Shown piece by piece: positions 1-50,320 of a stretch of 50,320 nt of DNA. Within the stretch, counting starts at the first letter, position 1, and each line of letters starts with the position of its first letter. Source of the stretch: Sphingomonadales bacterium (GTDB lineage: Bacteria; Pseudomonadota; Alphaproteobacteria; Sphingomonadales; Sphingomonadaceae); contig JAIXUQ010000041.1 in the NCBI GenBank assembly GCA_027483465.1, forward strand, positions 1 through 50,320, written 5' to 3'. A model generated the notes under the pieces. The model had not been told where the DNA came from. It worked only from the letters and a program-made list of their open reading frames with translations, and did not search any database. The position numbers and the translations under genes were made by a program.

Positions 1-228
1 GGCACACCAGGACGGGCGCCGATACCACGCCTCGCCTAGTCCGCCCGGCCCCGCCCGTCAAGGGCCGCCCAGTTTTGACAGTTTTGTCGTTTCTGTCCGG
101 GTTTTCCGCATTGTCGCCTAGGGGCGCGGCCTTAGGCGGGGATGGCGGGGAAAAGGCAAGCGGAAGGCCACTGCGGCAGCATAACCCGATGCCGCCGCTG
201 TGGGACAGCGCCGCGACGGGTGCGCGGT
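1..228. other. Intergenic left edge, no gene seen
   Basis: I see no convincing reading frame in these 228 bases at the window edge. A T-rich patch at about 71-110 is the least GC-rich part and contains a short inverted repeat, GACA-gttt-TGTC at 77-88. A second weak inverted repeat pairs CGCCTA at 115-120 with TAGGCG at 133-138 and has no following T-run. The region lies downstream of the minus-strand TPR gene, so it may hold that gene's transcription end and the upstream region of a gene beyond the left edge. Confidence 0.4.
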
Positions 229-2184
229 TCAGTTCAGGCGGAACCGGATGGGCTGCACCCGGCCAACACAGCCGACGCTTTGTGTGCCGCGCAACACAGG
301 TTTGAACCGCCAGACCTGCATGCGCTTCACGGTTTGTTCAGAGAAGGCAAAGGGCGGCCGTGCGGTGATCACCCGCACATTGGCGATATCCCCGGCCGGG
401 GTGACATCGTGGGCAACGCGCATCAGCGCCGACAGGCCCCAGGTCTGGGCTGCGGCCGGGAAATCATTGCTGGTCAGATATGCATTCCGCCCCTGAGGAC
501 GCACATCAACCAGCGCGCATTGCTGCGGCGACAGGCCGGTGCTGGCCAGCGCACTGGCGGCCGCCGCTTCGGCGCCGCGGGCAAAGGCGCGATCGGAAAG
601 CATGATCAGCGCCTTGATGCGCAGTGGATCGGCTTCGCCATGGCGGGCGGCGATGGCGGCCAGTTCGGCTTCAGCCTCCGGCCCGCTGCGATTTTCGATC
701 TGCAACAGCCGCAGATGATCGGCCAGCCGCTGTTCGCCGCGCTGTTCGGCCAGCGGGATCAGCCGGCGATGGACAGCGGCCTGATCGCCCGCCGACTCCG
801 CCAGCGCCGATTGGGCAATCAGCTGCACGAGCGTGGGGGCCTGATGAAATTCGGCCAGCGCATCCAGCCGCTGCGCAAAGGCCCGGCGTTCCACCCGGCC
901 GCCCGATTGGTTGCCCACCAGCTGCACCAGCAGCGGCAGAGCGGCAATGGCATTGGGGTCTTTTGCGCGGTCAGGCCCGCTATCCACCGCCGCCAGCAGT
1001 TGCGGGCGGCGCTGGGCATCGCTGCCGCTCAATTCCAGGCGGGGCAGACCCTTGGCCGCCAGCCAGGCGACATAATCGCGAAACAGGCTGGGTCCCAGCA
1101 CATCGGGCTGCACGGTCTGGCAGCGCAGCTCCACCCGGATGGCGGCCCGCCACAGCGGATTGGTGGCCTTGGCCTGATCGGCCGGCCAGCTCCAGCCGTG
1201 CACGGCGGCGGTGAACTCTTCTTCGGGGTGGCTGTCGGGCGGGCCGGACCCGGGGCTGGCGTAAATCGGCCGCACATTCAGCACCCGGCCATCATCGCGC
1301 ACCGAAAACTCGATCACGGCCATGGCGTCGGGCGCCAGGCTGCCGGTGGGTGCGCAGGGCGGCAGATCGCCCGCACCGCCCATTCGGCTGCCGCCTTCAT
1401 CCAGCATTGACGCACCCGACATAGCGGTGAGCCGCACCACGCTGGCCATGTCTTGTTTCAACCAGGCCAGCACGATCAGATCGCCACGCAGTTGCACATC
1501 ATCCAGATTGACCTGCAAGCTGCTGGTGCCGCCGGCCAGTTTGCCGGCCTCGTCCAGCACGCGCTTCGCCTCGTCCAGCCGGCCCAGGCGCATGGCCAAC
1601 TGGCCCTTCAGCCGCAGCACAAGCAGCCGGCCGCTGATGCCGGCCTTGGCCGCCCCCCAGGCACTGGCCGGTTCGGCGAGCAGGCCATCGAGCAGTCTGG
1701 CGGCAACATCGGGCTGGGTCCACTGCCCGGTGCGCGCTGCACCCAGCCGGGCCTGCAAACCGCCCAGGCTGCCGGGCGGCAGCAGATTTTCGGTCAGGAT
1801 GGCCTGCCAATGGCCAAGGGCCTGGCGCAGCTTGCCATGTTCCTCGGCCGCGCGGGCGAGATGGGTGAGCACGGCGGCACGTTCATCGGCCGCATTGGCA
1901 TTGCTGGCGGGCAGGCCGGCCAGCGCGGTTTCCAGCAGCGGCTCGGCCTCCTCCACATCGCCCATGGCGATCAGGGTTTCGCCAAGGCGTGACCGCACGA
2001 TCATTGCCGACCGCGATTTCGATGCGCCCAGCCGGTCCAACAGCGCAGCAAAGCCGGCGCGGGCCTGGGGCAGTCGCAGCGCATCAAGATGGGCTTGCGC
2101 CGCATCGAAATCCTCCTGCACTGTGGCGGCGCCGGCCGGCACTGCCGCCAAAAGGACGAGGACAAGCCAAAGACGGTGGAGCAT
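229..2184 (-). CDS. Exported TPR protein with two TonB-C-like domains
   Basis: 651 residues from ATG 2184, chosen because it opens directly into a signal peptide (MLHRLWLVLVLLAAVPAGAA). The frame stays open upstream to 2286, but that extension would run past the start of the divergent HIT gene. The first 250 or so residues are alanine/leucine-rich helical repeats of TPR type, for example the stretch with GETLIAMGDVEEAEPLLETA. Near residues 280-370 a segment (MAVIEFSVRDDGRVLNVRPI) looks like the beta-strand part of a TonB C-terminal domain. More TPR-like helices follow. The last 90 residues (ALMRVAHDVTPAGDIANVRV, then VKRMQVWRFKPV) look like a second such domain. It has no N-terminal anchor and no proline-rich spacer, so it is not a normal TonB. 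A periplasmic role is likely; the specific function is unknown. Confidence 0.7.
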   Translation of the reverse strand: MLHRLWLVLVLLAAVPAGAATVQEDFDAAQAHLDALRLPQARAGFAALLDRLGASKSRSAMIVRSRLGETLIAMGDVEEAEPLLETALAGLPASNANAADERAAVLTHLARAAEEHGKLRQALGHWQAILTENLLPPGSLGGLQARLGAARTGQWTQPDVAARLLDGLLAEPASAWGAAKAGISGRLLVLRLKGQLAMRLGRLDEAKRVLDEAGKLAGGTSSLQVNLDDVQLRGDLIVLAWLKQDMASVVRLTAMSGASMLDEGGSRMGGAGDLPPCAPTGSLAPDAMAVIEFSVRDDGRVLNVRPIYASPGSGPPDSHPEEEFTAAVHGWSWPADQAKATNPLWRAAIRVELRCQTVQPDVLGPSLFRDYVAWLAAKGLPRLELSGSDAQRRPQLLAAVDSGPDRAKDPNAIAALPLLVQLVGNQSGGRVERRAFAQRLDALAEFHQAPTLVQLIAQSALAESAGDQAAVHRRLIPLAEQRGEQRLADHLRLLQIENRSGPEAEAELAAIAARHGEADPLRIKALIMLSDRAFARGAEAAAASALASTGLSPQQCALVDVRPQGRNAYLTSNDFPAAAQTWGLSALMRVAHDVTPAGDIANVRVITARPPFAFSEQTVKRMQVWRFKPVLRGTQSVGCVGRVQPIRFRLN

Positions 2185-2270
2185 CAGGCCGGCAGAATTG
2201 CCAGTCCTTGCCATCATGGCAATAGGGGCAGCGTGCCGCACAAGACGAATCTTCAGTGGAGACAGACAAG

Positions 2271-2648
2271 ATGCCAGTGAACGCAATTGGGGATTATGAT
2301 CCCAACAATATCTTTGCCCGCATCCTGCGTGGCGAAATCCCGTGCCGGCGCGTGCATGAAACCGATCATGCGCTGGCCTTTCACGACATCAACCCGCAGG
2401 CGCCCACCCATGTGCTGGTGATCCCCAAGGGGCCATATCGCAGCTGGGCGGATTTTTCGGCGCAGGCCAGCGAGGCCGAAATCGCCGGCTTCGTGCGCGC
2501 GGTGGGCGAAACCGCCCGGCTGCTGGGGCTGGAGGAACCCGGCTACCGCCTGCTCGCCAACGCCGGGCTGAACGCCCATCAGGAGGTGCCGCACCTCCAT
2601 GTCCATGTGTTTGGCGGCAAGGCGCTGGGGCCGATGCTGGCGCGCTAA
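2271..2648 (+). CDS. HIT family nucleotide hydrolase (HINT-like)
   Basis: 125 residues. ATG 2271 follows a GGAG at 2258-2261 with good spacing; an in-frame GTG at 2256 would leave no ribosome site. The histidine triad HLHVHVFGG is at residues 108-116, and the upstream part (NIFARILRGEIPCRRVHETD) is typical of the short bacterial HINT branch. These enzymes hydrolyse AMP-linked substrates such as adenosine phosphoramidates, using the middle His of the triad as nucleophile. The gene is divergent from the TPR/TonB-C gene and convergent with selO; the two stop codons overlap (TAA 2646-2648 on plus, TAG 2645-2647 on minus). Confidence 0.93.
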   Translation: MPVNAIGDYDPNNIFARILRGEIPCRRVHETDHALAFHDINPQAPTHVLVIPKGPYRSWADFSAQASEAEIAGFVRAVGETARLLGLEEPGYRLLANAGLNAHQEVPHLHVHVFGGKALGPMLAR

Positions 2649-4021
2649 CCGGCGCGGTGCGCCTCGCCCATGCGGCGGATGGCGGCCAGCTTGGCGTGCA
2701 GCGGGGCCCAGTCGTCAGCGCTGGCAATCGGCGCCCAGATCGCCTCCACCTCGTCGATCAACATGGTGCAGGGCGCCGCATCCGCCCAATAGGGATGGCT
2801 GGGCGCGCCGCTGGCGAAATCGCCGATCAGCGCCTGAAAGTCCGTGAACGCATCGTGGCTGTAGTGATGATCGGCCGGGGATGGCCCGCGCCGCACGCCG
2901 CCCCGCCAATCGAAGAAGAAGCGATCCGGGTCCATCTGCGTCGCCACCAATGCCTTCTGCATGGCCGCCACCAGCGCCTCGTCCTCCGCCGGGCCCAACC
3001 GCTTTGCCCCCAGCCGGCCCAGCATGGCATCAGACAGGGCGGCGCGATAACGCTGCGGATAGGTTTCCAGCGGGCCCTTCAGCTCGTCGGTCTCGGCGAT
3101 CAGCCGCAACGCCCCGCCCAGCTGAAACAGGTTCCACTGCAACGCCTCGGCCTGGCGGCCAAAGGCATACAGCCCGTAATGATCGAAATAGGCGGCGGTG
3201 AAGCCGGCATCCCAGGCCGGGGCAAAGCGCCAGGGGCCATAATCAAAGCTCTCGCCGGTGATGTTGATATTGTCGGTATTCAACACGCCGTGGACAAAGC
3301 CGGCGGCCATGAACTGCGCCGCCATGCGCGCCGCACCCTGCACCGCATGGTCCACCAGCGCCGCCACCGGCGTGGGGCCGCTGGCCTGCGGCGCCAGGTG
3401 GGTGAGGCAATAATCCACCAGCCGGGTCAGCCCCTCGCGGTTCTGGTGAAAGGCCTGCCGCTGGAAACTGCCATAGCGGACATGGCTGTGATTGAGCCTG
3501 ACCAGCACCGCCGAACGGGTGGGCGACGGCTCATCGTTGCGGGCCAGCGCCTCGCCGGTTTCGATCACGCTGAACGTGCGGCTGGTGTTCACGCCCAGCG
3601 CCTCCAGCATTTCGGTGGCCAGGATCTCGCGCACCGCGCCCTTCAATGTCAGGCGGCCATCGCCGGCGCGGCTGTAGGGGGTGGTGCCGCTGCCCTTGGT
3701 GCCCAGATCGAGCAGCCGGCCCCGCTGATCCCGGCACTGCCCGAACAGGAAGCCGCGGCCATCGCCCAGATCGGGGTTGTAGGTGCGGAACTGGTGGCCG
3801 TGATAGCGCAGCGCCAGCGGCTGCGGCAGGCTGCCCGGCAGCGGGGCAAAGCGGCCGAAATGCCGGCACCAATCCGCATCGGAAAGCCCGTCCAGCCCCA
3901 CCTCGGCAGCGGCGCGATCGTTGCGGAACCGCAGGATCGTCTGCGGGAAATCCGCCGGCTGCACCGGATCAAAGAAATCCGGGCCCAGTCCCAGGATGGC
4001 GGTTTCGGGGGTGAAGATCAT
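2645..4021 (-). CDS. selO: Protein adenylyltransferase SelO (YdiU/UPF0061)
   Basis: 458 residues, close to the usual 470-490 of bacterial SelO. SelO is a pseudokinase-fold enzyme that transfers AMP from ATP to Ser, Thr or Tyr of target proteins and is linked to redox stress. Family signatures are clear: ALRYHGHQFRTYNPDLGDGR at 70-89, GTKGSGTTPYSRAGDGR at 107-123 with Lys109, and VLNTDNINITGESFDYGP at 246-263, where Asp250, Asn251 and Asp260 match the catalytic and metal ligands known for the family. There is no Cys or selenocysteine at the C-terminus, unlike some relatives. ATG 4021 lies 27 bp after the tetR-like gene on the same strand, so the two may be co-transcribed. Confidence 0.95.
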   Translation of the reverse strand: MIFTPETAILGLGPDFFDPVQPADFPQTILRFRNDRAAAEVGLDGLSDADWCRHFGRFAPLPGSLPQPLALRYHGHQFRTYNPDLGDGRGFLFGQCRDQRGRLLDLGTKGSGTTPYSRAGDGRLTLKGAVREILATEMLEALGVNTSRTFSVIETGEALARNDEPSPTRSAVLVRLNHSHVRYGSFQRQAFHQNREGLTRLVDYCLTHLAPQASGPTPVAALVDHAVQGAARMAAQFMAAGFVHGVLNTDNINITGESFDYGPWRFAPAWDAGFTAAYFDHYGLYAFGRQAEALQWNLFQLGGALRLIAETDELKGPLETYPQRYRAALSDAMLGRLGAKRLGPAEDEALVAAMQKALVATQMDPDRFFFDWRGGVRRGPSPADHHYSHDAFTDFQALIGDFASGAPSHPYWADAAPCTMLIDEVEAIWAPIASADDWAPLHAKLAAIRRMGEAHRAG

Positions 4022-4048
4022 GCCGGCCTCATGGCCGGGCGCAGCCCA

Positions 4049-4741
4049 TCAGTCCACCACATATCCGCTGGCGGCGCGGATGAAGCGCACGGTCTCGCGC
4101 TCGATCCGGTCAGCCTCTTCAGGCGTGGCGGCACACAGCCAGCGATCAATGGCATCACCCACGATATGATGGGTGAAGCTGGCGGCGATATCGATTTCCA
4201 CCCCGGTGATGCCGCGCTTGGCAAAGGCCGCCTGCATGTGGCGCTTGATCCAGTCGGTCGTCACTTCCTTGGCGGCGTGATAGAACGGCTCGGCATCCGG
4301 GGTTTGCGCCATCTTGGACTTGGGGCCACATTCGCCGCACTCCGGCTCCGCGCCCTCCCAGATCATGTTGTCCCGCACGAAACGCAGCACGCGCGGCACG
4401 GTGATGCCCGGCTCCAGATCCTCCAGCGCATGGCCTTCCTCCATGGCGGCGATCATCGCTTCGCCATGGCGGCGGCCCAGTTCGGCCAGCAGCGCCTTCT
4501 TTGACCCGAAATGATAGAAGATCGAGCCTTCCGACACATCGGCTTCGCGGGCGATGTCGGCGGTGCCGGTGGCGGCAAAGCCCTGCCGCGAAAACAGCAT
4601 GTGGGCCGCGGCCAGCACCCGCGCCTTGGTTTCGGCCGGATCATAGCGCCGCGCGCGCACATCGGGCACGGCCCGCGCGCGGGCGGAGCCGCGCACCGGC
4701 GCGGTGGAAACGGAACGTGTGTCGACGGCGCGCGTTGCCAC
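4049..4741 (-). CDS. TetR/AcrR family transcriptional regulator
   Basis: 230 residues from GTG 4741, preceded on the minus strand by an AAGAAG-type ribosome site. The first 33 residues are a disordered Arg/Ala/Val-rich extension. The helix-turn-helix domain covers about 34-80 (TKARVLAAAHMLFSRQGFAA, then ADVSEGSIFYHFGSKKALLA), which is the classic TetR pattern. The C-terminal ligand domain is not recognisable by eye; it has a CGECGPK cluster with two Cys that could be redox- or metal-sensitive, which is inference only. It is divergent from the hydrolase and reductase genes and is their likely regulator. selO follows 27 bp downstream. Confidence 0.92.
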   Translation of the reverse strand: MATRAVDTRSVSTAPVRGSARARAVPDVRARRYDPAETKARVLAAAHMLFSRQGFAATGTADIAREADVSEGSIFYHFGSKKALLAELGRRHGEAMIAAMEEGHALEDLEPGITVPRVLRFVRDNMIWEGAEPECGECGPKSKMAQTPDAEPFYHAAKEVTTDWIKRHMQAAFAKRGITGVEIDIAASFTHHIVGDAIDRWLCAATPEEADRIERETVRFIRAASGYVVD

Positions 4742-4779
4742 TGTGCTTCTTCTTCCCTATCCCCCTCAGGACAGGCTTC

Positions 4780-4808
4780 CTATAGCGCGCAACCTGAGTC
4801 AGAGTCAA
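4780..4808 (-). promoter_or_regulatory. Putative promoter of the tetR-like gene, with a direct repeat
   Basis: On the minus strand, TTGACT (complement of 4803-4808) and CTATAG (complement of 4780-4785) are separated by 17 bp, a good sigma-70 arrangement. It lies about 40-65 bp ahead of the regulator start. The plus strand here reads GAGTCAGAGTC (4796-4806), an adjacent direct repeat of GAGTC overlapping the -35 element, which could be the regulator's own site. The repeat also sits immediately before the start of the divergent hydrolase gene. No experimental support. Confidence 0.45.
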
Positions 4809-4811
4809 AAT

Positions 4812-5729
4812 ATGCCGCTCGCCGCCGCCACCACCCGCCTTGCGCCGGCCGAAGGCTGGCAGAAGGCCTATGTGTTCTCGCCCGACAATGTGCGGCTGTG
4901 CTGGCGGGAACATCATGCGGCATCGGTGCCGCCGCAGCGCCCCGCCCTGCTGTGCCTGCCCGGCCTGACGCGCAATGGCAGCGATTTTGCCGATCTGGGC
5001 ACCCGCCTGGGGCCGGGCTGGCGGCTGATCGCGCCCGATCTCAGGGGCCGCGGCGAATCGGGCTTCGCGCGCGATTCGCTGTCCTATGTGCCGCTCACCT
5101 ATCTGCGTGATCTGTCGCTGGTGCTGGAAACCGCCGGGGTGGCGCGTTTCGTGGTGATCGGATCGTCGCTGGGCGGCCTGTTGGCGCTGCGGCTGACCAC
5201 GGCGCACCGGGCGGCGATGGCCGGCGTGGTGCTGAACGATATCGGCCCGGCGATCGAACCGGCGGGGCTGGCGCGGCTGCGCGCCAATGTGGGGCGCGGC
5301 GGCAACTGGCTCACCTGGGTGCATGCCGCGCGCGACCTGGCGGCCCGCAACGCCGCCATCCATCCCGATTGGGCGCTGCATGATTGGCTGGCCTTTGCCA
5401 AGCGCCTGTGCCGGATCAGCCCGCAGGGGCGCATCATCTTTGATTATGATCCGCGCATCGCCGAGCCGTTCCGCCTGCCGCACGGCGATGCCGGCGCCGA
5501 TGACTGGGCAGCCTTCGAACAGTTGCGCGGTCTGCCGGTGCTCTCGATCCGGGCCGCCCTGTCGGATGTGCTGTCGGCCGCCACCCAGGCCGAAATGGCG
5601 CGGCGGCTGCCGTCCCTGCGGGCGGTGACGGTGCCCGGCGTGGGCCATGCCCCCACCTTGGCCGAACCGGCGGCGGCGGCGGCGCTGGATGCATTTTTGA
5701 TCGCGGTTGAACGGGGAGAACGAGAATGA
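4812..5729 (+). CDS. Alpha/beta hydrolase fold enzyme
   Basis: 305 residues from ATG 4812. An upstream in-frame ATG at 4704 would put 37 extra residues across the divergent regulator's start, so the shorter form is preferred, although its ribosome site is weak. Visible features: LLCLPGLTRNGSDFADL oxyanion-hole region at about 47-63, PDLRGRGESGF at 75-85, nucleophile elbow GSSLGG at 117-122 with Ser119, acid Asp252 in RAALSDVLS, and His279 in GVGHAP. The complete triad predicts an active esterase, lactonase or C-C hydrolase; the substrate cannot be told. Its stop overlaps the next gene's start (ATGA, 5726-5729), implying translational coupling to the CurA-like reductase. Confidence 0.9.
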   Translation: MPLAAATTRLAPAEGWQKAYVFSPDNVRLCWREHHAASVPPQRPALLCLPGLTRNGSDFADLGTRLGPGWRLIAPDLRGRGESGFARDSLSYVPLTYLRDLSLVLETAGVARFVVIGSSLGGLLALRLTTAHRAAMAGVVLNDIGPAIEPAGLARLRANVGRGGNWLTWVHAARDLAARNAAIHPDWALHDWLAFAKRLCRISPQGRIIFDYDPRIAEPFRLPHGDAGADDWAAFEQLRGLPVLSIRAALSDVLSAATQAEMARRLPSLRAVTVPGVGHAPTLAEPAAAAALDAFLIAVERGERE

Positions 5730-6736
5730 CGCAGCGTCGTTGCTGGAAACTGGTGCGCCGGCCGGTGGGCGATATCGCGCCCGGCGATCTGGAGCTGGTG
5801 CAGGAAAACCTGCCCGATCTGGCCGAGGGCCAGTTCCTGTTGCAGATCATCTATATCAGCCTGGATCCCACCAACCGGATCTGGATGAGCGACATGGAGC
5901 AGTATATGCCGCCGGTGCCGCTGGGCGCGCCAATGCGCGCCGGCGTGTGCGGGCGGGTGATCGCCAGCCGCAAGGCCGGGGTGGCGGAAGGCCAGATCAT
6001 GGCCGGGCTGGGCGAATGGGCCGATCACATGGTGACCGACGGGGCGATGATGAGCCCGCTGCCCAGCCTGCCCGGCGTGCCGCTGGCCGCCAGCTATGGC
6101 ACGCTGGCGCTGGTGGGCCCCACCGCCTATTTCGGCTTGCTCGACATCGGCCAGCCCAAGCCCGGCGAAACGCTGGTGGTGAGCGCGGCGGCCGGCGGCG
6201 TGGGCCAGATCGTGGGCCAGATCGGCAAGATCAAGGGCTGCCATGTCATCGGCATCGCCGGCGGCCGGGCCAAGTGCGATTATGTGGTGAACGAACTGGG
6301 GTTCGATGCCGCCATCGATTACAAGGCGGAGGACGTCGGCGCCGCGCTCGACCGGCTGGCGCCGGGAGGCATCGACATCAATTTCGAGCAGGTGGGCGGC
6401 CCGATCATGGCGGCGGTGATGCAGCGCATGAAGCTGTTTGGCCGGGTGCCGCTGTGCGGGCTGATCTCCACCTACAATGATGTCACCCCGGCCGAGGAGC
6501 CGGGCTTCTGGACGCTGATGCTGATGCGGCGGCTGACGGTGCGCGGCTTCATCGTCACCGATTTCGCCCCGCGCTTTGCCGAATGCGGCGCGGCGCTGGC
6601 CGGCTGGATGCTGGCCGGCCAGCTGAAAACCCGGCAGGATATCAGGCCGGGGCTGGAAAACGCCGTGGACGCGGTGAAGCAACTCTATTCCGGCGGCAAT
6701 TTCGGCAAGCTGCTGATCGAGGTGGCGGCGCCTTAG
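5726..6736 (+). CDS. NADP-dependent medium-chain reductase (CurA/YncB-like)
   Basis: 336 residues. The N-terminal signature ISLDPTNRIWMSDMEQYMPP, the central VSAAAGGVGQIVGQIGKIKG nucleotide-binding glycine motif near 150-170, and DINFEQVGGPIMAAVMQRMK are those of the zinc-independent MDR branch that includes curcumin reductase CurA, prostaglandin reductases and 2-alkenal reductases. They reduce the C=C bond of alpha,beta-unsaturated ketones or aldehydes with NADPH. No zinc-binding cysteines are visible, as expected. Start ATG overlaps the hydrolase stop by 4 bp. With the divergent TetR-type gene this looks like a small inducible detoxification or catabolic unit. The TAG stop lies inside the palindrome at 6734-6770. 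Confidence 0.92.
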   Translation: MTQRRCWKLVRRPVGDIAPGDLELVQENLPDLAEGQFLLQIIYISLDPTNRIWMSDMEQYMPPVPLGAPMRAGVCGRVIASRKAGVAEGQIMAGLGEWADHMVTDGAMMSPLPSLPGVPLAASYGTLALVGPTAYFGLLDIGQPKPGETLVVSAAAGGVGQIVGQIGKIKGCHVIGIAGGRAKCDYVVNELGFDAAIDYKAEDVGAALDRLAPGGIDINFEQVGGPIMAAVMQRMKLFGRVPLCGLISTYNDVTPAEEPGFWTLMLMRRLTVRGFIVTDFAPRFAECGAALAGWMLAGQLKTRQDIRPGLENAVDAVKQLYSGGNFGKLLIEVAAP

Positions 6737-6770
6737 ACCCGCATTTTGATGGAATCAGAATGCGGGTCTA
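6734..6770. repeat. Palindromic element, first half of composite repeat
   Basis: A 17-bp arm at 6734-6750 pairs with 6754-6770 around a GGA loop; the one mismatch would be a U-G pair in RNA. The arm begins with the TAG stop of the CurA-like gene. It stands between two convergent genes and could act as a bidirectional terminator or mRNA-stabilising hairpin. No T-run follows. Together with the element at 6784-6830 it resembles the intergenic mosaic palindromes found in many alphaproteobacteria; that resemblance is from memory, not from a search. Confidence 0.8.
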
Positions 6771-6783
6771 AGGGCTTTGTTGT

Positions 6784-6830
6784 CGTGCATCTTTTGCGGA
6801 AAACCGGCGTCCACTTTTCCGCGATGCACG
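6784..6830. repeat. Palindromic element, second half of composite repeat
   Basis: Nested inverted repeat: CGTGCATC at 6784-6791 pairs with GATGCACG at 6823-6830, and GCGGAAAA at 6796-6803 pairs with TTTTCCGC at 6815-6822, around an 11-bp centre. Four unpaired T at 6792-6795 form a bulge on the left arm. The element ends exactly where the stop codon of the convergent amidohydrolase begins (6831). The GCGGAAAA...TTTTCCGC core is, as far as I recall, a widespread extragenic repeat motif of rhizobia and sphingomonads. I noticed no second copy in this window. Confidence 0.8.
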
Positions 6831-8531
6831 CTAAGGCGCCTGCCACACCACGCGGCCATCAACCACCGTCAGCAGGCTGCGGCCGGCGGCGATGGTGAAG
6901 GGATCAACGCGGAAGATATCGCGATCCAGCATGATGAGGTCGGCACGCTTGCCGGGCTCCAGGCTGCCCAGTTCGCGCTCCACGCCCAGTTGCCAGGCGC
7001 TGCCGAAGGTGAGGGCGCGCACCGCCTGCGCCACACTGAGGGCCTGGGCGGGATTGCGCGCCGGCAGATCACGCCGGCCGGGCAGCCGGCGGGTGACGGC
7101 AACCTCGATCTGGGTGAGCGGTTTCCAGGTGGAGAGATAGGCGGCCGCCGGCCAATCGGTGCCAAAGCTCTGCACCGCGCCGCTGGCGATCAGCGTCTTC
7201 ACCGGATAGGCCGCCTCCATCAGATCGGCGCCGACAAAGCGGCCGATATTGTCATAGCTGGGATCGCGGGTGGCCCACTGGATGCTGGTTTGCGCCACCA
7301 CGTTCAACCGGGCAAAGCGCGGCACATCGGCGGGATCAACCAGATCCATGTGGGCAATGGCGTGGCGCTGGCCATTCAGGCCAGCAAAGCGGGCGCGGGC
7401 CACGGCATCGAGCACCTGGCGCACCGCCGCCCCGCCAATGGCATGGACATGCACCGGCACGCCGGCCTTTTCGGCGGCGGTGATGCGGGCATCCAGATGC
7501 GCATCGCTCATCATCGGCACGCCCCTGAAGCCATCCTTGTCCTTGTAATTGCCCAAGAGATAGGCAGTGTGGCCTTCGGGCACGCCATCGGCAAACAGCT
7601 TGACGGCGGTGGGGCGCAGCAGCCGGCCACCATAGCGCGCCTTCAACTGCAACAGCCGGGCCACCGGATCATCCGCCTCCCCCCGGTTGAAGGTGGAGCT
7701 GAAATAGCGCAGCGGCAGCGTGCCCGCCGCCTCCATCCCGGCCAGCAACTGATAGGCGCTGGCCTCGTCGGGCGCGCCCATGCCGGCATCGAACAGCCCG
7801 GTGAGGCCGGATTCGAGCGCGCGCGGCAGCCAGCGCCGGAAGGCGGCGGCATAGGCGGCGGTGGTGGGCGCGAACAGCCGGCGGGCCATTTCGGCATCGG
7901 CGCCCTCGCGGGCGGTGCCGGTGGGATTGCCGGCGGCATCGCGTTCCCAGAAACTGCTGCCGGGCACCGGATCGGAGGTGGCGGCGCTGATGCCGCCGGC
8001 CTTCAATGCGGCGGTGGAATACCAGCTGCTGTGGCCATCCACCGATTCGATCAGCACGATGCGGTTCCCGAACACCGCATCCAGTTCGCCCGCGGTGGGG
8101 CCTTTCGGGCCAAAGAGATGGTTTTGCCAGCCGCGCGCCTGGATGGGGCCGCTGCCGGGGCTGGCGGCCTTCAGCGCCAACAGCGCGGCGGCCAGCTTCT
8201 CACGCGTGTCGGCGGCGGCAAAATCGATGCCGGTTTCCGCCAGGCTGCCCGACAGGGCGTGCATGTGGCTGTCGATCAGGCCGGGCAGCAGCAGCCGGCC
8301 GCCGGCATCGATCACCCGCGTGCCGGGGCGGATACAGGCGCGGGCGCGGGCGTTGCTGCCCACCGCCGTGATGCGGCCGTTTTCGCTGCACAGGCCCTGC
8401 ACCACCCGGCCGCCATCGGCTGCCGATCCGCGCCCGTCCATGGTGTGGATGCGGGCGTTGATGATCACCAGATCGGCCGCCGCCGCCGGGCCGGCAGCCA
8501 GTGCGGCGGCCAGCATCATGCGCTTCATCAT
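6831..8531 (-). CDS. Exported amidohydrolase, YtcJ-like (amidohydrolase 3)
   Basis: 566 residues from ATG 8531, chosen over TTG 8546 because GAGG sits 9 bp upstream and the protein then opens with a signal peptide (MMKRMMLAAALAAGPAAAA). The order LLPGLIDSHMHALSGSLAET (metal-binding HxH), then KLFADGVPEGHTAYLLGN, VHVHAIGGAAVRQVLDA, GTDWPAA and the C-terminal LEPGKRADLIMLDRDIF is that of the YtcJ branch. Members hydrolyse amides or imines of small molecules; the substrate here is unknown. The start lies 12 bp after the stop of the upstream isomerase gene on the same strand, so the two probably form an operon. It converges on the CurA-like gene across the composite palindromic repeat. Confidence 0.9.
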   Translation of the reverse strand: MMKRMMLAAALAAGPAAAADLVIINARIHTMDGRGSAADGGRVVQGLCSENGRITAVGSNARARACIRPGTRVIDAGGRLLLPGLIDSHMHALSGSLAETGIDFAAADTREKLAAALLALKAASPGSGPIQARGWQNHLFGPKGPTAGELDAVFGNRIVLIESVDGHSSWYSTAALKAGGISAATSDPVPGSSFWERDAAGNPTGTAREGADAEMARRLFAPTTAAYAAAFRRWLPRALESGLTGLFDAGMGAPDEASAYQLLAGMEAAGTLPLRYFSSTFNRGEADDPVARLLQLKARYGGRLLRPTAVKLFADGVPEGHTAYLLGNYKDKDGFRGVPMMSDAHLDARITAAEKAGVPVHVHAIGGAAVRQVLDAVARARFAGLNGQRHAIAHMDLVDPADVPRFARLNVVAQTSIQWATRDPSYDNIGRFVGADLMEAAYPVKTLIASGAVQSFGTDWPAAAYLSTWKPLTQIEVAVTRRLPGRRDLPARNPAQALSVAQAVRALTFGSAWQLGVERELGSLEPGKRADLIMLDRDIFRVDPFTIAAGRSLLTVVDGRVVWQAP

Positions 8532-8542
8532 CGGTGTCCGCC

Positions 8543-9157
8543 TCAACCGGCAAGCCGGGCTGCGGCCTCGCGCACCAGCAGGATGCGGTCCTGCCCGAAA
8601 TACATGTCGGCCCCGCCCACGTAAAAGGTGGGGCTGCCAAAGCCGCCGCGCGCGATCAGTTCATCGGTGTTGGCGCGCAGCTGGGCCTTGCGTTCGGGGC
8701 TTTCGGCCTCGGCCAGGGCGGCGGCGGCATCCAGCCCGGCGGCGGCGCAGGCTTCCGCCAGCACGTCGGGCTGGCTGATGTCCCGGTCCTCGCCCCAGTA
8801 GAGCTGGAAGATGCGCCGGGCCACCGGCTCGCAGGCATCGGCATCGGCCGCCACCAGGCACAGGCGCATCGCCCGCGCGCTGTTCACCGGGAAGATGCTG
8901 GGGGTCCATTTGATGGCAAGGCCCGATCGCCTGATCCAGTCGTGCAGATCCTTGGTGAAATATCGCGCCTTGGGCACCACCGGCTTGGCGCGCATTTCAT
9001 ACACGCTGGGGTTCACCGTGTTGAACACGCCGCCCACCAGAAACGGCCGGAAACACACCGCAAACCCGTCCGCCCGCGCGGCCTCGCACAGGGCTTCAAA
9101 GCCCAGATAGGTCCATGGGCTGGAACAATCGAAGAAAAATTCCACCTGTGCCGTCAT
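8543..9157 (-). CDS. 2-hydroxychromene-2-carboxylate isomerase family (DsbA fold)
   Basis: 204 residues from ATG 9157; the upstream open frame has no supporting start and overlaps the divergent gene. The opening VEFFFDCSSPWTYLGFEAL, the central PVVPKARYFTKDLHDWIRR and the terminal GGFGSPTFYVGGADMYFGQDR match the glutathione-dependent HCCA isomerase / GST-kappa family. The classical enzyme isomerises a naphthalene-degradation intermediate, but most genomic copies lie outside such pathways and their substrates are unknown. Here a Ser-Ser-Pro replaces the CxxC of DsbA, as is normal for the family. It is likely first gene of an operon with the amidohydrolase and is separated by 41 bp from the divergent secreted TPR gene. 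Confidence 0.9.
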   Translation of the reverse strand: MTAQVEFFFDCSSPWTYLGFEALCEAARADGFAVCFRPFLVGGVFNTVNPSVYEMRAKPVVPKARYFTKDLHDWIRRSGLAIKWTPSIFPVNSARAMRLCLVAADADACEPVARRIFQLYWGEDRDISQPDVLAEACAAAGLDAAAALAEAESPERKAQLRANTDELIARGGFGSPTFYVGGADMYFGQDRILLVREAAARLAG

Positions 9158-9198
9158 GCCCCTCTCCCCAAATGGCGGATCAGGTCTACTGTGGGCTG

Positions 9199-10698
9199 AT
9201 GAAGGTGCAACTGAAACCGGCCTTTTTGCTGGCCCCGCTGGCGGCGCTGCTGATCGCGGCGGCGCCCACATCGGCACCCACCACGGGCCCGGCGGCGCGT
9301 GAGGCGCAGTTGGCCCGCGCTGCCGAACTGCTGGATGCCGGCAAGCCCGACGAGGCGCTGCTGCTGCTGGATGCGGCGCTGGCGCAATCCGATCTGCCGG
9401 CCGATCGCGGCCAGGTCGAAGGGCTGCGCAGCTTTGCGCTGGCCCGCGCCGGCAAATTCGCCGAAAGCCGCGCCGCCATCGAATTCGCCGTTGACGCCGC
9501 AATCAATCCCACCCCGCTGCTGATGCGGCAATTGTTCGTGCTGCGCGCCCTCACCAACGATGTGCCGGCCGCCGGCCAGGCCTTGCAGCTGATCGCCGCC
9601 ACCGATCCGAAATGGCTGGCCGATCTGCCGACCGAACTGGTCAGCGCCGTGCTGGCCGACACGCGCGAGGAGGAGCGCAAGTTTGATCTGGCGCTCACCC
9701 TCGTCACCGCCGGCTATGCCCCGGCCGATCAATCGGTGGGCGATGGCGACGCGCTGCGGCTGGTGGCCATCGCCGGCCTGGTCGGGCGGGACCGGCTGGA
9801 TGAAGCCCGGCCCATCGTGGCCGCACTGATCAACCCGGTGAGCCTGGTGCGCCTGGCCGTGGACCGGCGCTATCAGCCGCTGTGGCCGGCGCTTGAGGCG
9901 CGGCTGGGCCCCGGCGCCGATCTGGCCGATGCCATGTTCATCGCCGCGGCCGAAAAGGCGCTGGCCAAGGCGCCGCAATCGATCGTGGCGCGCGGCGGCC
10001 TGGCCGAAGCGCTCAACATCGCCAGCAAGGAGCCCGAGGCGCTGGCCCGGATCGCCGATGTGGGCGCCACCCCGGACGCGCTGGCGCGGATGAGCGAACG
10101 CGAATTGTGGGTGATGAACCTCAAGGCCAATCTGCTCGCCGATGCCGGGCGGGTGGCTGATGCGCTGGCCGCGCTGGATGCGATGGCGGCACTGCCGGCC
10201 GAAGGCCGCCCCGGCACGCTGGCCTTTCGCATCATCGCGGCCGACATGGCGGTGGAGGCCGGCCGCCACGAGGAGGCGCTGCGCCGGCTGGCCGGCATCG
10301 ATGCCAAGGGGCTGACCCCCTTTGCCCAGCAGGCGATCGCCGGCATCCGGGTGTGCGCGCTGGCCCGCAGCGGCCGCACCGCCGAAGCCACTGCCGCCGC
10401 CGCCGGACTGCCCGCCGGCTGGAGCGCGGACGGCAACAACCGCGCCGTGCAGGCGGCGCTGGGCTGCCTGGGCAACATGGCTGCTGCCGCCGCCCTGCTG
10501 ATCAAGCGGCTGGACATGCCTGACACGCGTGACGATGTGCTGTTTGAATTGCAGCCCTTCGTGATTGCCGATCGCGCCGGGGCGCCTGATCGCGCCACCA
10601 AGGCAACCCTGCGCAGCCTGAAAGCGCGGCCCGACGTGAAGGCCGCCTTCCTGAGATATGGCCGTGATCTGCCGCCGGCGGTCAGCCCGCCGCGCTGA
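9199..10698 (+). CDS. Secreted alanine-rich TPR-like protein
   Basis: 499 residues from ATG 9199, where a signal peptide begins (MKVQLKPAFLLAPLAALLIAAAPTSA). The rest is a helical solenoid with TPR-like pairs, for example ARAAELLDAGKPDEALLLLD and ADAGRVADALAALDAMAAL. No catalytic domain, transmembrane segment or sorting signal was recognised. The family is unknown to me; a periplasmic scaffold or cell-envelope partner is a guess. The gene shares a 41-bp divergent promoter region with the isomerase. Its TGA (10696-10698) directly abuts the stop of the convergent acyl-CoA synthetase. Confidence 0.75.
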   Translation: MKVQLKPAFLLAPLAALLIAAAPTSAPTTGPAAREAQLARAAELLDAGKPDEALLLLDAALAQSDLPADRGQVEGLRSFALARAGKFAESRAAIEFAVDAAINPTPLLMRQLFVLRALTNDVPAAGQALQLIAATDPKWLADLPTELVSAVLADTREEERKFDLALTLVTAGYAPADQSVGDGDALRLVAIAGLVGRDRLDEARPIVAALINPVSLVRLAVDRRYQPLWPALEARLGPGADLADAMFIAAAEKALAKAPQSIVARGGLAEALNIASKEPEALARIADVGATPDALARMSERELWVMNLKANLLADAGRVADALAALDAMAALPAEGRPGTLAFRIIAADMAVEAGRHEEALRRLAGIDAKGLTPFAQQAIAGIRVCALARSGRTAEATAAAAGLPAGWSADGNNRAVQAALGCLGNMAAAAALLIKRLDMPDTRDDVLFELQPFVIADRAGAPDRATKATLRSLKARPDVKAAFLRYGRDLPPAVSPPR

Positions 10699-12228
10699 TC
10701 AGCGGCGGAACCGGTCGCGCAGTTCGAACTTCAGCACCTTGCCGGCCGGGTTGCGCGGCAGCGCCGCCACGATTTCCAGCCGGGTCGGCAGCTTGTAGCG
10801 TGCCAGCCGCTCGGTGGCCCAGGCGCGCAGGGTTTCAAGATCAAGGCTGGTGCCGGGCTTGAGCGCGGCCACCGCCGTCACGCTCTCGCCCCATTTCTCG
10901 TTGGGTTCGCCAAAGATCGCCACTTCGGCGATGGCGGGATGGTCATAGAGCACGGCTTCCACCTCGGCCGGATAGATATTCTCACCGCCGCTGATGATCA
11001 TGTCCTTCAGCCGGTCACAGATGTAGAGGAAGCCGTCGTCATCCAGATAGCCGATGTCGCCGCTGTGGAACCAGCCTTCGGCATCGATGGCCGCCGCCGT
11101 GGCTTCGGGCTTGTTCCAGTAACCGCGCATGATGTTGGGCCCGCGCATCAGCACCTCACCGCGTTCATTCGGCCCCAGCGGGGTGCGGCCATCATCGCCA
11201 ACGATCTTCAGATCAACGAAGAACATCGGCTTGCCGGCCGAACCCAGCTTGGCCAGCGCGAATTCCGGGCCGAGATAGCTGCCCGACGGCGCGGTTTCGG
11301 TGAGGCCATAGCCCTGATTGAGCGGGATGCCACGCGCCGCATAAAGGCGCAACAAGGGCTCGGGCACCGGCGCGCCGCCGCACATGATCACCCGGATGGA
11401 CGACAGATCGGCCTCGGCAAAATCGGGCTGCTGGCTGATGAACAGCAGCATCGCCGGCACCGCAAAGCTGGTGGTGACACGATAGGCCTTCACATCTGCC
11501 AGGAAGCGCTGCGGATCAAAGGCGCGGTGCAGCACGACATGGCCGCCCTTCTGCCAGCAGCTGAGCGGCGTGACATTGAGGCCGCCGATGTGGAACAGCG
11601 GCGCCATCACCAGCGTGATGTCATTCTCGCTGACATCGGCGCCCAGCGTGCCGTTGATGTTGGCCCACCAGAAATTGCCGTGGGTGAGCATGGCGCCCTT
11701 GGGCCGGCCGGTGGTGCCCGATGTGTACATGATCACCGCCACATCATCATCGGCTGTGGCCTCCCCGGTGGTGAGCGGGGCGGCGGTACCGACGAAATCG
11801 GCCAGCGCCTGCCAGCCATCGGCGGCGGTATCGGCGCTGAGGAAGCGGCGGCAGCACAGCGTGGCCCGCACGCTGTCGATCACCGGGCGGTGCATGGCAT
11901 CCACCACCAGCGTGTGCACACCGGCATCGTTGATGATATACTCCAGTTCCGGCCCGGTCAGGCGGAAGTTCAGCGGCACGAAGATGGCGCCCAGCCGGGC
12001 GGCGGCAAACAGCAGATCGAAATAAACCGGGTTGTTCAGCCCCAGATAGCCCACCCGGTCACCCCGGCAGACCCCGCCGGCGCGCAGGGCCGCGGCCAGC
12101 CGGTTGATGGCATCGGCCATCTCGGCATAGCTGCGCGTGGCGCCCTCAAAGCTCAGCGCCGGGCGCTGCGGCGTCTGCACCACCCGCCGCATGAACCAGT
12201 TTGCCAGCCCGATATCCGCCTTTGCCAT
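10699..12228 (-). CDS. Acyl-CoA synthetase (class I adenylate-forming)
   Basis: 509 residues. ATG 12228 follows GGGAGG on the minus strand. The ATP-binding loop YTSGTTGRPKGAM is near residue 165, followed by GGAPVPEPLLR, GYGLTETAPS, SGDIGYLDDDGFLYICDRLK and the C-terminal SGGENIYPAEVE plus the catalytic Lys in NPAGKVLKFELR. It activates a carboxylic acid to acyl-AMP and then acyl-CoA. The length and lack of long-chain-specific insertions suggest a medium-chain or aromatic acid, but this cannot be settled by eye. It is convergent and directly abutting with the secreted TPR gene. Confidence 0.94.
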   Translation of the reverse strand: MAKADIGLANWFMRRVVQTPQRPALSFEGATRSYAEMADAINRLAAALRAGGVCRGDRVGYLGLNNPVYFDLLFAAARLGAIFVPLNFRLTGPELEYIINDAGVHTLVVDAMHRPVIDSVRATLCCRRFLSADTAADGWQALADFVGTAAPLTTGEATADDDVAVIMYTSGTTGRPKGAMLTHGNFWWANINGTLGADVSENDITLVMAPLFHIGGLNVTPLSCWQKGGHVVLHRAFDPQRFLADVKAYRVTTSFAVPAMLLFISQQPDFAEADLSSIRVIMCGGAPVPEPLLRLYAARGIPLNQGYGLTETAPSGSYLGPEFALAKLGSAGKPMFFVDLKIVGDDGRTPLGPNERGEVLMRGPNIMRGYWNKPEATAAAIDAEGWFHSGDIGYLDDDGFLYICDRLKDMIISGGENIYPAEVEAVLYDHPAIAEVAIFGEPNEKWGESVTAVAALKPGTSLDLETLRAWATERLARYKLPTRLEIVAALPRNPAGKVLKFELRDRFRR

Positions 12229-12246
12229 GTTTCACCCTCCCCAGAG

Positions 12247-12270
12247 CCGCGCCTGTGTGGCGAGGCGCGG
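12247..12270 (-). terminator. Hairpin between the synthetase and deaminase genes
   Basis: CCGCGCCT at 12247-12254 pairs perfectly with AGGCGCGG at 12263-12270 around an 8-base loop. It lies 8 bp past the deaminase stop on the minus strand and before the synthetase start, so it could end transcription of the purine genes. No T-run follows, so an intrinsic terminator is only possible. Confidence 0.35.
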
Positions 12271-12278
12271 CGCCGGCG

Positions 12279-13298
12279 TCAACCATGTGCGGCGATGGCG
12301 GCCAGATGCGGAGCCTGATCCTCCGGGGCCAGGAAACTGCCGGTGAAACTGTTGCGAGCCAGCGCGATGATCTCGTCGCGGCTCAGGTCCAGCGCATCGG
12401 CCACCGCGATGAAATTGGCGTTCACATAGCCGCCAAAATAGGCCGGATCATCGCTGTTCACCGTGGCTTTCAGCCCGGCGTTCAGCATGGCGCGCAGCGG
12501 GTGGGCGGCCAGATCCTTGACCACGCACAATTTGAGGTTGGACAGCGGACAGACGGTGAGGGTGAGGCCATCGCCGGCGATGCGCTGCACCAGGGCGTCA
12601 TCCTCCAGCGCGCGGTTGCCATGGTCGATGCGGTCCACGCCCAGCACATCCAGCGCCTGCCAGACATAATCGGGCGGCCCTTCCTCACCGGCATGGGCGA
12701 GGATCTTCAGGCCGAGGCCGCGCGCCCGGGCAAAGACGCGGGCGAATTTCTCCGGCGGGTGGCCAAGTTCGCTGGAATCAAGGCCAACCCCATGGATCAG
12801 GTGCAGGTGCGGCAGCGCCTCGTCCAGCGTCGCTTCGGCCTCGGCTTCGGACAAGTGGCGCAGGAAGCACATGATCAGCCGGCTGCTGATGCCGCGGCCC
12901 TTCGCCTCGTCCAGCGCGCGGGCGATGCCGCCCACCACATCGGCAAAGGCGACCCCGCGCGCCGTGTGGCCCTGCGGATCAAAGAAAATCTCGACATGGC
13001 GGACATTGTCGGCCGCGGCGCGCCGCAGATAGGCCGCGGTCAGGTCATAAAAATCCTGTTCCGTCAGCAGCACCGCCATGCCCTGATAATAAATGTCGAG
13101 GAAATCCTGGAGGTTGGAAAATTCATAGGCGGCGCGGATCGCCTCGACACTGTCAAAGGCAAGGCGAACGCCGTTGCGCTGGGCCAGCGCGAACATCATC
13201 TCCGGCTCCAGGCTGCCTTCGATATGGAGGTGGAGTTCGGCCTTGGGCAGCGCCGCGATGAAGGCGGCCCGCGCGGCGGGTGAGGCGAATCCGGTCAT
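12279..13298 (-). CDS. Adenine deaminase (adenosine deaminase superfamily)
   Basis: 339 residues. The zinc-site motif ELHLHIEGSLEPE spans residues 21-33 (His23, His25). Other superfamily motifs follow: GLDSSELGHPPEKF, HAGEEGPP near 205, RIDHGNRALED, CPLSNLKL and NSDDPAYFGGY near 285. The HAGEEGPP and SSELGHPPEKF forms are those I associate with the adenine deaminase branch (fungal Aah1, Pseudomonas PA0148) rather than true adenosine deaminase, so adenine to hypoxanthine is the favoured reaction. ATG 13298 overlaps the stop of the upstream phosphoribosyltransferase by 4 bp, placing both in one coupled salvage unit behind purB. Confidence 0.88.
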   Translation of the reverse strand: MTGFASPAARAAFIAALPKAELHLHIEGSLEPEMMFALAQRNGVRLAFDSVEAIRAAYEFSNLQDFLDIYYQGMAVLLTEQDFYDLTAAYLRRAAADNVRHVEIFFDPQGHTARGVAFADVVGGIARALDEAKGRGISSRLIMCFLRHLSEAEAEATLDEALPHLHLIHGVGLDSSELGHPPEKFARVFARARGLGLKILAHAGEEGPPDYVWQALDVLGVDRIDHGNRALEDDALVQRIAGDGLTLTVCPLSNLKLCVVKDLAAHPLRAMLNAGLKATVNSDDPAYFGGYVNANFIAVADALDLSRDEIIALARNSFTGSFLAPEDQAPHLAAIAAHG

Positions 13299-13873
13299 TC
13301 ACTCAGTCCTTGGATGGGGGCCAGGATCATCTCGGCCGCCGGCTTGTGGGCGCGGATCTCCGCGGGCGTCAGCCCGTCAATCTCGTGCGGGAACACCAGC
13401 CAGTCATTGCTTTCATGGATGAAATAATCGGGCCTCAGCGCCGTCTGGTTGCGCGCTGGCTTATACCACACGGTGGCGATGCGGATATCGGCCGGGGTGT
13501 TGGCGCGGCAGCGGGCCCTCAGTTCGGCCAGAAACGCCTCGATGCTGCGGCCACTGTCGAACACATCGTCGATCACCAGCAGCCGGTCGTCGGCGTTCAG
13601 CGTGTCGATCAGATAGCCCAGCGCATAGACTTTCACCGTTTTGGCCTGCCGGTCGATCCCGGTGTAGCTGGCGGTGCGGATGGCGATATGGTCGCAATCC
13701 AGCCCGTGCACCTCGAAAAATTCCTGCACGGCGATGCCGATGGGCGCGCCGCCGCGCCAGATGCCCACCAGATGGGTGGGGCGAAAGCCCGATTCGAGCA
13801 CGGCGCGCGCAAGCCGGAAACTGTCGGCCAAGAGGCCATCGGCGGTCAGCCAGATCTTGCGCACATCACTCAT
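13295..13873 (-). CDS. Purine phosphoribosyltransferase (hypoxanthine type)
   Basis: 192 residues. The type I PRTase PRPP loop LLVIDDVFDSGRSIEAF is at about 98-114, and the pyrophosphate-loop region LVGIWRGGAPIG at 35-46. The C-terminal hood (RPDYFIHESNDWLVFPHEID) resembles the group related to xanthine/hypoxanthine PRTases (Gpt-like). The 4-bp overlap with a deaminase that makes hypoxanthine supports IMP formation from hypoxanthine, but xanthine or guanine use is possible. A short inverted repeat CGGTGCC/GGCACCG (13882-13901) lies just upstream of its ATG 13873. Confidence 0.88.
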   Translation of the reverse strand: MSDVRKIWLTADGLLADSFRLARAVLESGFRPTHLVGIWRGGAPIGIAVQEFFEVHGLDCDHIAIRTASYTGIDRQAKTVKVYALGYLIDTLNADDRLLVIDDVFDSGRSIEAFLAELRARCRANTPADIRIATVWYKPARNQTALRPDYFIHESNDWLVFPHEIDGLTPAEIRAHKPAAEMILAPIQGLSE

Positions 13874-13918
13874 GCAGGCAACGGTGCCACCATCGGCACC
13901 GCGCCCGCAAGAGGCGGA

Positions 13919-14230
13919 TCATTTGCCGGCGGCGAGATCGGCGGCAACGCCTTCCAACATGGCATCGGTGAGCTGCCCGCCGGCCATCGGGGCCAGCTGC
14001 TTCAGGCTCATTGCCTTGAACTGATCCAGCATCGGATGGCTGGTGAGGCCGGGGATGCGGGCATCGAGCACGGCCTTGGTCTTCTCGTTGGCGATCAGCG
14101 CCTCGATCGGCGTGTCAAGGCTGGGGGCGGCCGGCGCAGCGGGGGCGGCGGGGGCTGCCGGGGCCGGGGCAGCCTGGGCAAGGGCGGCCGCCGGCAGGGC
14201 CAGGGCAGCAAGCGCGAGGATCAGCTTCAT
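13919..14230 (-). CDS. Small exported Ala/Pro-rich protein
   Basis: 103 residues from ATG 14230, preceded by AAAGGA. A signal peptide (MKLILALAALALPAAALAQA) is followed by an Ala-Pro linker of repeated PAA units (about 20-37) and a compact helical domain (IEALIANEKTKAVLDARIPG, then KAMSLKQLAPMAGGQLTDAM). I recall similar small unknown proteins in sphingomonads, with no known role. It lies 22 bp after purB and 45 bp before the phosphoribosyltransferase on the same strand, so it is probably co-transcribed with purine genes, with no obvious functional reason. Confidence 0.8.
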   Translation of the reverse strand: MKLILALAALALPAAALAQAAPAPAAPAAPAAPAAPSLDTPIEALIANEKTKAVLDARIPGLTSHPMLDQFKAMSLKQLAPMAGGQLTDAMLEGVAADLAAGK

Positions 14231-14252
14231 CGCAGTCGTTCCTTTCGGGGCT

Positions 14253-15563
14253 TCAGCCGAACACGCGGGCAAAGATGGTGTCGACATGTTTGAGGTGGTA
14301 GCCAAGATCGAACAGGCTTTCCAGTTGCGCCGGCGGCAGATGCGCCGTCACCTCCGGATCGGCCTTCAGCAGATCAAGCAGATTGAGCGCACCATCGGCC
14401 TGCCACACCTGCATGGCGTTGCGCTGCACCAGCCGGTAGGCGCCGTCGCGCGTCACGCCGGCCTGGGTGAGCGCCAGCAGCACCCGCTGCGAATGGATCA
14501 GGCCGCCCATCTTGTTGAGATTCTTCTCCATCCGATCAGGATAGACCAGCAACTTGTCCACCACCTGGGTGAGCCGGACAAGGGCGAAATCCAGCGTGAC
14601 CGTGGCATCCGGGCCGATCATCCGCTCCACGGAGGAGTGGGAAATGTCCCGCTCGTGCCACAGCGCGACATTTTCCAGCGCCGGGGTGACAAAGCCGCGC
14701 ACCAGCCGGGCCAGGCCGGTAAGATTCTCGGTCAGCACCGGGTTGCGCTTGTGCGGCATGGCGCTGCTGCCCTTCTGGCCGGGGCTGAAATATTCCTCCG
14801 CCTCCAGCACCTCGGTGCGCTGCAGGTGGCGGATTTCGGTGGCCAACCGCTCGATGCTGCTGGCGATCACGCCCAGCGTGGCAAAGAACATGGCGTGGCG
14901 GTCACGCGGGATGACCTGGGTGGAGACCGGCTCCACGCTGAGGCCCAGCTGCGCTGCCACATGGGCCTCCACCTGCGGATCGACATTGGCAAAGGTGCCG
15001 ACCGCGCCCGAAATCGCGCAGGTGGCGATATCCCGGCGCGCCGCGACCAGCCGTTCGCGGTTGCGGGCGAATTCGGCATGGGCCTGTGCCAGCTTCACGC
15101 CAAAGCTGGTCGGTTCGGCATGGATGCCGTGGCTGCGGCCCATGGTGGGCGTGTATTTATGCTCGTGCGCGCGGCGCTTGATGGCGGCCAGCAGCGCATC
15201 CAGATCGGCCAGCAGGATATCGGCGGCGCGGGCCAGCTGCACGGCAAGGCAGGTATCGAGCACGTCGGAACTGGTCATGCCCTGGTGCATGAAGCGGGCT
15301 TCGGGGCCGACCTCGGCCGCCACCCAATCCAGAAAGGCGATCACGTCATGCTTGGTCACCGCTTCGATGGCATCGATGGCGGCCACGTCGATGGGCGGGT
15401 TGGTGGCCCACCAGTCCCACAGCGATTTCGCGGCGCTTTGCGGCACCACGCCCAGATTGGCGAGCTTTTGCGTGGCGTGGGCCTCGATCTCGAACCAGAT
15501 GCGGTAGCGGCTTTCCGGTTCCCAGATGGCAACCATTTCGGGGCGAGAATAGCGGGGGATCAT
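14253..15563 (-). CDS. purB: Adenylosuccinate lyase
   Basis: 436 residues, the usual length of the short bacterial PurB type. It catalyses two steps: SAICAR to AICAR plus fumarate, and adenylosuccinate to AMP plus fumarate. The fumarase/aspartase superfamily signature GSSAMPHKRNP is at 265-275, with HQGMTSSDVLDT at 93-104 and the catalytic-His region MGRSHGIHAEPTSFG at 141-155. ATG 15563 is separated from divergent priA by 62 bp. It leads a minus-strand run of purB, a small exported protein, a purine PRTase and a deaminase. Confidence 0.97.
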   Translation of the reverse strand: MIPRYSRPEMVAIWEPESRYRIWFEIEAHATQKLANLGVVPQSAAKSLWDWWATNPPIDVAAIDAIEAVTKHDVIAFLDWVAAEVGPEARFMHQGMTSSDVLDTCLAVQLARAADILLADLDALLAAIKRRAHEHKYTPTMGRSHGIHAEPTSFGVKLAQAHAEFARNRERLVAARRDIATCAISGAVGTFANVDPQVEAHVAAQLGLSVEPVSTQVIPRDRHAMFFATLGVIASSIERLATEIRHLQRTEVLEAEEYFSPGQKGSSAMPHKRNPVLTENLTGLARLVRGFVTPALENVALWHERDISHSSVERMIGPDATVTLDFALVRLTQVVDKLLVYPDRMEKNLNKMGGLIHSQRVLLALTQAGVTRDGAYRLVQRNAMQVWQADGALNLLDLLKADPEVTAHLPPAQLESLFDLGYHLKHVDTIFARVFG

Positions 15564-15625
15564 CGGCGGCCTTCCTGTTTGCGCCGCGCGCCTAGCATGG
15601 GCGGCCGGGATTGCCTATCTGTCGG

Positions 15626-17806
15626 ATGGTGAGCGAGGCCCCTCCCCAGCGCGTGCGCGTCGTGCCCTTCCAGCACGGGCTGGGGCCGCTGGACTATGCC
15701 GTGCCGGCCGGGCTGGCGCTGGCGCCGGGTGATGCCGTTGAGGTGCCGCTGGGCCCACGCCGCATCACCGGCGTGGTGTGGGATGCTGATCGGTTGGCCG
15801 CGCCCGACGTGCCGGCGGCGCGGCTGCGGGCGGTGATCGCCCGCCTGCCGCTGCCGCCGCTGGCGCCGGCGCTGATGCGGCTGATCGAATGGACCGCCGA
15901 TTATTATGTTGCGCCGCTGCAGGCCGTGGTGCGCATGGCCTGGCCGTCGGTCGCCTTTCTGAGCCCACGTGAATTCACCGAATATCGGCTGGGCGGGCCG
16001 CTGCCGCAACGGCTCACGCCCGAACGCGCCCAGGCGCTGGAGCGGCTGGCGGGCCGGCAGGGGTCGGCGCGCGATCTGGCCCGCTTCGCCCAGGTGTCGG
16101 AAGCGGTGATCCGCGGGCTGGTCGCGGCCGGCACGCTGCTGGCGCAAACCGTGTCGGGCGATGCCAGCCCGCCGCTGCCCGATCCCGATCATGCCCCGCC
16201 GCAGCTTTCGGCCGATCAGCGCACGGTGGCTGATGACCTGGTGGCGGCGGTGGACGCTGGCCGGTTCGCGCCGATCCTGCTGGAAGGCGTCACCGGCTCG
16301 GGCAAGACCGAGGTCTATTTCGAAGCGGTTGCGCAGGCCATCCGCAGCGGCGGCCAGGCGCTAGTGCTGGTGCCGGAAATCGCGCTCACCGCCCCCTGGC
16401 TGGCGCGCTTTGCGCAGCGTTTCGGCTGCGCGCCGCTGGCCTGGCACAGCGATCTGAAAACCGCCGAGCGCCGGGCTGCCTGGGCCGCCATCGCCGATGG
16501 CCGCGCCCGCGTGGTGGTGGGCGCCCGCTCGGCGCTGTTCCTGCCCTATGCGCGCCTGAAGACCATCATCGTCGATGAAGCCCATGAAGCCAGCTTCAAG
16601 CAGGAGGAGGGCGTGCATTATCACGCCCGCGACGTGGCGGTGATGCGCGGGCGCATCGAAGGCCTGCCGGTGGTGCTGGCCACCGCCACGCCGGCCATCG
16701 AAACCCAGGTGTTGAGCCAGCGTGGCATCTATCGCCATCTCAGCCTGCCCGGCCGGTTTGGCGGCGCTGAACTGCCCGATGTCCAGCTGATCGACATGAC
16801 CCGCCATCCCCCGGCGCGCGGCAGTTTCCTCGCCCCGCCGCTGGTGGCGGCCCTGGCGCGCAACCTGGCCGCCGGCGAACAATCCTTGCTGTTCCTCAAC
16901 CGGCGCGGCTATGCCCCGCTCACCCTGTGCCGCGCCTGCGGCCACCGCATCCAATGCCCCAATTGCACCGCCTGGATGGTGGAACACCGCCTGTCGCGCC
17001 GGCTGGCCTGCCACCATTGCGGCCACCAGATGCCGGTGCCCGCTGCCTGCCCGGAATGCGGCGCGCCCGACAGTCTGGCCGCCTGCGGCCCCGGCGTGGA
17101 GCGGATCGGGGAGGAGGTGCAGCGCCTGTTCCCCACCGCCCGCACCGCCATTGCCACCAGCGACACGATTTCCAGCCCGGCCCGGGCCGCCGCCCTGGTG
17201 CAAGCGGTGGAGGGCGGCACACTGGATATCATCATCGGCACCCAGATGGTGACCAAGGGCTATCATTTCCCCGAACTCACGCTGGTGGGCATTGTCGATG
17301 CCGATCTGGGCCTGGCCGGCGGCGATCTGCGCGCCGGGGAACGTTGCTGGCAGCAGATCGTGCAGGCATCGGGCCGGGCCGGGCGCGGGCAAAAGCCGGG
17401 CCGCGTGCTGATCCAGACCCACCAGCCCGGCGCGGCGCTGATGCAGGCGCTGAAACACGGCGACGGGCCGGGCTTTTTCGCCGCCGAGATCGCTGCCCGC
17501 CGCGATCTGGGCCTGCCGCCGTTCGGCCGGCTGGCGGCGCTGATCATCAGTTCCGAGGATGCCGCCGCCGCCGCCGCCGCCGCCACCACGCTGGGCGAGG
17601 CCGCGCCCCAGGCCGAAGGGTTGCTGGTGCTGGGCCCGGCGCCGGCGCCGCTGGCCATGCTGCGCGGGCGGCACCGCCACCGGCTGCTGGTGCAGGCCCG
17701 GCGCGACCTGCCGCTGCCCGCCATCCTGCGCGACTGGCTGGGCCGGGTGCCGCTGCCCGCATCGGTCAGGGTGGTGGTGGATGTGGACCCCTACAGCTTT
17801 GTGTAG
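15626..17806 (+). CDS. priA: Primosomal protein N' (replication restart helicase PriA)
   Basis: 726 residues from ATG 15626 (an in-frame TTG at 15611 is less likely). The N-terminal 3'-DNA-binding domain covers about 1-110. The helicase core has Walker A GVTGSGKTEVYF at 221-232 and DEAH box VDEAHEASF at 316-324. A double zinc cluster follows (CRACGHRIQCPNC, then CHHCGHQMPVPAACPECG). Later motifs are GTQMVTKGYHFPELTLVGIV and QASGRAGRGQKPGRVLIQT. A run of eight alanines near residue 650 is low-complexity linker. PriA unwinds the lagging arm of stalled forks and reloads the replisome. Its last 16 bp overlap the convergent GNAT gene. Confidence 0.97.
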   Translation: MVSEAPPQRVRVVPFQHGLGPLDYAVPAGLALAPGDAVEVPLGPRRITGVVWDADRLAAPDVPAARLRAVIARLPLPPLAPALMRLIEWTADYYVAPLQAVVRMAWPSVAFLSPREFTEYRLGGPLPQRLTPERAQALERLAGRQGSARDLARFAQVSEAVIRGLVAAGTLLAQTVSGDASPPLPDPDHAPPQLSADQRTVADDLVAAVDAGRFAPILLEGVTGSGKTEVYFEAVAQAIRSGGQALVLVPEIALTAPWLARFAQRFGCAPLAWHSDLKTAERRAAWAAIADGRARVVVGARSALFLPYARLKTIIVDEAHEASFKQEEGVHYHARDVAVMRGRIEGLPVVLATATPAIETQVLSQRGIYRHLSLPGRFGGAELPDVQLIDMTRHPPARGSFLAPPLVAALARNLAAGEQSLLFLNRRGYAPLTLCRACGHRIQCPNCTAWMVEHRLSRRLACHHCGHQMPVPAACPECGAPDSLAACGPGVERIGEEVQRLFPTARTAIATSDTISSPARAAALVQAVEGGTLDIIIGTQMVTKGYHFPELTLVGIVDADLGLAGGDLRAGERCWQQIVQASGRAGRGQKPGRVLIQTHQPGAALMQALKHGDGPGFFAAEIAARRDLGLPPFGRLAALIISSEDAAAAAAAATTLGEAAPQAEGLLVLGPAPAPLAMLRGRHRHRLLVQARRDLPLPAILRDWLGRVPLPASVRVVVDVDPYSFV

Positions 17807-18483
17807 AGGCTGAGCCAGGGCCGCCCGCTTTCGGCGAAGCCCAGCCGCTGATAGAGCGCCACCGCCCCGGCATTGTCTGGCCACACATGCAGGAACGGCC
17901 GCTTGCCCGCCGCCACGATGCGCGCCGCGATCAGCCAGCTCAGCCGCGCCGCCAGCCCGCGCCCCTGGGCCTCGGGGTGGGTGCACACGCCGCTCACCTC
18001 GGCATGGCCGGGCGGCTGCATGCGTTCCCCCGCCATCGCCAGCAGCCGGCCGCCATCGGCCACACCCAGAAAGGCGCTCAGCCGGTGGGTCTGGGCATGG
18101 AAGGGGCCGGGCCGGGTGAGCGCCGCCAGCGCCAGCATCTGCGCCGCGTCAGCATCGCCGAGCACGCGCGCCGGCAGGCCGTCAGGCAGCGGGCCGGGGC
18201 TGGCGGCCAGCGCATCGCAGGCCAGTTGCAGCAACTGGCCGTGGCGGACCAGGGCAAAGCCCGGCGGCGGCGGCAGCGGCTGCGGTTCCACCAGCCAGAG
18301 CGCCTCGCCGGGTTGGGCCAATGGTGCCAGGTCGGCCGGATCGGCACCGGGGTCCAGCGCGGCAAACGGGCCAAAGGCGCGATCCAGCCGCACCGCCCGG
18401 CCATGGCGCACCGCCCGCGCCGCCCAGCCGGATCGCAGCGCCTGCCACACCGGCCGCGCCAGCACGTTGCCCAATTCAACCAC
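17791..18483 (-). CDS. GNAT family N-acetyltransferase
   Basis: 230 residues. The C-terminal half is a GNAT domain: strand 4 and motif A appear as AEVSGVCTHPEAQGRGLAARL near 150-170, followed by PFLHVWPDNAGAVALYQRLG and the end FAESGRPWLSLYTKL, as in the FR47-like branch. The N-terminal 90 residues are less typical and may be a degenerate second GNAT fold. The substrate is unknown. The start overlaps the stop of the upstream LytTR gene by 8 bp, so both are likely translated from one mRNA, and the 3' end overlaps priA by 16 bp. Confidence 0.85.
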   Translation of the reverse strand: MVELGNVLARPVWQALRSGWAARAVRHGRAVRLDRAFGPFAALDPGADPADLAPLAQPGEALWLVEPQPLPPPPGFALVRHGQLLQLACDALAASPGPLPDGLPARVLGDADAAQMLALAALTRPGPFHAQTHRLSAFLGVADGGRLLAMAGERMQPPGHAEVSGVCTHPEAQGRGLAARLSWLIAARIVAAGKRPFLHVWPDNAGAVALYQRLGFAESGRPWLSLYTKL

Positions 18484-19312
18484 GCGCCAGCCAGCCGGCG
18501 GACCGCACCGCCGGCAGATGGGTCTCGCTCACCGCCTGTTCGCCGCCATCGGCCAGCCGCAACAGCCAGCGCCGGCCGTCGCGGCGGGCACCCACCACAT
18601 GCCGGCCCGCCACCCAGGCGCTGCGATGCACCTGCAGGCCATCCAGCGCGGCCAGTTCGGGCAGCGCATCGCCCAGCCGAAACAACACCAGCGGGCGGCG
18701 TCCGTCGGAAAGCACCAGCCGCAGATAATGATCCTCGGCCGCCACCATCAGCACATCGGCCAGATCGGCCAGGCCGGCGCGCTGGGCCAGCAGGGAGGGC
18801 GGCGGCACGGCGGGGGCCGGCGCGGCTGGCAGCAGGGCACTGTCTGCCGGCACGCCGCGCGGGCCGCGCATCAGGGCAATGAACCCCGAAATCGAGCCGG
18901 CCACCAGCAAGGCCATCAGATACAGCCCCAGCCAGGGCAGCGCCAGCGGCCGCCCGATGGCACGGAACATCAGATCGATTTCCAGCGGCAGGCTGGCATT
19001 GATCAGAAGGGCCCCGATCACGGCGGCCAGCACCGCGGTGGCCCGCGTGGTGGTGCGCGGCCCGGCCCAGGCATACCACAGCCACCATTTCACGCTGTTC
19101 CAGCCGATCAGCACCAGCCAGAACACCAGCCGGCTGGGCAATGGCAGCCGCCCGGTATCGAACGGGCCGGCCACCGTGCACACGACCACGGCAAACAGCG
19201 TGCCGGCCACCAAAGGCCGGAGCGGCGGGGCGGCAGTGCGCGACAGGCTGAGAGACGATTCCACGATGCGTGAATCCGGCAGCAGTGGGGTTGACGAAGC
19301 GGCCGGCAGCAT
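18476..19312 (-). CDS. Membrane-bound LytTR-type transcriptional regulator
   Basis: 278 residues. Four hydrophobic segments lie in the first 155 residues (around 31-50, 60-82, 90-110 and 125-148), then an Ala/Pro linker and, from about 180, a LytTR DNA-binding domain (DVLMVAAEDHYLRLVLSDGR, then LDGLQVHRSAWVAGRHV). Sphingomonad genomes often carry such membrane LytTR proteins instead of response-regulator forms; the signal is unknown. It is divergent from the DUF2306-like membrane gene (75-bp gap) and overlaps the GNAT gene downstream by 8 bp, both of which are candidate targets. Confidence 0.87.
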   Translation of the reverse strand: MLPAASSTPLLPDSRIVESSLSLSRTAAPPLRPLVAGTLFAVVVCTVAGPFDTGRLPLPSRLVFWLVLIGWNSVKWWLWYAWAGPRTTTRATAVLAAVIGALLINASLPLEIDLMFRAIGRPLALPWLGLYLMALLVAGSISGFIALMRGPRGVPADSALLPAAPAPAVPPPSLLAQRAGLADLADVLMVAAEDHYLRLVLSDGRRPLVLFRLGDALPELAALDGLQVHRSAWVAGRHVVGARRDGRRWLLRLADGGEQAVSETHLPAVRSAGWLARG

Positions 19313-19387
19313 AGGCGAAAGCGGCGTTGCGGCAAGCGGCGGCGGCTTGCCACAGCAGGCCGGTCAACCCGAACGGAGGCCTTGCCC

Positions 19388-19885
19388 ATGCTTGCCAATC
19401 TCTCGCCGCTGCTGCTTGCCCACCTTGTTGCCGCCTGCCTCGCCATGCCGCTGGGCGCGTATCAGCTGTTGGCCCGCCAGGGCACGCCGGGCCATGCGCT
19501 GGCCGGGCGGCTCTATGTGCCGGCGATGCTGGTGTGCAACCTTGGCGCGCTGGCCAGTTACCGGCCCGACACGCAATTCCTGCCGTTCCACATCCTCGCC
19601 TTTGTCAGCCTCTATTCGCTGGCCAGCGGCATGTGGGCCTTGCGCAAATGGCTGCGCACCCGCGATGCCGCCGCGCTCAAGAGCCACAAGATCCAGATGG
19701 CCTACAGCTGGCTGGGCCTGATGATGGCGGGTTTCAGCCAGGTGCTGACCAATCCGCGTTTTGGCATCATCGAAGGCTTTGCGCCGGTGCAGTTCTGGAC
19801 GATGGTGATCAGTCTTAACGTTGTGCTCTATGTCATCGGCAGCTGGTGGCTGTTCAAGGTGCTGCTGCGCCGTCAACTGGCCTGA
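19388..19885 (+). CDS. DUF2306-like integral membrane protein
   Basis: 165 residues from ATG 19388, preceded by GGAGG at 19375-19379. Four predicted membrane segments: about 8-28, 45-60, 68-88 and 130-157. Conserved polar residues inside or near the segments (HLVAACLAMPLGAYQLL, GHALAGRLYV, KSHKIQMAYSWLGLM) match the predicted-membrane DUF2306 family as I remember it, with histidines that could bind haem or metal. Function unknown. The 3' end overlaps the convergent flippase gene by 13 bp. It is divergent from the membrane LytTR regulator. Confidence 0.75.
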   Translation: MLANLSPLLLAHLVAACLAMPLGAYQLLARQGTPGHALAGRLYVPAMLVCNLGALASYRPDTQFLPFHILAFVSLYSLASGMWALRKWLRTRDAAALKSHKIQMAYSWLGLMMAGFSQVLTNPRFGIIEGFAPVQFWTMVISLNVVLYVIGSWWLFKVLLRRQLA

Positions 19886-21423
19886 TCGCGGGCGGCGGCC
19901 GGGAGCGGCAGGCTGGCCGCCTCCTCCTCGATGGCGCTTTCCACCCGCTTCAGGCCGCGGCCAAACAGCAGGCGATCCGCCCCCTTGAAGCCGAAGCGCC
20001 AGATGATGAAGCCATAGCTGCCCAGGATGCTGATCTGCCCAATCGAAAGCTGAATCGGTTCGGGCGTGCGCAGCACCAGCAGCCCCAGGCCCAGCGCCGG
20101 CAGCGCGCTGACCAGCAACGACAGGCGCCAGCCCGACACATGATGGCCCAGCCGGGCCTGCAACAGCCGGGATTTGGCCACCGATTGCAGCAGCGCCGCT
20201 GCCGCCAGGGACAGCGCCGCCGCCACCCCGGCGGCAACGCCATCGAACTGCGGCACCAGCCAGACCGTGAGACCGGCCTGCACCCCGAGGCCCACCAGCG
20301 ACCAGGCCAGGTTGGGCCCGCGCGCCAGATAGATGAGACCGCCTTCGGCCACCGCCGCCTGGGCAGCAAACAACTCCACCAGCAACAGGCCAAGCAGGAT
20401 CAGCGCGCCGCTGGCAAACACCGGGCCAAACAGGCCCATGCCGGCCCGGCCGGTGATGCCCAGCGACAGCACCACACCCAGTTGCACCGCCGCCACCCAG
20501 AAACTGATCTGGCGGACATGCGCGGCAACCTTGGCCAGATTGCCCGCCGCCAGATTGCGGGTGAGCACCGGGCCCAGGATCGGATCAAAGCTGGATTTCA
20601 GCCGCTGCGGCAGCGAGGCGATCTGCTGGGCGACATAATAGATGCCCACCACTTCGGCCGAGGCAAAGCGGCCCAGGATGAAGATATCCAGCCGGCGCGC
20701 GCCCCATTCGGCCAGATCGGCCCCGGCCAGCGGCACATTGGCCCGTGCCAGCGCCCACAGCCGCCGCGCATCGGGCCGCCAGCCCCGCGGCCAGCCAAAG
20801 CGGCGCAGCGCCGGCGCCAGCGCCGCCACGCAGGCCGCCACCATCGAGAGCAGATAGGCGATCAGCATGCCATCGCCCTTCAGCCAGGTGAAGGCCAGCG
20901 CCAGCGCCGCGATGGAGAGCACCCAGGGCTCGATGATCGAACGCGCCCGCACCTGCGCGCCCACATCATGGTGGAAGGCCAGGCCCGCCAGCGCCACATC
21001 GGCCAGCGCAATGAACGGGATGATCAGCGCGAACCAGCGATCCAGCGGCTGGGCACCGCCGGCCGGGAACACCAGTTGCGGCAGCGCCAGCAGCAGCAGC
21101 ACCCCGACAAGGGACGCCAGCAGGCTCAGCAGCAGGGCATCAAACAGCGCGCCGGCCTCGTCCTCCGGGCGGCGGGCCATGTCTTCGGCCAGGCCGCGCT
21201 TGAGCCCCAGCGTGGCCAGCATCGCGGCCAGTTCCACCACCATCGTGGCATAGGCAAAGCGGCCCAGCGCCTCGGCGCCATAAAGCCGGCCGGCGATGAA
21301 CAGGAAGGGAAAGCGCGCCGCCAGCCGCAGCACATAGCCGAAGAAACTGGTGCGCCCGCCCTTGGCCAGCGCGGCGGTTTCGGCGGCATCATTGGCACCC
21401 GAGGCGGGCGGATCAGCCAACAT
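19873..21423 (-). CDS. Polysaccharide/oligosaccharide flippase-like membrane protein
   Basis: 516 residues with roughly 12 hydrophobic segments. It begins GGRTSFFGYVLRLAARFPFL, then FAYATMVVELAAMLATLGLK, the pattern of the MOP superfamily (Wzx/RfbX, polysaccharide export). Such proteins flip lipid-linked saccharides to the periplasmic face. No glycosyltransferase genes adjoin it, so its sugar is unknown; galU, about 1.5 kb away, supplies UDP-glucose but is not in the same unit. The ATG at 21423 overlaps the stop of the flavin reductase gene by 11 bp. Confidence 0.85.
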   Translation of the reverse strand: MLADPPASGANDAAETAALAKGGRTSFFGYVLRLAARFPFLFIAGRLYGAEALGRFAYATMVVELAAMLATLGLKRGLAEDMARRPEDEAGALFDALLLSLLASLVGVLLLLALPQLVFPAGGAQPLDRWFALIIPFIALADVALAGLAFHHDVGAQVRARSIIEPWVLSIAALALAFTWLKGDGMLIAYLLSMVAACVAALAPALRRFGWPRGWRPDARRLWALARANVPLAGADLAEWGARRLDIFILGRFASAEVVGIYYVAQQIASLPQRLKSSFDPILGPVLTRNLAAGNLAKVAAHVRQISFWVAAVQLGVVLSLGITGRAGMGLFGPVFASGALILLGLLLVELFAAQAAVAEGGLIYLARGPNLAWSLVGLGVQAGLTVWLVPQFDGVAAGVAAALSLAAAALLQSVAKSRLLQARLGHHVSGWRLSLLVSALPALGLGLLVLRTPEPIQLSIGQISILGSYGFIIWRFGFKGADRLLFGRGLKRVESAIEEEAASLPLPAAARDQAS

Positions 21424-21931
21424 GCACCCGGCGGTAGCGGCCGTGCAGATAAAGCAGCGGCTCCCGCGACTGATCGAGGGCCAGGCGGGTCACACGGCCG
21501 ACGATGATGCGGTGATCGCCGCCATCATGATCGGCATGAAGTTCACAGGCAAAGGCCGCCTTGGCCGCCGCCAGCACCGGCACGCCGTCCCAATCCTGCC
21601 AGTCATGCTCGGCAAAACGGTCGATATCCTTGCGGGTGAAGCGATCGGCCACCACCTGGCCATCCAGATCAAGGATGTTGATGGCAAAGCGCCCGGTTTC
21701 CCTGAGCGCCGGCAGCGCCGAGGCGCCATTGGCCGGGCAGAACAGCAGCAGCGGCGGATCAAGGCTGACCGAGGTGAAACTGTTGGCGGTGAGGCCCACG
21801 CGCTGGCCGGCGGCGGTCTGCCCGGTCACGACGGTCACCCCGGTGGCAAAGCAGCCGAAGGCATCACGCAGCAGGCGCGGTTCGAAGGGGGCGGCAGCCA
21901 GGCGGGGGGCAGAAGCGGTGGGGGCGGTCAT
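21413..21931 (-). CDS. Flavin reductase family protein
   Basis: 172 residues from ATG 21931. Motifs LRDAFGCFATGVTVVTGQ, VGLTANSFTSVSLDPPLLLFC and the C-terminal DHRIIVGRVTRLAL are those of the flavin reductase (FMN/FAD:NADH) domain, which supplies reduced flavin to two-component monooxygenases or acts alone. No partner monooxygenase is in the window. Its 3' end overlaps the start of the flippase gene by 11 bp, an odd pairing functionally, and probably only an operon of convenience. Confidence 0.9.
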   Translation of the reverse strand: MTAPTASAPRLAAAPFEPRLLRDAFGCFATGVTVVTGQTAAGQRVGLTANSFTSVSLDPPLLLFCPANGASALPALRETGRFAINILDLDGQVVADRFTRKDIDRFAEHDWQDWDGVPVLAAAKAAFACELHADHDGGDHRIIVGRVTRLALDQSREPLLYLHGRYRRVHVG

Positions 21932-22219
21932 GCGCCGTCCCCTATCGCGATTCTGGGTCGCGTCAATGATGCCGATGACCACCGGGCCTGATCCCGGCCG
22001 GCTGCGGCGCAAGTGTCACAGCAAAGGGGCCACAGCAGCGGCGTGCCAGCATCCTTGCCGCACAAACGCCGGGGCAAAAGCGCCGGCCCCCAGCGCACAA
22101 ATCGCCAATTCGGTCGAATCAACAAAACAATCGGCACTTGAACTGTCGAAGTTTTCGCTTGAGCGCAGAGAACAGTTTCGCCATTTGACAAAATAGAATA
22201 TCATTGCCGGTGCAGTGGA
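21932..22219. promoter_or_regulatory. Divergent intergenic region before the receiver-like regulator
   Basis: 288 bp between two divergent genes. The right part (about 22120-22205) is clearly AT-richer than its surroundings. It contains TTGACA at 22185-22190 and a good -10-like TAGAAT at 22194-22199, though these two are not spaced to work together; the -35 partner of TAGAAT is weak. The promoter for the plus-strand regulator is expected here. No conserved RNA or reading frame was recognised. Confidence 0.35.
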
Positions 22220-22891
22220 ATGAAGATTGGCATTTATCATCATGTGCCGCAGGAGTCCGGACGACTTTCGGTGGCGCTGGCGCGGCGGGGCCACAAGCCG
22301 GTTGCGCTGGTGACCGGCAGTGCCGTGCTGGACGCCGTGCAGCATGAACGGTTTGATGGCCTGCTGATGCGCTGGGACGGGGCCGAACTGTGCGGCGTGG
22401 CGGTGCTGCACCGGCTGCGCCAGTCGCTGGACCGGGTGCCGGTGACGGTGATGCTGATGACCGGCGAAGCGCCCGGCGGCATCGCCGAACATGCCGATCT
22501 GCAATTGCCCGATCCGCTGTGCGAGGTGGGGCTGAGCTCGGCGCTGACCGCCTTCACCCAGTCACGGCCGCGCCGCCCGGCCGCCACCGAAACGCTGGAC
22601 GGGCTGCATTTCAACCGCCTCAGGCACGAGGTGACGGTGCGCGGCCATGCCGTGCAGCTCACCGCCAAGGAATTCGCGCTGGCCCGGCTGCTGGCCGAAC
22701 ATGTCGGCAAGGCGCTTTCCCGCGACACCATCATGGCCGGCGTGTGGGGCCGGGCCGATCTGCCCGGCAGCCGCACGCTGGATGCCCATGTGGCCCAGGT
22801 GCGCAAGCGGCTGGGCCTGCGCCCGGAAAATGGTTGGCGCCTCAGCTCGGTCTATGGCTTTGGCTACCGGCTCGATCGGGTGGAGGGCTGA
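22220..22891 (+). CDS. OmpR-type winged-helix regulator with degenerate receiver
   Basis: 223 residues. The C-terminal domain (about 125-220) is a clear OmpR/PhoB winged helix (VQLTAKEFALARLLAEHVGK, then SRTLDAHVAQVRKRLG). The N-terminal 110 residues follow the receiver pattern but lack its active site. Where the third strand should end in the phospho-accepting Asp, the sequence reads FDGLLMRWDG, with Arg51 at the expected position. The conserved Lys-Pro is replaced by Asp-Pro (LPDPLC), and the acidic pair after strand 1 is absent (IGIYHH). It is therefore likely to work without phosphorylation. No histidine kinase is nearby. The gene stands alone between an AT-rich divergent region and convergent galU. 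Confidence 0.88.
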   Translation: MKIGIYHHVPQESGRLSVALARRGHKPVALVTGSAVLDAVQHERFDGLLMRWDGAELCGVAVLHRLRQSLDRVPVTVMLMTGEAPGGIAEHADLQLPDPLCEVGLSSALTAFTQSRPRRPAATETLDGLHFNRLRHEVTVRGHAVQLTAKEFALARLLAEHVGKALSRDTIMAGVWGRADLPGSRTLDAHVAQVRKRLGLRPENGWRLSSVYGFGYRLDRVEG

Positions 22892-22897
22892 ACCACC

Positions 22898-23776
22898 TCA
22901 GACCGCCTGCTGGCGCAGCCAGTCGCGCACCGCCGGGCCGATATCGGGGCGTTCCAGCGCCAGCGCGACATTGGCCATGATGTGCCCGGCCTTGTCCCCG
23001 CAATCGAAACGCGTGCCGGTGAAGGTGAGGGCGTGGAACGGCTGCTGGCCGATCATTTCGGCCATGGCATCGGTGAGCTGGATCTCGCCCCCGGCGCCGC
23101 GCTTGCCGGCCGCCAGAACGTCCATCACCTCGGGCTGGAGGATATAGCGGCCGATTGCGGCCAGCCGCGACGGCGCGGTGCCGGGCGCCGGCTTTTCCAC
23201 CAACCCCTTGACCTGGGTGACAAGGCCATCGGCAGCGCCGGGTGACACGATGCCATAACGGTGGGTGTGCTCGGCCGGCACCTCCAGCACCGAAATCACG
23301 TTGCCGCCCACCCGGGCATAGACGTCATGCATCTCCTTCAGCGCCGGGGCGGCCGGGTTCCACAGCAATTCGTCGGGCAGCAGCACGGCAAAGGCCTCGC
23401 GCCCGACGATGTGGCGGGCGCACCACACGGCATGGCCCAGGCCCGCGGGCTCCTGCTGGCGCACATAGGCGATGCGGCCCGGCTCCAGCTGGGTGGCGGC
23501 CAGCGTGGCCAGTTCGGCGGTCTTGCCGCGCCGTTGCAGGCTTTCGGTCAATTCCCAGGCCAGATCGAAATATTCCTCCAGCGCGCCCTTGCCGCGCGCC
23601 GTCACGAACACCAGCCGTTCGATGCCGGCGGCCAGCGCCTCATCAACGGCATATTGCAGCAGCGGCTTGTCCACCACCGGCAGCATTTCCTTGGGCACCG
23701 CCTTGGTGGCGGGCAGGAAGCGCGTGCCCTGGCCGCCCACCGGGAACACCGCCGTTTTCACTGGCTTGATCGACAT
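22898..23776 (-). CDS. galU: UTP--glucose-1-phosphate uridylyltransferase
   Basis: 292 residues from ATG 23776. The nucleotide-binding start KTAVFPVGGQGTRFLPATKA at about 6-25, then PKEMLPVVDKPLLQYAVDEA, LPDELLWNPAAP and VKGLVEKPAPGTAPS are GalU signatures. It makes UDP-glucose from glucose-1-phosphate and UTP for glycolipids, capsule and trehalose. It ends 6 bp from the convergent receiver-like regulator's stop and is not in an operon with the upstream amidohydrolase, since an 89-bp AT-richer gap separates them. Confidence 0.96.
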   Translation of the reverse strand: MSIKPVKTAVFPVGGQGTRFLPATKAVPKEMLPVVDKPLLQYAVDEALAAGIERLVFVTARGKGALEEYFDLAWELTESLQRRGKTAELATLAATQLEPGRIAYVRQQEPAGLGHAVWCARHIVGREAFAVLLPDELLWNPAAPALKEMHDVYARVGGNVISVLEVPAEHTHRYGIVSPGAADGLVTQVKGLVEKPAPGTAPSRLAAIGRYILQPEVMDVLAAGKRGAGGEIQLTDAMAEMIGQQPFHALTFTGTRFDCGDKAGHIMANVALALERPDIGPAVRDWLRQQAV

Positions 23777-23865
23777 TGCCACCCCCTCATCCGGAACCAT
23801 CCGCCCAATTTGCAACTGCAAACGGCCGGTCAAGTCAAAATTTGATGAATTTCGCCGGCAACGGC

Positions 23866-25569
23866 TCAGCCGCGCAGCAGGCGGCCAGGCAGCGCGCCAG
23901 TGGGCTCGCCATCGCGATAGGTGATGCAGCCAGCCACCAGCGTGGCGACATAGCCGCTGGCGCGCTGCATCAGGCGGCGGCCGCCAGCCGGCAGATCATG
24001 CACCACCTGCGGCGGATGCAGGCGCAGGCGGGCGGCATCGATCAGATTGAGATCGGCGCGCAGGCCGGGCGCGATCAGGCCGCGATCATGCAGGCCGACC
24101 GCGCGGGCGGTGTCATGGCATTGCGCCTTCACCAGCCGTTCCAGCGGCAGCCGCGCGCCCACCCGGTCCCGCGCCCAGTGGGTGAGCAGGGTGGTGGGGA
24201 AACTGCCATCGCAGATCATGCCCACATGGGCGCCACCATCCGAAAGGCCGGGGATGGCATCAGGGTGGGACAGCATGGCGTGCACCGCATCCAGATCACC
24301 ATCGGCAAAATTCAGGAACGGCACATAGATCATGCCATCCCCGCCATCGCCGCACAGCCATTCGGCCGCCACCTGCTCAAAGGCCACGCCGCGCCGCATC
24401 GCCTCGGCCGCCAGGCTGGTTTCAGGCAGCGGTTCATAACAGGGCGGATCGCCCAGCCGGTACATGTCGCCCCAACGGTGGAGCAGCGCGGTGCCCAGCG
24501 CGTTGCCGGGCGGCGGCGGGTTGGCGATCAGCCGGGCAACAAAGGCCGGATCAGCCAGCGCCGCGGCCTGCCGGGCCGGGCTGGCAGCCTTCAGGGGCTG
24601 CCAATCGGGATGCAGGCTGAACGGGTTGAGCGTGAGATCAAGGCCAAGCAGCACGCCCACCGGCCGCGCGCCCACCTGGGCCTTCATCGGCAGGCCGGCG
24701 GCGGTTGCCTCGCCCAGCAGATCAAGCAGCAGGCGCCAGCCAGCGGGCGCGCGCGGCGATTGCGCCAGGCTGAAGCTCAAGGGCCGGCCCGAGGCCTCGC
24801 ACAGCCGGCGCAGCAGGGCGAATTCGGCAACCGGATCGGCAAAATCGGAAACGAATTGCAGCACGCCCCGGCCGGCCCGGCCCAGCGCCAGGGCAATGCC
24901 CATCAACTCATCCTCGGCCGCGGTGAGCGTGGGTGTCGGCTCCCCATCCGAGGTGCGGTGGTTGAGTGTGCGCGAGGTGGAAAAGCCAATTGCCCCGGCG
25001 TTCACCGCCGCCTCGGCCAGCGCCGCCATCGCGGCGATATCGGCCGGGGTGGCCGGTTCGCGGTTGGCACCCCGTTCGCCCATCACGAACACGCGCAGCG
25101 CCGCGTGTGGCAGCATCAGGCCGATATCGGCATCAAAGGCCCGGCCCGAAAGGCTGTCGAGAAATTCGGGAAAGCTCTGCCAGTTCCACGGCAGCCCCTG
25201 TTTCAGCACCGGAAAGGGCAGATCCTCCACCCCTTCCATCAGGCGGATCAGCCGGTCCTGATCCTGCGGCCGGCAGGGCGCAAAGCCGACGCCGCAATTG
25301 CCGGAGATCACCGTCGTCACCCCGTGCAGCGTCGATGGCTGCAAGTGGCTCTCCCAGGTCGCCTGCCCGTCATAATGGGTGTGGATGTCGACAAAGCCGG
25401 GCGTGACACTGAGGCCGTGGGCATCAAGTTCGCGGGCACCGCGCCCACCCACCACGCCCACCGCCGCGATGCGCCCGCCCGTCACGGCCACATCGCCCAC
25501 GAAGGGCGCGCCGCCGCTGCCATCGATGATGGTGCCGCCGCGGATGACAAGATCATGCTCTGCGCTCAT
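23866..25569 (-). CDS. D-aminoacylase-type amidohydrolase
   Basis: 567 residues from ATG 25569. The N-terminal small beta domain (HDLVIRGGTIIDGSGGAPFV) leads into the metal site PGFVDIHTHYDGQATWE at about 54-70, then HGVTTVISGNCGVGFAPCRP, MLPHAALRVFVMG and SDGGAHVGMICD. These match the N-acyl-D-amino-acid deacylase / D-glutamate deacetylase group of amidohydrolases. The NCGVGFAP stretch holds the bridging Cys known in the family. The exact substrate is not predictable. It lies on the same strand as, and 44 bp downstream of, the PdeM stop, so it could be the last gene of the helicase-pdeM transcript. Confidence 0.9.
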   Translation of the reverse strand: MSAEHDLVIRGGTIIDGSGGAPFVGDVAVTGGRIAAVGVVGGRGARELDAHGLSVTPGFVDIHTHYDGQATWESHLQPSTLHGVTTVISGNCGVGFAPCRPQDQDRLIRLMEGVEDLPFPVLKQGLPWNWQSFPEFLDSLSGRAFDADIGLMLPHAALRVFVMGERGANREPATPADIAAMAALAEAAVNAGAIGFSTSRTLNHRTSDGEPTPTLTAAEDELMGIALALGRAGRGVLQFVSDFADPVAEFALLRRLCEASGRPLSFSLAQSPRAPAGWRLLLDLLGEATAAGLPMKAQVGARPVGVLLGLDLTLNPFSLHPDWQPLKAASPARQAAALADPAFVARLIANPPPPGNALGTALLHRWGDMYRLGDPPCYEPLPETSLAAEAMRRGVAFEQVAAEWLCGDGGDGMIYVPFLNFADGDLDAVHAMLSHPDAIPGLSDGGAHVGMICDGSFPTTLLTHWARDRVGARLPLERLVKAQCHDTARAVGLHDRGLIAPGLRADLNLIDAARLRLHPPQVVHDLPAGGRRLMQRASGYVATLVAGCITYRDGEPTGALPGRLLRG

Positions 25570-25613
25570 GGCCCGAGCCTCCCGCGCCCGCACCCGCCCG
25601 TCAACCTGTTGTT

Positions 25614-26276
25614 TCAGGCCACCGGAAAGCGCAGCAGGCGGCCTCCCTCCAGCACCAGCGCCTCGGCCGGGCCGGCCAGCGCCGCCTTCAATGCCGGATC
25701 GGCCACATCCAGCCCGCCGGTGAAGGCGCCAAAGGCCGGCAGGATCAGCTTGGCCGGGCTGAGCGCAAAGCAGCGCCGGGCGATGTGGCGGCCGCGCTGC
25801 CTGATCACCAGCTTGGGGTGGAAATGGCCGGAAAGCTCAGGGCGCGCATCGCCGCCATCGGCCTCGTGGCGCAGCACGAACGGGCCCAGCCGGGCCTCGC
25901 TCAGCACCCGCCCGCCCAGCGCGGCGGCGGCGTCCTCGTCGTGATTGCCGGTGATCCACCACCAGTCCAGATTGCGCGTCATCAGCATCAGGGCGCTGCG
26001 GGCTTCGGGCAGCAGCCGATCGGGCCCGCCCTGATCGTGAAAACTGTCCCCCAGGCAGATCAGGCGGCGGGCACCGCTGCCCTCCACCGCATCGATCAGC
26101 GCCGCCAGCGTTTCGGCGGTGGCGTGCGGCGGCAGCAGCCAGCCCTTGCGGGCGAAATGGCTGGCCTTTTCCAGATGCAGATCGGCCACCAGCAGGGTCG
26201 CCTCGGCCGGCCAGAACAGGGCGCCGCTGGCCAGCGGCACCAGCGTTTCGCCGGCGAACGAAAAGGCAACATCCAT
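25614..26276 (-). CDS. pdeM: Ligase-associated metallophosphoesterase PdeM
   Basis: 220 residues from ATG 26276. Metallophosphoesterase motifs appear in order: ADLHLEKASHFAR near 32, CLGDSFHDQGG near 81, WITGNHDED near 111 and LSGHFHPKL near 147, giving the dinuclear metal site. The HLEKA form and length fit the PdeM family, which is found beside a Lhr-like helicase, an SNM1-like exonuclease and an ATP-dependent ligase in the 'ligase-associated DNA damage response' set. It begins 31 bp after the helicase stop on the same strand. Nuclease or phosphatase activity on DNA ends is the family inference. Confidence 0.92.
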   Translation of the reverse strand: MDVAFSFAGETLVPLASGALFWPAEATLLVADLHLEKASHFARKGWLLPPHATAETLAALIDAVEGSGARRLICLGDSFHDQGGPDRLLPEARSALMLMTRNLDWWWITGNHDEDAAAALGGRVLSEARLGPFVLRHEADGGDARPELSGHFHPKLVIRQRGRHIARRCFALSPAKLILPAFGAFTGGLDVADPALKAALAGPAEALVLEGGRLLRFPVA

Positions 26277-26307
26277 GGCCGGCTGATGCCCGTTCGCGCC
26301 GCGCCGG

Positions 26308-28740
26308 TCAATCAACCCGCATTGCGTCGGCGATCAGCGCCTCGGCCTCCAGCAGCAGCGCCGAATCGGCCTCCGCCCCCACCCGCTCGCGGCCGATGGT
26401 GAGCAGCGAGGGCACCGCCAGCGGCGTCACATGGGCGCTGCGCACATGGGTGAGGCGGCTGTGCGCCTGTTCCAGCAGATCGGCCAGCCGGGCGATGTCG
26501 GTCAGCTTGCCGCGCGCGTCGGTCCAGGCGGCGGTGAGCAGCAGATGATCGGGCTGGTGCCGGCGCAGCACATCATAGATGAGATCGGCCGAAACGCTCA
26601 TTGCCTTGCCGGATTTCTGCACACCGGGCTGCACCCGCTCGACCAGGCCGCCGATGATCGCCACCTCGCGGAAGGCCCGGCGCAGGAAGGGCGAGGCGGC
26701 CAGCCATTCGGCCAGTTCATCTTCAAGCACGGTGGGATCAAACAGCGGACGCGGATCGTCCACCGGCTCAAGGCTCCAGCACACCATGGCATAGTCCGAT
26801 GCGACAAAGCCCAGCGGCAACAGCCCGGCGCGCTCCATGCGCTGGGTCACCAGCATCCCCAGCGTCTGGTGCGCGGGGTGGCCGGCAAAGCCATAGACCG
26901 CCATGTACCAGCGATCATCGCGGCGGAAGGTTTCGACCAGCACATCATCATGGCCGGGCAGGCGGGAGACGCGGGCCTGCAATTCCAGCCATTCGCGCAC
27001 ATCATCCGGCATGGCGGCCCAGCGCGCGCGATCGTTCATCAGGCCGCGCACCCGGGCCGCAAGCCGGGTGGTCATCGGCATGCGGCCACCGGCATAAACC
27101 GGCACCTTGGGGCTGCCGCGCCCCAGCCGGACATGGATATCGGCACCGTCAAAGCCGGTGACTTCCAGTGTCTGGCCGGCGAACATGAAACTGTCCCCCA
27201 CCCGCAATTGCCCGGCGAAATATTCCTCCACCTGGCCCAGCTTGCGGCCCCGGCTCAGGCCGGGGCGGCCGGGCTTGCCGGTGCCGAACACCACGTTCAT
27301 CGCCACCGCCTCCACGATGGTGCCGCTGTTCATCCGCCATTGCCGGGCAAGCGCGGCCGTGCGCAGCCGGAGCAGGCCATCACGCCCCGGCACCAGCCGC
27401 TGATAGCGTTCATAGGCTTTCAGCGCATAACCGCCGGTGGCGGCGTAATCGAGCACAAGGTCAAAGGCCTCGCGGGTGAGGCCGGCATAGGGCGCGGCGC
27501 TCTTCACCTCGGCATGGAGCGCATCCGGGTGGATCGGCGCCGCCGCCACCAGCCCCACCACATGCTGGGCCAGCACATCCAGCCCGCCGGGGCGGAAGCC
27601 ATCGGGATCAAGCTCGCCGGCCGCCACCGCATCGCGGGCGGCCAGCGCCTCCAGATATTCGAAGCGGTTGCCCGGCACGATCAGGCAGCGGCTGGCTTCG
27701 TCCATGCGGTGATTGGCGCGCCCGGTGCGCTGCAGCAGGCGGCTGGCCCCCTTGGGCGCGCCCATCTGGATGACCAGATCGACATCGCCCCAATCCAGCC
27801 CGAGATCGAGGCTGGCGGTGGCAACGATGGCGCGCAGCCGCCCGGCGGCCATCGCCGCCTCCACCTTGCGCCGCGCCTCGGGGGCCAGGCTGCCGTGGTG
27901 GATGCCGATCGGCAGCGCCTGGTCATTTTCGGCCCAGAGATCGCGGAACACGAGTTCGGCCACGGCGCGGGTGTTGACGAAGACGATGGCCAGCCGGCTG
28001 TTGGCAATCTGCTGCATCACGGCGCGGGCGGCATAGCGGCCGTTGTGGCCGCCCCAGGGGATGCGGTCATCAATCGCCAATATGTCGATCTGCGGGTCCA
28101 CCCCGGCCTCGGCGCGGACGATCTCCACATGGGTGGCATCGGCATCGGGCGCCAGCCAGCCGGCCCAGCCTTCGGGATCGGCGATGGTGGCCGACAGGCC
28201 AACCCGCTGCATGGCCGGGGCCAGTTTCTGCAGCCGTGCGAGACACAGGCTGAGCTGGTCGCCGCGCTTGGTGGTGCCAAAGGCGTGGATTTCATCGATG
28301 ATCACCCGCCGCACCCCGGCCATCATCGCCAGCGATTCGGGCGCGGAGAGGAGATTGGCCAGGCTTTCCGGCGTCGTGAGCAGGATCTGCGGCGGGCGCG
28401 CCTTCTGCCGGGCCTTGCGATCGGCCGGCGTGTCCCCGGTGCGGGTTTCCACCATGATCTCCAGCCCCATTTCGGCGATGGGGGTGAGAAGATTGCGCTG
28501 CACATCCACCGCCAGCGCCTTCAGCGGCGAGATATAGAGCGTGTGCAGCCCGTCGTGCGGGCGGGTGGCAAGATCGGCGAGCGTCGGCAGGAAACCGGCC
28601 AGCGTCTTGCCCGCCCCGGTGGGCGCCGTCAGCAGCGCATGGCGCCCGCGCGCTGCCACATCCAGCATCGCCAGTTGATGCGCGCGCGGCCGCCACCCGC
28701 GGGACGCGAACCATGAAGCGATGACAGGCGGCAGGATCAC
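26308..28740 (-). CDS. Ligase-associated DEXH-box helicase (Lhr-type)
   Basis: 810 residues from GTG 28740. Walker A LTAPTGAGKTLAGF is at 37-50, SPLKALAVDVQRNL at 71-84, DEIH box IIDEIHAFGTTKRG at 147-160, motif III LSATIADPEGWAGWL, and motif VI LQRTGRANHRMDEASR. A winged-helix and Lhr-core C-terminal region follows. It is shorter than full E. coli Lhr and matches the family that travels with PdeM. It is predicted to unwind DNA 3'-5' during repair. It forms an operon with pdeM downstream and is divergent, with a 75-bp gap, from an antitoxin-toxin-exonuclease unit. Confidence 0.94.
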   Translation of the reverse strand: MILPPVIASWFASRGWRPRAHQLAMLDVAARGRHALLTAPTGAGKTLAGFLPTLADLATRPHDGLHTLYISPLKALAVDVQRNLLTPIAEMGLEIMVETRTGDTPADRKARQKARPPQILLTTPESLANLLSAPESLAMMAGVRRVIIDEIHAFGTTKRGDQLSLCLARLQKLAPAMQRVGLSATIADPEGWAGWLAPDADATHVEIVRAEAGVDPQIDILAIDDRIPWGGHNGRYAARAVMQQIANSRLAIVFVNTRAVAELVFRDLWAENDQALPIGIHHGSLAPEARRKVEAAMAAGRLRAIVATASLDLGLDWGDVDLVIQMGAPKGASRLLQRTGRANHRMDEASRCLIVPGNRFEYLEALAARDAVAAGELDPDGFRPGGLDVLAQHVVGLVAAAPIHPDALHAEVKSAAPYAGLTREAFDLVLDYAATGGYALKAYERYQRLVPGRDGLLRLRTAALARQWRMNSGTIVEAVAMNVVFGTGKPGRPGLSRGRKLGQVEEYFAGQLRVGDSFMFAGQTLEVTGFDGADIHVRLGRGSPKVPVYAGGRMPMTTRLAARVRGLMNDRARWAAMPDDVREWLELQARVSRLPGHDDVLVETFRRDDRWYMAVYGFAGHPAHQTLGMLVTQRMERAGLLPLGFVASDYAMVCWSLEPVDDPRPLFDPTVLEDELAEWLAASPFLRRAFREVAIIGGLVERVQPGVQKSGKAMSVSADLIYDVLRRHQPDHLLLTAAWTDARGKLTDIARLADLLEQAHSRLTHVRSAHVTPLAVPSLLTIGRERVGAEADSALLLEAEALIADAMRVD

Positions 28741-28791
28741 ACCGCCAGCCTATAGCCAAGCCGCGCGCGCCGGCCAGTCTGGCGGTGTCGC

Positions 28792-28808
28792 TGATATCGT
28801 GATATCAC
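28792..28808. promoter_or_regulatory. Palindromic operator candidate for the toxin-antitoxin operon
   Basis: TGATATC (28792-28798) and GATATCA (28801-28807) form a perfect inverted repeat around GT; overlapping it, GTGATATCAC (28799-28808) is a 10-bp perfect palindrome. It ends 8 bp before the antitoxin ATG and is AT-rich in a GC-rich setting. Ribbon-helix-helix antitoxins autoregulate by binding such short palindromes, so this is the expected operator. It also lies within the 75-bp gap to the divergent helicase gene, so it could influence that gene too. Confidence 0.6.
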
Positions 28809-28815
28809 ATGCGCC

Positions 28816-29052
28816 ATGGCACAGATTCTGGTCCGCAATCTTGATGAGCATGTGAAAGCCGGCCTCGCCCGCCGCGCCGCCCGCCACGGCCGCAGCCTGG
28901 AGGCCGAAGCGCGGGCGATCCTGGCCGAAGCGGTGGCGCCACCCGAGCAGGGGCTGGCCAGCTATATGCAGGGCCTGTTCGCCGATTGCAGCCTTGAAGA
29001 ACCGATCGCAGAACTCAAGGGGCAGGCGGCGCGGCCGGTCAGCTTTGACTGA
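28816..29052 (+). CDS. Antitoxin, FitA-like ribbon-helix-helix
   Basis: 78 residues. The N-terminal MAQILVRNLDEHVKAGLARR, then HGRSLEAEARAILAEAV (residues 1-41) is the beta-alpha-alpha pattern of Arc/FitA-type RHH DNA-binding proteins. The C-terminal 35 residues, with GLASYMQGLFADC and an acidic stretch, would be the part that wraps the toxin. It precedes and overlaps a PIN-domain gene, the standard VapBC/FitAB order. It probably represses its own operon through the palindrome at 28792-28808. Confidence 0.88.
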   Translation: MAQILVRNLDEHVKAGLARRAARHGRSLEAEARAILAEAVAPPEQGLASYMQGLFADCSLEEPIAELKGQAARPVSFD

Positions 29053-29500
29053 AATTCGCCTGCGGGCACCGGCGGGCTGGTTGCTCGATACCAACATCCT
29101 GTCCGAACTGATGCGGGTGCCATGCGATGCCAATGTTCTGCATTGGATCGACGGGCAACCCGGCCAGCACCTGTTCACCACCGCTGTCACGGTGATGGAA
29201 ATCCGCCATGGCCTGGCACGCCTGCCCGATGGCCAGCGCCGGGCCGGCCTGGAATGGCGCTTTGGCCGGTTGCTGGCCGAACGCTTCACGGCGCGGGTGC
29301 TGGCCTTTGATCAGGCGGCAGCCGAACAGGCCGGGCTGCTGCTGGCAGCGCGGGAAGCCCAGGGCCGGCCGACAGGCGTGCATGACACCATGATCGCCGG
29401 CATCGCTTTGGCAAACCGCATGGGTATCGTGACGCGGAACACGGACGATTTCCACAGCCTTGATGTGCCCGTGCTCAACCCGTTCGATGCCCAATCCTGA
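29045..29500 (+). CDS. PIN-domain toxin, VapC/FitB-like
   Basis: 151 residues if TTG 29045 is the start, which overlaps the antitoxin stop by 8 bp; a TTG at 29081 giving MLDTNILSEL is an alternative, and no ATG is available. All PIN acidic residues are present: Asp15 in WLLDTNILSE, Glu52 in VTVMEIRHG, Asp114 in GVHDTMIAGIA, and Asp134/Asp135 in VTRNTDDFHSL. Family members are Mg-dependent RNases acting on tRNA or rRNA. The 3' end overlaps the repair exonuclease gene by 14 bp, so toxin and exonuclease must share an mRNA or be read from overlapping ones. Confidence 0.88.
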   Translation: MTEIRLRAPAGWLLDTNILSELMRVPCDANVLHWIDGQPGQHLFTTAVTVMEIRHGLARLPDGQRRAGLEWRFGRLLAERFTARVLAFDQAAAEQAGLLLAAREAQGRPTGVHDTMIAGIALANRMGIVTRNTDDFHSLDVPVLNPFDAQS

Positions 29501-30488
29501 CTGGATCCTGCCCCAGCCCCAGGGCCTCTATCTGCCCGGCATCAATGCCTGGATTGATCCGGTGCGCGCTGTTGACCGGGCGATCATCACCCATGGCCAT
29601 GCCGATCATGCCCGCGCCGGCCATGGCGCGGTGCTGGCCACCGCCGAAACGCTGGCGATCATGCACCAGCGCTTTGGGCCACAGGCCGGCGGGCAGCCTC
29701 TGGCCTATGGCAGCCGCCTGGCGCTGGGTGATGGCCTCACCCTGATGCTGCTGCCGGCCGGCCATGTGCTGGGATCGGCGCAGGTGGTGCTGGAAAAGGG
29801 CGGCACCCGCCTGATCATTTCGGGCGATTACAAGCGCCGGGCCGATCCCACCTGCCCGGCCTTTGAACCGCTGGCCTGCGACATCTTCATCACCGAAGCC
29901 ACCTTTGGCCTGCCGGTGTTCCGCCATCCCGATACCGGCGGCGAGGTGGCGCGGCTGCTCGCCACGCTGGCCGCCAATCCCGATCGCTGCGTGGCGGTGG
30001 GCGCCTATGCGCTGGGCAAGGCGCAGCGGCTGATCGCCGAACTGCGCCGTGCCGGCCATGATGCGCCCATCTATCTGCACGGCGCCATGGTGGCGCTGTG
30101 CGCGCTTTATCAGGCGCATGGCGTTGATCTGGGCGATCTGCGCCCCGTGGGCACGCTGAAGGGCGACGCGTTGAAGGGCGCCATCATCATCGCCCCGCCC
30201 TCGGCCCTGGCTGACCGCTGGAGCCGCCGCCTGCCCGATCCGATCACCGCCATGGCCTCGGGCTGGATGCGGGTGCGCCAGCGCGCCGTGCAGCGCGGGG
30301 TGGAATTGCCGCTGATCATCTCCGATCACGCCGATTGGGACGAGTTGACCGGCACCATCGCCCAGCTTGATCCCGGCGAAGTGTGGGTGACGCACGGGCG
30401 CGAGGAGGCGCTGGTGCACTGGTGTGCGCTGCACCAGCGCCGTGCCCGCGCGCTGGCGCTGGTGGGGCGGGAGGATGAAGGGGATTGA
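29487..30488 (+). CDS. Ligase-associated exonuclease, metallo-beta-lactamase fold
   Basis: 333 residues from ATG 29487, inside the toxin's last codons. The metal motif THGHADHARAGH is at 35-46. PAGHVLGSAQVVLEKGGTRL, ISGDYKRRADPTCPAFEPL, ITEATFGLPVF and LIISDHADWDEL follow, giving the SNM1/CPSF-type beta-CASP-like architecture of the exonuclease in the ligase-associated set. It is normally adjacent to an ATP-dependent DNA ligase, but 33 bp downstream here is pyrD. It is separated from helicase and pdeM by the toxin-antitoxin pair and lies on the opposite strand. Confidence 0.93.
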   Translation: MPNPDWILPQPQGLYLPGINAWIDPVRAVDRAIITHGHADHARAGHGAVLATAETLAIMHQRFGPQAGGQPLAYGSRLALGDGLTLMLLPAGHVLGSAQVVLEKGGTRLIISGDYKRRADPTCPAFEPLACDIFITEATFGLPVFRHPDTGGEVARLLATLAANPDRCVAVGAYALGKAQRLIAELRRAGHDAPIYLHGAMVALCALYQAHGVDLGDLRPVGTLKGDALKGAIIIAPPSALADRWSRRLPDPITAMASGWMRVRQRAVQRGVELPLIISDHADWDELTGTIAQLDPGEVWVTHGREEALVHWCALHQRRARALALVGREDEGD

Positions 30489-30521
30489 ACCGCGGCAGCG
30501 GGCCTGCCATGGCCAGCCGCG

Positions 30522-31550
30522 ATGTTTGCCGCCATCCGCCCGCTGCTGTTCGCGCTCGATCCCGAGGTGGCGCACAATCTCACGCTGGCGGCGCTGAAAA
30601 CCGGGCTGGTGCCCGCGGCGCTGGCCGATGATCCGATCCTGGCCACAAGCCTGGCCGGCCTGGCGCTGCCCAACCCGATCGGCCTGGCCGCCGGGTTCGA
30701 CAAGGATGCCGAGGTGCCCGATGCCATGCTGCGGCTGGGTTTCGGCTTTGTCGAATGCGGCAGCGTCTGCCCGCTTGCCCAGCCGGGCAACCCGCGCCCA
30801 CGCCTGTTCCGGCTGGTGGAGGACCGGGCGGTGATCAACCGCTTCGGCTTCAATTCGAAAGGGGTCGAATTTGCCCATGCCCGCCTCACGGCGCGCACCG
30901 GCCGGCCGGGCGTGGTGGGCATCAATCTGGGCGCCAACAAGGACAGTGCGGACCGCACTGGCGATTATGTCGTGGCCTTGCGCGCGCTGGCCCCGCATGC
31001 CTCCTATGTCACGGTCAACATCTCGTCGCCCAACACGCCTGGCCTGCGCGCCCTGCAGGATGGCGCCGCGCTGAATGATCTGATCGCCAGGGTGATGGCG
31101 GCGCGCGGCCGGCTGGCGGTGCCGGTCTTCGTCAAGGTCGCCCCCGATCAGGGCGAGGATGATTGGGCCACCATCGCGCGGGCCTGCATCGATGGCGGCA
31201 TCGACGGCCTGATCGTCTCCAACACCACCGTCTCGCGCCCGGCACTGGCCAGCCGCCATGCCGGCGAAACCGGCGGCCTGTCGGGCGCGCCGTTGAAACC
31301 GCTGGCGCTGGCCGCGCTCCGGCGCTTCCGCGCCGAAACCGGCGGGACGCTGCCGCTGATCGCGGTGGGCGGCATCGCCAGCGGCCAGGATGCCTATGAC
31401 CGCATCCGCGCCGGCGCGGCGGCGGTGCAACTTTATTCGGCGCTGGTGTATGACGGCCCCGGCCTTGTCACCCGCATCAAGACCGATCTGGCCGCACTGC
31501 TGCGCCGCGATGGCTTTGCCAGCGTTGCCGCAGCGGTCGGTGCGGATTAA
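30522..31550 (+). CDS. pyrD: Dihydroorotate dehydrogenase (quinone), class 2
   Basis: 342 residues. The N-terminal amphipathic helix (MFAAIRPLLFALDPEVAHNL) that docks class 2 enzymes on the membrane is present. FMN-barrel motifs follow: NPIGLAAGFDKDAEVPDAM, NRFGFNSKGVE, VGINLGANKDS, VTVNISSPNTPGLRALQ (with the catalytic Ser region), and LPLIAVGGIASGQDAYDRI. It oxidises dihydroorotate to orotate and passes electrons to quinone in pyrimidine synthesis. It stands 33 bp behind the exonuclease and 41 bp before ggt, all on the same strand. Confidence 0.97.
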   Translation: MFAAIRPLLFALDPEVAHNLTLAALKTGLVPAALADDPILATSLAGLALPNPIGLAAGFDKDAEVPDAMLRLGFGFVECGSVCPLAQPGNPRPRLFRLVEDRAVINRFGFNSKGVEFAHARLTARTGRPGVVGINLGANKDSADRTGDYVVALRALAPHASYVTVNISSPNTPGLRALQDGAALNDLIARVMAARGRLAVPVFVKVAPDQGEDDWATIARACIDGGIDGLIVSNTTVSRPALASRHAGETGGLSGAPLKPLALAALRRFRAETGGTLPLIAVGGIASGQDAYDRIRAGAAAVQLYSALVYDGPGLVTRIKTDLAALLRRDGFASVAAAVGAD

Positions 31551-31591
31551 CCACTTTTCACCAGCGCAAATCGGCCTAAGGTGCCAGCCCC

Positions 31592-33325
31592 ATGAAACGC
31601 CTGCTTCTCCTCGCCGCCTCCCTCCTCGCCAGCGCCGCCGTGGCGCAGCCGATCCCGAAGGATGCCGACAGTGGCCCGGTGCAGGCCGCTGCCAGCGCCG
31701 GGGCGGGGCCGTTCAAGGCCGTCGTCTCGGCCGCCAATCCGCTGGCCAGCGAAGCCGGGCTGAGCATCCTGAAACAGGGCGGCACCGCTGCCGATGCCGC
31801 CATCGCCACCATGCTGGCGCTGACTGTGGTTGAGCCGCAAAGCTCCGGCATCGGCGGCGGCGGTTTCATCGTCTATCAGCCGGCCAAGGGCAAATTGGGC
31901 ACCATCGATGGCCGCGAAAAGGCCCCCGGCGTCGCCAGCCCCGGCCAGTTCCTGGGGCCCGATGGCAAGCCGATGCCGTTCATGAAGGCCGCCACCGGCG
32001 GGCGCAGCGTGGGCGTGCCGGGCGCCGTCGCGCTTGCCGCCGAGGCGCACCGCAAATGGGGCAAGCTGCCCTGGGCCAAGCTGTTTGAACCGGCAATCAG
32101 GCTGGCCGAAGGCTTCCCGATCTCGCCCACGCTGGCCCGCTTCATCGCCTTTGGGCAAGACAGTCTGAAACAGGCCGGCCCGGAAGGCCGCGCGCTCTAT
32201 TTCGACAAGGACGGCGCGCCGCTGCCGGCGGGCATGACCTTCCGCAACGAAAAACTCGCCGCCACGCTGCGTGCCATCGCCGCCGGCGGCCCGGATGCCT
32301 TCTACAAGGGCGAGATTGCCGCCGGCATCGTCAAGACCGTCGCCACCGCCGACGCCAATCCCACCGCCATGACGCTGGCCGATCTGGCCGCCTACAAGGC
32401 CGAGACGCGCGCGCCTGTGTGCGGCACCTATCGCCAATACCGCATCTGCGGCATGGGCCCGCCCTCCTCCGGCGGGGTGGGCGTGCTGGCCATGCTGGGG
32501 CAGTTGGAACGTTTTGACATCAAGGGCCTGGGCAAGGACAATGTGGTGGCTTGGCACCTGTTTGGCGAAAGCCAGCGCCTGGCCTATGCCGACCGGGAAA
32601 AGTGGATCGGCGATCCCGGCTTTGTCAGCGTGCCCACGCAGGGCCTTGCCGATCCTGCCTATATCGCCGCCCGCTCCGCCCTGATCGCCGCCGACGCGCG
32701 CATGGCGAGGGCCGAGGCCGGGATGCCGGCCGGCGCCCCGGTGGCCCGCGTGAACGCCGCCGACAGTGAAGTGGCCGGCACCACCAATTTCGCCGTTGCC
32801 GATGCCGCCGGCAACATCACCACCTGGACGAGCACGGTGGAAAAGACCTTTGGCTCCGGCCTCGTCTCCAACGGCTTCGTGCTCAACAACGAACTGACCG
32901 ATTTCAATTTCGCGCCCGAGGATCAGGGCAAGCTCACCGCCAACGCCGTGGCACCCGGCAAGCGGCCCCGCTCGGCGATGTCGCCCACCATCGTTTATGA
33001 TGCCAAGGGGCAGCCGATCCTGGCCATCGGTGCGGCTGGCGGCCCCACCATCATCGCCCAGGTGGCCAAGGCCATCATCGGCGTGCTCGATTGGGGTCTG
33101 CCGGTGGAGGAGGCCATCGCTCTGCCGCAACTGATCGCCATCGGTGACCGGTTCGCGGTGGAGAAGGGCACCTTCCTGGAAGCCATGATCCCGGCCTTCA
33201 CTGCCATGGGCCACAAGCCGGTGGCCACGGCGCTGCCGCTGAAGCTGAACGGCGTGCAGCGCGTGGCCGGTGGCTGGCGCGGCGGCGCCGATGCGCGCGG
33301 CGAAGGCCGGCCTGCAGGTTACTAG
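31592..33325 (+). CDS. ggt: Gamma-glutamyltransferase
   Basis: 577 residues with a signal peptide (MKRLLLLAASLLASAAVAQP). Motifs: ASEAGLSILKQGGTAADAAI, EPQSSGIGGGGFIVYQ, DGREKAPG, and the self-cleavage site AGTTNFAVADAAGNITTWTS, with nucleophile Thr397 starting the small subunit. The glycine-rich PRSAMSPTIVYDA and GAAGGPTIIAQ are near the end. It is a periplasmic enzyme that removes or transfers gamma-glutamyl from glutathione and related compounds, maturing by autoproteolysis. ATG 31592 lies 41 bp after pyrD. Confidence 0.96.
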   Translation: MKRLLLLAASLLASAAVAQPIPKDADSGPVQAAASAGAGPFKAVVSAANPLASEAGLSILKQGGTAADAAIATMLALTVVEPQSSGIGGGGFIVYQPAKGKLGTIDGREKAPGVASPGQFLGPDGKPMPFMKAATGGRSVGVPGAVALAAEAHRKWGKLPWAKLFEPAIRLAEGFPISPTLARFIAFGQDSLKQAGPEGRALYFDKDGAPLPAGMTFRNEKLAATLRAIAAGGPDAFYKGEIAAGIVKTVATADANPTAMTLADLAAYKAETRAPVCGTYRQYRICGMGPPSSGGVGVLAMLGQLERFDIKGLGKDNVVAWHLFGESQRLAYADREKWIGDPGFVSVPTQGLADPAYIAARSALIAADARMARAEAGMPAGAPVARVNAADSEVAGTTNFAVADAAGNITTWTSTVEKTFGSGLVSNGFVLNNELTDFNFAPEDQGKLTANAVAPGKRPRSAMSPTIVYDAKGQPILAIGAAGGPTIIAQVAKAIIGVLDWGLPVEEAIALPQLIAIGDRFAVEKGTFLEAMIPAFTAMGHKPVATALPLKLNGVQRVAGGWRGGADARGEGRPAGY

Positions 33326-33335
33326 CCATTGACAA

Positions 33336-33354
33336 GGGGGCGATCAACGCCCCC
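33336..33354. terminator. GC hairpin between ggt and the acyl-CoA synthetase
   Basis: GGGGGCG (33336-33342) pairs perfectly with CGCCCCC (33348-33354) around ATCAA, starting 10 bp after the ggt stop. There is no T-run, so it may act as an mRNA 3' stabiliser or a partial terminator before the next gene at 33377. Confidence 0.4.
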
Positions 33355-33376
33355 GGATGACGTTGCTTGGGAGAGG

Positions 33377-35233
33377 ATGATGCTGCCGAAACTGCCGCCG
33401 CTGCGGCCGGCCCGTCTGGCCGCCCGCGTGGACAACAGCCCCAATCTGGTCAGCCTGTTCCTGGCGTGGGCCGATGAACAGCCCAATGCGCCGATGCTCA
33501 CCGCCAAGGTGGGCGGGCAATGGCGCACGATCAGTTGGGGGGAAGCACGCGACATTGTTGCCGCCCTGTCGGCCGCGCTGATCGGCATCGGCATCAACCG
33601 GGGCGACCGGGTGTGCCTGGTATCGGAAAACCGGCCGGAGTGGTGCCTCGCTGATCTGGCCATCATGGCCGCCGGCGGCATCACCGTGCCGGCCTACACC
33701 ACCAACACCGAAGCCGATCACACCCATATCCTCACCAACAGCGGCGCCCGCGCCGTGATCGTTTCGGGGCCGAAACTGGCCAAGGCGGTGCTGCCGGCGG
33801 CGCTGGCCACCCAGAATTGCCGCATCATCATCGGCATGGAGCCGCTGGCCGAGGTGCAGGGCCTGGTGCTGCACGACTGGAGCCGCCTGATCGGCAGCCG
33901 TGCGCCGATGATGGACGAGGACCGCGCCGCCGTGCGGGCGCGTGCCACCATGGCCCGCGAGGATCTGGCCTGCCTGATCTACACCAGCGGCACCGGCGGC
34001 TTGCCCCGCGGCGTGCGCCAGCATCATGGCGCCATCATGCGCAACATCGCCGGCGCCATCACCGTGATCGAGCAGGATTTTCCCGATCCCCCGCCCGAAG
34101 TGCGCGGCGAGTTGTTCCTGTCGTTCCTGCCGCTGTCCCACGCCTATGAGCACACCGCCGGCCAATATATGCCGATCGGCATGGGCGGGCAGATCTGGTA
34201 TGCCGAAGGCCTTGAGAAGCTGGCCGCCAACATCGAGGAGGCCGGCCCCACGCTGATGGTGGTGGTGCCGCGCCTGTTCGAGGTGCTGCGCATGCGCATC
34301 GCCAAGCAGATCGAGAAGCAGGGCGGACTGGCCATCACCCTGCTCAACCAGGCGCTCAGCATCGCCCGCAAGGAGGCCAAGGGCGAGACGCTGAACCTGG
34401 CCGAACGGCTGATCGATCAGGCGCTGGAACGCACCATCCGCAAATCCATCCGCGCCAAGTTCGGCGGGCGGCTGCGCGCCATGGTGGCCGGCGGCGCCCC
34501 GCTCAATCCGGAAGTCGGCATTTTCTTCACCGCCATCGGCATCCCCATCCTGCAGGGTTATGGCCAGACCGAGGCCGGCCCGGTGATCAGCTGCAACCGG
34601 CCGCGCGCCCGGCTGAAGATGCACACGGTGGGCCCGCCGCTGGACGGCGTGGAGGTGAAGATCGCGCCCGACGGCGAGATTTTGGTGCGCGGCGAACTGG
34701 TGATGGACGGCTATTGGATGAACGATGCCGAAAGCCACAAGGCGCTGAAGGATGGCTGGCTCTACACCGGGGACATCGGCCATCTCGACAAGGATGGCCA
34801 TCTGGTCATCACCGATCGCAAGAAGGATATCCTCGTCAACGACAAGGGGGACAATGTCGCGCCGCAGCGGGTGGAAGGCATGCTCACCCTGCAGGACGAG
34901 ATTGCCCAGGCCATGGTCTATGGCGATCGCCGGCCCTATCTGGTGGGCGTGGTGGTGCCCGAAGCCGAATGGGCGCTGGCCTTCGCGCGGGACAAGGGCC
35001 TGCCGGCCGATCTGGACAAGCTGGCGCGTGAACCCGAATTCGTCCGCGCCATGCAGGCGGCGGTTGACCGGGTGAACCAGCGGCTGAGCGTGATCGAGAA
35101 GGTGCGCCGGGTGATCATCGCCGATGCGCCGTTCAGCACCGACAACCAGCAATTGACCCCCAGCCTGAAGATCCGCCGCCATGTGCTGAAACACGTCTAT
35201 GGCGAGCGGCTGGACAAGCTCTACCGGGATTGA
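33377..35233 (+). CDS. Long-chain fatty acyl-CoA synthetase
   Basis: 618 residues; ATG 33377 or the adjoining ATG 33380 sits behind GGAGAGG, and 33380 has the better spacing. Motifs of the long-chain group: GDRVCLVSENRPEWCLADLA, LIYTSGTGGLPRGVRQHHGA (the ATP loop), LSHAYEHTAGQYMPIGMGG, GGAPLNPEVGIFF, GYGQTEAGPVISCNRP, YTGDIGHLDKDGHLVITDRK and NDKGDNVAPQRVEG. The ATP loop reads TSGTGGLPRG, with Arg in place of the usual Lys, a variant I associate with this alphaproteobacterial clade. It activates long-chain fatty acids to acyl-CoA. Next gene begins 11 bp after its stop. Confidence 0.93.
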   Translation: MMLPKLPPLRPARLAARVDNSPNLVSLFLAWADEQPNAPMLTAKVGGQWRTISWGEARDIVAALSAALIGIGINRGDRVCLVSENRPEWCLADLAIMAAGGITVPAYTTNTEADHTHILTNSGARAVIVSGPKLAKAVLPAALATQNCRIIIGMEPLAEVQGLVLHDWSRLIGSRAPMMDEDRAAVRARATMAREDLACLIYTSGTGGLPRGVRQHHGAIMRNIAGAITVIEQDFPDPPPEVRGELFLSFLPLSHAYEHTAGQYMPIGMGGQIWYAEGLEKLAANIEEAGPTLMVVVPRLFEVLRMRIAKQIEKQGGLAITLLNQALSIARKEAKGETLNLAERLIDQALERTIRKSIRAKFGGRLRAMVAGGAPLNPEVGIFFTAIGIPILQGYGQTEAGPVISCNRPRARLKMHTVGPPLDGVEVKIAPDGEILVRGELVMDGYWMNDAESHKALKDGWLYTGDIGHLDKDGHLVITDRKKDILVNDKGDNVAPQRVEGMLTLQDEIAQAMVYGDRRPYLVGVVVPEAEWALAFARDKGLPADLDKLAREPEFVRAMQAAVDRVNQRLSVIEKVRRVIIADAPFSTDNQQLTPSLKIRRHVLKHVYGERLDKLYRD

Positions 35234-35244
35234 TTGCGCGGCCG

Positions 35245-36141
35245 ATGCGATACTGGCGTTACCGGCACCGGCCCGCGATTGCCGGCCATGATGTGTGCCT
35301 GCTGATCGATGCCCATGTGACCGGCTGGGAAAGCCGGCTGCTGGTGGATGGCGCCGAGGTGGCGCGGCAATGGTCGGGCCTCGACAGCGCCGATCCGCTG
35401 GCCAACCATGGCCTTGCCACCACCCTGCCCGATGGCCGCGAACTGGCGGTGGAATGCGGCTACAACAGCCTCGCCACCACCGGGGCGGCCGCCTATGTGG
35501 ATGGCCGGCTGGTGTGGGAAAGCCACCCCGGCCGGCCGATTGCGCTGCCGGCCCGGGTGAAGGCCATGGCCAACCCGGAACGCCTGGCCCAGAACAAGGC
35601 GCACATGGCCCAATTGAAGCGCAACTGGCCGGCGATGGCCTGCGATATCGGCATCGGCCTCCTCTTCTATGCGGTGGCCAAGCTGGTTGATCTGCCCACC
35701 GCCGCCATTGTCTCGGCCGTGGCCGGCATCATGCTTGCCGTGGTGCAGCGGTTCGTGAAGGTCGATCTGCTCGGCGGGCTGGCGCGGTTCGGCATTGTCA
35801 TGGGCCTGGTGTCGGCCGGGCTGGCCATCGCCTTTCGGGATGATCGCGCGGTGATGATGCGCTCCACGCTGATGGGCACGATCACGGCGCTGGCCTTTCT
35901 GGGCGATGCCGCGCTGGGCGGGCGCTGGCTGGGCAAGGGGCTGGCCAATTACATGCCCGGCCCGCTCGATCCGCGCCGGCTGGCGCTGGGCATCGGCCTG
36001 TTGGGGCTGGCCAGCGCCGCTGCTGAACAGACGATCATCATCATGGGCGGCAAGGATGCCTGGCTGACCTGGACGACCTTCATCGAAATGCCGGTGAGCG
36101 TCGCGCTGATCATGCTGATCGCCCACCACGCGCGGGTCTGA
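35245..36141 (+). CDS. Membrane protein with YciB/IspZ-like C-terminal domain
   Basis: 298 residues from ATG 35245; an in-frame TTG at 35230 overlapping the previous stop is possible. Residues 1-105 are soluble and beta-rich (VCLLIDAHVTGWESRLLVDG, then AAYVDGRLVWESHPGRPIAL) and belong to no family I recognise. From about 125 there are five or six membrane segments. The stretch with AAIVSAVAGIMLAVVQRF, GLAIAFRDDRAVMMRSTLMG and GDAALGGRWLGKGLAN resembles intracellular septation protein YciB/IspZ. The soluble N-terminal part is absent from ordinary YciB. Function unknown; a cell-envelope or division role is suggested by the family only. Confidence 0.75.
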   Translation: MRYWRYRHRPAIAGHDVCLLIDAHVTGWESRLLVDGAEVARQWSGLDSADPLANHGLATTLPDGRELAVECGYNSLATTGAAAYVDGRLVWESHPGRPIALPARVKAMANPERLAQNKAHMAQLKRNWPAMACDIGIGLLFYAVAKLVDLPTAAIVSAVAGIMLAVVQRFVKVDLLGGLARFGIVMGLVSAGLAIAFRDDRAVMMRSTLMGTITALAFLGDAALGGRWLGKGLANYMPGPLDPRRLALGIGLLGLASAAAEQTIIIMGGKDAWLTWTTFIEMPVSVALIMLIAHHARV

Positions 36142-36152
36142 TCCGGCGCGGT

Positions 36153-38108
36153 TCAGCGCGGCTCCGGCGGCGGCGGCGGCTCCGGCGGCTGGGCGGCATC
36201 GGCGGCGGCATCGGGCACCACCGGCGCCGGCTCGCCATCCAGATTGATCGTCAGATTTTCCATGTCGGCGGCCAGGCCCTCCATGTCCACCTCAACCGGG
36301 GCGATTTCGGAGACGATCTGCATCTTGCCCTCCATCTCCAGCGCCCGGCTCATGAAGCCCTTCCACAGCCGCGCCGGCAGGCCGCCGCCCACGATGCTGG
36401 CGGCCATCGGCGAATTGTCATCATTGCCCACCCACACGCCCACCACCAGATCGCCGGCAAAGCCGATGAACAGCGCGTCGCGGTGATTCTGGGTGGTGCC
36501 GGTCTTGCCCCAGGCCGGGATCGGCAGCCGCGCGACATTGCCGGTGCCGTTGCGCACCACGCTTTGCAGCAACTGCATCATGTCGGCCCTCACCGGCCAG
36601 CTTTTGGCGGTGGCTTCGGGCGGGGTCACTTCCGGCAGCGGATCATCGCGCCATAGGCCGGTGGCCTTCACCGGATAACGGCCACTCGCCACGGCGGCAA
36701 AGGCGCGGGTCATGTCGATCAGCGGGATCGGCGTGGTGCCCAGCGCCATCGCCGGATAGATGCTCACCCCGCCTTCGATGCCCAGTTTCTTCACCTGCCG
36801 CGCCACCGCCGAAATGCCCACCTCCTGCGCCAGCTTCACCGCTGCGATGTTGGAACTGGCGGCAAAGGCGGTGGCCAGGCTGATGGTGCCGCGGAAGCGC
36901 AGATCATCATTCTTGGGGGCATAGCATTCGCCCGGCTTCTGGCCCGGCTCGCACAGCTCGATCGGTTCATCAACAATGGTGTCGGCCGGGGTCTTGCCGG
37001 CCTCCAGCGCCGCCAGATAGACAAACAGCTTGAACGATGACCCCGGCTGGCGCTGGGCCTGGGTGGCGCGGTTGAAGCTGCTGGCCTTGTAATCGGTGCC
37101 GCCCACCATGGCGACCACCCGGCCATCCAGCCGCATCGCCACCAGCGCCGCCTGATTCACGTTTAGGCCGCGCGCCCGCGCCAGGCCATCGGTGATCATC
37201 TGTTCGGCCAGCGCCTGCAACCGGGGATCGAGCGTGGTCCTGACGACGATCTCGCCATAATCGGCCTCGGTCGCCTCCCGCGCCTGCGGCAGCACCCAAT
37301 CGGCAAAATAGCTGCCGGTGGGCAGCTGTGCGCGGCCGGGGCGATAATCGGCCGGGCGGGCGGCGGCAGCCTCGGCCTTGCTGATCGCGCCGGTTTCCAC
37401 CATGGCAGCGATCACCTGGGCGGCCCGTTCGCGCGCCTCCTTCAGGTGGCGCGAGGGCGCCAGCCGCGACGGCGCCTGCACCAGCCCGGCCAGCATCGCG
37501 GCCTCGGCCAAGCTCAGCTGCTCGGGCGTCTTGGCGAAATAGGTGCGCGCCGCCGCGCGGATGCCATAGGCGCCATCACCGAAATAGACCGACGAGAGAT
37601 AATTCTGCAGGATCTCGTCCTTCGACAGCCGCGCCTCCAGATAAAGCGCGATGATCACCTCCTGCAGCTTGCGCTTGATCGAGCGTTCACTGGACAGGAA
37701 ACTCGTCTTGGCCAGTTGCTGCGTCAGGGTCGATCCGCCCTGGCGCACGCCGCCGGCCTGGGCATTGGTGACGAGCGCGCGCAGGATGCCGATGGGATCA
37801 ATGCCCATATGCTCGCGGAAGCGCCGGTCCTCGATGGCGATGAAGGCGGCCGGCACATGGCTGGGCAGCCTGGCGATGGTGACCGGCTCCTCCTTGTAAT
37901 CGCCACGCCGGGCGATGGGCTTGCCGTTCATGTCGGTGATGATCAGGCTGGGCTGCTTGGCCGGTTCCAGTGCCCGGTCGAGCGGGGCGGTCGCCACCAG
38001 CCAGGTGAGCAGCGCGGCAAAGCCGGCCATCACCACGCCCACCGCCCACCAGCGATAGGGGCGCACCACCGCCCAGGCCCCACCGATGCGCGCGGCCAGC
38101 CCGGCCAT
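36153..38108 (-). CDS. Class A penicillin-binding protein (PBP1-type)
   Basis: 651 residues. One membrane anchor at about 20-42 is followed by a GT51 glycosyltransferase domain: AIEDRRFREHMGIDPIGILR with catalytic Glu93, then VRQGGSTLTQQLAKTSFLS. The transpeptidase domain has SSFK near 350 (QPGSSFKLFVYLAAL), SSN in FAASSNIAAVKLA, and KTG in WGKTGTTQNHRDALFIGFAG. The C-terminal tail is Pro-rich (PPEPPPPPEPR). It polymerises and crosslinks peptidoglycan in the periplasm. The ATG overlaps the prfC stop by one base (TGATG), so the two are translationally coupled. Confidence 0.95.
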   Translation of the reverse strand: MAGLAARIGGAWAVVRPYRWWAVGVVMAGFAALLTWLVATAPLDRALEPAKQPSLIITDMNGKPIARRGDYKEEPVTIARLPSHVPAAFIAIEDRRFREHMGIDPIGILRALVTNAQAGGVRQGGSTLTQQLAKTSFLSSERSIKRKLQEVIIALYLEARLSKDEILQNYLSSVYFGDGAYGIRAAARTYFAKTPEQLSLAEAAMLAGLVQAPSRLAPSRHLKEARERAAQVIAAMVETGAISKAEAAAARPADYRPGRAQLPTGSYFADWVLPQAREATEADYGEIVVRTTLDPRLQALAEQMITDGLARARGLNVNQAALVAMRLDGRVVAMVGGTDYKASSFNRATQAQRQPGSSFKLFVYLAALEAGKTPADTIVDEPIELCEPGQKPGECYAPKNDDLRFRGTISLATAFAASSNIAAVKLAQEVGISAVARQVKKLGIEGGVSIYPAMALGTTPIPLIDMTRAFAAVASGRYPVKATGLWRDDPLPEVTPPEATAKSWPVRADMMQLLQSVVRNGTGNVARLPIPAWGKTGTTQNHRDALFIGFAGDLVVGVWVGNDDNSPMAASIVGGGLPARLWKGFMSRALEMEGKMQIVSEIAPVEVDMEGLAADMENLTINLDGEPAPVVPDAAADAAQPPEPPPPPEPR

Positions 38109-39700
38109 CAGCTGCGTTCCCGGGTGGCGGAAAAGCGGATGTCGGGGAAACGGCCGGTGATGAAGTTCAGTTCCCAGCTGTCCCGCGCCATCAGCACCGG
38201 GGCGCCATCGCGGTCTTCGGCCATGGCGCTGCGGTGCTCGTCCATGAAGCTCTTCATGGCCGCAGCCGGGCCGGAAATCCAGCGCGCCGTTTCATAGGGG
38301 CTGGGCTCGAAACTGGCGGCCACGCGATATTCCGCCTCCAGCCGGCTGATCAGCACTTCCAGCTGCAGCTGGCCCACCACGCCCACGATCCACTGGCTGC
38401 CGATCGCCGGCTTGAACAATTGCGTCACGCCCTCCTCGGCCATGTCGGTCAGCGCGGTTTTCAGCTGCTTGGACTTGGTCGGATCGTCCAGCCGCACCCG
38501 GCGCAATATTTCCGGCGCGAAATTGGGGATGCCGGTGAAGGTGAGATCATCCTTTTCCACCAGCGTGTCGCCCACGCGCAGCACGCCATGGTTGGGGATG
38601 CCGATGATGTCGCCGGGAAAGGCCTCGTCGGCGATCTCGCGGTCCTGCGCGAAGAAGAAGATCGGCGAGTTGATGGCGATCTGCTTGCCGGTGGACATCT
38701 GCTTGAGCTTCATGCCGCGCCGGAAGCGCCCGCTGGCCAGCCGCAGGAAGGCGATGCGGTCCCGGTGCTGGGGGTTCATGTTGGCCTGCACCTTGAACAC
38801 AAAGCCCGAAACCTGCGGCGCGGTGGGATCGACCGGCGCCGGCAGCGCCGGCTGCGGCCGCGGGGAGGGCGCCAGCGCGGCCAGCGCATCGATCAGATCA
38901 ACCACGCCGAAATCCTTCAGTGCCGACCCGAAGATCACCGGCGTCAGCGCCCCGGCGCGATATTGCGCCACGTCCAGCGCGGCATAGCCGCCCTCGGCCA
39001 GTTCCGCCTGTTCGCGCAGCCGCGCCGCCATCGGCCCGGCCAGCGCATCGATGCGCGGATCATCCAGGCCATCCACCGCCACGATCGCGCCGGCCAGCCG
39101 GCTGTCGCTGCCGTCGGGCTGCTGGAAACGGCGGCGCTTCAGATCATAAAGGCCGGTGAATTCGCCGCCCAGGCCGGCCGGCCAGTTCAGCGGCGCCACA
39201 TCCAGCGCCAGCGTGTCGGCCACCTCGTCCAGCAGTTCGAACGGGTCCTTGCCCTCGCGGTCCACCTTGTTGATGAAGGTGATGATCGGCACGTCGCGCA
39301 GGCGGCACACCTCGAACAACTTGCGTGTCTGGGCCTCGATGCCCTTGGCGGCGTCGATCACCATCACCGCGCTGTCGACGGCGGTCAGCGTGCGGTAGGT
39401 GTCTTCGGAAAAATCCTCGTGGCCCGGCGTGTCGAGCAGATTGAAGGTGATGCCGTCACGCTCGAAGGTCATCACGCTCGATGTCACCGAAATGCCGCGC
39501 GCCTGCTCGATCTTCATCCAGTCAGACCGGGCGCGGCGGTTGGCCCCGCGCGCGCGCACCTCGCCGGCCGCATGGATGGCGCCGCCAAACAGCAGCAACT
39601 TCTCGGTCAGGGTCGTCTTGCCGGCGTCAGGGTGGGAAATGATCGCGAAGGTGCGGCGATTTTCCACCGGATTGGCCGAACGGTCAGGGTTGGGGGTCAT
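38108..39700 (-). CDS. prfC: Peptide chain release factor 3
   Basis: 530 residues from ATG 39700, the same length as in E. coli (529). GTPase motifs: G1 SHPDAGKTTL at 22-31, the RF3-specific RGISVTSSVMTF switch I, DTPGHEDFSEDTYRTL, and G4 FINKVDREGKDPFELLD. Domain II and III sequences follow (GRFRRGMKLKQMSTGKQIAI, then EEGVTQLFKPAIGSQWIVG). RF3 recycles RF1 and RF2 after termination. Upstream in-frame codons to 39844 lack a ribosome site. It is followed with a 1-bp overlap by the PBP gene. Confidence 0.97.
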   Translation of the reverse strand: MTPNPDRSANPVENRRTFAIISHPDAGKTTLTEKLLLFGGAIHAAGEVRARGANRRARSDWMKIEQARGISVTSSVMTFERDGITFNLLDTPGHEDFSEDTYRTLTAVDSAVMVIDAAKGIEAQTRKLFEVCRLRDVPIITFINKVDREGKDPFELLDEVADTLALDVAPLNWPAGLGGEFTGLYDLKRRRFQQPDGSDSRLAGAIVAVDGLDDPRIDALAGPMAARLREQAELAEGGYAALDVAQYRAGALTPVIFGSALKDFGVVDLIDALAALAPSPRPQPALPAPVDPTAPQVSGFVFKVQANMNPQHRDRIAFLRLASGRFRRGMKLKQMSTGKQIAINSPIFFFAQDREIADEAFPGDIIGIPNHGVLRVGDTLVEKDDLTFTGIPNFAPEILRRVRLDDPTKSKQLKTALTDMAEEGVTQLFKPAIGSQWIVGVVGQLQLEVLISRLEAEYRVAASFEPSPYETARWISGPAAAMKSFMDEHRSAMAEDRDGAPVLMARDSWELNFITGRFPDIRFSATRERS

Positions 39701-39853
39701 GTCACTCAGCCGGCAGCAGGAAAGCCGGCGGCGCATGGCAGGTTCCGGGTGAAAGTTCAATGGTGCCGGCATTGGTCGCACGCCGATACCGGCCCGCCGC
39801 AGGCCCAGCCGCCATCGGGCTGCGGCAGGCTGCTGCACCGCCATTCACCCTCT

Positions 39854-39882
39854 TTGCAGGCGGCCGTTGTTGTGTTTATTCT
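39854..39882 (+). promoter_or_regulatory. Putative sigma-70 promoter of the carboxypeptidase gene
   Basis: TTGCAG (39854-39859) and TATTCT (39877-39882) with a 17-bp spacer lie about 30 bp ahead of the gene, in a locally AT-richer stretch. An AGGGG ribosome site follows at 39901-39905. The rest of the 213-bp gap to divergent prfC shows nothing else recognisable. Confidence 0.4.
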
Positions 39883-39913
39883 GTGTGACACGCTTGACTG
39901 AGGGGAAAAGCGT

Positions 39914-40978
39914 TTGTTGATGAAGGGCCTGGCGCGGTTTCTTGCCATGATGATGGTGCTGATGGCGCCATCTGCCTTTGCGGCCAGCCTTTATTCCGCG
40001 CCGCGCTATGCCGCCATCCTGATCGATCACGACAGTGGCGAGGTGCTTTATGCCCGCCGCGCTGATGAGATCCGCTATCCCGCCTCCATCACCAAGGTGA
40101 TGACGCTCTATGTCGCGTTCGAGGAACTGGCCGCCGGCCGCCTCTCCCTTGACGATGAACTGCGCATTTCCCGCCATGCCTGGGCCCAGGCGCCATCCAA
40201 GCTGGGCCTGCGCGTGGGTGCCAGCATCAGCGTGCGCGATGCCTTCGGCGTGATCGCCACCAAGAGCGCCAACGACATCGCCGTGGCGCTGGCCGAACAT
40301 ATCAGCGGCAGCGAGGCCGCCTTTGCCGAGCGGATGACCGCCACCGCCCAGCGCCTCGGCATGATGAACACCCGCTTCCTCAATGCATCGGGCCTACCGC
40401 ACCCGGATCATGTCACCACCGCGCGTGACATCGCGATCCTCAGCCGCGCCATGCTGCGCGATTTCCCGGCCCATTATCCGGTGTTCAGCCAGACCCATTA
40501 TCGCTATCGCGGCATCGCAGTGGCCAACCACAACAATCTGCTCAGCACCATGCCGGGGGTTGACGGGATCAAGACCGGCTTCACCAACGCCGCCGGCTTC
40601 ACCCTCGCCGCGTCGGCCGTGCGCGACAACCGCCGCCTGGTGGCCATCGTGCTGGGCGGCCCCAGCCGGCTGGGGCGGGACAATAATGTCCAGGATCTGC
40701 TCAGCATCGGCTTTGATGTGCTCGATGCCCGCCGCCGCGGCGAATATCTCACCGTCGCCGCCCGCTTTGCCGAGCCCGACGATCTGCCCGATGCCGTGAT
40801 GGAAACCCTGGCCGGCGAAGATGTGGCGCTGGATGGCACCGCCGAGCGCCCGCTGCGCGTGGCCATGGCGCTGGATGTCGCCACCGCCATCGATGCGCTG
40901 GGCGAGCAGGGCCTGCATGCCCCCACGCTGGCCGGCGCCGGCGGTGGTGGCGGCCGGCGCGGCATCAGCGGCCGCTGA
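39914..40978 (+). CDS. D-alanyl-D-alanine carboxypeptidase (PBP5/6 type)
   Basis: 354 residues if TTG 39914 is used, 8 bp after AGGGG; TTG 39917 and ATG 39920 are alternatives two codons away. A signal peptide (RFLAMMMVLMAPSAFAA) precedes the serine peptidase S11 domain: SITK at 58-61, SAN at 118-120 and IKTG at 219-222. It trims the terminal D-Ala of peptidoglycan stem peptides. The C-terminal part is short, ends in a Gly-rich tail (GAGGGGGRRG), and shows no clear amphipathic membrane anchor like that of PBP5. Next gene starts 13 bp later. Confidence 0.93.
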   Translation: MLMKGLARFLAMMMVLMAPSAFAASLYSAPRYAAILIDHDSGEVLYARRADEIRYPASITKVMTLYVAFEELAAGRLSLDDELRISRHAWAQAPSKLGLRVGASISVRDAFGVIATKSANDIAVALAEHISGSEAAFAERMTATAQRLGMMNTRFLNASGLPHPDHVTTARDIAILSRAMLRDFPAHYPVFSQTHYRYRGIAVANHNNLLSTMPGVDGIKTGFTNAAGFTLAASAVRDNRRLVAIVLGGPSRLGRDNNVQDLLSIGFDVLDARRRGEYLTVAARFAEPDDLPDAVMETLAGEDVALDGTAERPLRVAMALDVATAIDALGEQGLHAPTLAGAGGGGGRRGISGR

Positions 40979-40991
40979 ACCCCCTGCCCCG

Positions 40992-41375
40992 ATGGCCATC
41001 ACCCGCATCGCCAGCGGTGCGCCGTGGGAGGCGCTGGTCGGCTATTGCCGCGCCGTGGTCGCGCCGCCGTTCGTGTTCGTCTCCGGCACCGTCGGCCGCC
41101 ATCCTGACACGGGCGATCTGCCGCCCGACGTGGAAAGCCAGTGCGCCAACGCGCTCACCATCATCGGCCGGGCACTGGCGGCTGCCGGCAGCGATTTCGC
41201 CCAGGTCGTGCGCGTCACCTATTATCTGCCGAACCGCGCCGATTTCGAACCCTGCTGGCCGCAGTTGCGCGCCGCCTTTGGCGCCCACCCGCCGGCCAGC
41301 ACGGTGATCTTCGCCGCCCTGCTCGATCCGGCGATGAAGATCGAGATTGAAGTGACCGCGCTGCTGCCGGGCTGA
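40992..41375 (+). CDS. RidA family protein (YjgF/YER057c/UK114)
   Basis: 127 residues from ATG 40992. Family features: FVFVSGTVGRHPDTGDLPPD, ALTIIGRALAAAGSDFAQVV, VTYYLPNRADFEPCW and PASTVIFAALLDPAMKIEIE. The position just before KIEIE, where RidA proper has its substrate-binding Arg, reads AALLDPAMKIEIEVTAL without Arg, so it is probably of another subfamily and deaminase activity is uncertain. It follows the carboxypeptidase by 13 bp on the same strand and ends 6 bp from the convergent reductase gene. Confidence 0.92.
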   Translation: MAITRIASGAPWEALVGYCRAVVAPPFVFVSGTVGRHPDTGDLPPDVESQCANALTIIGRALAAAGSDFAQVVRVTYYLPNRADFEPCWPQLRAAFGAHPPASTVIFAALLDPAMKIEIEVTALLPG

Positions 41376-41381
41376 ACCGGC

Positions 41382-42095
41382 TCAGATCCCCACCCCGCCA
41401 TCAATCGTCTGCGTGGTGCCGGTGATCATCGCGGCGGCCGGGCTGGCCAGATAGAGCACCAGCGCCGCCACCTCGTCGGCCGTGGCGTGGCGCTTGATCG
41501 CCATGGCGGCGTGCATCATCTTGGCAAAGGGGCCCGCAGCCGGGTTCATGTCGGTGTCAACCGGGCCGGGCTGCACCACGTTCACGGTGATGCCGCGCGG
41601 GCCGAAATCGCGCGCCAACCCGCGCGCGATGCCCTGCACCGCCGATTTCGACAGCGCATAGGCCGTCTGCCCCGGCCACGGCACCCGATCGCCGTTGATC
41701 GAACCGATGATGATGATGCGGCCATTGTCGTGCATCTGCCGCCCGGCCTCCACCCCGGCGAAATAGGGCGCGCGCACATTGATGTCGATCAGCCGGTCCA
41801 CCTGGTCGGCGTCCATGGTCAACGGATCGCCCATCATCGCCACCCCGGCATTGATCACCAGCACGTCCAGCGCGCCGGCATCTGCCACCGCGCCAATCAC
41901 CGCATCGCGGCTGGCACTGTCGGCCTGCACCGCGCTCGCCCCGGTTTCCGCCGCCACCGCCGCCGCCGCCTCGGGGGAGCCCGAAAAGGTGAACCGCACA
42001 TCGGCACCGGCAGCCGCAAACTGCCGCACGATCGCCGCGCCAATGCCCCGGCTGCCGCCCATCACCAGCACGCGCTTGCCTGCAAAATCGCCCAT
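41382..42095 (-). CDS. SDR oxidoreductase, BdcA-like
   Basis: 237 residues from ATG 42095; GGGAGG is spaced correctly for this ATG and too close for GTG 42104. The NAD(P) site GGSRGIGAAIV is at about 13-23, NAG at 82-84, catalytic Ser in IIGSINGDRVP and YALSK near 144. The whole sequence, including RQMHDNGRIIIIGSINGDR and FGPRGITVNVVQPGPVDTDM, is strikingly similar to E. coli BdcA, an SDR reported to bind cyclic-di-GMP and promote biofilm dispersal, and has the same length. Whether this copy binds c-di-GMP or is a plain reductase is unknown. Confidence 0.9.
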   Translation of the reverse strand: MGDFAGKRVLVMGGSRGIGAAIVRQFAAAGADVRFTFSGSPEAAAAVAAETGASAVQADSASRDAVIGAVADAGALDVLVINAGVAMMGDPLTMDADQVDRLIDINVRAPYFAGVEAGRQMHDNGRIIIIGSINGDRVPWPGQTAYALSKSAVQGIARGLARDFGPRGITVNVVQPGPVDTDMNPAAGPFAKMMHAAMAIKRHATADEVAALVLYLASPAAAMITGTTQTIDGGVGI

Positions 42096-42204
42096 CTGCG
42101 TCACTCCCTCCCGCCAATCGCTGCCATTCGCCGCTTGCCGCCGGCGGCATTGGCAGCAACTATCGCCGCCAACGCCTCACACACCAAGCCGGAATCGCGC
42201 GCCC

Positions 42205-42963
42205 ATGCTGAAATTCGCTTCCCTCGCGCTCGCGCTGCTGCTGGCCAGCCCGGCCAGCGCCACCGCCGCCGACGATTTCCGCGCCGGCAACTGGGCCGCC
42301 GTCGTGCAGGGCGGCCATGCCGAAAACACCCCTGACAGCCTGATCCTGGCCGGCCGCGCCCAACTGTGGATCGCCGGCTACCAAACCGCCGACAAGGCCC
42401 GCGCCATGGCCATCATCGCGGCGGCCGAAGCCGATTTCGACAAGGCACTGGCCCGCGCCCCCGGCAATGTCGAAGCCCAGCTGCAAAAGGCCGTCGCCAT
42501 CGCCTACCGCGCCCAGCTCACCAAGGGCATCGGCCTGGCCAAAGACGTCCGCCGCCGCTTCGAAGCCATCCGCACCGCCCACCCTGGCAACAGCCTGGCC
42601 TGGGGCGCACTCGGCGGCTGGCACGGCGGCGCCGTCGCCACCGTCGGCAGCTTCCTCGCCGGCACCGTGCTGGGCGCGAAGAAGTCCGAAATGGAACGCT
42701 GCTACGCCCAAGCCCTGCGCCTCAGCCCCACCCTGCCCTCCACCCGCACCTTCTTCGCAATCACCCTCCTCGATCTCGACCCCACCAACGCCACCCGCGC
42801 CGCCGGCCTGCTGAAAGGCATCGAAACCCTGCCCGCCGAAGACGGCTTCGAAGCCAGCATGAAACAACAAGGCATCGAACTCGCCAACGCCCTGGCCCGA
42901 GGCAACGCCACCAGCGCCCAGGCCACGGCACGGCGGCTGAAGGCGTTCAGCCGGCTGGGGTAG
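42205..42963 (+). CDS. Exported TPR-like hypothetical protein
   Basis: 252 residues from ATG 42205, which begins a signal peptide (MLKFASLALALLLASPASATA). The mature part has TPR-like helices (AAEADFDKALARAPGNVEAQ, then ERCYAQALRLSPTLPSTRTF) and a central Gly-rich stretch (WGALGGWHGGAVATVGSFLA). Function unknown; similar proteins are, to my recollection, common unknowns in sphingomonads. It is divergent from the BdcA-like gene (109 bp) and is followed 30 bp downstream by the left copy of the 43-bp inverted repeat, which could be its terminator. Confidence 0.8.
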   Translation: MLKFASLALALLLASPASATAADDFRAGNWAAVVQGGHAENTPDSLILAGRAQLWIAGYQTADKARAMAIIAAAEADFDKALARAPGNVEAQLQKAVAIAYRAQLTKGIGLAKDVRRRFEAIRTAHPGNSLAWGALGGWHGGAVATVGSFLAGTVLGAKKSEMERCYAQALRLSPTLPSTRTFFAITLLDLDPTNATRAAGLLKGIETLPAEDGFEASMKQQGIELANALARGNATSAQATARRLKAFSRLG

Positions 42964-42992
42964 GGTGGCTGGGTTGGAAAGAGGAAATAAAT

Positions 42993-43035
42993 GCCTCCGG
43001 CGGGCAGGGTCGCAGACCCTGCACCCGTTCGTTTT
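42993..43035 (+). repeat. Left copy of a perfect 43-bp inverted repeat
   Basis: Reads GCCTCCGGCGGGCAGGGTCG at its left end and is matched base for base by the reverse complement of 44239-44281. Outside the 43 bp the flanks differ. It starts 30 bp after the stop of the exported TPR gene and carries its own hairpin. Confidence 0.9.
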
Positions 43036-43037
43036 TT
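43001..43037 (+). terminator. Intrinsic terminator in the left repeat
   Basis: GCAGGGTC (43004-43011) pairs with GACCCTGC (43015-43022) around GCA, extended by CGG/CCG across a small bulge. A T-run at 43032-43037 follows. On the plus strand this is a fair Rho-independent terminator for the exported TPR gene. Confidence 0.65.
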
Positions 43038-43110
43038 GTTGCTCAAGTTGGAGGCGGTTCCTCCTTTGATCCGAGCCTCCCTATGCAATGGAGGGAGAGG
43101 AAACATCGAA

Positions 43111-43132
43111 GCCTGACCGCTAGCGGTCAGGC
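43111..43132. repeat. Perfect 22-bp palindrome downstream of mrr
   Basis: GCCTGACCGCT and AGCGGTCAGGC form an uninterrupted 22-bp palindrome, 26 bp past the mrr stop on the minus strand. As RNA it would form a strong hairpin with a tight loop. It may terminate mrr transcription, though the T-run is poor on both sides. Two weaker hairpins (GGAGG/CCTCC and CCTCC/GGAGG) occur between it and the left 43-bp repeat. Confidence 0.7.
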
Positions 43133-43157
43133 GGTTTCTGATACCTAGACGCGGATT

Positions 43158-44054
43158 CTAGTTAAACTGTTGGAAAAACAGTCTATCGACACTCACCTCT
43201 TCAGACCGTACCTCGCGAACAGTAACGCCCAACCGCCGTTCCTTCAGAAGGTCGCATAAGAGTTCCCCGTCCACCAAGTCGATGGCGGGAGCGCCATCGC
43301 GCGTTGCCTCTCGCCGGGCGTCAGCGGTAAAGCTACCCGTTGTGATTATGAGACCTTTGTCGGCTCGGCCCTGCATTGCGCCTCTGAAGTCACGGACTAT
43401 TGGCGAAGAGACAGCGCCGGCGTAACGCTTGCATTGAAACAGAACCTGGAATGAAATCAGGTTCATGCGGAGTACACCGACTCCATCTATGCCTCCATCA
43501 GAGGATTTTCCGGTCACCTCAACTTTGACGAATCCACTTTCACGCAGGAGTCTCTGGCTGAGTCGTTCGAAAGCGGTCGGATCCATCGCTTTTAGTGCTG
43601 TAAGCAACTGCTCGCGCCAATCTCCGGCGTCTTCAGTCATGGCTGCGGGTTCAAAGGAAAGTTCATCTGGTGATGCTTCCTCAGCGGCGCTTGCCTCTGA
43701 TGCCGCCTTTCGTCGAGTGTTATACTCGCGAACGGCTGCCGATATTCGACTATGGATGGCTGCTTCGCCCTCTGCGAGGGCAAGCCGGCCACTTTCAGTC
43801 AGCAACCAGACCCCTCGGCGCTCATTTGCCAGGAACCCGGCTAGCTTTAAGTAACTTCGTGCCCATGCTATCCTATTGAGAATAATTGGCGATCCGCTTC
43901 TCTCGTGTGTTTCGGCGAGATCAGCATCGTTGAATGCAAACTCATCAACAAGCCGCTGTTCAATTTCCTCAATTGATGCCGATCCGCCCAACGCCTCAAG
44001 GAGCCGGAGGATTGGCAGATAGAAATCATCCTTACGCAAATTTTGCACTTTCAT
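43158..44054 (-). CDS. mrr: Mrr-type type IV restriction endonuclease
   Basis: 298 residues from ATG 44054, close to E. coli Mrr (304). An N-terminal winged-helix Mrr_N domain (LPILRLLEALGGSASIEEIE, then GVWLLTESGRLALAEGEAAI) covers about 10-110. A charged linker follows, then the catalytic domain: SGFVKVEVTGKSSDGGIDGV with Asp190, FQVLFQCKRYAG with Gln207 and Lys209, and GALQ-like FRGAMQGRADKGLIITTGSF. Mrr cuts DNA carrying certain methylated bases, so it needs no partner methylase. Base composition is well below that of its neighbours. It is bracketed by the perfect inverted repeats at 42993-43035 and 44239-44281. Confidence 0.93.
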   Translation of the reverse strand: MKVQNLRKDDFYLPILRLLEALGGSASIEEIEQRLVDEFAFNDADLAETHERSGSPIILNRIAWARSYLKLAGFLANERRGVWLLTESGRLALAEGEAAIHSRISAAVREYNTRRKAASEASAAEEASPDELSFEPAAMTEDAGDWREQLLTALKAMDPTAFERLSQRLLRESGFVKVEVTGKSSDGGIDGVGVLRMNLISFQVLFQCKRYAGAVSSPIVRDFRGAMQGRADKGLIITTGSFTADARREATRDGAPAIDLVDGELLCDLLKERRLGVTVREVRSEEVSVDRLFFQQFN

Positions 44055-44238
44055 CGATCGATGCTTCCTCGCTTTTCGGAACTTTGAATATGTAGTGCGA
44101 TCCCAGAACCGAAAGATGCGATGTCCGAACTGGCCGATCAACAGATGATTTTCGTTGAACCCACAAACGACATAACGATTGAAGCAAGGTCACCAGACCG
44201 CAGCATTCGGCTCAAATCGGCCGCCAAAGCACCACCCG

Positions 44239-44281
44239 AAAACGAACGGGTGCAGGGTCTGCGACCCTGCCCGCCGGAGGC
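44239..44281 (-). repeat. Right copy of the perfect 43-bp inverted repeat
   Basis: Reverse complement of 42993-43035 with no mismatch. It ends 11 bp before the hisE stop codon. Read on the minus strand the same hairpin appears, followed by TTTTC, so it is a weaker terminator for the his genes. The 180 bp between the mrr start and this copy is AT-richer and should contain the mrr promoter. Confidence 0.9.
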
Positions 44282-44292
44282 CTCTTTAATCC

Positions 44293-44607
44293 CTACCCCT
44301 TCCGCCCTGCCTTTTCGTCAATGCCTGACACGCCTTCGCGGCGGGCCAGTTCGGTGCGGATGTCGTCGAAGGTCAGGCCGGAGTCGGCGAGGAGGAGGGC
44401 GAGGTGGAAGATGAGGTCGGCGCTTTCGCTGATCAGGCTGGCGCGGTCGTCCTGCATCGCGGCGATCACCGTTTCCACCGCTTCCTCGCCCAGTTTCTGG
44501 GCCAGTTTGGCGCGGCCCTTGGCGGTGATCTTGGCGACGTAGGAGGTGGCGGGATCGGCGTTGCGGCGGGCGATGACCGTGGCGAGCAGTTGGTCAAAGC
44601 GATCCAT
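44293..44607 (-). CDS. hisE: Phosphoribosyl-ATP pyrophosphatase
   Basis: 104 residues from ATG 44607. The motif [20 protein letters not shown] at about 38-57 and [19 protein letters not shown] carry the acidic residues of the MazG-like metal site. It hydrolyses PR-ATP to PR-AMP, the second step of histidine synthesis. The start overlaps hisF by 14 bp. It is the last gene of the hisB-H-A-F-E run and is followed 11 bp later by the right 43-bp repeat. hisI (the next step) is not in the window. Confidence 0.96.
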
Positions 44608-45373
44608 GATAGACCTCCCGCACCGGCAGGCCGGCGCTGGCCAGGGCGGCGCGGGCTTCGGCGATGGTGACCTGGCCGAAGTGGAAGATGGAGGCGGCGA
44701 GCACGGCCGAAGCATGGCCTTGCGCGACGCCGCTGACAAGATCGGCGACCCCGCCAACCCCGCCCGAGGCGATGACCGGCACCGGCACCGCGTCGGCGAT
44801 GGTGCGGGTGAGGGCGAGGTCATAGCCGGCGCGGGTGCCGTCCCGGTCCATGGAGGTGAGCAGGATTTCGCCGGCGCCCAGCCTGGCCGCTTCGATGGCA
44901 TAGGCCACCGCATCGATGCCGGTGGGTTTGCGGCCGCCGTGGGTGAAGATTTCCCATGTGCCGGGGGCCACCTGCTTGGCGTCAACGGCGACCACCACGC
45001 ATTGTTCGCCAAAGCGCATGGCGAGTTCGCCGATCAGGGCGGGCCGCGCGACGGCGGCGCTGTTCACCGCCACCTTGTCCGCCCCGGCCAGCAGCAGGGC
45101 GCGGGCATCGTCCACGCTGCGCACGCCGCCGCCCACGGTGAGCGGCATGAAGCATTGATCGGCGGTGCGTTCGACAATGTCGAGCAGGGTGCCGCGGCCT
45201 TCGTGGCTGGCGGTGATATCGAGGAAGCAGAGTTCATCGGCGCCGGCGGCATCATAGGCGGCCGCCGCCTGCACCGGATCGCCGGCATCCTTGAGTTCGA
45301 CGAAGTTCACGCCCTTCACCACGCGGCCGCCGGCCACATCGAGGCAGGGAATGATGCGGACAGCCAGGGTCAT
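44594..45373 (-). CDS. hisF: Imidazole glycerol phosphate synthase subunit HisF
   Basis: 259 residues from ATG 45373. A (beta-alpha)8 barrel with catalytic Asp12 in [36 protein letters not shown], and the second catalytic Asp in [28 protein letters not shown] precedes the last strand. It takes ammonia from HisH to convert PRFAR to imidazole glycerol phosphate plus AICAR. It begins 10 bp after the hisA stop and overlaps hisE by 14 bp. Confidence 0.97.
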
Positions 45374-45383
45374 CGTGGTTCCA

Positions 45384-46103
45384 TCATGCCGCTGCCGCGA
45401 TGGCTTCGGCCAGATCGAGCCGGCCATCATAGAGCGCGCGGCCGGTGATGACGCCTTCGATGCCCGGCTTGCCCACCAGCGCGTGGATATCGGCGATGCC
45501 GGCCACCCCGCCCGATGCGATCACCGGCAGGCGGGTGGCGGCGGCCAGCGCCACGGTGGCCTCGACATTCACGCCTTTCAACAGGCCGTCGCGGCCGACA
45601 TCGGTGAACAGCACGGCGGCCACCCCGGCATCCTCGAACCGGCGGGCGAGATCGGCGACGGGCAGCGTGGAGACATCGGCCCAGCCACGGGTGGCGACCA
45701 GGCCGTCGCGGGCATCAACCGCCACCACGATGCGGCCCGGATGATCGCCGGCCAGGCCGCGCACCAGATCGGGATTTTCCAGCGCGGCGGTGCCCATCAC
45801 CACGCGCCACACGCCGGCGGCCAGCCAGGCTTCGACATGGGCGGCGGTGCGGATGCCGCCGCCCACCTGCACCTGCCCGTCGCCAAAGCCGGCCAGCGCC
45901 GCCTTCACCCCGGCGGCGTTGCGGCTGTCGCCGGCGAAGGCGCCATCCAGATCGACGACATGGAGATGGCTGGCGCCGGCGGCGCGGAACAGCGCGGCCT
46001 GGGCGGCCGGATCATCGGCATAGACGGTGGCGCGGTTCATGTCGCCTTCGGCCAGGCGCACGCATTGGCCGCCCTTCAGATCGATGGCGGGAAAGATGAT
46101 CAT
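45384..46103 (-). CDS. hisA: ProFAR isomerase HisA
   Basis: 239 residues. Half-barrel repeats with the two catalytic aspartates: Asp8 in [16 protein letters not shown] and the later [29 protein letters not shown] and [16 protein letters not shown] are the phosphate-binding loops. It isomerises the aminoaldose ProFAR to the aminoketose PRFAR. The ATG overlaps the hisH stop by 4 bp (ATGA). Confidence 0.97.
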
Positions 46104-46708
46104 GATGTCAACCAGTTGGAAAGGAAGGCCAGGCCATAGGCCTGGCTTTTTTCCGGGTGGAACTGCACGCCGGTGATGTGGCCGCGCCTGACGATGGCGG
46201 CAAAGCGCCCGCCGTGATCGCTGATCGCCTGCACATCGGCCGGATCATCGGGCGCAAAGGCATAGGAGTGGACGAAATAGGCGTCCCCCGAGGGCACCGG
46301 CGCGCCGTTTGCCGCCTCCACCCGGTTCCAGCCCATGTGCGGGATTTTCAGGGCGGGATCGGCCGGTTCCAGCCGCCGGACGATGCCCGGCAGCCAGCCC
46401 AGGCCGGCGTGGATGCCATGTTCATGGCCCTCGCTGGCCAGCAATTGCATGCCGACGCAAATGCCCAGGAACGGCACACCGCGGGCGTTCACCGCCTCGT
46501 TCAGCGCCGCCTCGATGCCGGTCTTTTCGCGCAACTGGTTGATGCACTGGGCAAAGGCGCCCACGCCGGGCAGCACGATGCGCGCGGCGGCGGCGATGGT
46601 GGCGGGATCATCCGTCACCACCACGCGCGCGCCGGCCTTTTCCAGCGCCCGCGCCGCGGAGCGCAGGTTGCCGGCGCCATAATCGATCAGCGCAACCGTC
46701 TCAGGCAC
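46100..46708 (-). CDS. hisH: Imidazole glycerol phosphate synthase glutaminase HisH
   Basis: 202 residues from GTG 46708, which gives the normal N-terminus ([17 protein letters not shown], first residue read as Met) and overlaps hisB by 8 bp. The class I glutaminase triad has Cys84 in [14 protein letters not shown], and His and Glu in [13 protein letters not shown] near 184-186. The oxyanion region is [11 protein letters not shown]. It releases ammonia from glutamine for HisF. No closer ATG exists in frame. Confidence 0.96.
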
Positions 46709-47315
46709 CGCCCATCGATCCTGAAAGCGTGCCCTTGGTGCTGGGGATCGCGTCGCTCTTGCGCGGATCGATCGCCACCGCCGCGCGCAGGGCGCGGGCC
46801 ACGCCCTTGAAGCAGCTTTCGGCGATATGGTGATTGTTGACGCCGTACAGCGTTTCGATGTGCAGGGTGATCCCGGCCGAACCGGCGAAGGCGGCAAAGA
46901 ATTCCTTGAACATCTCGGTGTCCAGCGTGCCCAGTTTCGGCTGGCTGAAGCTGGTGCGCCACACCAGATAGGGCCGGCCGGAAATGTCCAGCGCCACGCG
47001 GGTGAGGGTTTCGTCCATCGGGATCAGCGCATCGCCATAGCGGGTGATGCCGCGCCGGTCAGCCAGCGCCTTGGCCACCGCCTCGCCCAGCGCGATGCCG
47101 GTGTCTTCGGTGGTGTGGTGGCCATCGATGTGGAGATCGCCCACGGTCTTCACGGTCAGATCGATCAGGCTGTGGCGCGACAGCTGCTCCAGCATGTGAT
47201 CCAGAAAGCCGATGCCGGTGGACACATCATACACGCCGCTGCCATCGAGGTTCACATGCACCTCGACCTGGGTTTCCTTCGTCACCCGGGAAATGCTGGC
47301 TGTGCGCGGCGTCAT
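46701..47315 (-). CDS. hisB: Imidazoleglycerol-phosphate dehydratase
   Basis: 204 residues from ATG 47315, preceded at 6-bp spacing by AAGGAG. Metal-site motifs: [16 protein letters not shown] at about 35-50, [18 protein letters not shown] at 60-77, and [17 protein letters not shown] near 158-174. It is the monofunctional form without the phosphatase domain found in E. coli HisB. It leads the his run and stands 62 bp after a membrane-protein gene on the same strand. Confidence 0.97.
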
Positions 47316-47377
47316 GGCAGGCTCCTTGGGGGCAAGCGCCTAGTCCATCCCGCCCGCGCCGGCAAGCGTTGGCCGGT

Positions 47378-48469
47378 TCAGGTCACCTGGCTGGCCTGGC
47401 GCTCGCTGCGCGCCTTGTCCTCCTTGCCGGCGATGGTGGAGCGCAGCTTGATCATGTCCTTCAGCAGTTCGAACCAGAAGGGCGCGCCCAGCGTGAGCAG
47501 CGCCATTGAGAGCAGCATGCCGACCAGATGGAAGAGAATGGCCGCCCAATTGTCACCCCAGTCATCCAGCCAGTCCGCCCAGTCCCTCGGCCATTTGACC
47601 AGATCGACCTGCACCGCTTCCTCAAGGCCCATGCAATTGATGAAGGCCGAGGCTTTGGCCGGCTCTTGCACTTCGGCAATCCTGCCAAGATGTTCCTTGC
47701 GACAGCGCACAGCGTCTGACGCCATGCGCGCGTCCGTCACCGGGTCACCCGTTCGGGCCATGGCAGCAGCCACCGCCTGCTGGCGCAACACCGGATCGGT
47801 GTTGAGCCGGCTGAGCAACTGGAGCGCATCCAGTTGCAGCACCAAGACCAGCAGCGCGCTCAACCCCACCGTCCAGCCGCGGATGTTGCGGGTGTAGGCG
47901 CCGTCGATCCGGTCGATCGTCTGGTCATACCAGCCGGTCAGCTTGCCCATCAGATCGCGCCCCGGCCCGGCCAGGAACAGCTCCAGCATGGCCTGGTTGC
48001 TGCGCTGCCCGGCCGACATTTCGGGCTTGTCCCGCTCCAGCTCGGCGATGCGGTTGCGCAGATTGGCCAGCATCGCCGACGGATCGGGAATGCCCGAATT
48101 CTTCAGCATCTCCCGCACCTTCTCGCGCGCCGGTTGCAGCGATTCCAGCTCGTTGTTGGCGGCAAAATCCAGCAGCAGCCGCACAAACTCCTCGCGCTGG
48201 ATCACGCTGGCCCGCTTGCGCGCCGCCCCGGCCCGGCCCGGCACCTGCGACAGCAACGGATCGCGCAGCAGCGTTTCCACCACGATGGCGGCATGATCGC
48301 GCAACTCCGGCGTGATGCGCACCAAGAGATCGGTCAACCCGCGTTGCAGCGCATCGGCCTTCAGATTGCCCAGATACACCGGCACCGCCTGCACCAGCGC
48401 CGTGATCGTCAGGCTCAGCACCAGCATGGTGAAGGCAAAGCCGATCATCACATCCAGATAGTGCAGCAT
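47378..48469 (-). CDS. Three-helix membrane protein of unknown function
   Basis: 363 residues from ATG 48469, preceded by GGGGGGAAG. A membrane helix at about 5-30 (MIGFAFTMLVLSLTITALVQ) is followed by a long charged cytoplasmic or periplasmic region (about 35-185) with possible coiled coil (ANLRNRIAELERDKPEMSAG). A second helix lies near 190-210 (GWTVGLSALLVLVLQLDALQ), then a domain with two Cys (SDAVRCRKEHLG and AFINCMGLEE), and a third helix near 310-335. I recognise no family. It is divergent from hslVU (133 bp) and precedes hisB on the same strand. Confidence 0.72.
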   Translation of the reverse strand: MLHYLDVMIGFAFTMLVLSLTITALVQAVPVYLGNLKADALQRGLTDLLVRITPELRDHAAIVVETLLRDPLLSQVPGRAGAARKRASVIQREEFVRLLLDFAANNELESLQPAREKVREMLKNSGIPDPSAMLANLRNRIAELERDKPEMSAGQRSNQAMLELFLAGPGRDLMGKLTGWYDQTIDRIDGAYTRNIRGWTVGLSALLVLVLQLDALQLLSRLNTDPVLRQQAVAAAMARTGDPVTDARMASDAVRCRKEHLGRIAEVQEPAKASAFINCMGLEEAVQVDLVKWPRDWADWLDDWGDNWAAILFHLVGMLLSMALLTLGAPFWFELLKDMIKLRSTIAGKEDKARSERQASQVT

Positions 48470-48552
48470 GCGGCTTCCCCCCGGAACCGGCCCGTAGCCC
48501 CAAGTAAAGCACGCCCCGGCGATGGCCACAACAGCGCAGGCCACCCGCCCCC

Positions 48553-48580
48553 CTTCAATCGCCGCCGCCCAATCCTACAT
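48553..48580 (+). promoter_or_regulatory. Putative heat-shock (RpoH) promoter of hslVU
   Basis: The -35-like CCCCTTCAA (core CTTCAA at 48553-48558) and -10-like CCTACAT (48574-48580) with a 15-bp spacer resemble the sigma-32 consensus CCCTTGAA-N13-17-CCCCATTT. They lie 22 bp ahead of hslV, a known sigma-32 target in other proteobacteria. The -35 has one mismatch at the usual G. Confidence 0.45.
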
Positions 48581-48602
48581 GGGATGGCGAAAGGCAGACC
48601 AG

Positions 48603-49151
48603 ATGAGCGAACTCCCGCAGTTTCACGGCACCACCATCGTTTCGGTGCGCAAGCATGACCAGGTCGTCATCGCCGGTGACGGCCAGGTGACGATGGGGCA
48701 GACGGTGATGAAACCCAATGCCAAAAAGGTGCGCCGGCTGGGGCCCAAGGGCGAGGTGATCGGCGGCTTTGCCGGCGCCACCGCCGATGCCTTCACCCTG
48801 TTTGAACGGCTTGAGGCCAAGCTTGAACGCCACCCCGGCCAACTGCTGCGCGCCGCGGTGGAACTGGCCAAGGATTGGCGGACGGACCGTTATCTGCGGC
48901 GGCTGGAGGCGATGATGATCGTCGCCGATGCCCAGGTCACGCTGGTCATCACCGGCAACGGCGATGTGCTGGAACCGGTGGGCGGCATCGCGGCCATCGG
49001 CTCGGGCGGCAATTTCGCCCTCGCCGCCGCCCGCGCCCTGGCCGACAGCGCCCATGATGCCGAAGCCATCGCCCGGCGCGCCATGAAGATCGCCGCCGAT
49101 CTGTGCGTGTACACCAACGAGGAATTGACCGTGGAGACCATCAGCCTGTGA
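48603..49151 (+). CDS. hslV: ATP-dependent protease peptidase subunit HslV
   Basis: 182 residues from ATG 48603. After removal of nine residues the N-terminal nucleophile Thr10 is exposed ([12 protein letters not shown]). [60 protein letters not shown] and the terminal [14 protein letters not shown] are family signatures. It is the proteasome-like dodecamer of the cytoplasmic HslUV protease. The stop overlaps the hslU start (GTGA, 49148-49151), so the two are coupled. Confidence 0.97.
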
Positions 49152-50320
49152 GCGCCAGCCTGACCCCCAAGGAAATCGTGGCGGCGCTGGATCGCCACAT
49201 CATCGGCCAGGCCGACGCCAAACGCGCCGTGGCCGTGGCGCTGCGCAACCGCTGGCGCCGGCAGCAACTGCCCGACGATCTGCGCGACGAGGTGGTGCCC
49301 AAGAACATCCTGATGATCGGCCCCACCGGCTGCGGCAAGACCGAGATCAGCCGGCGCCTCGCCCGGCTGGCCGGCGCCCCCTTCATCAAGGTGGAAGCCA
49401 CCAAATTCACCGAGGTCGGCTATGTCGGCCGCGATGTCGATTCGATCATCCGCGATCTGGTGGAAGAATCCATCCGCCTCGTCCGCGAAACCCGGCGCGG
49501 CGCGGTGAAGGACAAGGCCGAAGACGCCGCCATGGCCCGCCTGCTCGATGCGCTGGTGGGCAAGGATGCCAGCGAAGCCACCCGCCTCGCCTTCCGCCAA
49601 CGCTTCGAAGCCGGGGACCTGAAAGGCCGCGAGATCGAGATCGACGTGGCGGAAAACCCACCAAGCTTCGAACTGCCCGGCATGCAACCCGGCCAGGTCG
49701 GCATGATCAACCTCTCCGACATGATGGCCAAGGCCATGGGCGGCCGCCCGCCCAAACGCCGCAAGATGAAAGTGGAAGCCGCGTGGGAGGCCCTCCTCGC
49801 CGAGGAATCCGACAAACGCCTCGACGATGAAGACATCCAACGCGAAGCCCTGCGCAACGCGGAAAGCCAGGGCATCGTCTTCCTCGATGAAATCGACAAG
49901 ATCGCCGTCTCCGACATCCGCGGCGGCAGCGTCTCCCGCGAAGGCGTGCAACGCGACCTGCTGCCCCTCATCGAAGGCACCACCGTCGCCACCAAATATG
50001 GCCCGGTGAAAACCGATCACATCCTCTTCATCGCCTCAGGCGCCTTCCACGTCGCCAAACCGGCCGACCTGCTGCCCGAACTCCAGGGCCGCCTGCCCAT
50101 CCGCGTCGAACTCAAAGGCCTCACCGAAGACGATTTCCGCCGCATCCTCTCCGACACCGACGCCAGCCTGATCCGCCAATACGCCGCCCTGCTCGGCACC
50201 GAAGGCGTCACCCTCTCCATCACCCCCGACGGCATCGACGCCATCGCCCGCACCGCCGCCCACGTGAACGAAAGCGTGGAAAACATCGGCGCCCGCCGCC
50301 TCCACACCGTGATGGAAAAA
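49148..50320 (+). CDS. hslU: HslUV protease ATPase subunit HslU, cut by window edge
   Basis: 391 codons are visible from GTG 49148 and remain open to the last base; the family usually has 430-445 residues, so about 40-50 are missing. Walker [14 protein letters not shown] is at 57-69, pore loop GYVGRD at 91-96, and Walker [12 protein letters not shown] near 241-251. The I-domain (about 110-230) and the sensor region [13 protein letters not shown] at the end are present. It is the AAA+ unfoldase that feeds substrates to HslV. The start overlaps the hslV stop. Confidence 0.96.

Follow-up and report, generated by a model that had tools for sequence, protein, structure and literature searches.

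How single accessory genes enter a chromosome with no visible mobile element is an open question, and one locus in the 50,320-nucleotide stretch of DNA analyzed here (the window) poses it in compact form. A preliminary description had singled out a solitary mrr restriction gene, much AT-richer than its surroundings and framed by perfect 43-bp inverted repeats, as a small repeat-bounded islet, and had offered two ways by which it could move: a transposase acting in trans on terminal inverted repeats, or exchange by recombination between copies of the repeat. Which of these, if either, accounts for the islet? The reading that we favor, at a probability of roughly 0.57, is that the mrr islet is one filled cassette slot of a genus-wide set, swapped via recombination at shared hairpins. 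Dispersed, near-identical boundaries would be a simple answer to the question of entry.

Throughout, G000 is the window's genome and its congeners (the genus is probably Sandarakinorhabdus) bear other G numbers, for 24 genus genomes in total; G004 is apparently S. limnophila DSM 17366 (the place of its mrr match equals that in NZ_ATVO01000008.1). The term slot denotes two copies of the hairpin element described below that face each other, and the interior between them is the cargo.

An AT-rich mrr gene between two hairpin elements

The repeats and the compositional contrast were both confirmed. The two arms (42993-43035 and 44239-44281) are 43 nt long, 100% complementary, and 1203 nt apart; among the 25 longest inverted pairs listed from the 6 kb searched, this was the longest and the sole perfect one. 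GC content was 0.533 for the mrr open reading frame (ORF; 43158-44141) and 0.534 for the interior, compared with 0.691 and 0.686 in the DNA to either side and 0.680 across the whole window. The product matched both Mrr_cat (PF04471; E = 1.6e-30) and Mrr_N (PF14338; E = 3.3e-21), the domain combination of Mrr type IV restriction enzymes, as well as mREase_IV in PADLOC (E = 2.2e-28), while a PDB sequence search with Mrr gave no match. Judging from its family, Mrr itself would cut modified foreign DNA. No second convincing ORF was seen in the ORF list of the interior, and the two flanking genes, TPR-like on the left and hisE on the right, converge on the slot. The features are as follows.

42205..42963, + strand: TPR-like gene, left flank (TPR matches under the curated cut-off)
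42993..43035, + strand: left hairpin element, inward-facing; starts 29 nt past the TPR-like gene's stop codon; stem at 43004-43011 / 43015-43022
43036..44238, no strand: cargo interval of the slot; GC, 53%; BLAST gave no match in the same-slot interiors of G001, G004, G011, and G020
43111..43132, no strand: palindrome 3' of mrr, which may be the cargo's own terminator (1.7 sites of this kind expected by chance in the scan)
43158..44054, - strand: mrr, type IV-like restriction endonuclease; ATG near the start of the S. limnophila homology, with the ORF open to a TTG at 44141
44239..44281, - strand: right hairpin element, inward-facing; starts 11 nt past the hisE stop codon
44293..44607, - strand: hisE (PRA-PH), right flank

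A dispersed family of hairpin elements

The repeat is not private to mrr. A BLAST search of G000 with the 43 bp gave 35 matches at E < 0.002, and pattern searches gave 21 exact-arm matches or, with a shorter pattern, 32 exact and 3 accepted one-mismatch matches; the total came to 33 elements after removal of the double count of a lone palindrome (G000:C72:26128-26168). Because the genome holds 33 copies, the perfect identity of the two mrr arms mostly reflects two copies of a common variant. All 24 genus genomes were positive, with 1 to 238 strict matches each, and in a family-wide sample 22 of the 397 genomes carried the element, spread over 4 of the 96 genera. Copy numbers ranged from 136 to 238 in some species (G010, G022, G026, G180, and G184) versus 1 to 5 in others, and so the element family grows and contracts quickly.

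The element runs from an A-rich lead through a conserved arm and a hairpin to a T-rich tail, usually directly 3' of gene ends; its consensus, GCCTCCGGCGG, has an 8-bp stem, a short loop, ACCC, and the T-rich tail. Across 198 element sides, the last 10 nt upstream were 82-84% purine, and positions +35 to +44 were 53-65% T. The stem is conserved as a structure: in 16 analyst-chosen variants, 128 of 128 cells were paired, with 17 double changes, which none of 500 shuffles equaled. A search of Rfam gave a single match, far under its gathering score.

Elements pair into inward-facing slots

Complete element lists of G000, G004, G008, G011, and G020 gave 76 inward, 4 outward, and 19 tandem neighbors less than 3.5 kb apart, where about 16 of any kind would be expected at random (G001, also listed in full, was omitted here because too many of its elements lie at contig ends). 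The inward spans in these five genomes were bimodal, at 98-299 bp and at least 510 bp; G001 has one of 379 bp. From six genomes, 99 slots were collected, and their context, GC content, and core counts come from regions fetched around elements. The preliminary description had allowed that the repeat might be a scattered terminator that rarely brackets genes: scattered it is, and both its shape and its position recall a terminator, but a span of at least 480 bp was found for 39 of the 99 slots.

By the analyst's own ORF calls, rather than those of a gene finder, both flanks present stop codons in 52 slots, one a stop and the other a start in 31, and both starts in 7 (probably errors in part), with 9 incomplete. 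Among the 189 element sides that could be classified, 142 face a stop codon, at a median distance of 13.5 nt. Such placement is what the best-surviving alternative, which we nevertheless consider unlikely, would predict: the element would be the clade's favored terminator, convergent neighbors would each keep one, and foreign genes would happen to survive best in the insulated gaps, with no exchange via the element. The convergence of 52 of the 99 slots, the A-rich lead, and the T-rich tail at +35 to +44 all suit that account. Yet a simple terminator scan did not report the element, and in the 31 codirectional slots one element lies upstream of a start codon; about a third of slots are non-convergent, an arrangement that simple paired terminators would not explain.

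The same slot holds different cargo

Comparison of the hisE junction across relatives, as the preliminary description had proposed, found sites that lack mrr and keep both repeats. The slot spans 1289 bp with mrr in G000; without a gene, it spans 225 bp in G001, 171 bp in each of G004 and G020, and 98 bp in G011. Among 24 hisE loci read, a TPR-like gene adjoins in 9, and 5 of these 9 have the pair (the five genomes just named); at the junction in G006, one element is intact and a different hairpin interrupts the other. The junctions in G007, G018, and G021 are element-free.

Other junctions behave alike. Between genes named by eye from L100 as phosphoglycerate-mutase-like and thiolase, the slot holds mrr in G004 (1134 bp) and usher/chaperone genes in G020 (4592 bp), and spans 231 bp in G008; G011 has two pairs there, of 634 and 619 bp, which hold two other cassettes and have a gene in between. 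A third slot carries RES in G000 (801 bp), SUKH in G004 (680 bp), and unknown cargo in G011 (758 bp), and spans 232 bp in G020. A methylase occupies slot G011:C1:150116, and an MmeI-like enzyme occupies its G020 counterpart. In the 56 listed comparisons with both flanks matched, interiors were the same in 14, partly so in 4, and unrelated in 38, counts that are non-independent, with the unrelated class inflated by distant species; short interiors are also difficult to match. Within the trio G004/G011/G020, where flanks are 81-99% identical, 27 orthologous-slot comparisons gave 14 same interiors (all of those found), 1 partly the same, and 12 unrelated, two of the last being under 40 nt. Some orthologous slots with 90-97% identical flanks hold unrelated cargo. 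Exchange of slot contents is well supported.

What the slots hold is mostly AT-rich: 38 of 39 long interiors fell below the DNA flanking them in GC content (median, 0.573 versus 0.656 for the flanks of all slots). Low-GC DNA is not confined to slots, as had been considered; in 394 kb of G004, on contigs picked knowing that they held slots (0.65% of that DNA), 2 of 19 low-GC segments lay in slots, or 2 of the 10 of at least 500 bp. A Pfam scan (E = 0.01) of 45 ORFs in or beside slots identified Mrr, GNAT (twice), RES, DUF6404, a KAP NTPase (PADLOC PDC-S20), an AAA/TPR protein, PIN-TPR-GreABC, VOC, CheB, MerB, SDR, SUKH, barstar, NTP_transf_2, a beta-lactamase-fold protein, an N6_N4 methylase, MBL (PDC-M48B), Imm-NTF2-2, GIY-YIG, the MmeI-like type IIG enzyme, and usher/chaperone/SCPU genes; 15 of the 45 had no family match at that threshold. 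Searching for two of the cargo families yielded little, which counts against the cassette reading: in the 24 genus genomes, a search for SUKH gave 2 hits, 1 of them in a slot, and a search for RES gave 22 hits, 1 in a slot.

One phage-integrase-family protein (a tyrosine recombinase) was found among the 45 ORFs, in a 9.2-kb interval of G000:C32 that carries two-component genes and AcrB as well and is possibly not a single slot. There, at L036:12368-13828, the 221-aa phage-integrase-family protein and an unknown 258-aa ORF, both of lower GC, lie close to an element.

mrr recurs in a second slot

The closest Mrr to that of the window is encoded in S. limnophila (87% protein identity, with two in-frame stops), inside a pair at a different slot whose right element lies upstream of a start codon. 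At the DNA level the two copies are 79% identical over 889 aligned positions, and the homology covers the gene alone (window 43171-44057), ending 135-182 nt from the element on three of the four sides and 11 nt from it at the 3' side in S. limnophila. The mrr cassette may have moved together with its elements, but this gene-only homology does not demonstrate such a move. Because the mrr DNA identity (79%) equals that of the hisE flank (79-81%), species-to-species transfer of mrr is not needed. A survey of 100 Mrr loci found the pair only at L071 and L100, both of which are the S. limnophila copy, and a single element at L087. No other cargo was clearly shared between two slots among the long slots; two TPR proteins match weakly, and there was one 50-residue tblastx match.

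Breakpoints of two swaps fall within the elements

G004 and G011 were compared over 206 kb of synteny, on contigs picked with the knowledge that slots were present; the five slots make up about 1% of this DNA. Of 13 indels or replacements of at least 300 bp, 2 were at slots and 11 elsewhere; where at least 300 bp was present on both sides, 4 events remained, 2 of them at slots. That most indels lie off the slots accords with terminators and neutral insertion. In both slot swaps, however, the break on either side lies 38-45 bp inward of the element's outer edge, and random insertion would not place both breakpoints of two resolved swaps inside elements.

In 22 pairs that were picked by the analyst from the 38 unrelated-interior comparisons, ungapped identity fell from 1.00 across the element's first 17 nt to 0.72 at positions 35-43, 0.50 at positions 44-53, and 0.32 deeper inside. 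It was also low in the 25 nt just outside the element, at 0.54 in different-interior pairs versus 0.73 in same-interior pairs; gaps interfere with the alignment there, and the poor match counts against exchange through the element. The hairpin core differed in 12 of 28 non-independent comparisons with matching flanks and interior (14 slot pairs, three genomes), and its changes amounted to 30 of 172 positions plus 3 length changes, versus 76 of 1048 positions in the interiors. Such switches of the core from one family variant to another, in elements that are otherwise conserved, suggest sequence exchange among dispersed copies.

Candidate movers of slot cargo

A nonautonomous transposon, in which the pair would be terminal inverted repeats moved with the cargo by a trans-acting transposase and the short pairs would be MITE-like, as REPINs are for RAYT, is improbable. 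REP families are known to be paired and to follow genes (PMC3733652, PMC3116915), and the perfect 43-bp arms at mrr would fit. So would a slightly raised number of pairs with agreeing stem-loops, seen in two groups: 3 among 10 long pairs in G000, where 1.0 would be expected (P = 0.056), and 4 among 18 short pairs in G008, where 1.6 would be (P = 0.034). In most other groups, though, agreement was at or under chance and the left and right cores usually differ; after this comparison, perfect arm identity was dropped as a mark of recent transposition. Target duplications of at least 4 bp were found at 0 of 99 slots (shuffled mean, 0.8), and in several species the pairs occupy an unchanged junction despite changed interiors. 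PF01797 (Y1_Tnp, RAYT) was detected in 1 of the 24 genus genomes, which is not the window's, although the search was positive in 5 of the 14 genomes used as controls. The first of the two routes originally offered, a trans-acting transposase, fares badly on these results, with Y1/RAYT as the family searched, and on the relatives' empty sites, which keep both repeats.

Site-specific cassette recombination, by a recombinase recognizing the hairpin in an integron analogue with inverted instead of direct sites, is very improbable: the fold kept by paired changes, the concentration of variation in the hairpin core, and the GNAT, SUKH, barstar, VOC, and GIY-YIG cargo, which we take to resemble that of integron cassettes, speak for it, but inverted sites would favor inversion, and none of 14 comparisons had an inverted interior, and the one tyrosine recombinase among the 45 ORFs scanned, that of G000:C32, also considered as a general mover, has no homologue in the other fetched loci.

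Since the slots have a common boundary, and since Y1 transposase, target duplications, and matching ends all fail, recombination at the hairpins is the simplest mover found. The second route of the preliminary description, exchange by recombination between repeat copies, accordingly fits best with the same-slot cargo swaps, the mrr in a second slot, and the two swaps with breakpoints in the repeat. The roughly 34 nt that slots share at their edges would be the basis for exchange between slots: incoming DNA bearing a cassette with its own element pair, or another slot of the same genome, would swap the interior by recombination within both hairpins, through gene conversion or a double crossover. 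Insulation of transcription is another possible role of the hairpins, one that would let newly arrived cargo leave its neighbors undisturbed. A stretch of 34-43 bp is short for RecA exchange, which counts against hairpin recombination. So do the position of most indels off the slots, the finding of mrr alone in two slots, and the lack of inverted interiors in the 14 comparisons, as inverted repeats could invert what they enclose. The odds of this reading, and of the wider one below, were lowered slightly because the homology at mrr ends before it reaches the elements and because the synteny comparison was not slot-blind.

More tentatively, at somewhat under even odds, Sandarakinorhabdus and two or three neighbor genera may possess a cassette system that spans the genome and has no integrase. 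Dozens of slots on the chromosome would share one interchangeable hairpin boundary, and their mostly single-gene cargo, including restriction and immunity genes, would be swapped within and between species by recombination at the hairpins. Many gene ends would then become docking sites, a reading directly testable in a freshwater bacterium, and the paired hairpin would be a sequence handle for collecting accessory and defense genes from the clade.

Relation to known systems

Neisserial minimal mobile elements recombine through their flanking genes. The slots here differ in sharing one dispersed hairpin boundary, and a cassette could in principle fit any slot. Those elements are whole-gene cassette sites (Saunders and Snyder 2002, as described in the accessible part of PMC3898611), and the likeness lies in different whole-gene cassettes between the same two conserved genes, which the slots also hold. 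They are defined by incorporation solely by homologous recombination; here, as seen from sequences alone, two swaps have breakpoints in shared repeats and no target duplication of at least 4 bp was found, as such incorporation would predict. By this analogy, the hairpin slots are like neisserial minimal mobile elements in their working and REP-like in their boundary.

REPs and REPINs (PMC3116915, PMC3733652) are short multicopy palindromes, often paired in opposite orientation and mostly 3' of genes, between convergent or codirectional ORFs. The slots share with REPINs the inverted pair of REP-like hairpins but not the RAYT partner, with no Y1/RAYT match in 23 of 24 genomes. Their interiors also differ, being mostly unrelated between slots (except the inner-REP slots of G008, below) and in many cases gene-sized, and the element has a long unpaired arm and, by eye, no GTAG or CGTC tag. 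From insertion sequences and MITEs the slots are set apart by the lack of target-site duplications, by ends that mostly differ, and by empty hisE sites that keep their elements, though the G007, G018, and G021 junctions have none.

Integron gene cassettes often pair single-gene cargo with an adjacent structured site that varies in sequence but keeps its fold. The slots share these traits, yet their sites are inverted and scattered over the chromosome, with one tyrosine recombinase in 45 cargo ORFs, and no integron-type array of direct attC sites was present in the loci read.

Neisserial dRS3/NIME repeats and Correia elements are likewise dispersed small repeats at proposed places of gene gain, loss, and exchange; dRS3 are 20-bp repeats, often arrayed and a target of phage integrase, and in Correia elements the inverted repeats are 26 bp long and accompanied by a TA duplication (PMC3898611, in the part available to us). 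The same part of that source describes no paired slots of the hairpin-bounded kind. A search of the literature found neither the letters of the element nor a description of such slots, a weak result since subscription papers and preprints fall outside it.

Variant and nested elements

Several arrangements depart from the plain pair. Lone 41-nt palindromes, with two arms around one stem-loop, occur at G000:C72:26128-26168 (L038:14129-14169) and, imperfectly, at G004:C4:82184-82224 (L172); these are perhaps collapsed pairs. An arm split by about 39 nt of other hairpin-forming sequence, by eye a nested small repeat, was seen in L049 near 1480 (G006) and at L229:5800 (G008). At L041:5276-5517 (G000:C107), arms are doubled on both sides of a 200-bp slot, the extra copies lacking the hairpin and lying outside the true ones.

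In G001, 20 of 35 strict element matches lie at most 932 bp from the end of a contig, toward which their slot side points (contigs C53, C75, C80, C81, C91, C92, C108, C113, C120, C129, C36, C39, C41, C57, C89, C96, and C112). The assembly might break at slots; variable interiors would have this effect, but so might the repeats.

Slots of 231-238 bp contain a central second inverted pair, of another REP (GTCATGCTGGCGCAGGCCAGCATCCA), within spacers that differ: L212:1798-2029 and 2781-3017, L213:1683-1919, L215, L218, L219, L220, L222, and L224 in G008, and L242 in G011. The slot seems to be a landing place for other repeats too.
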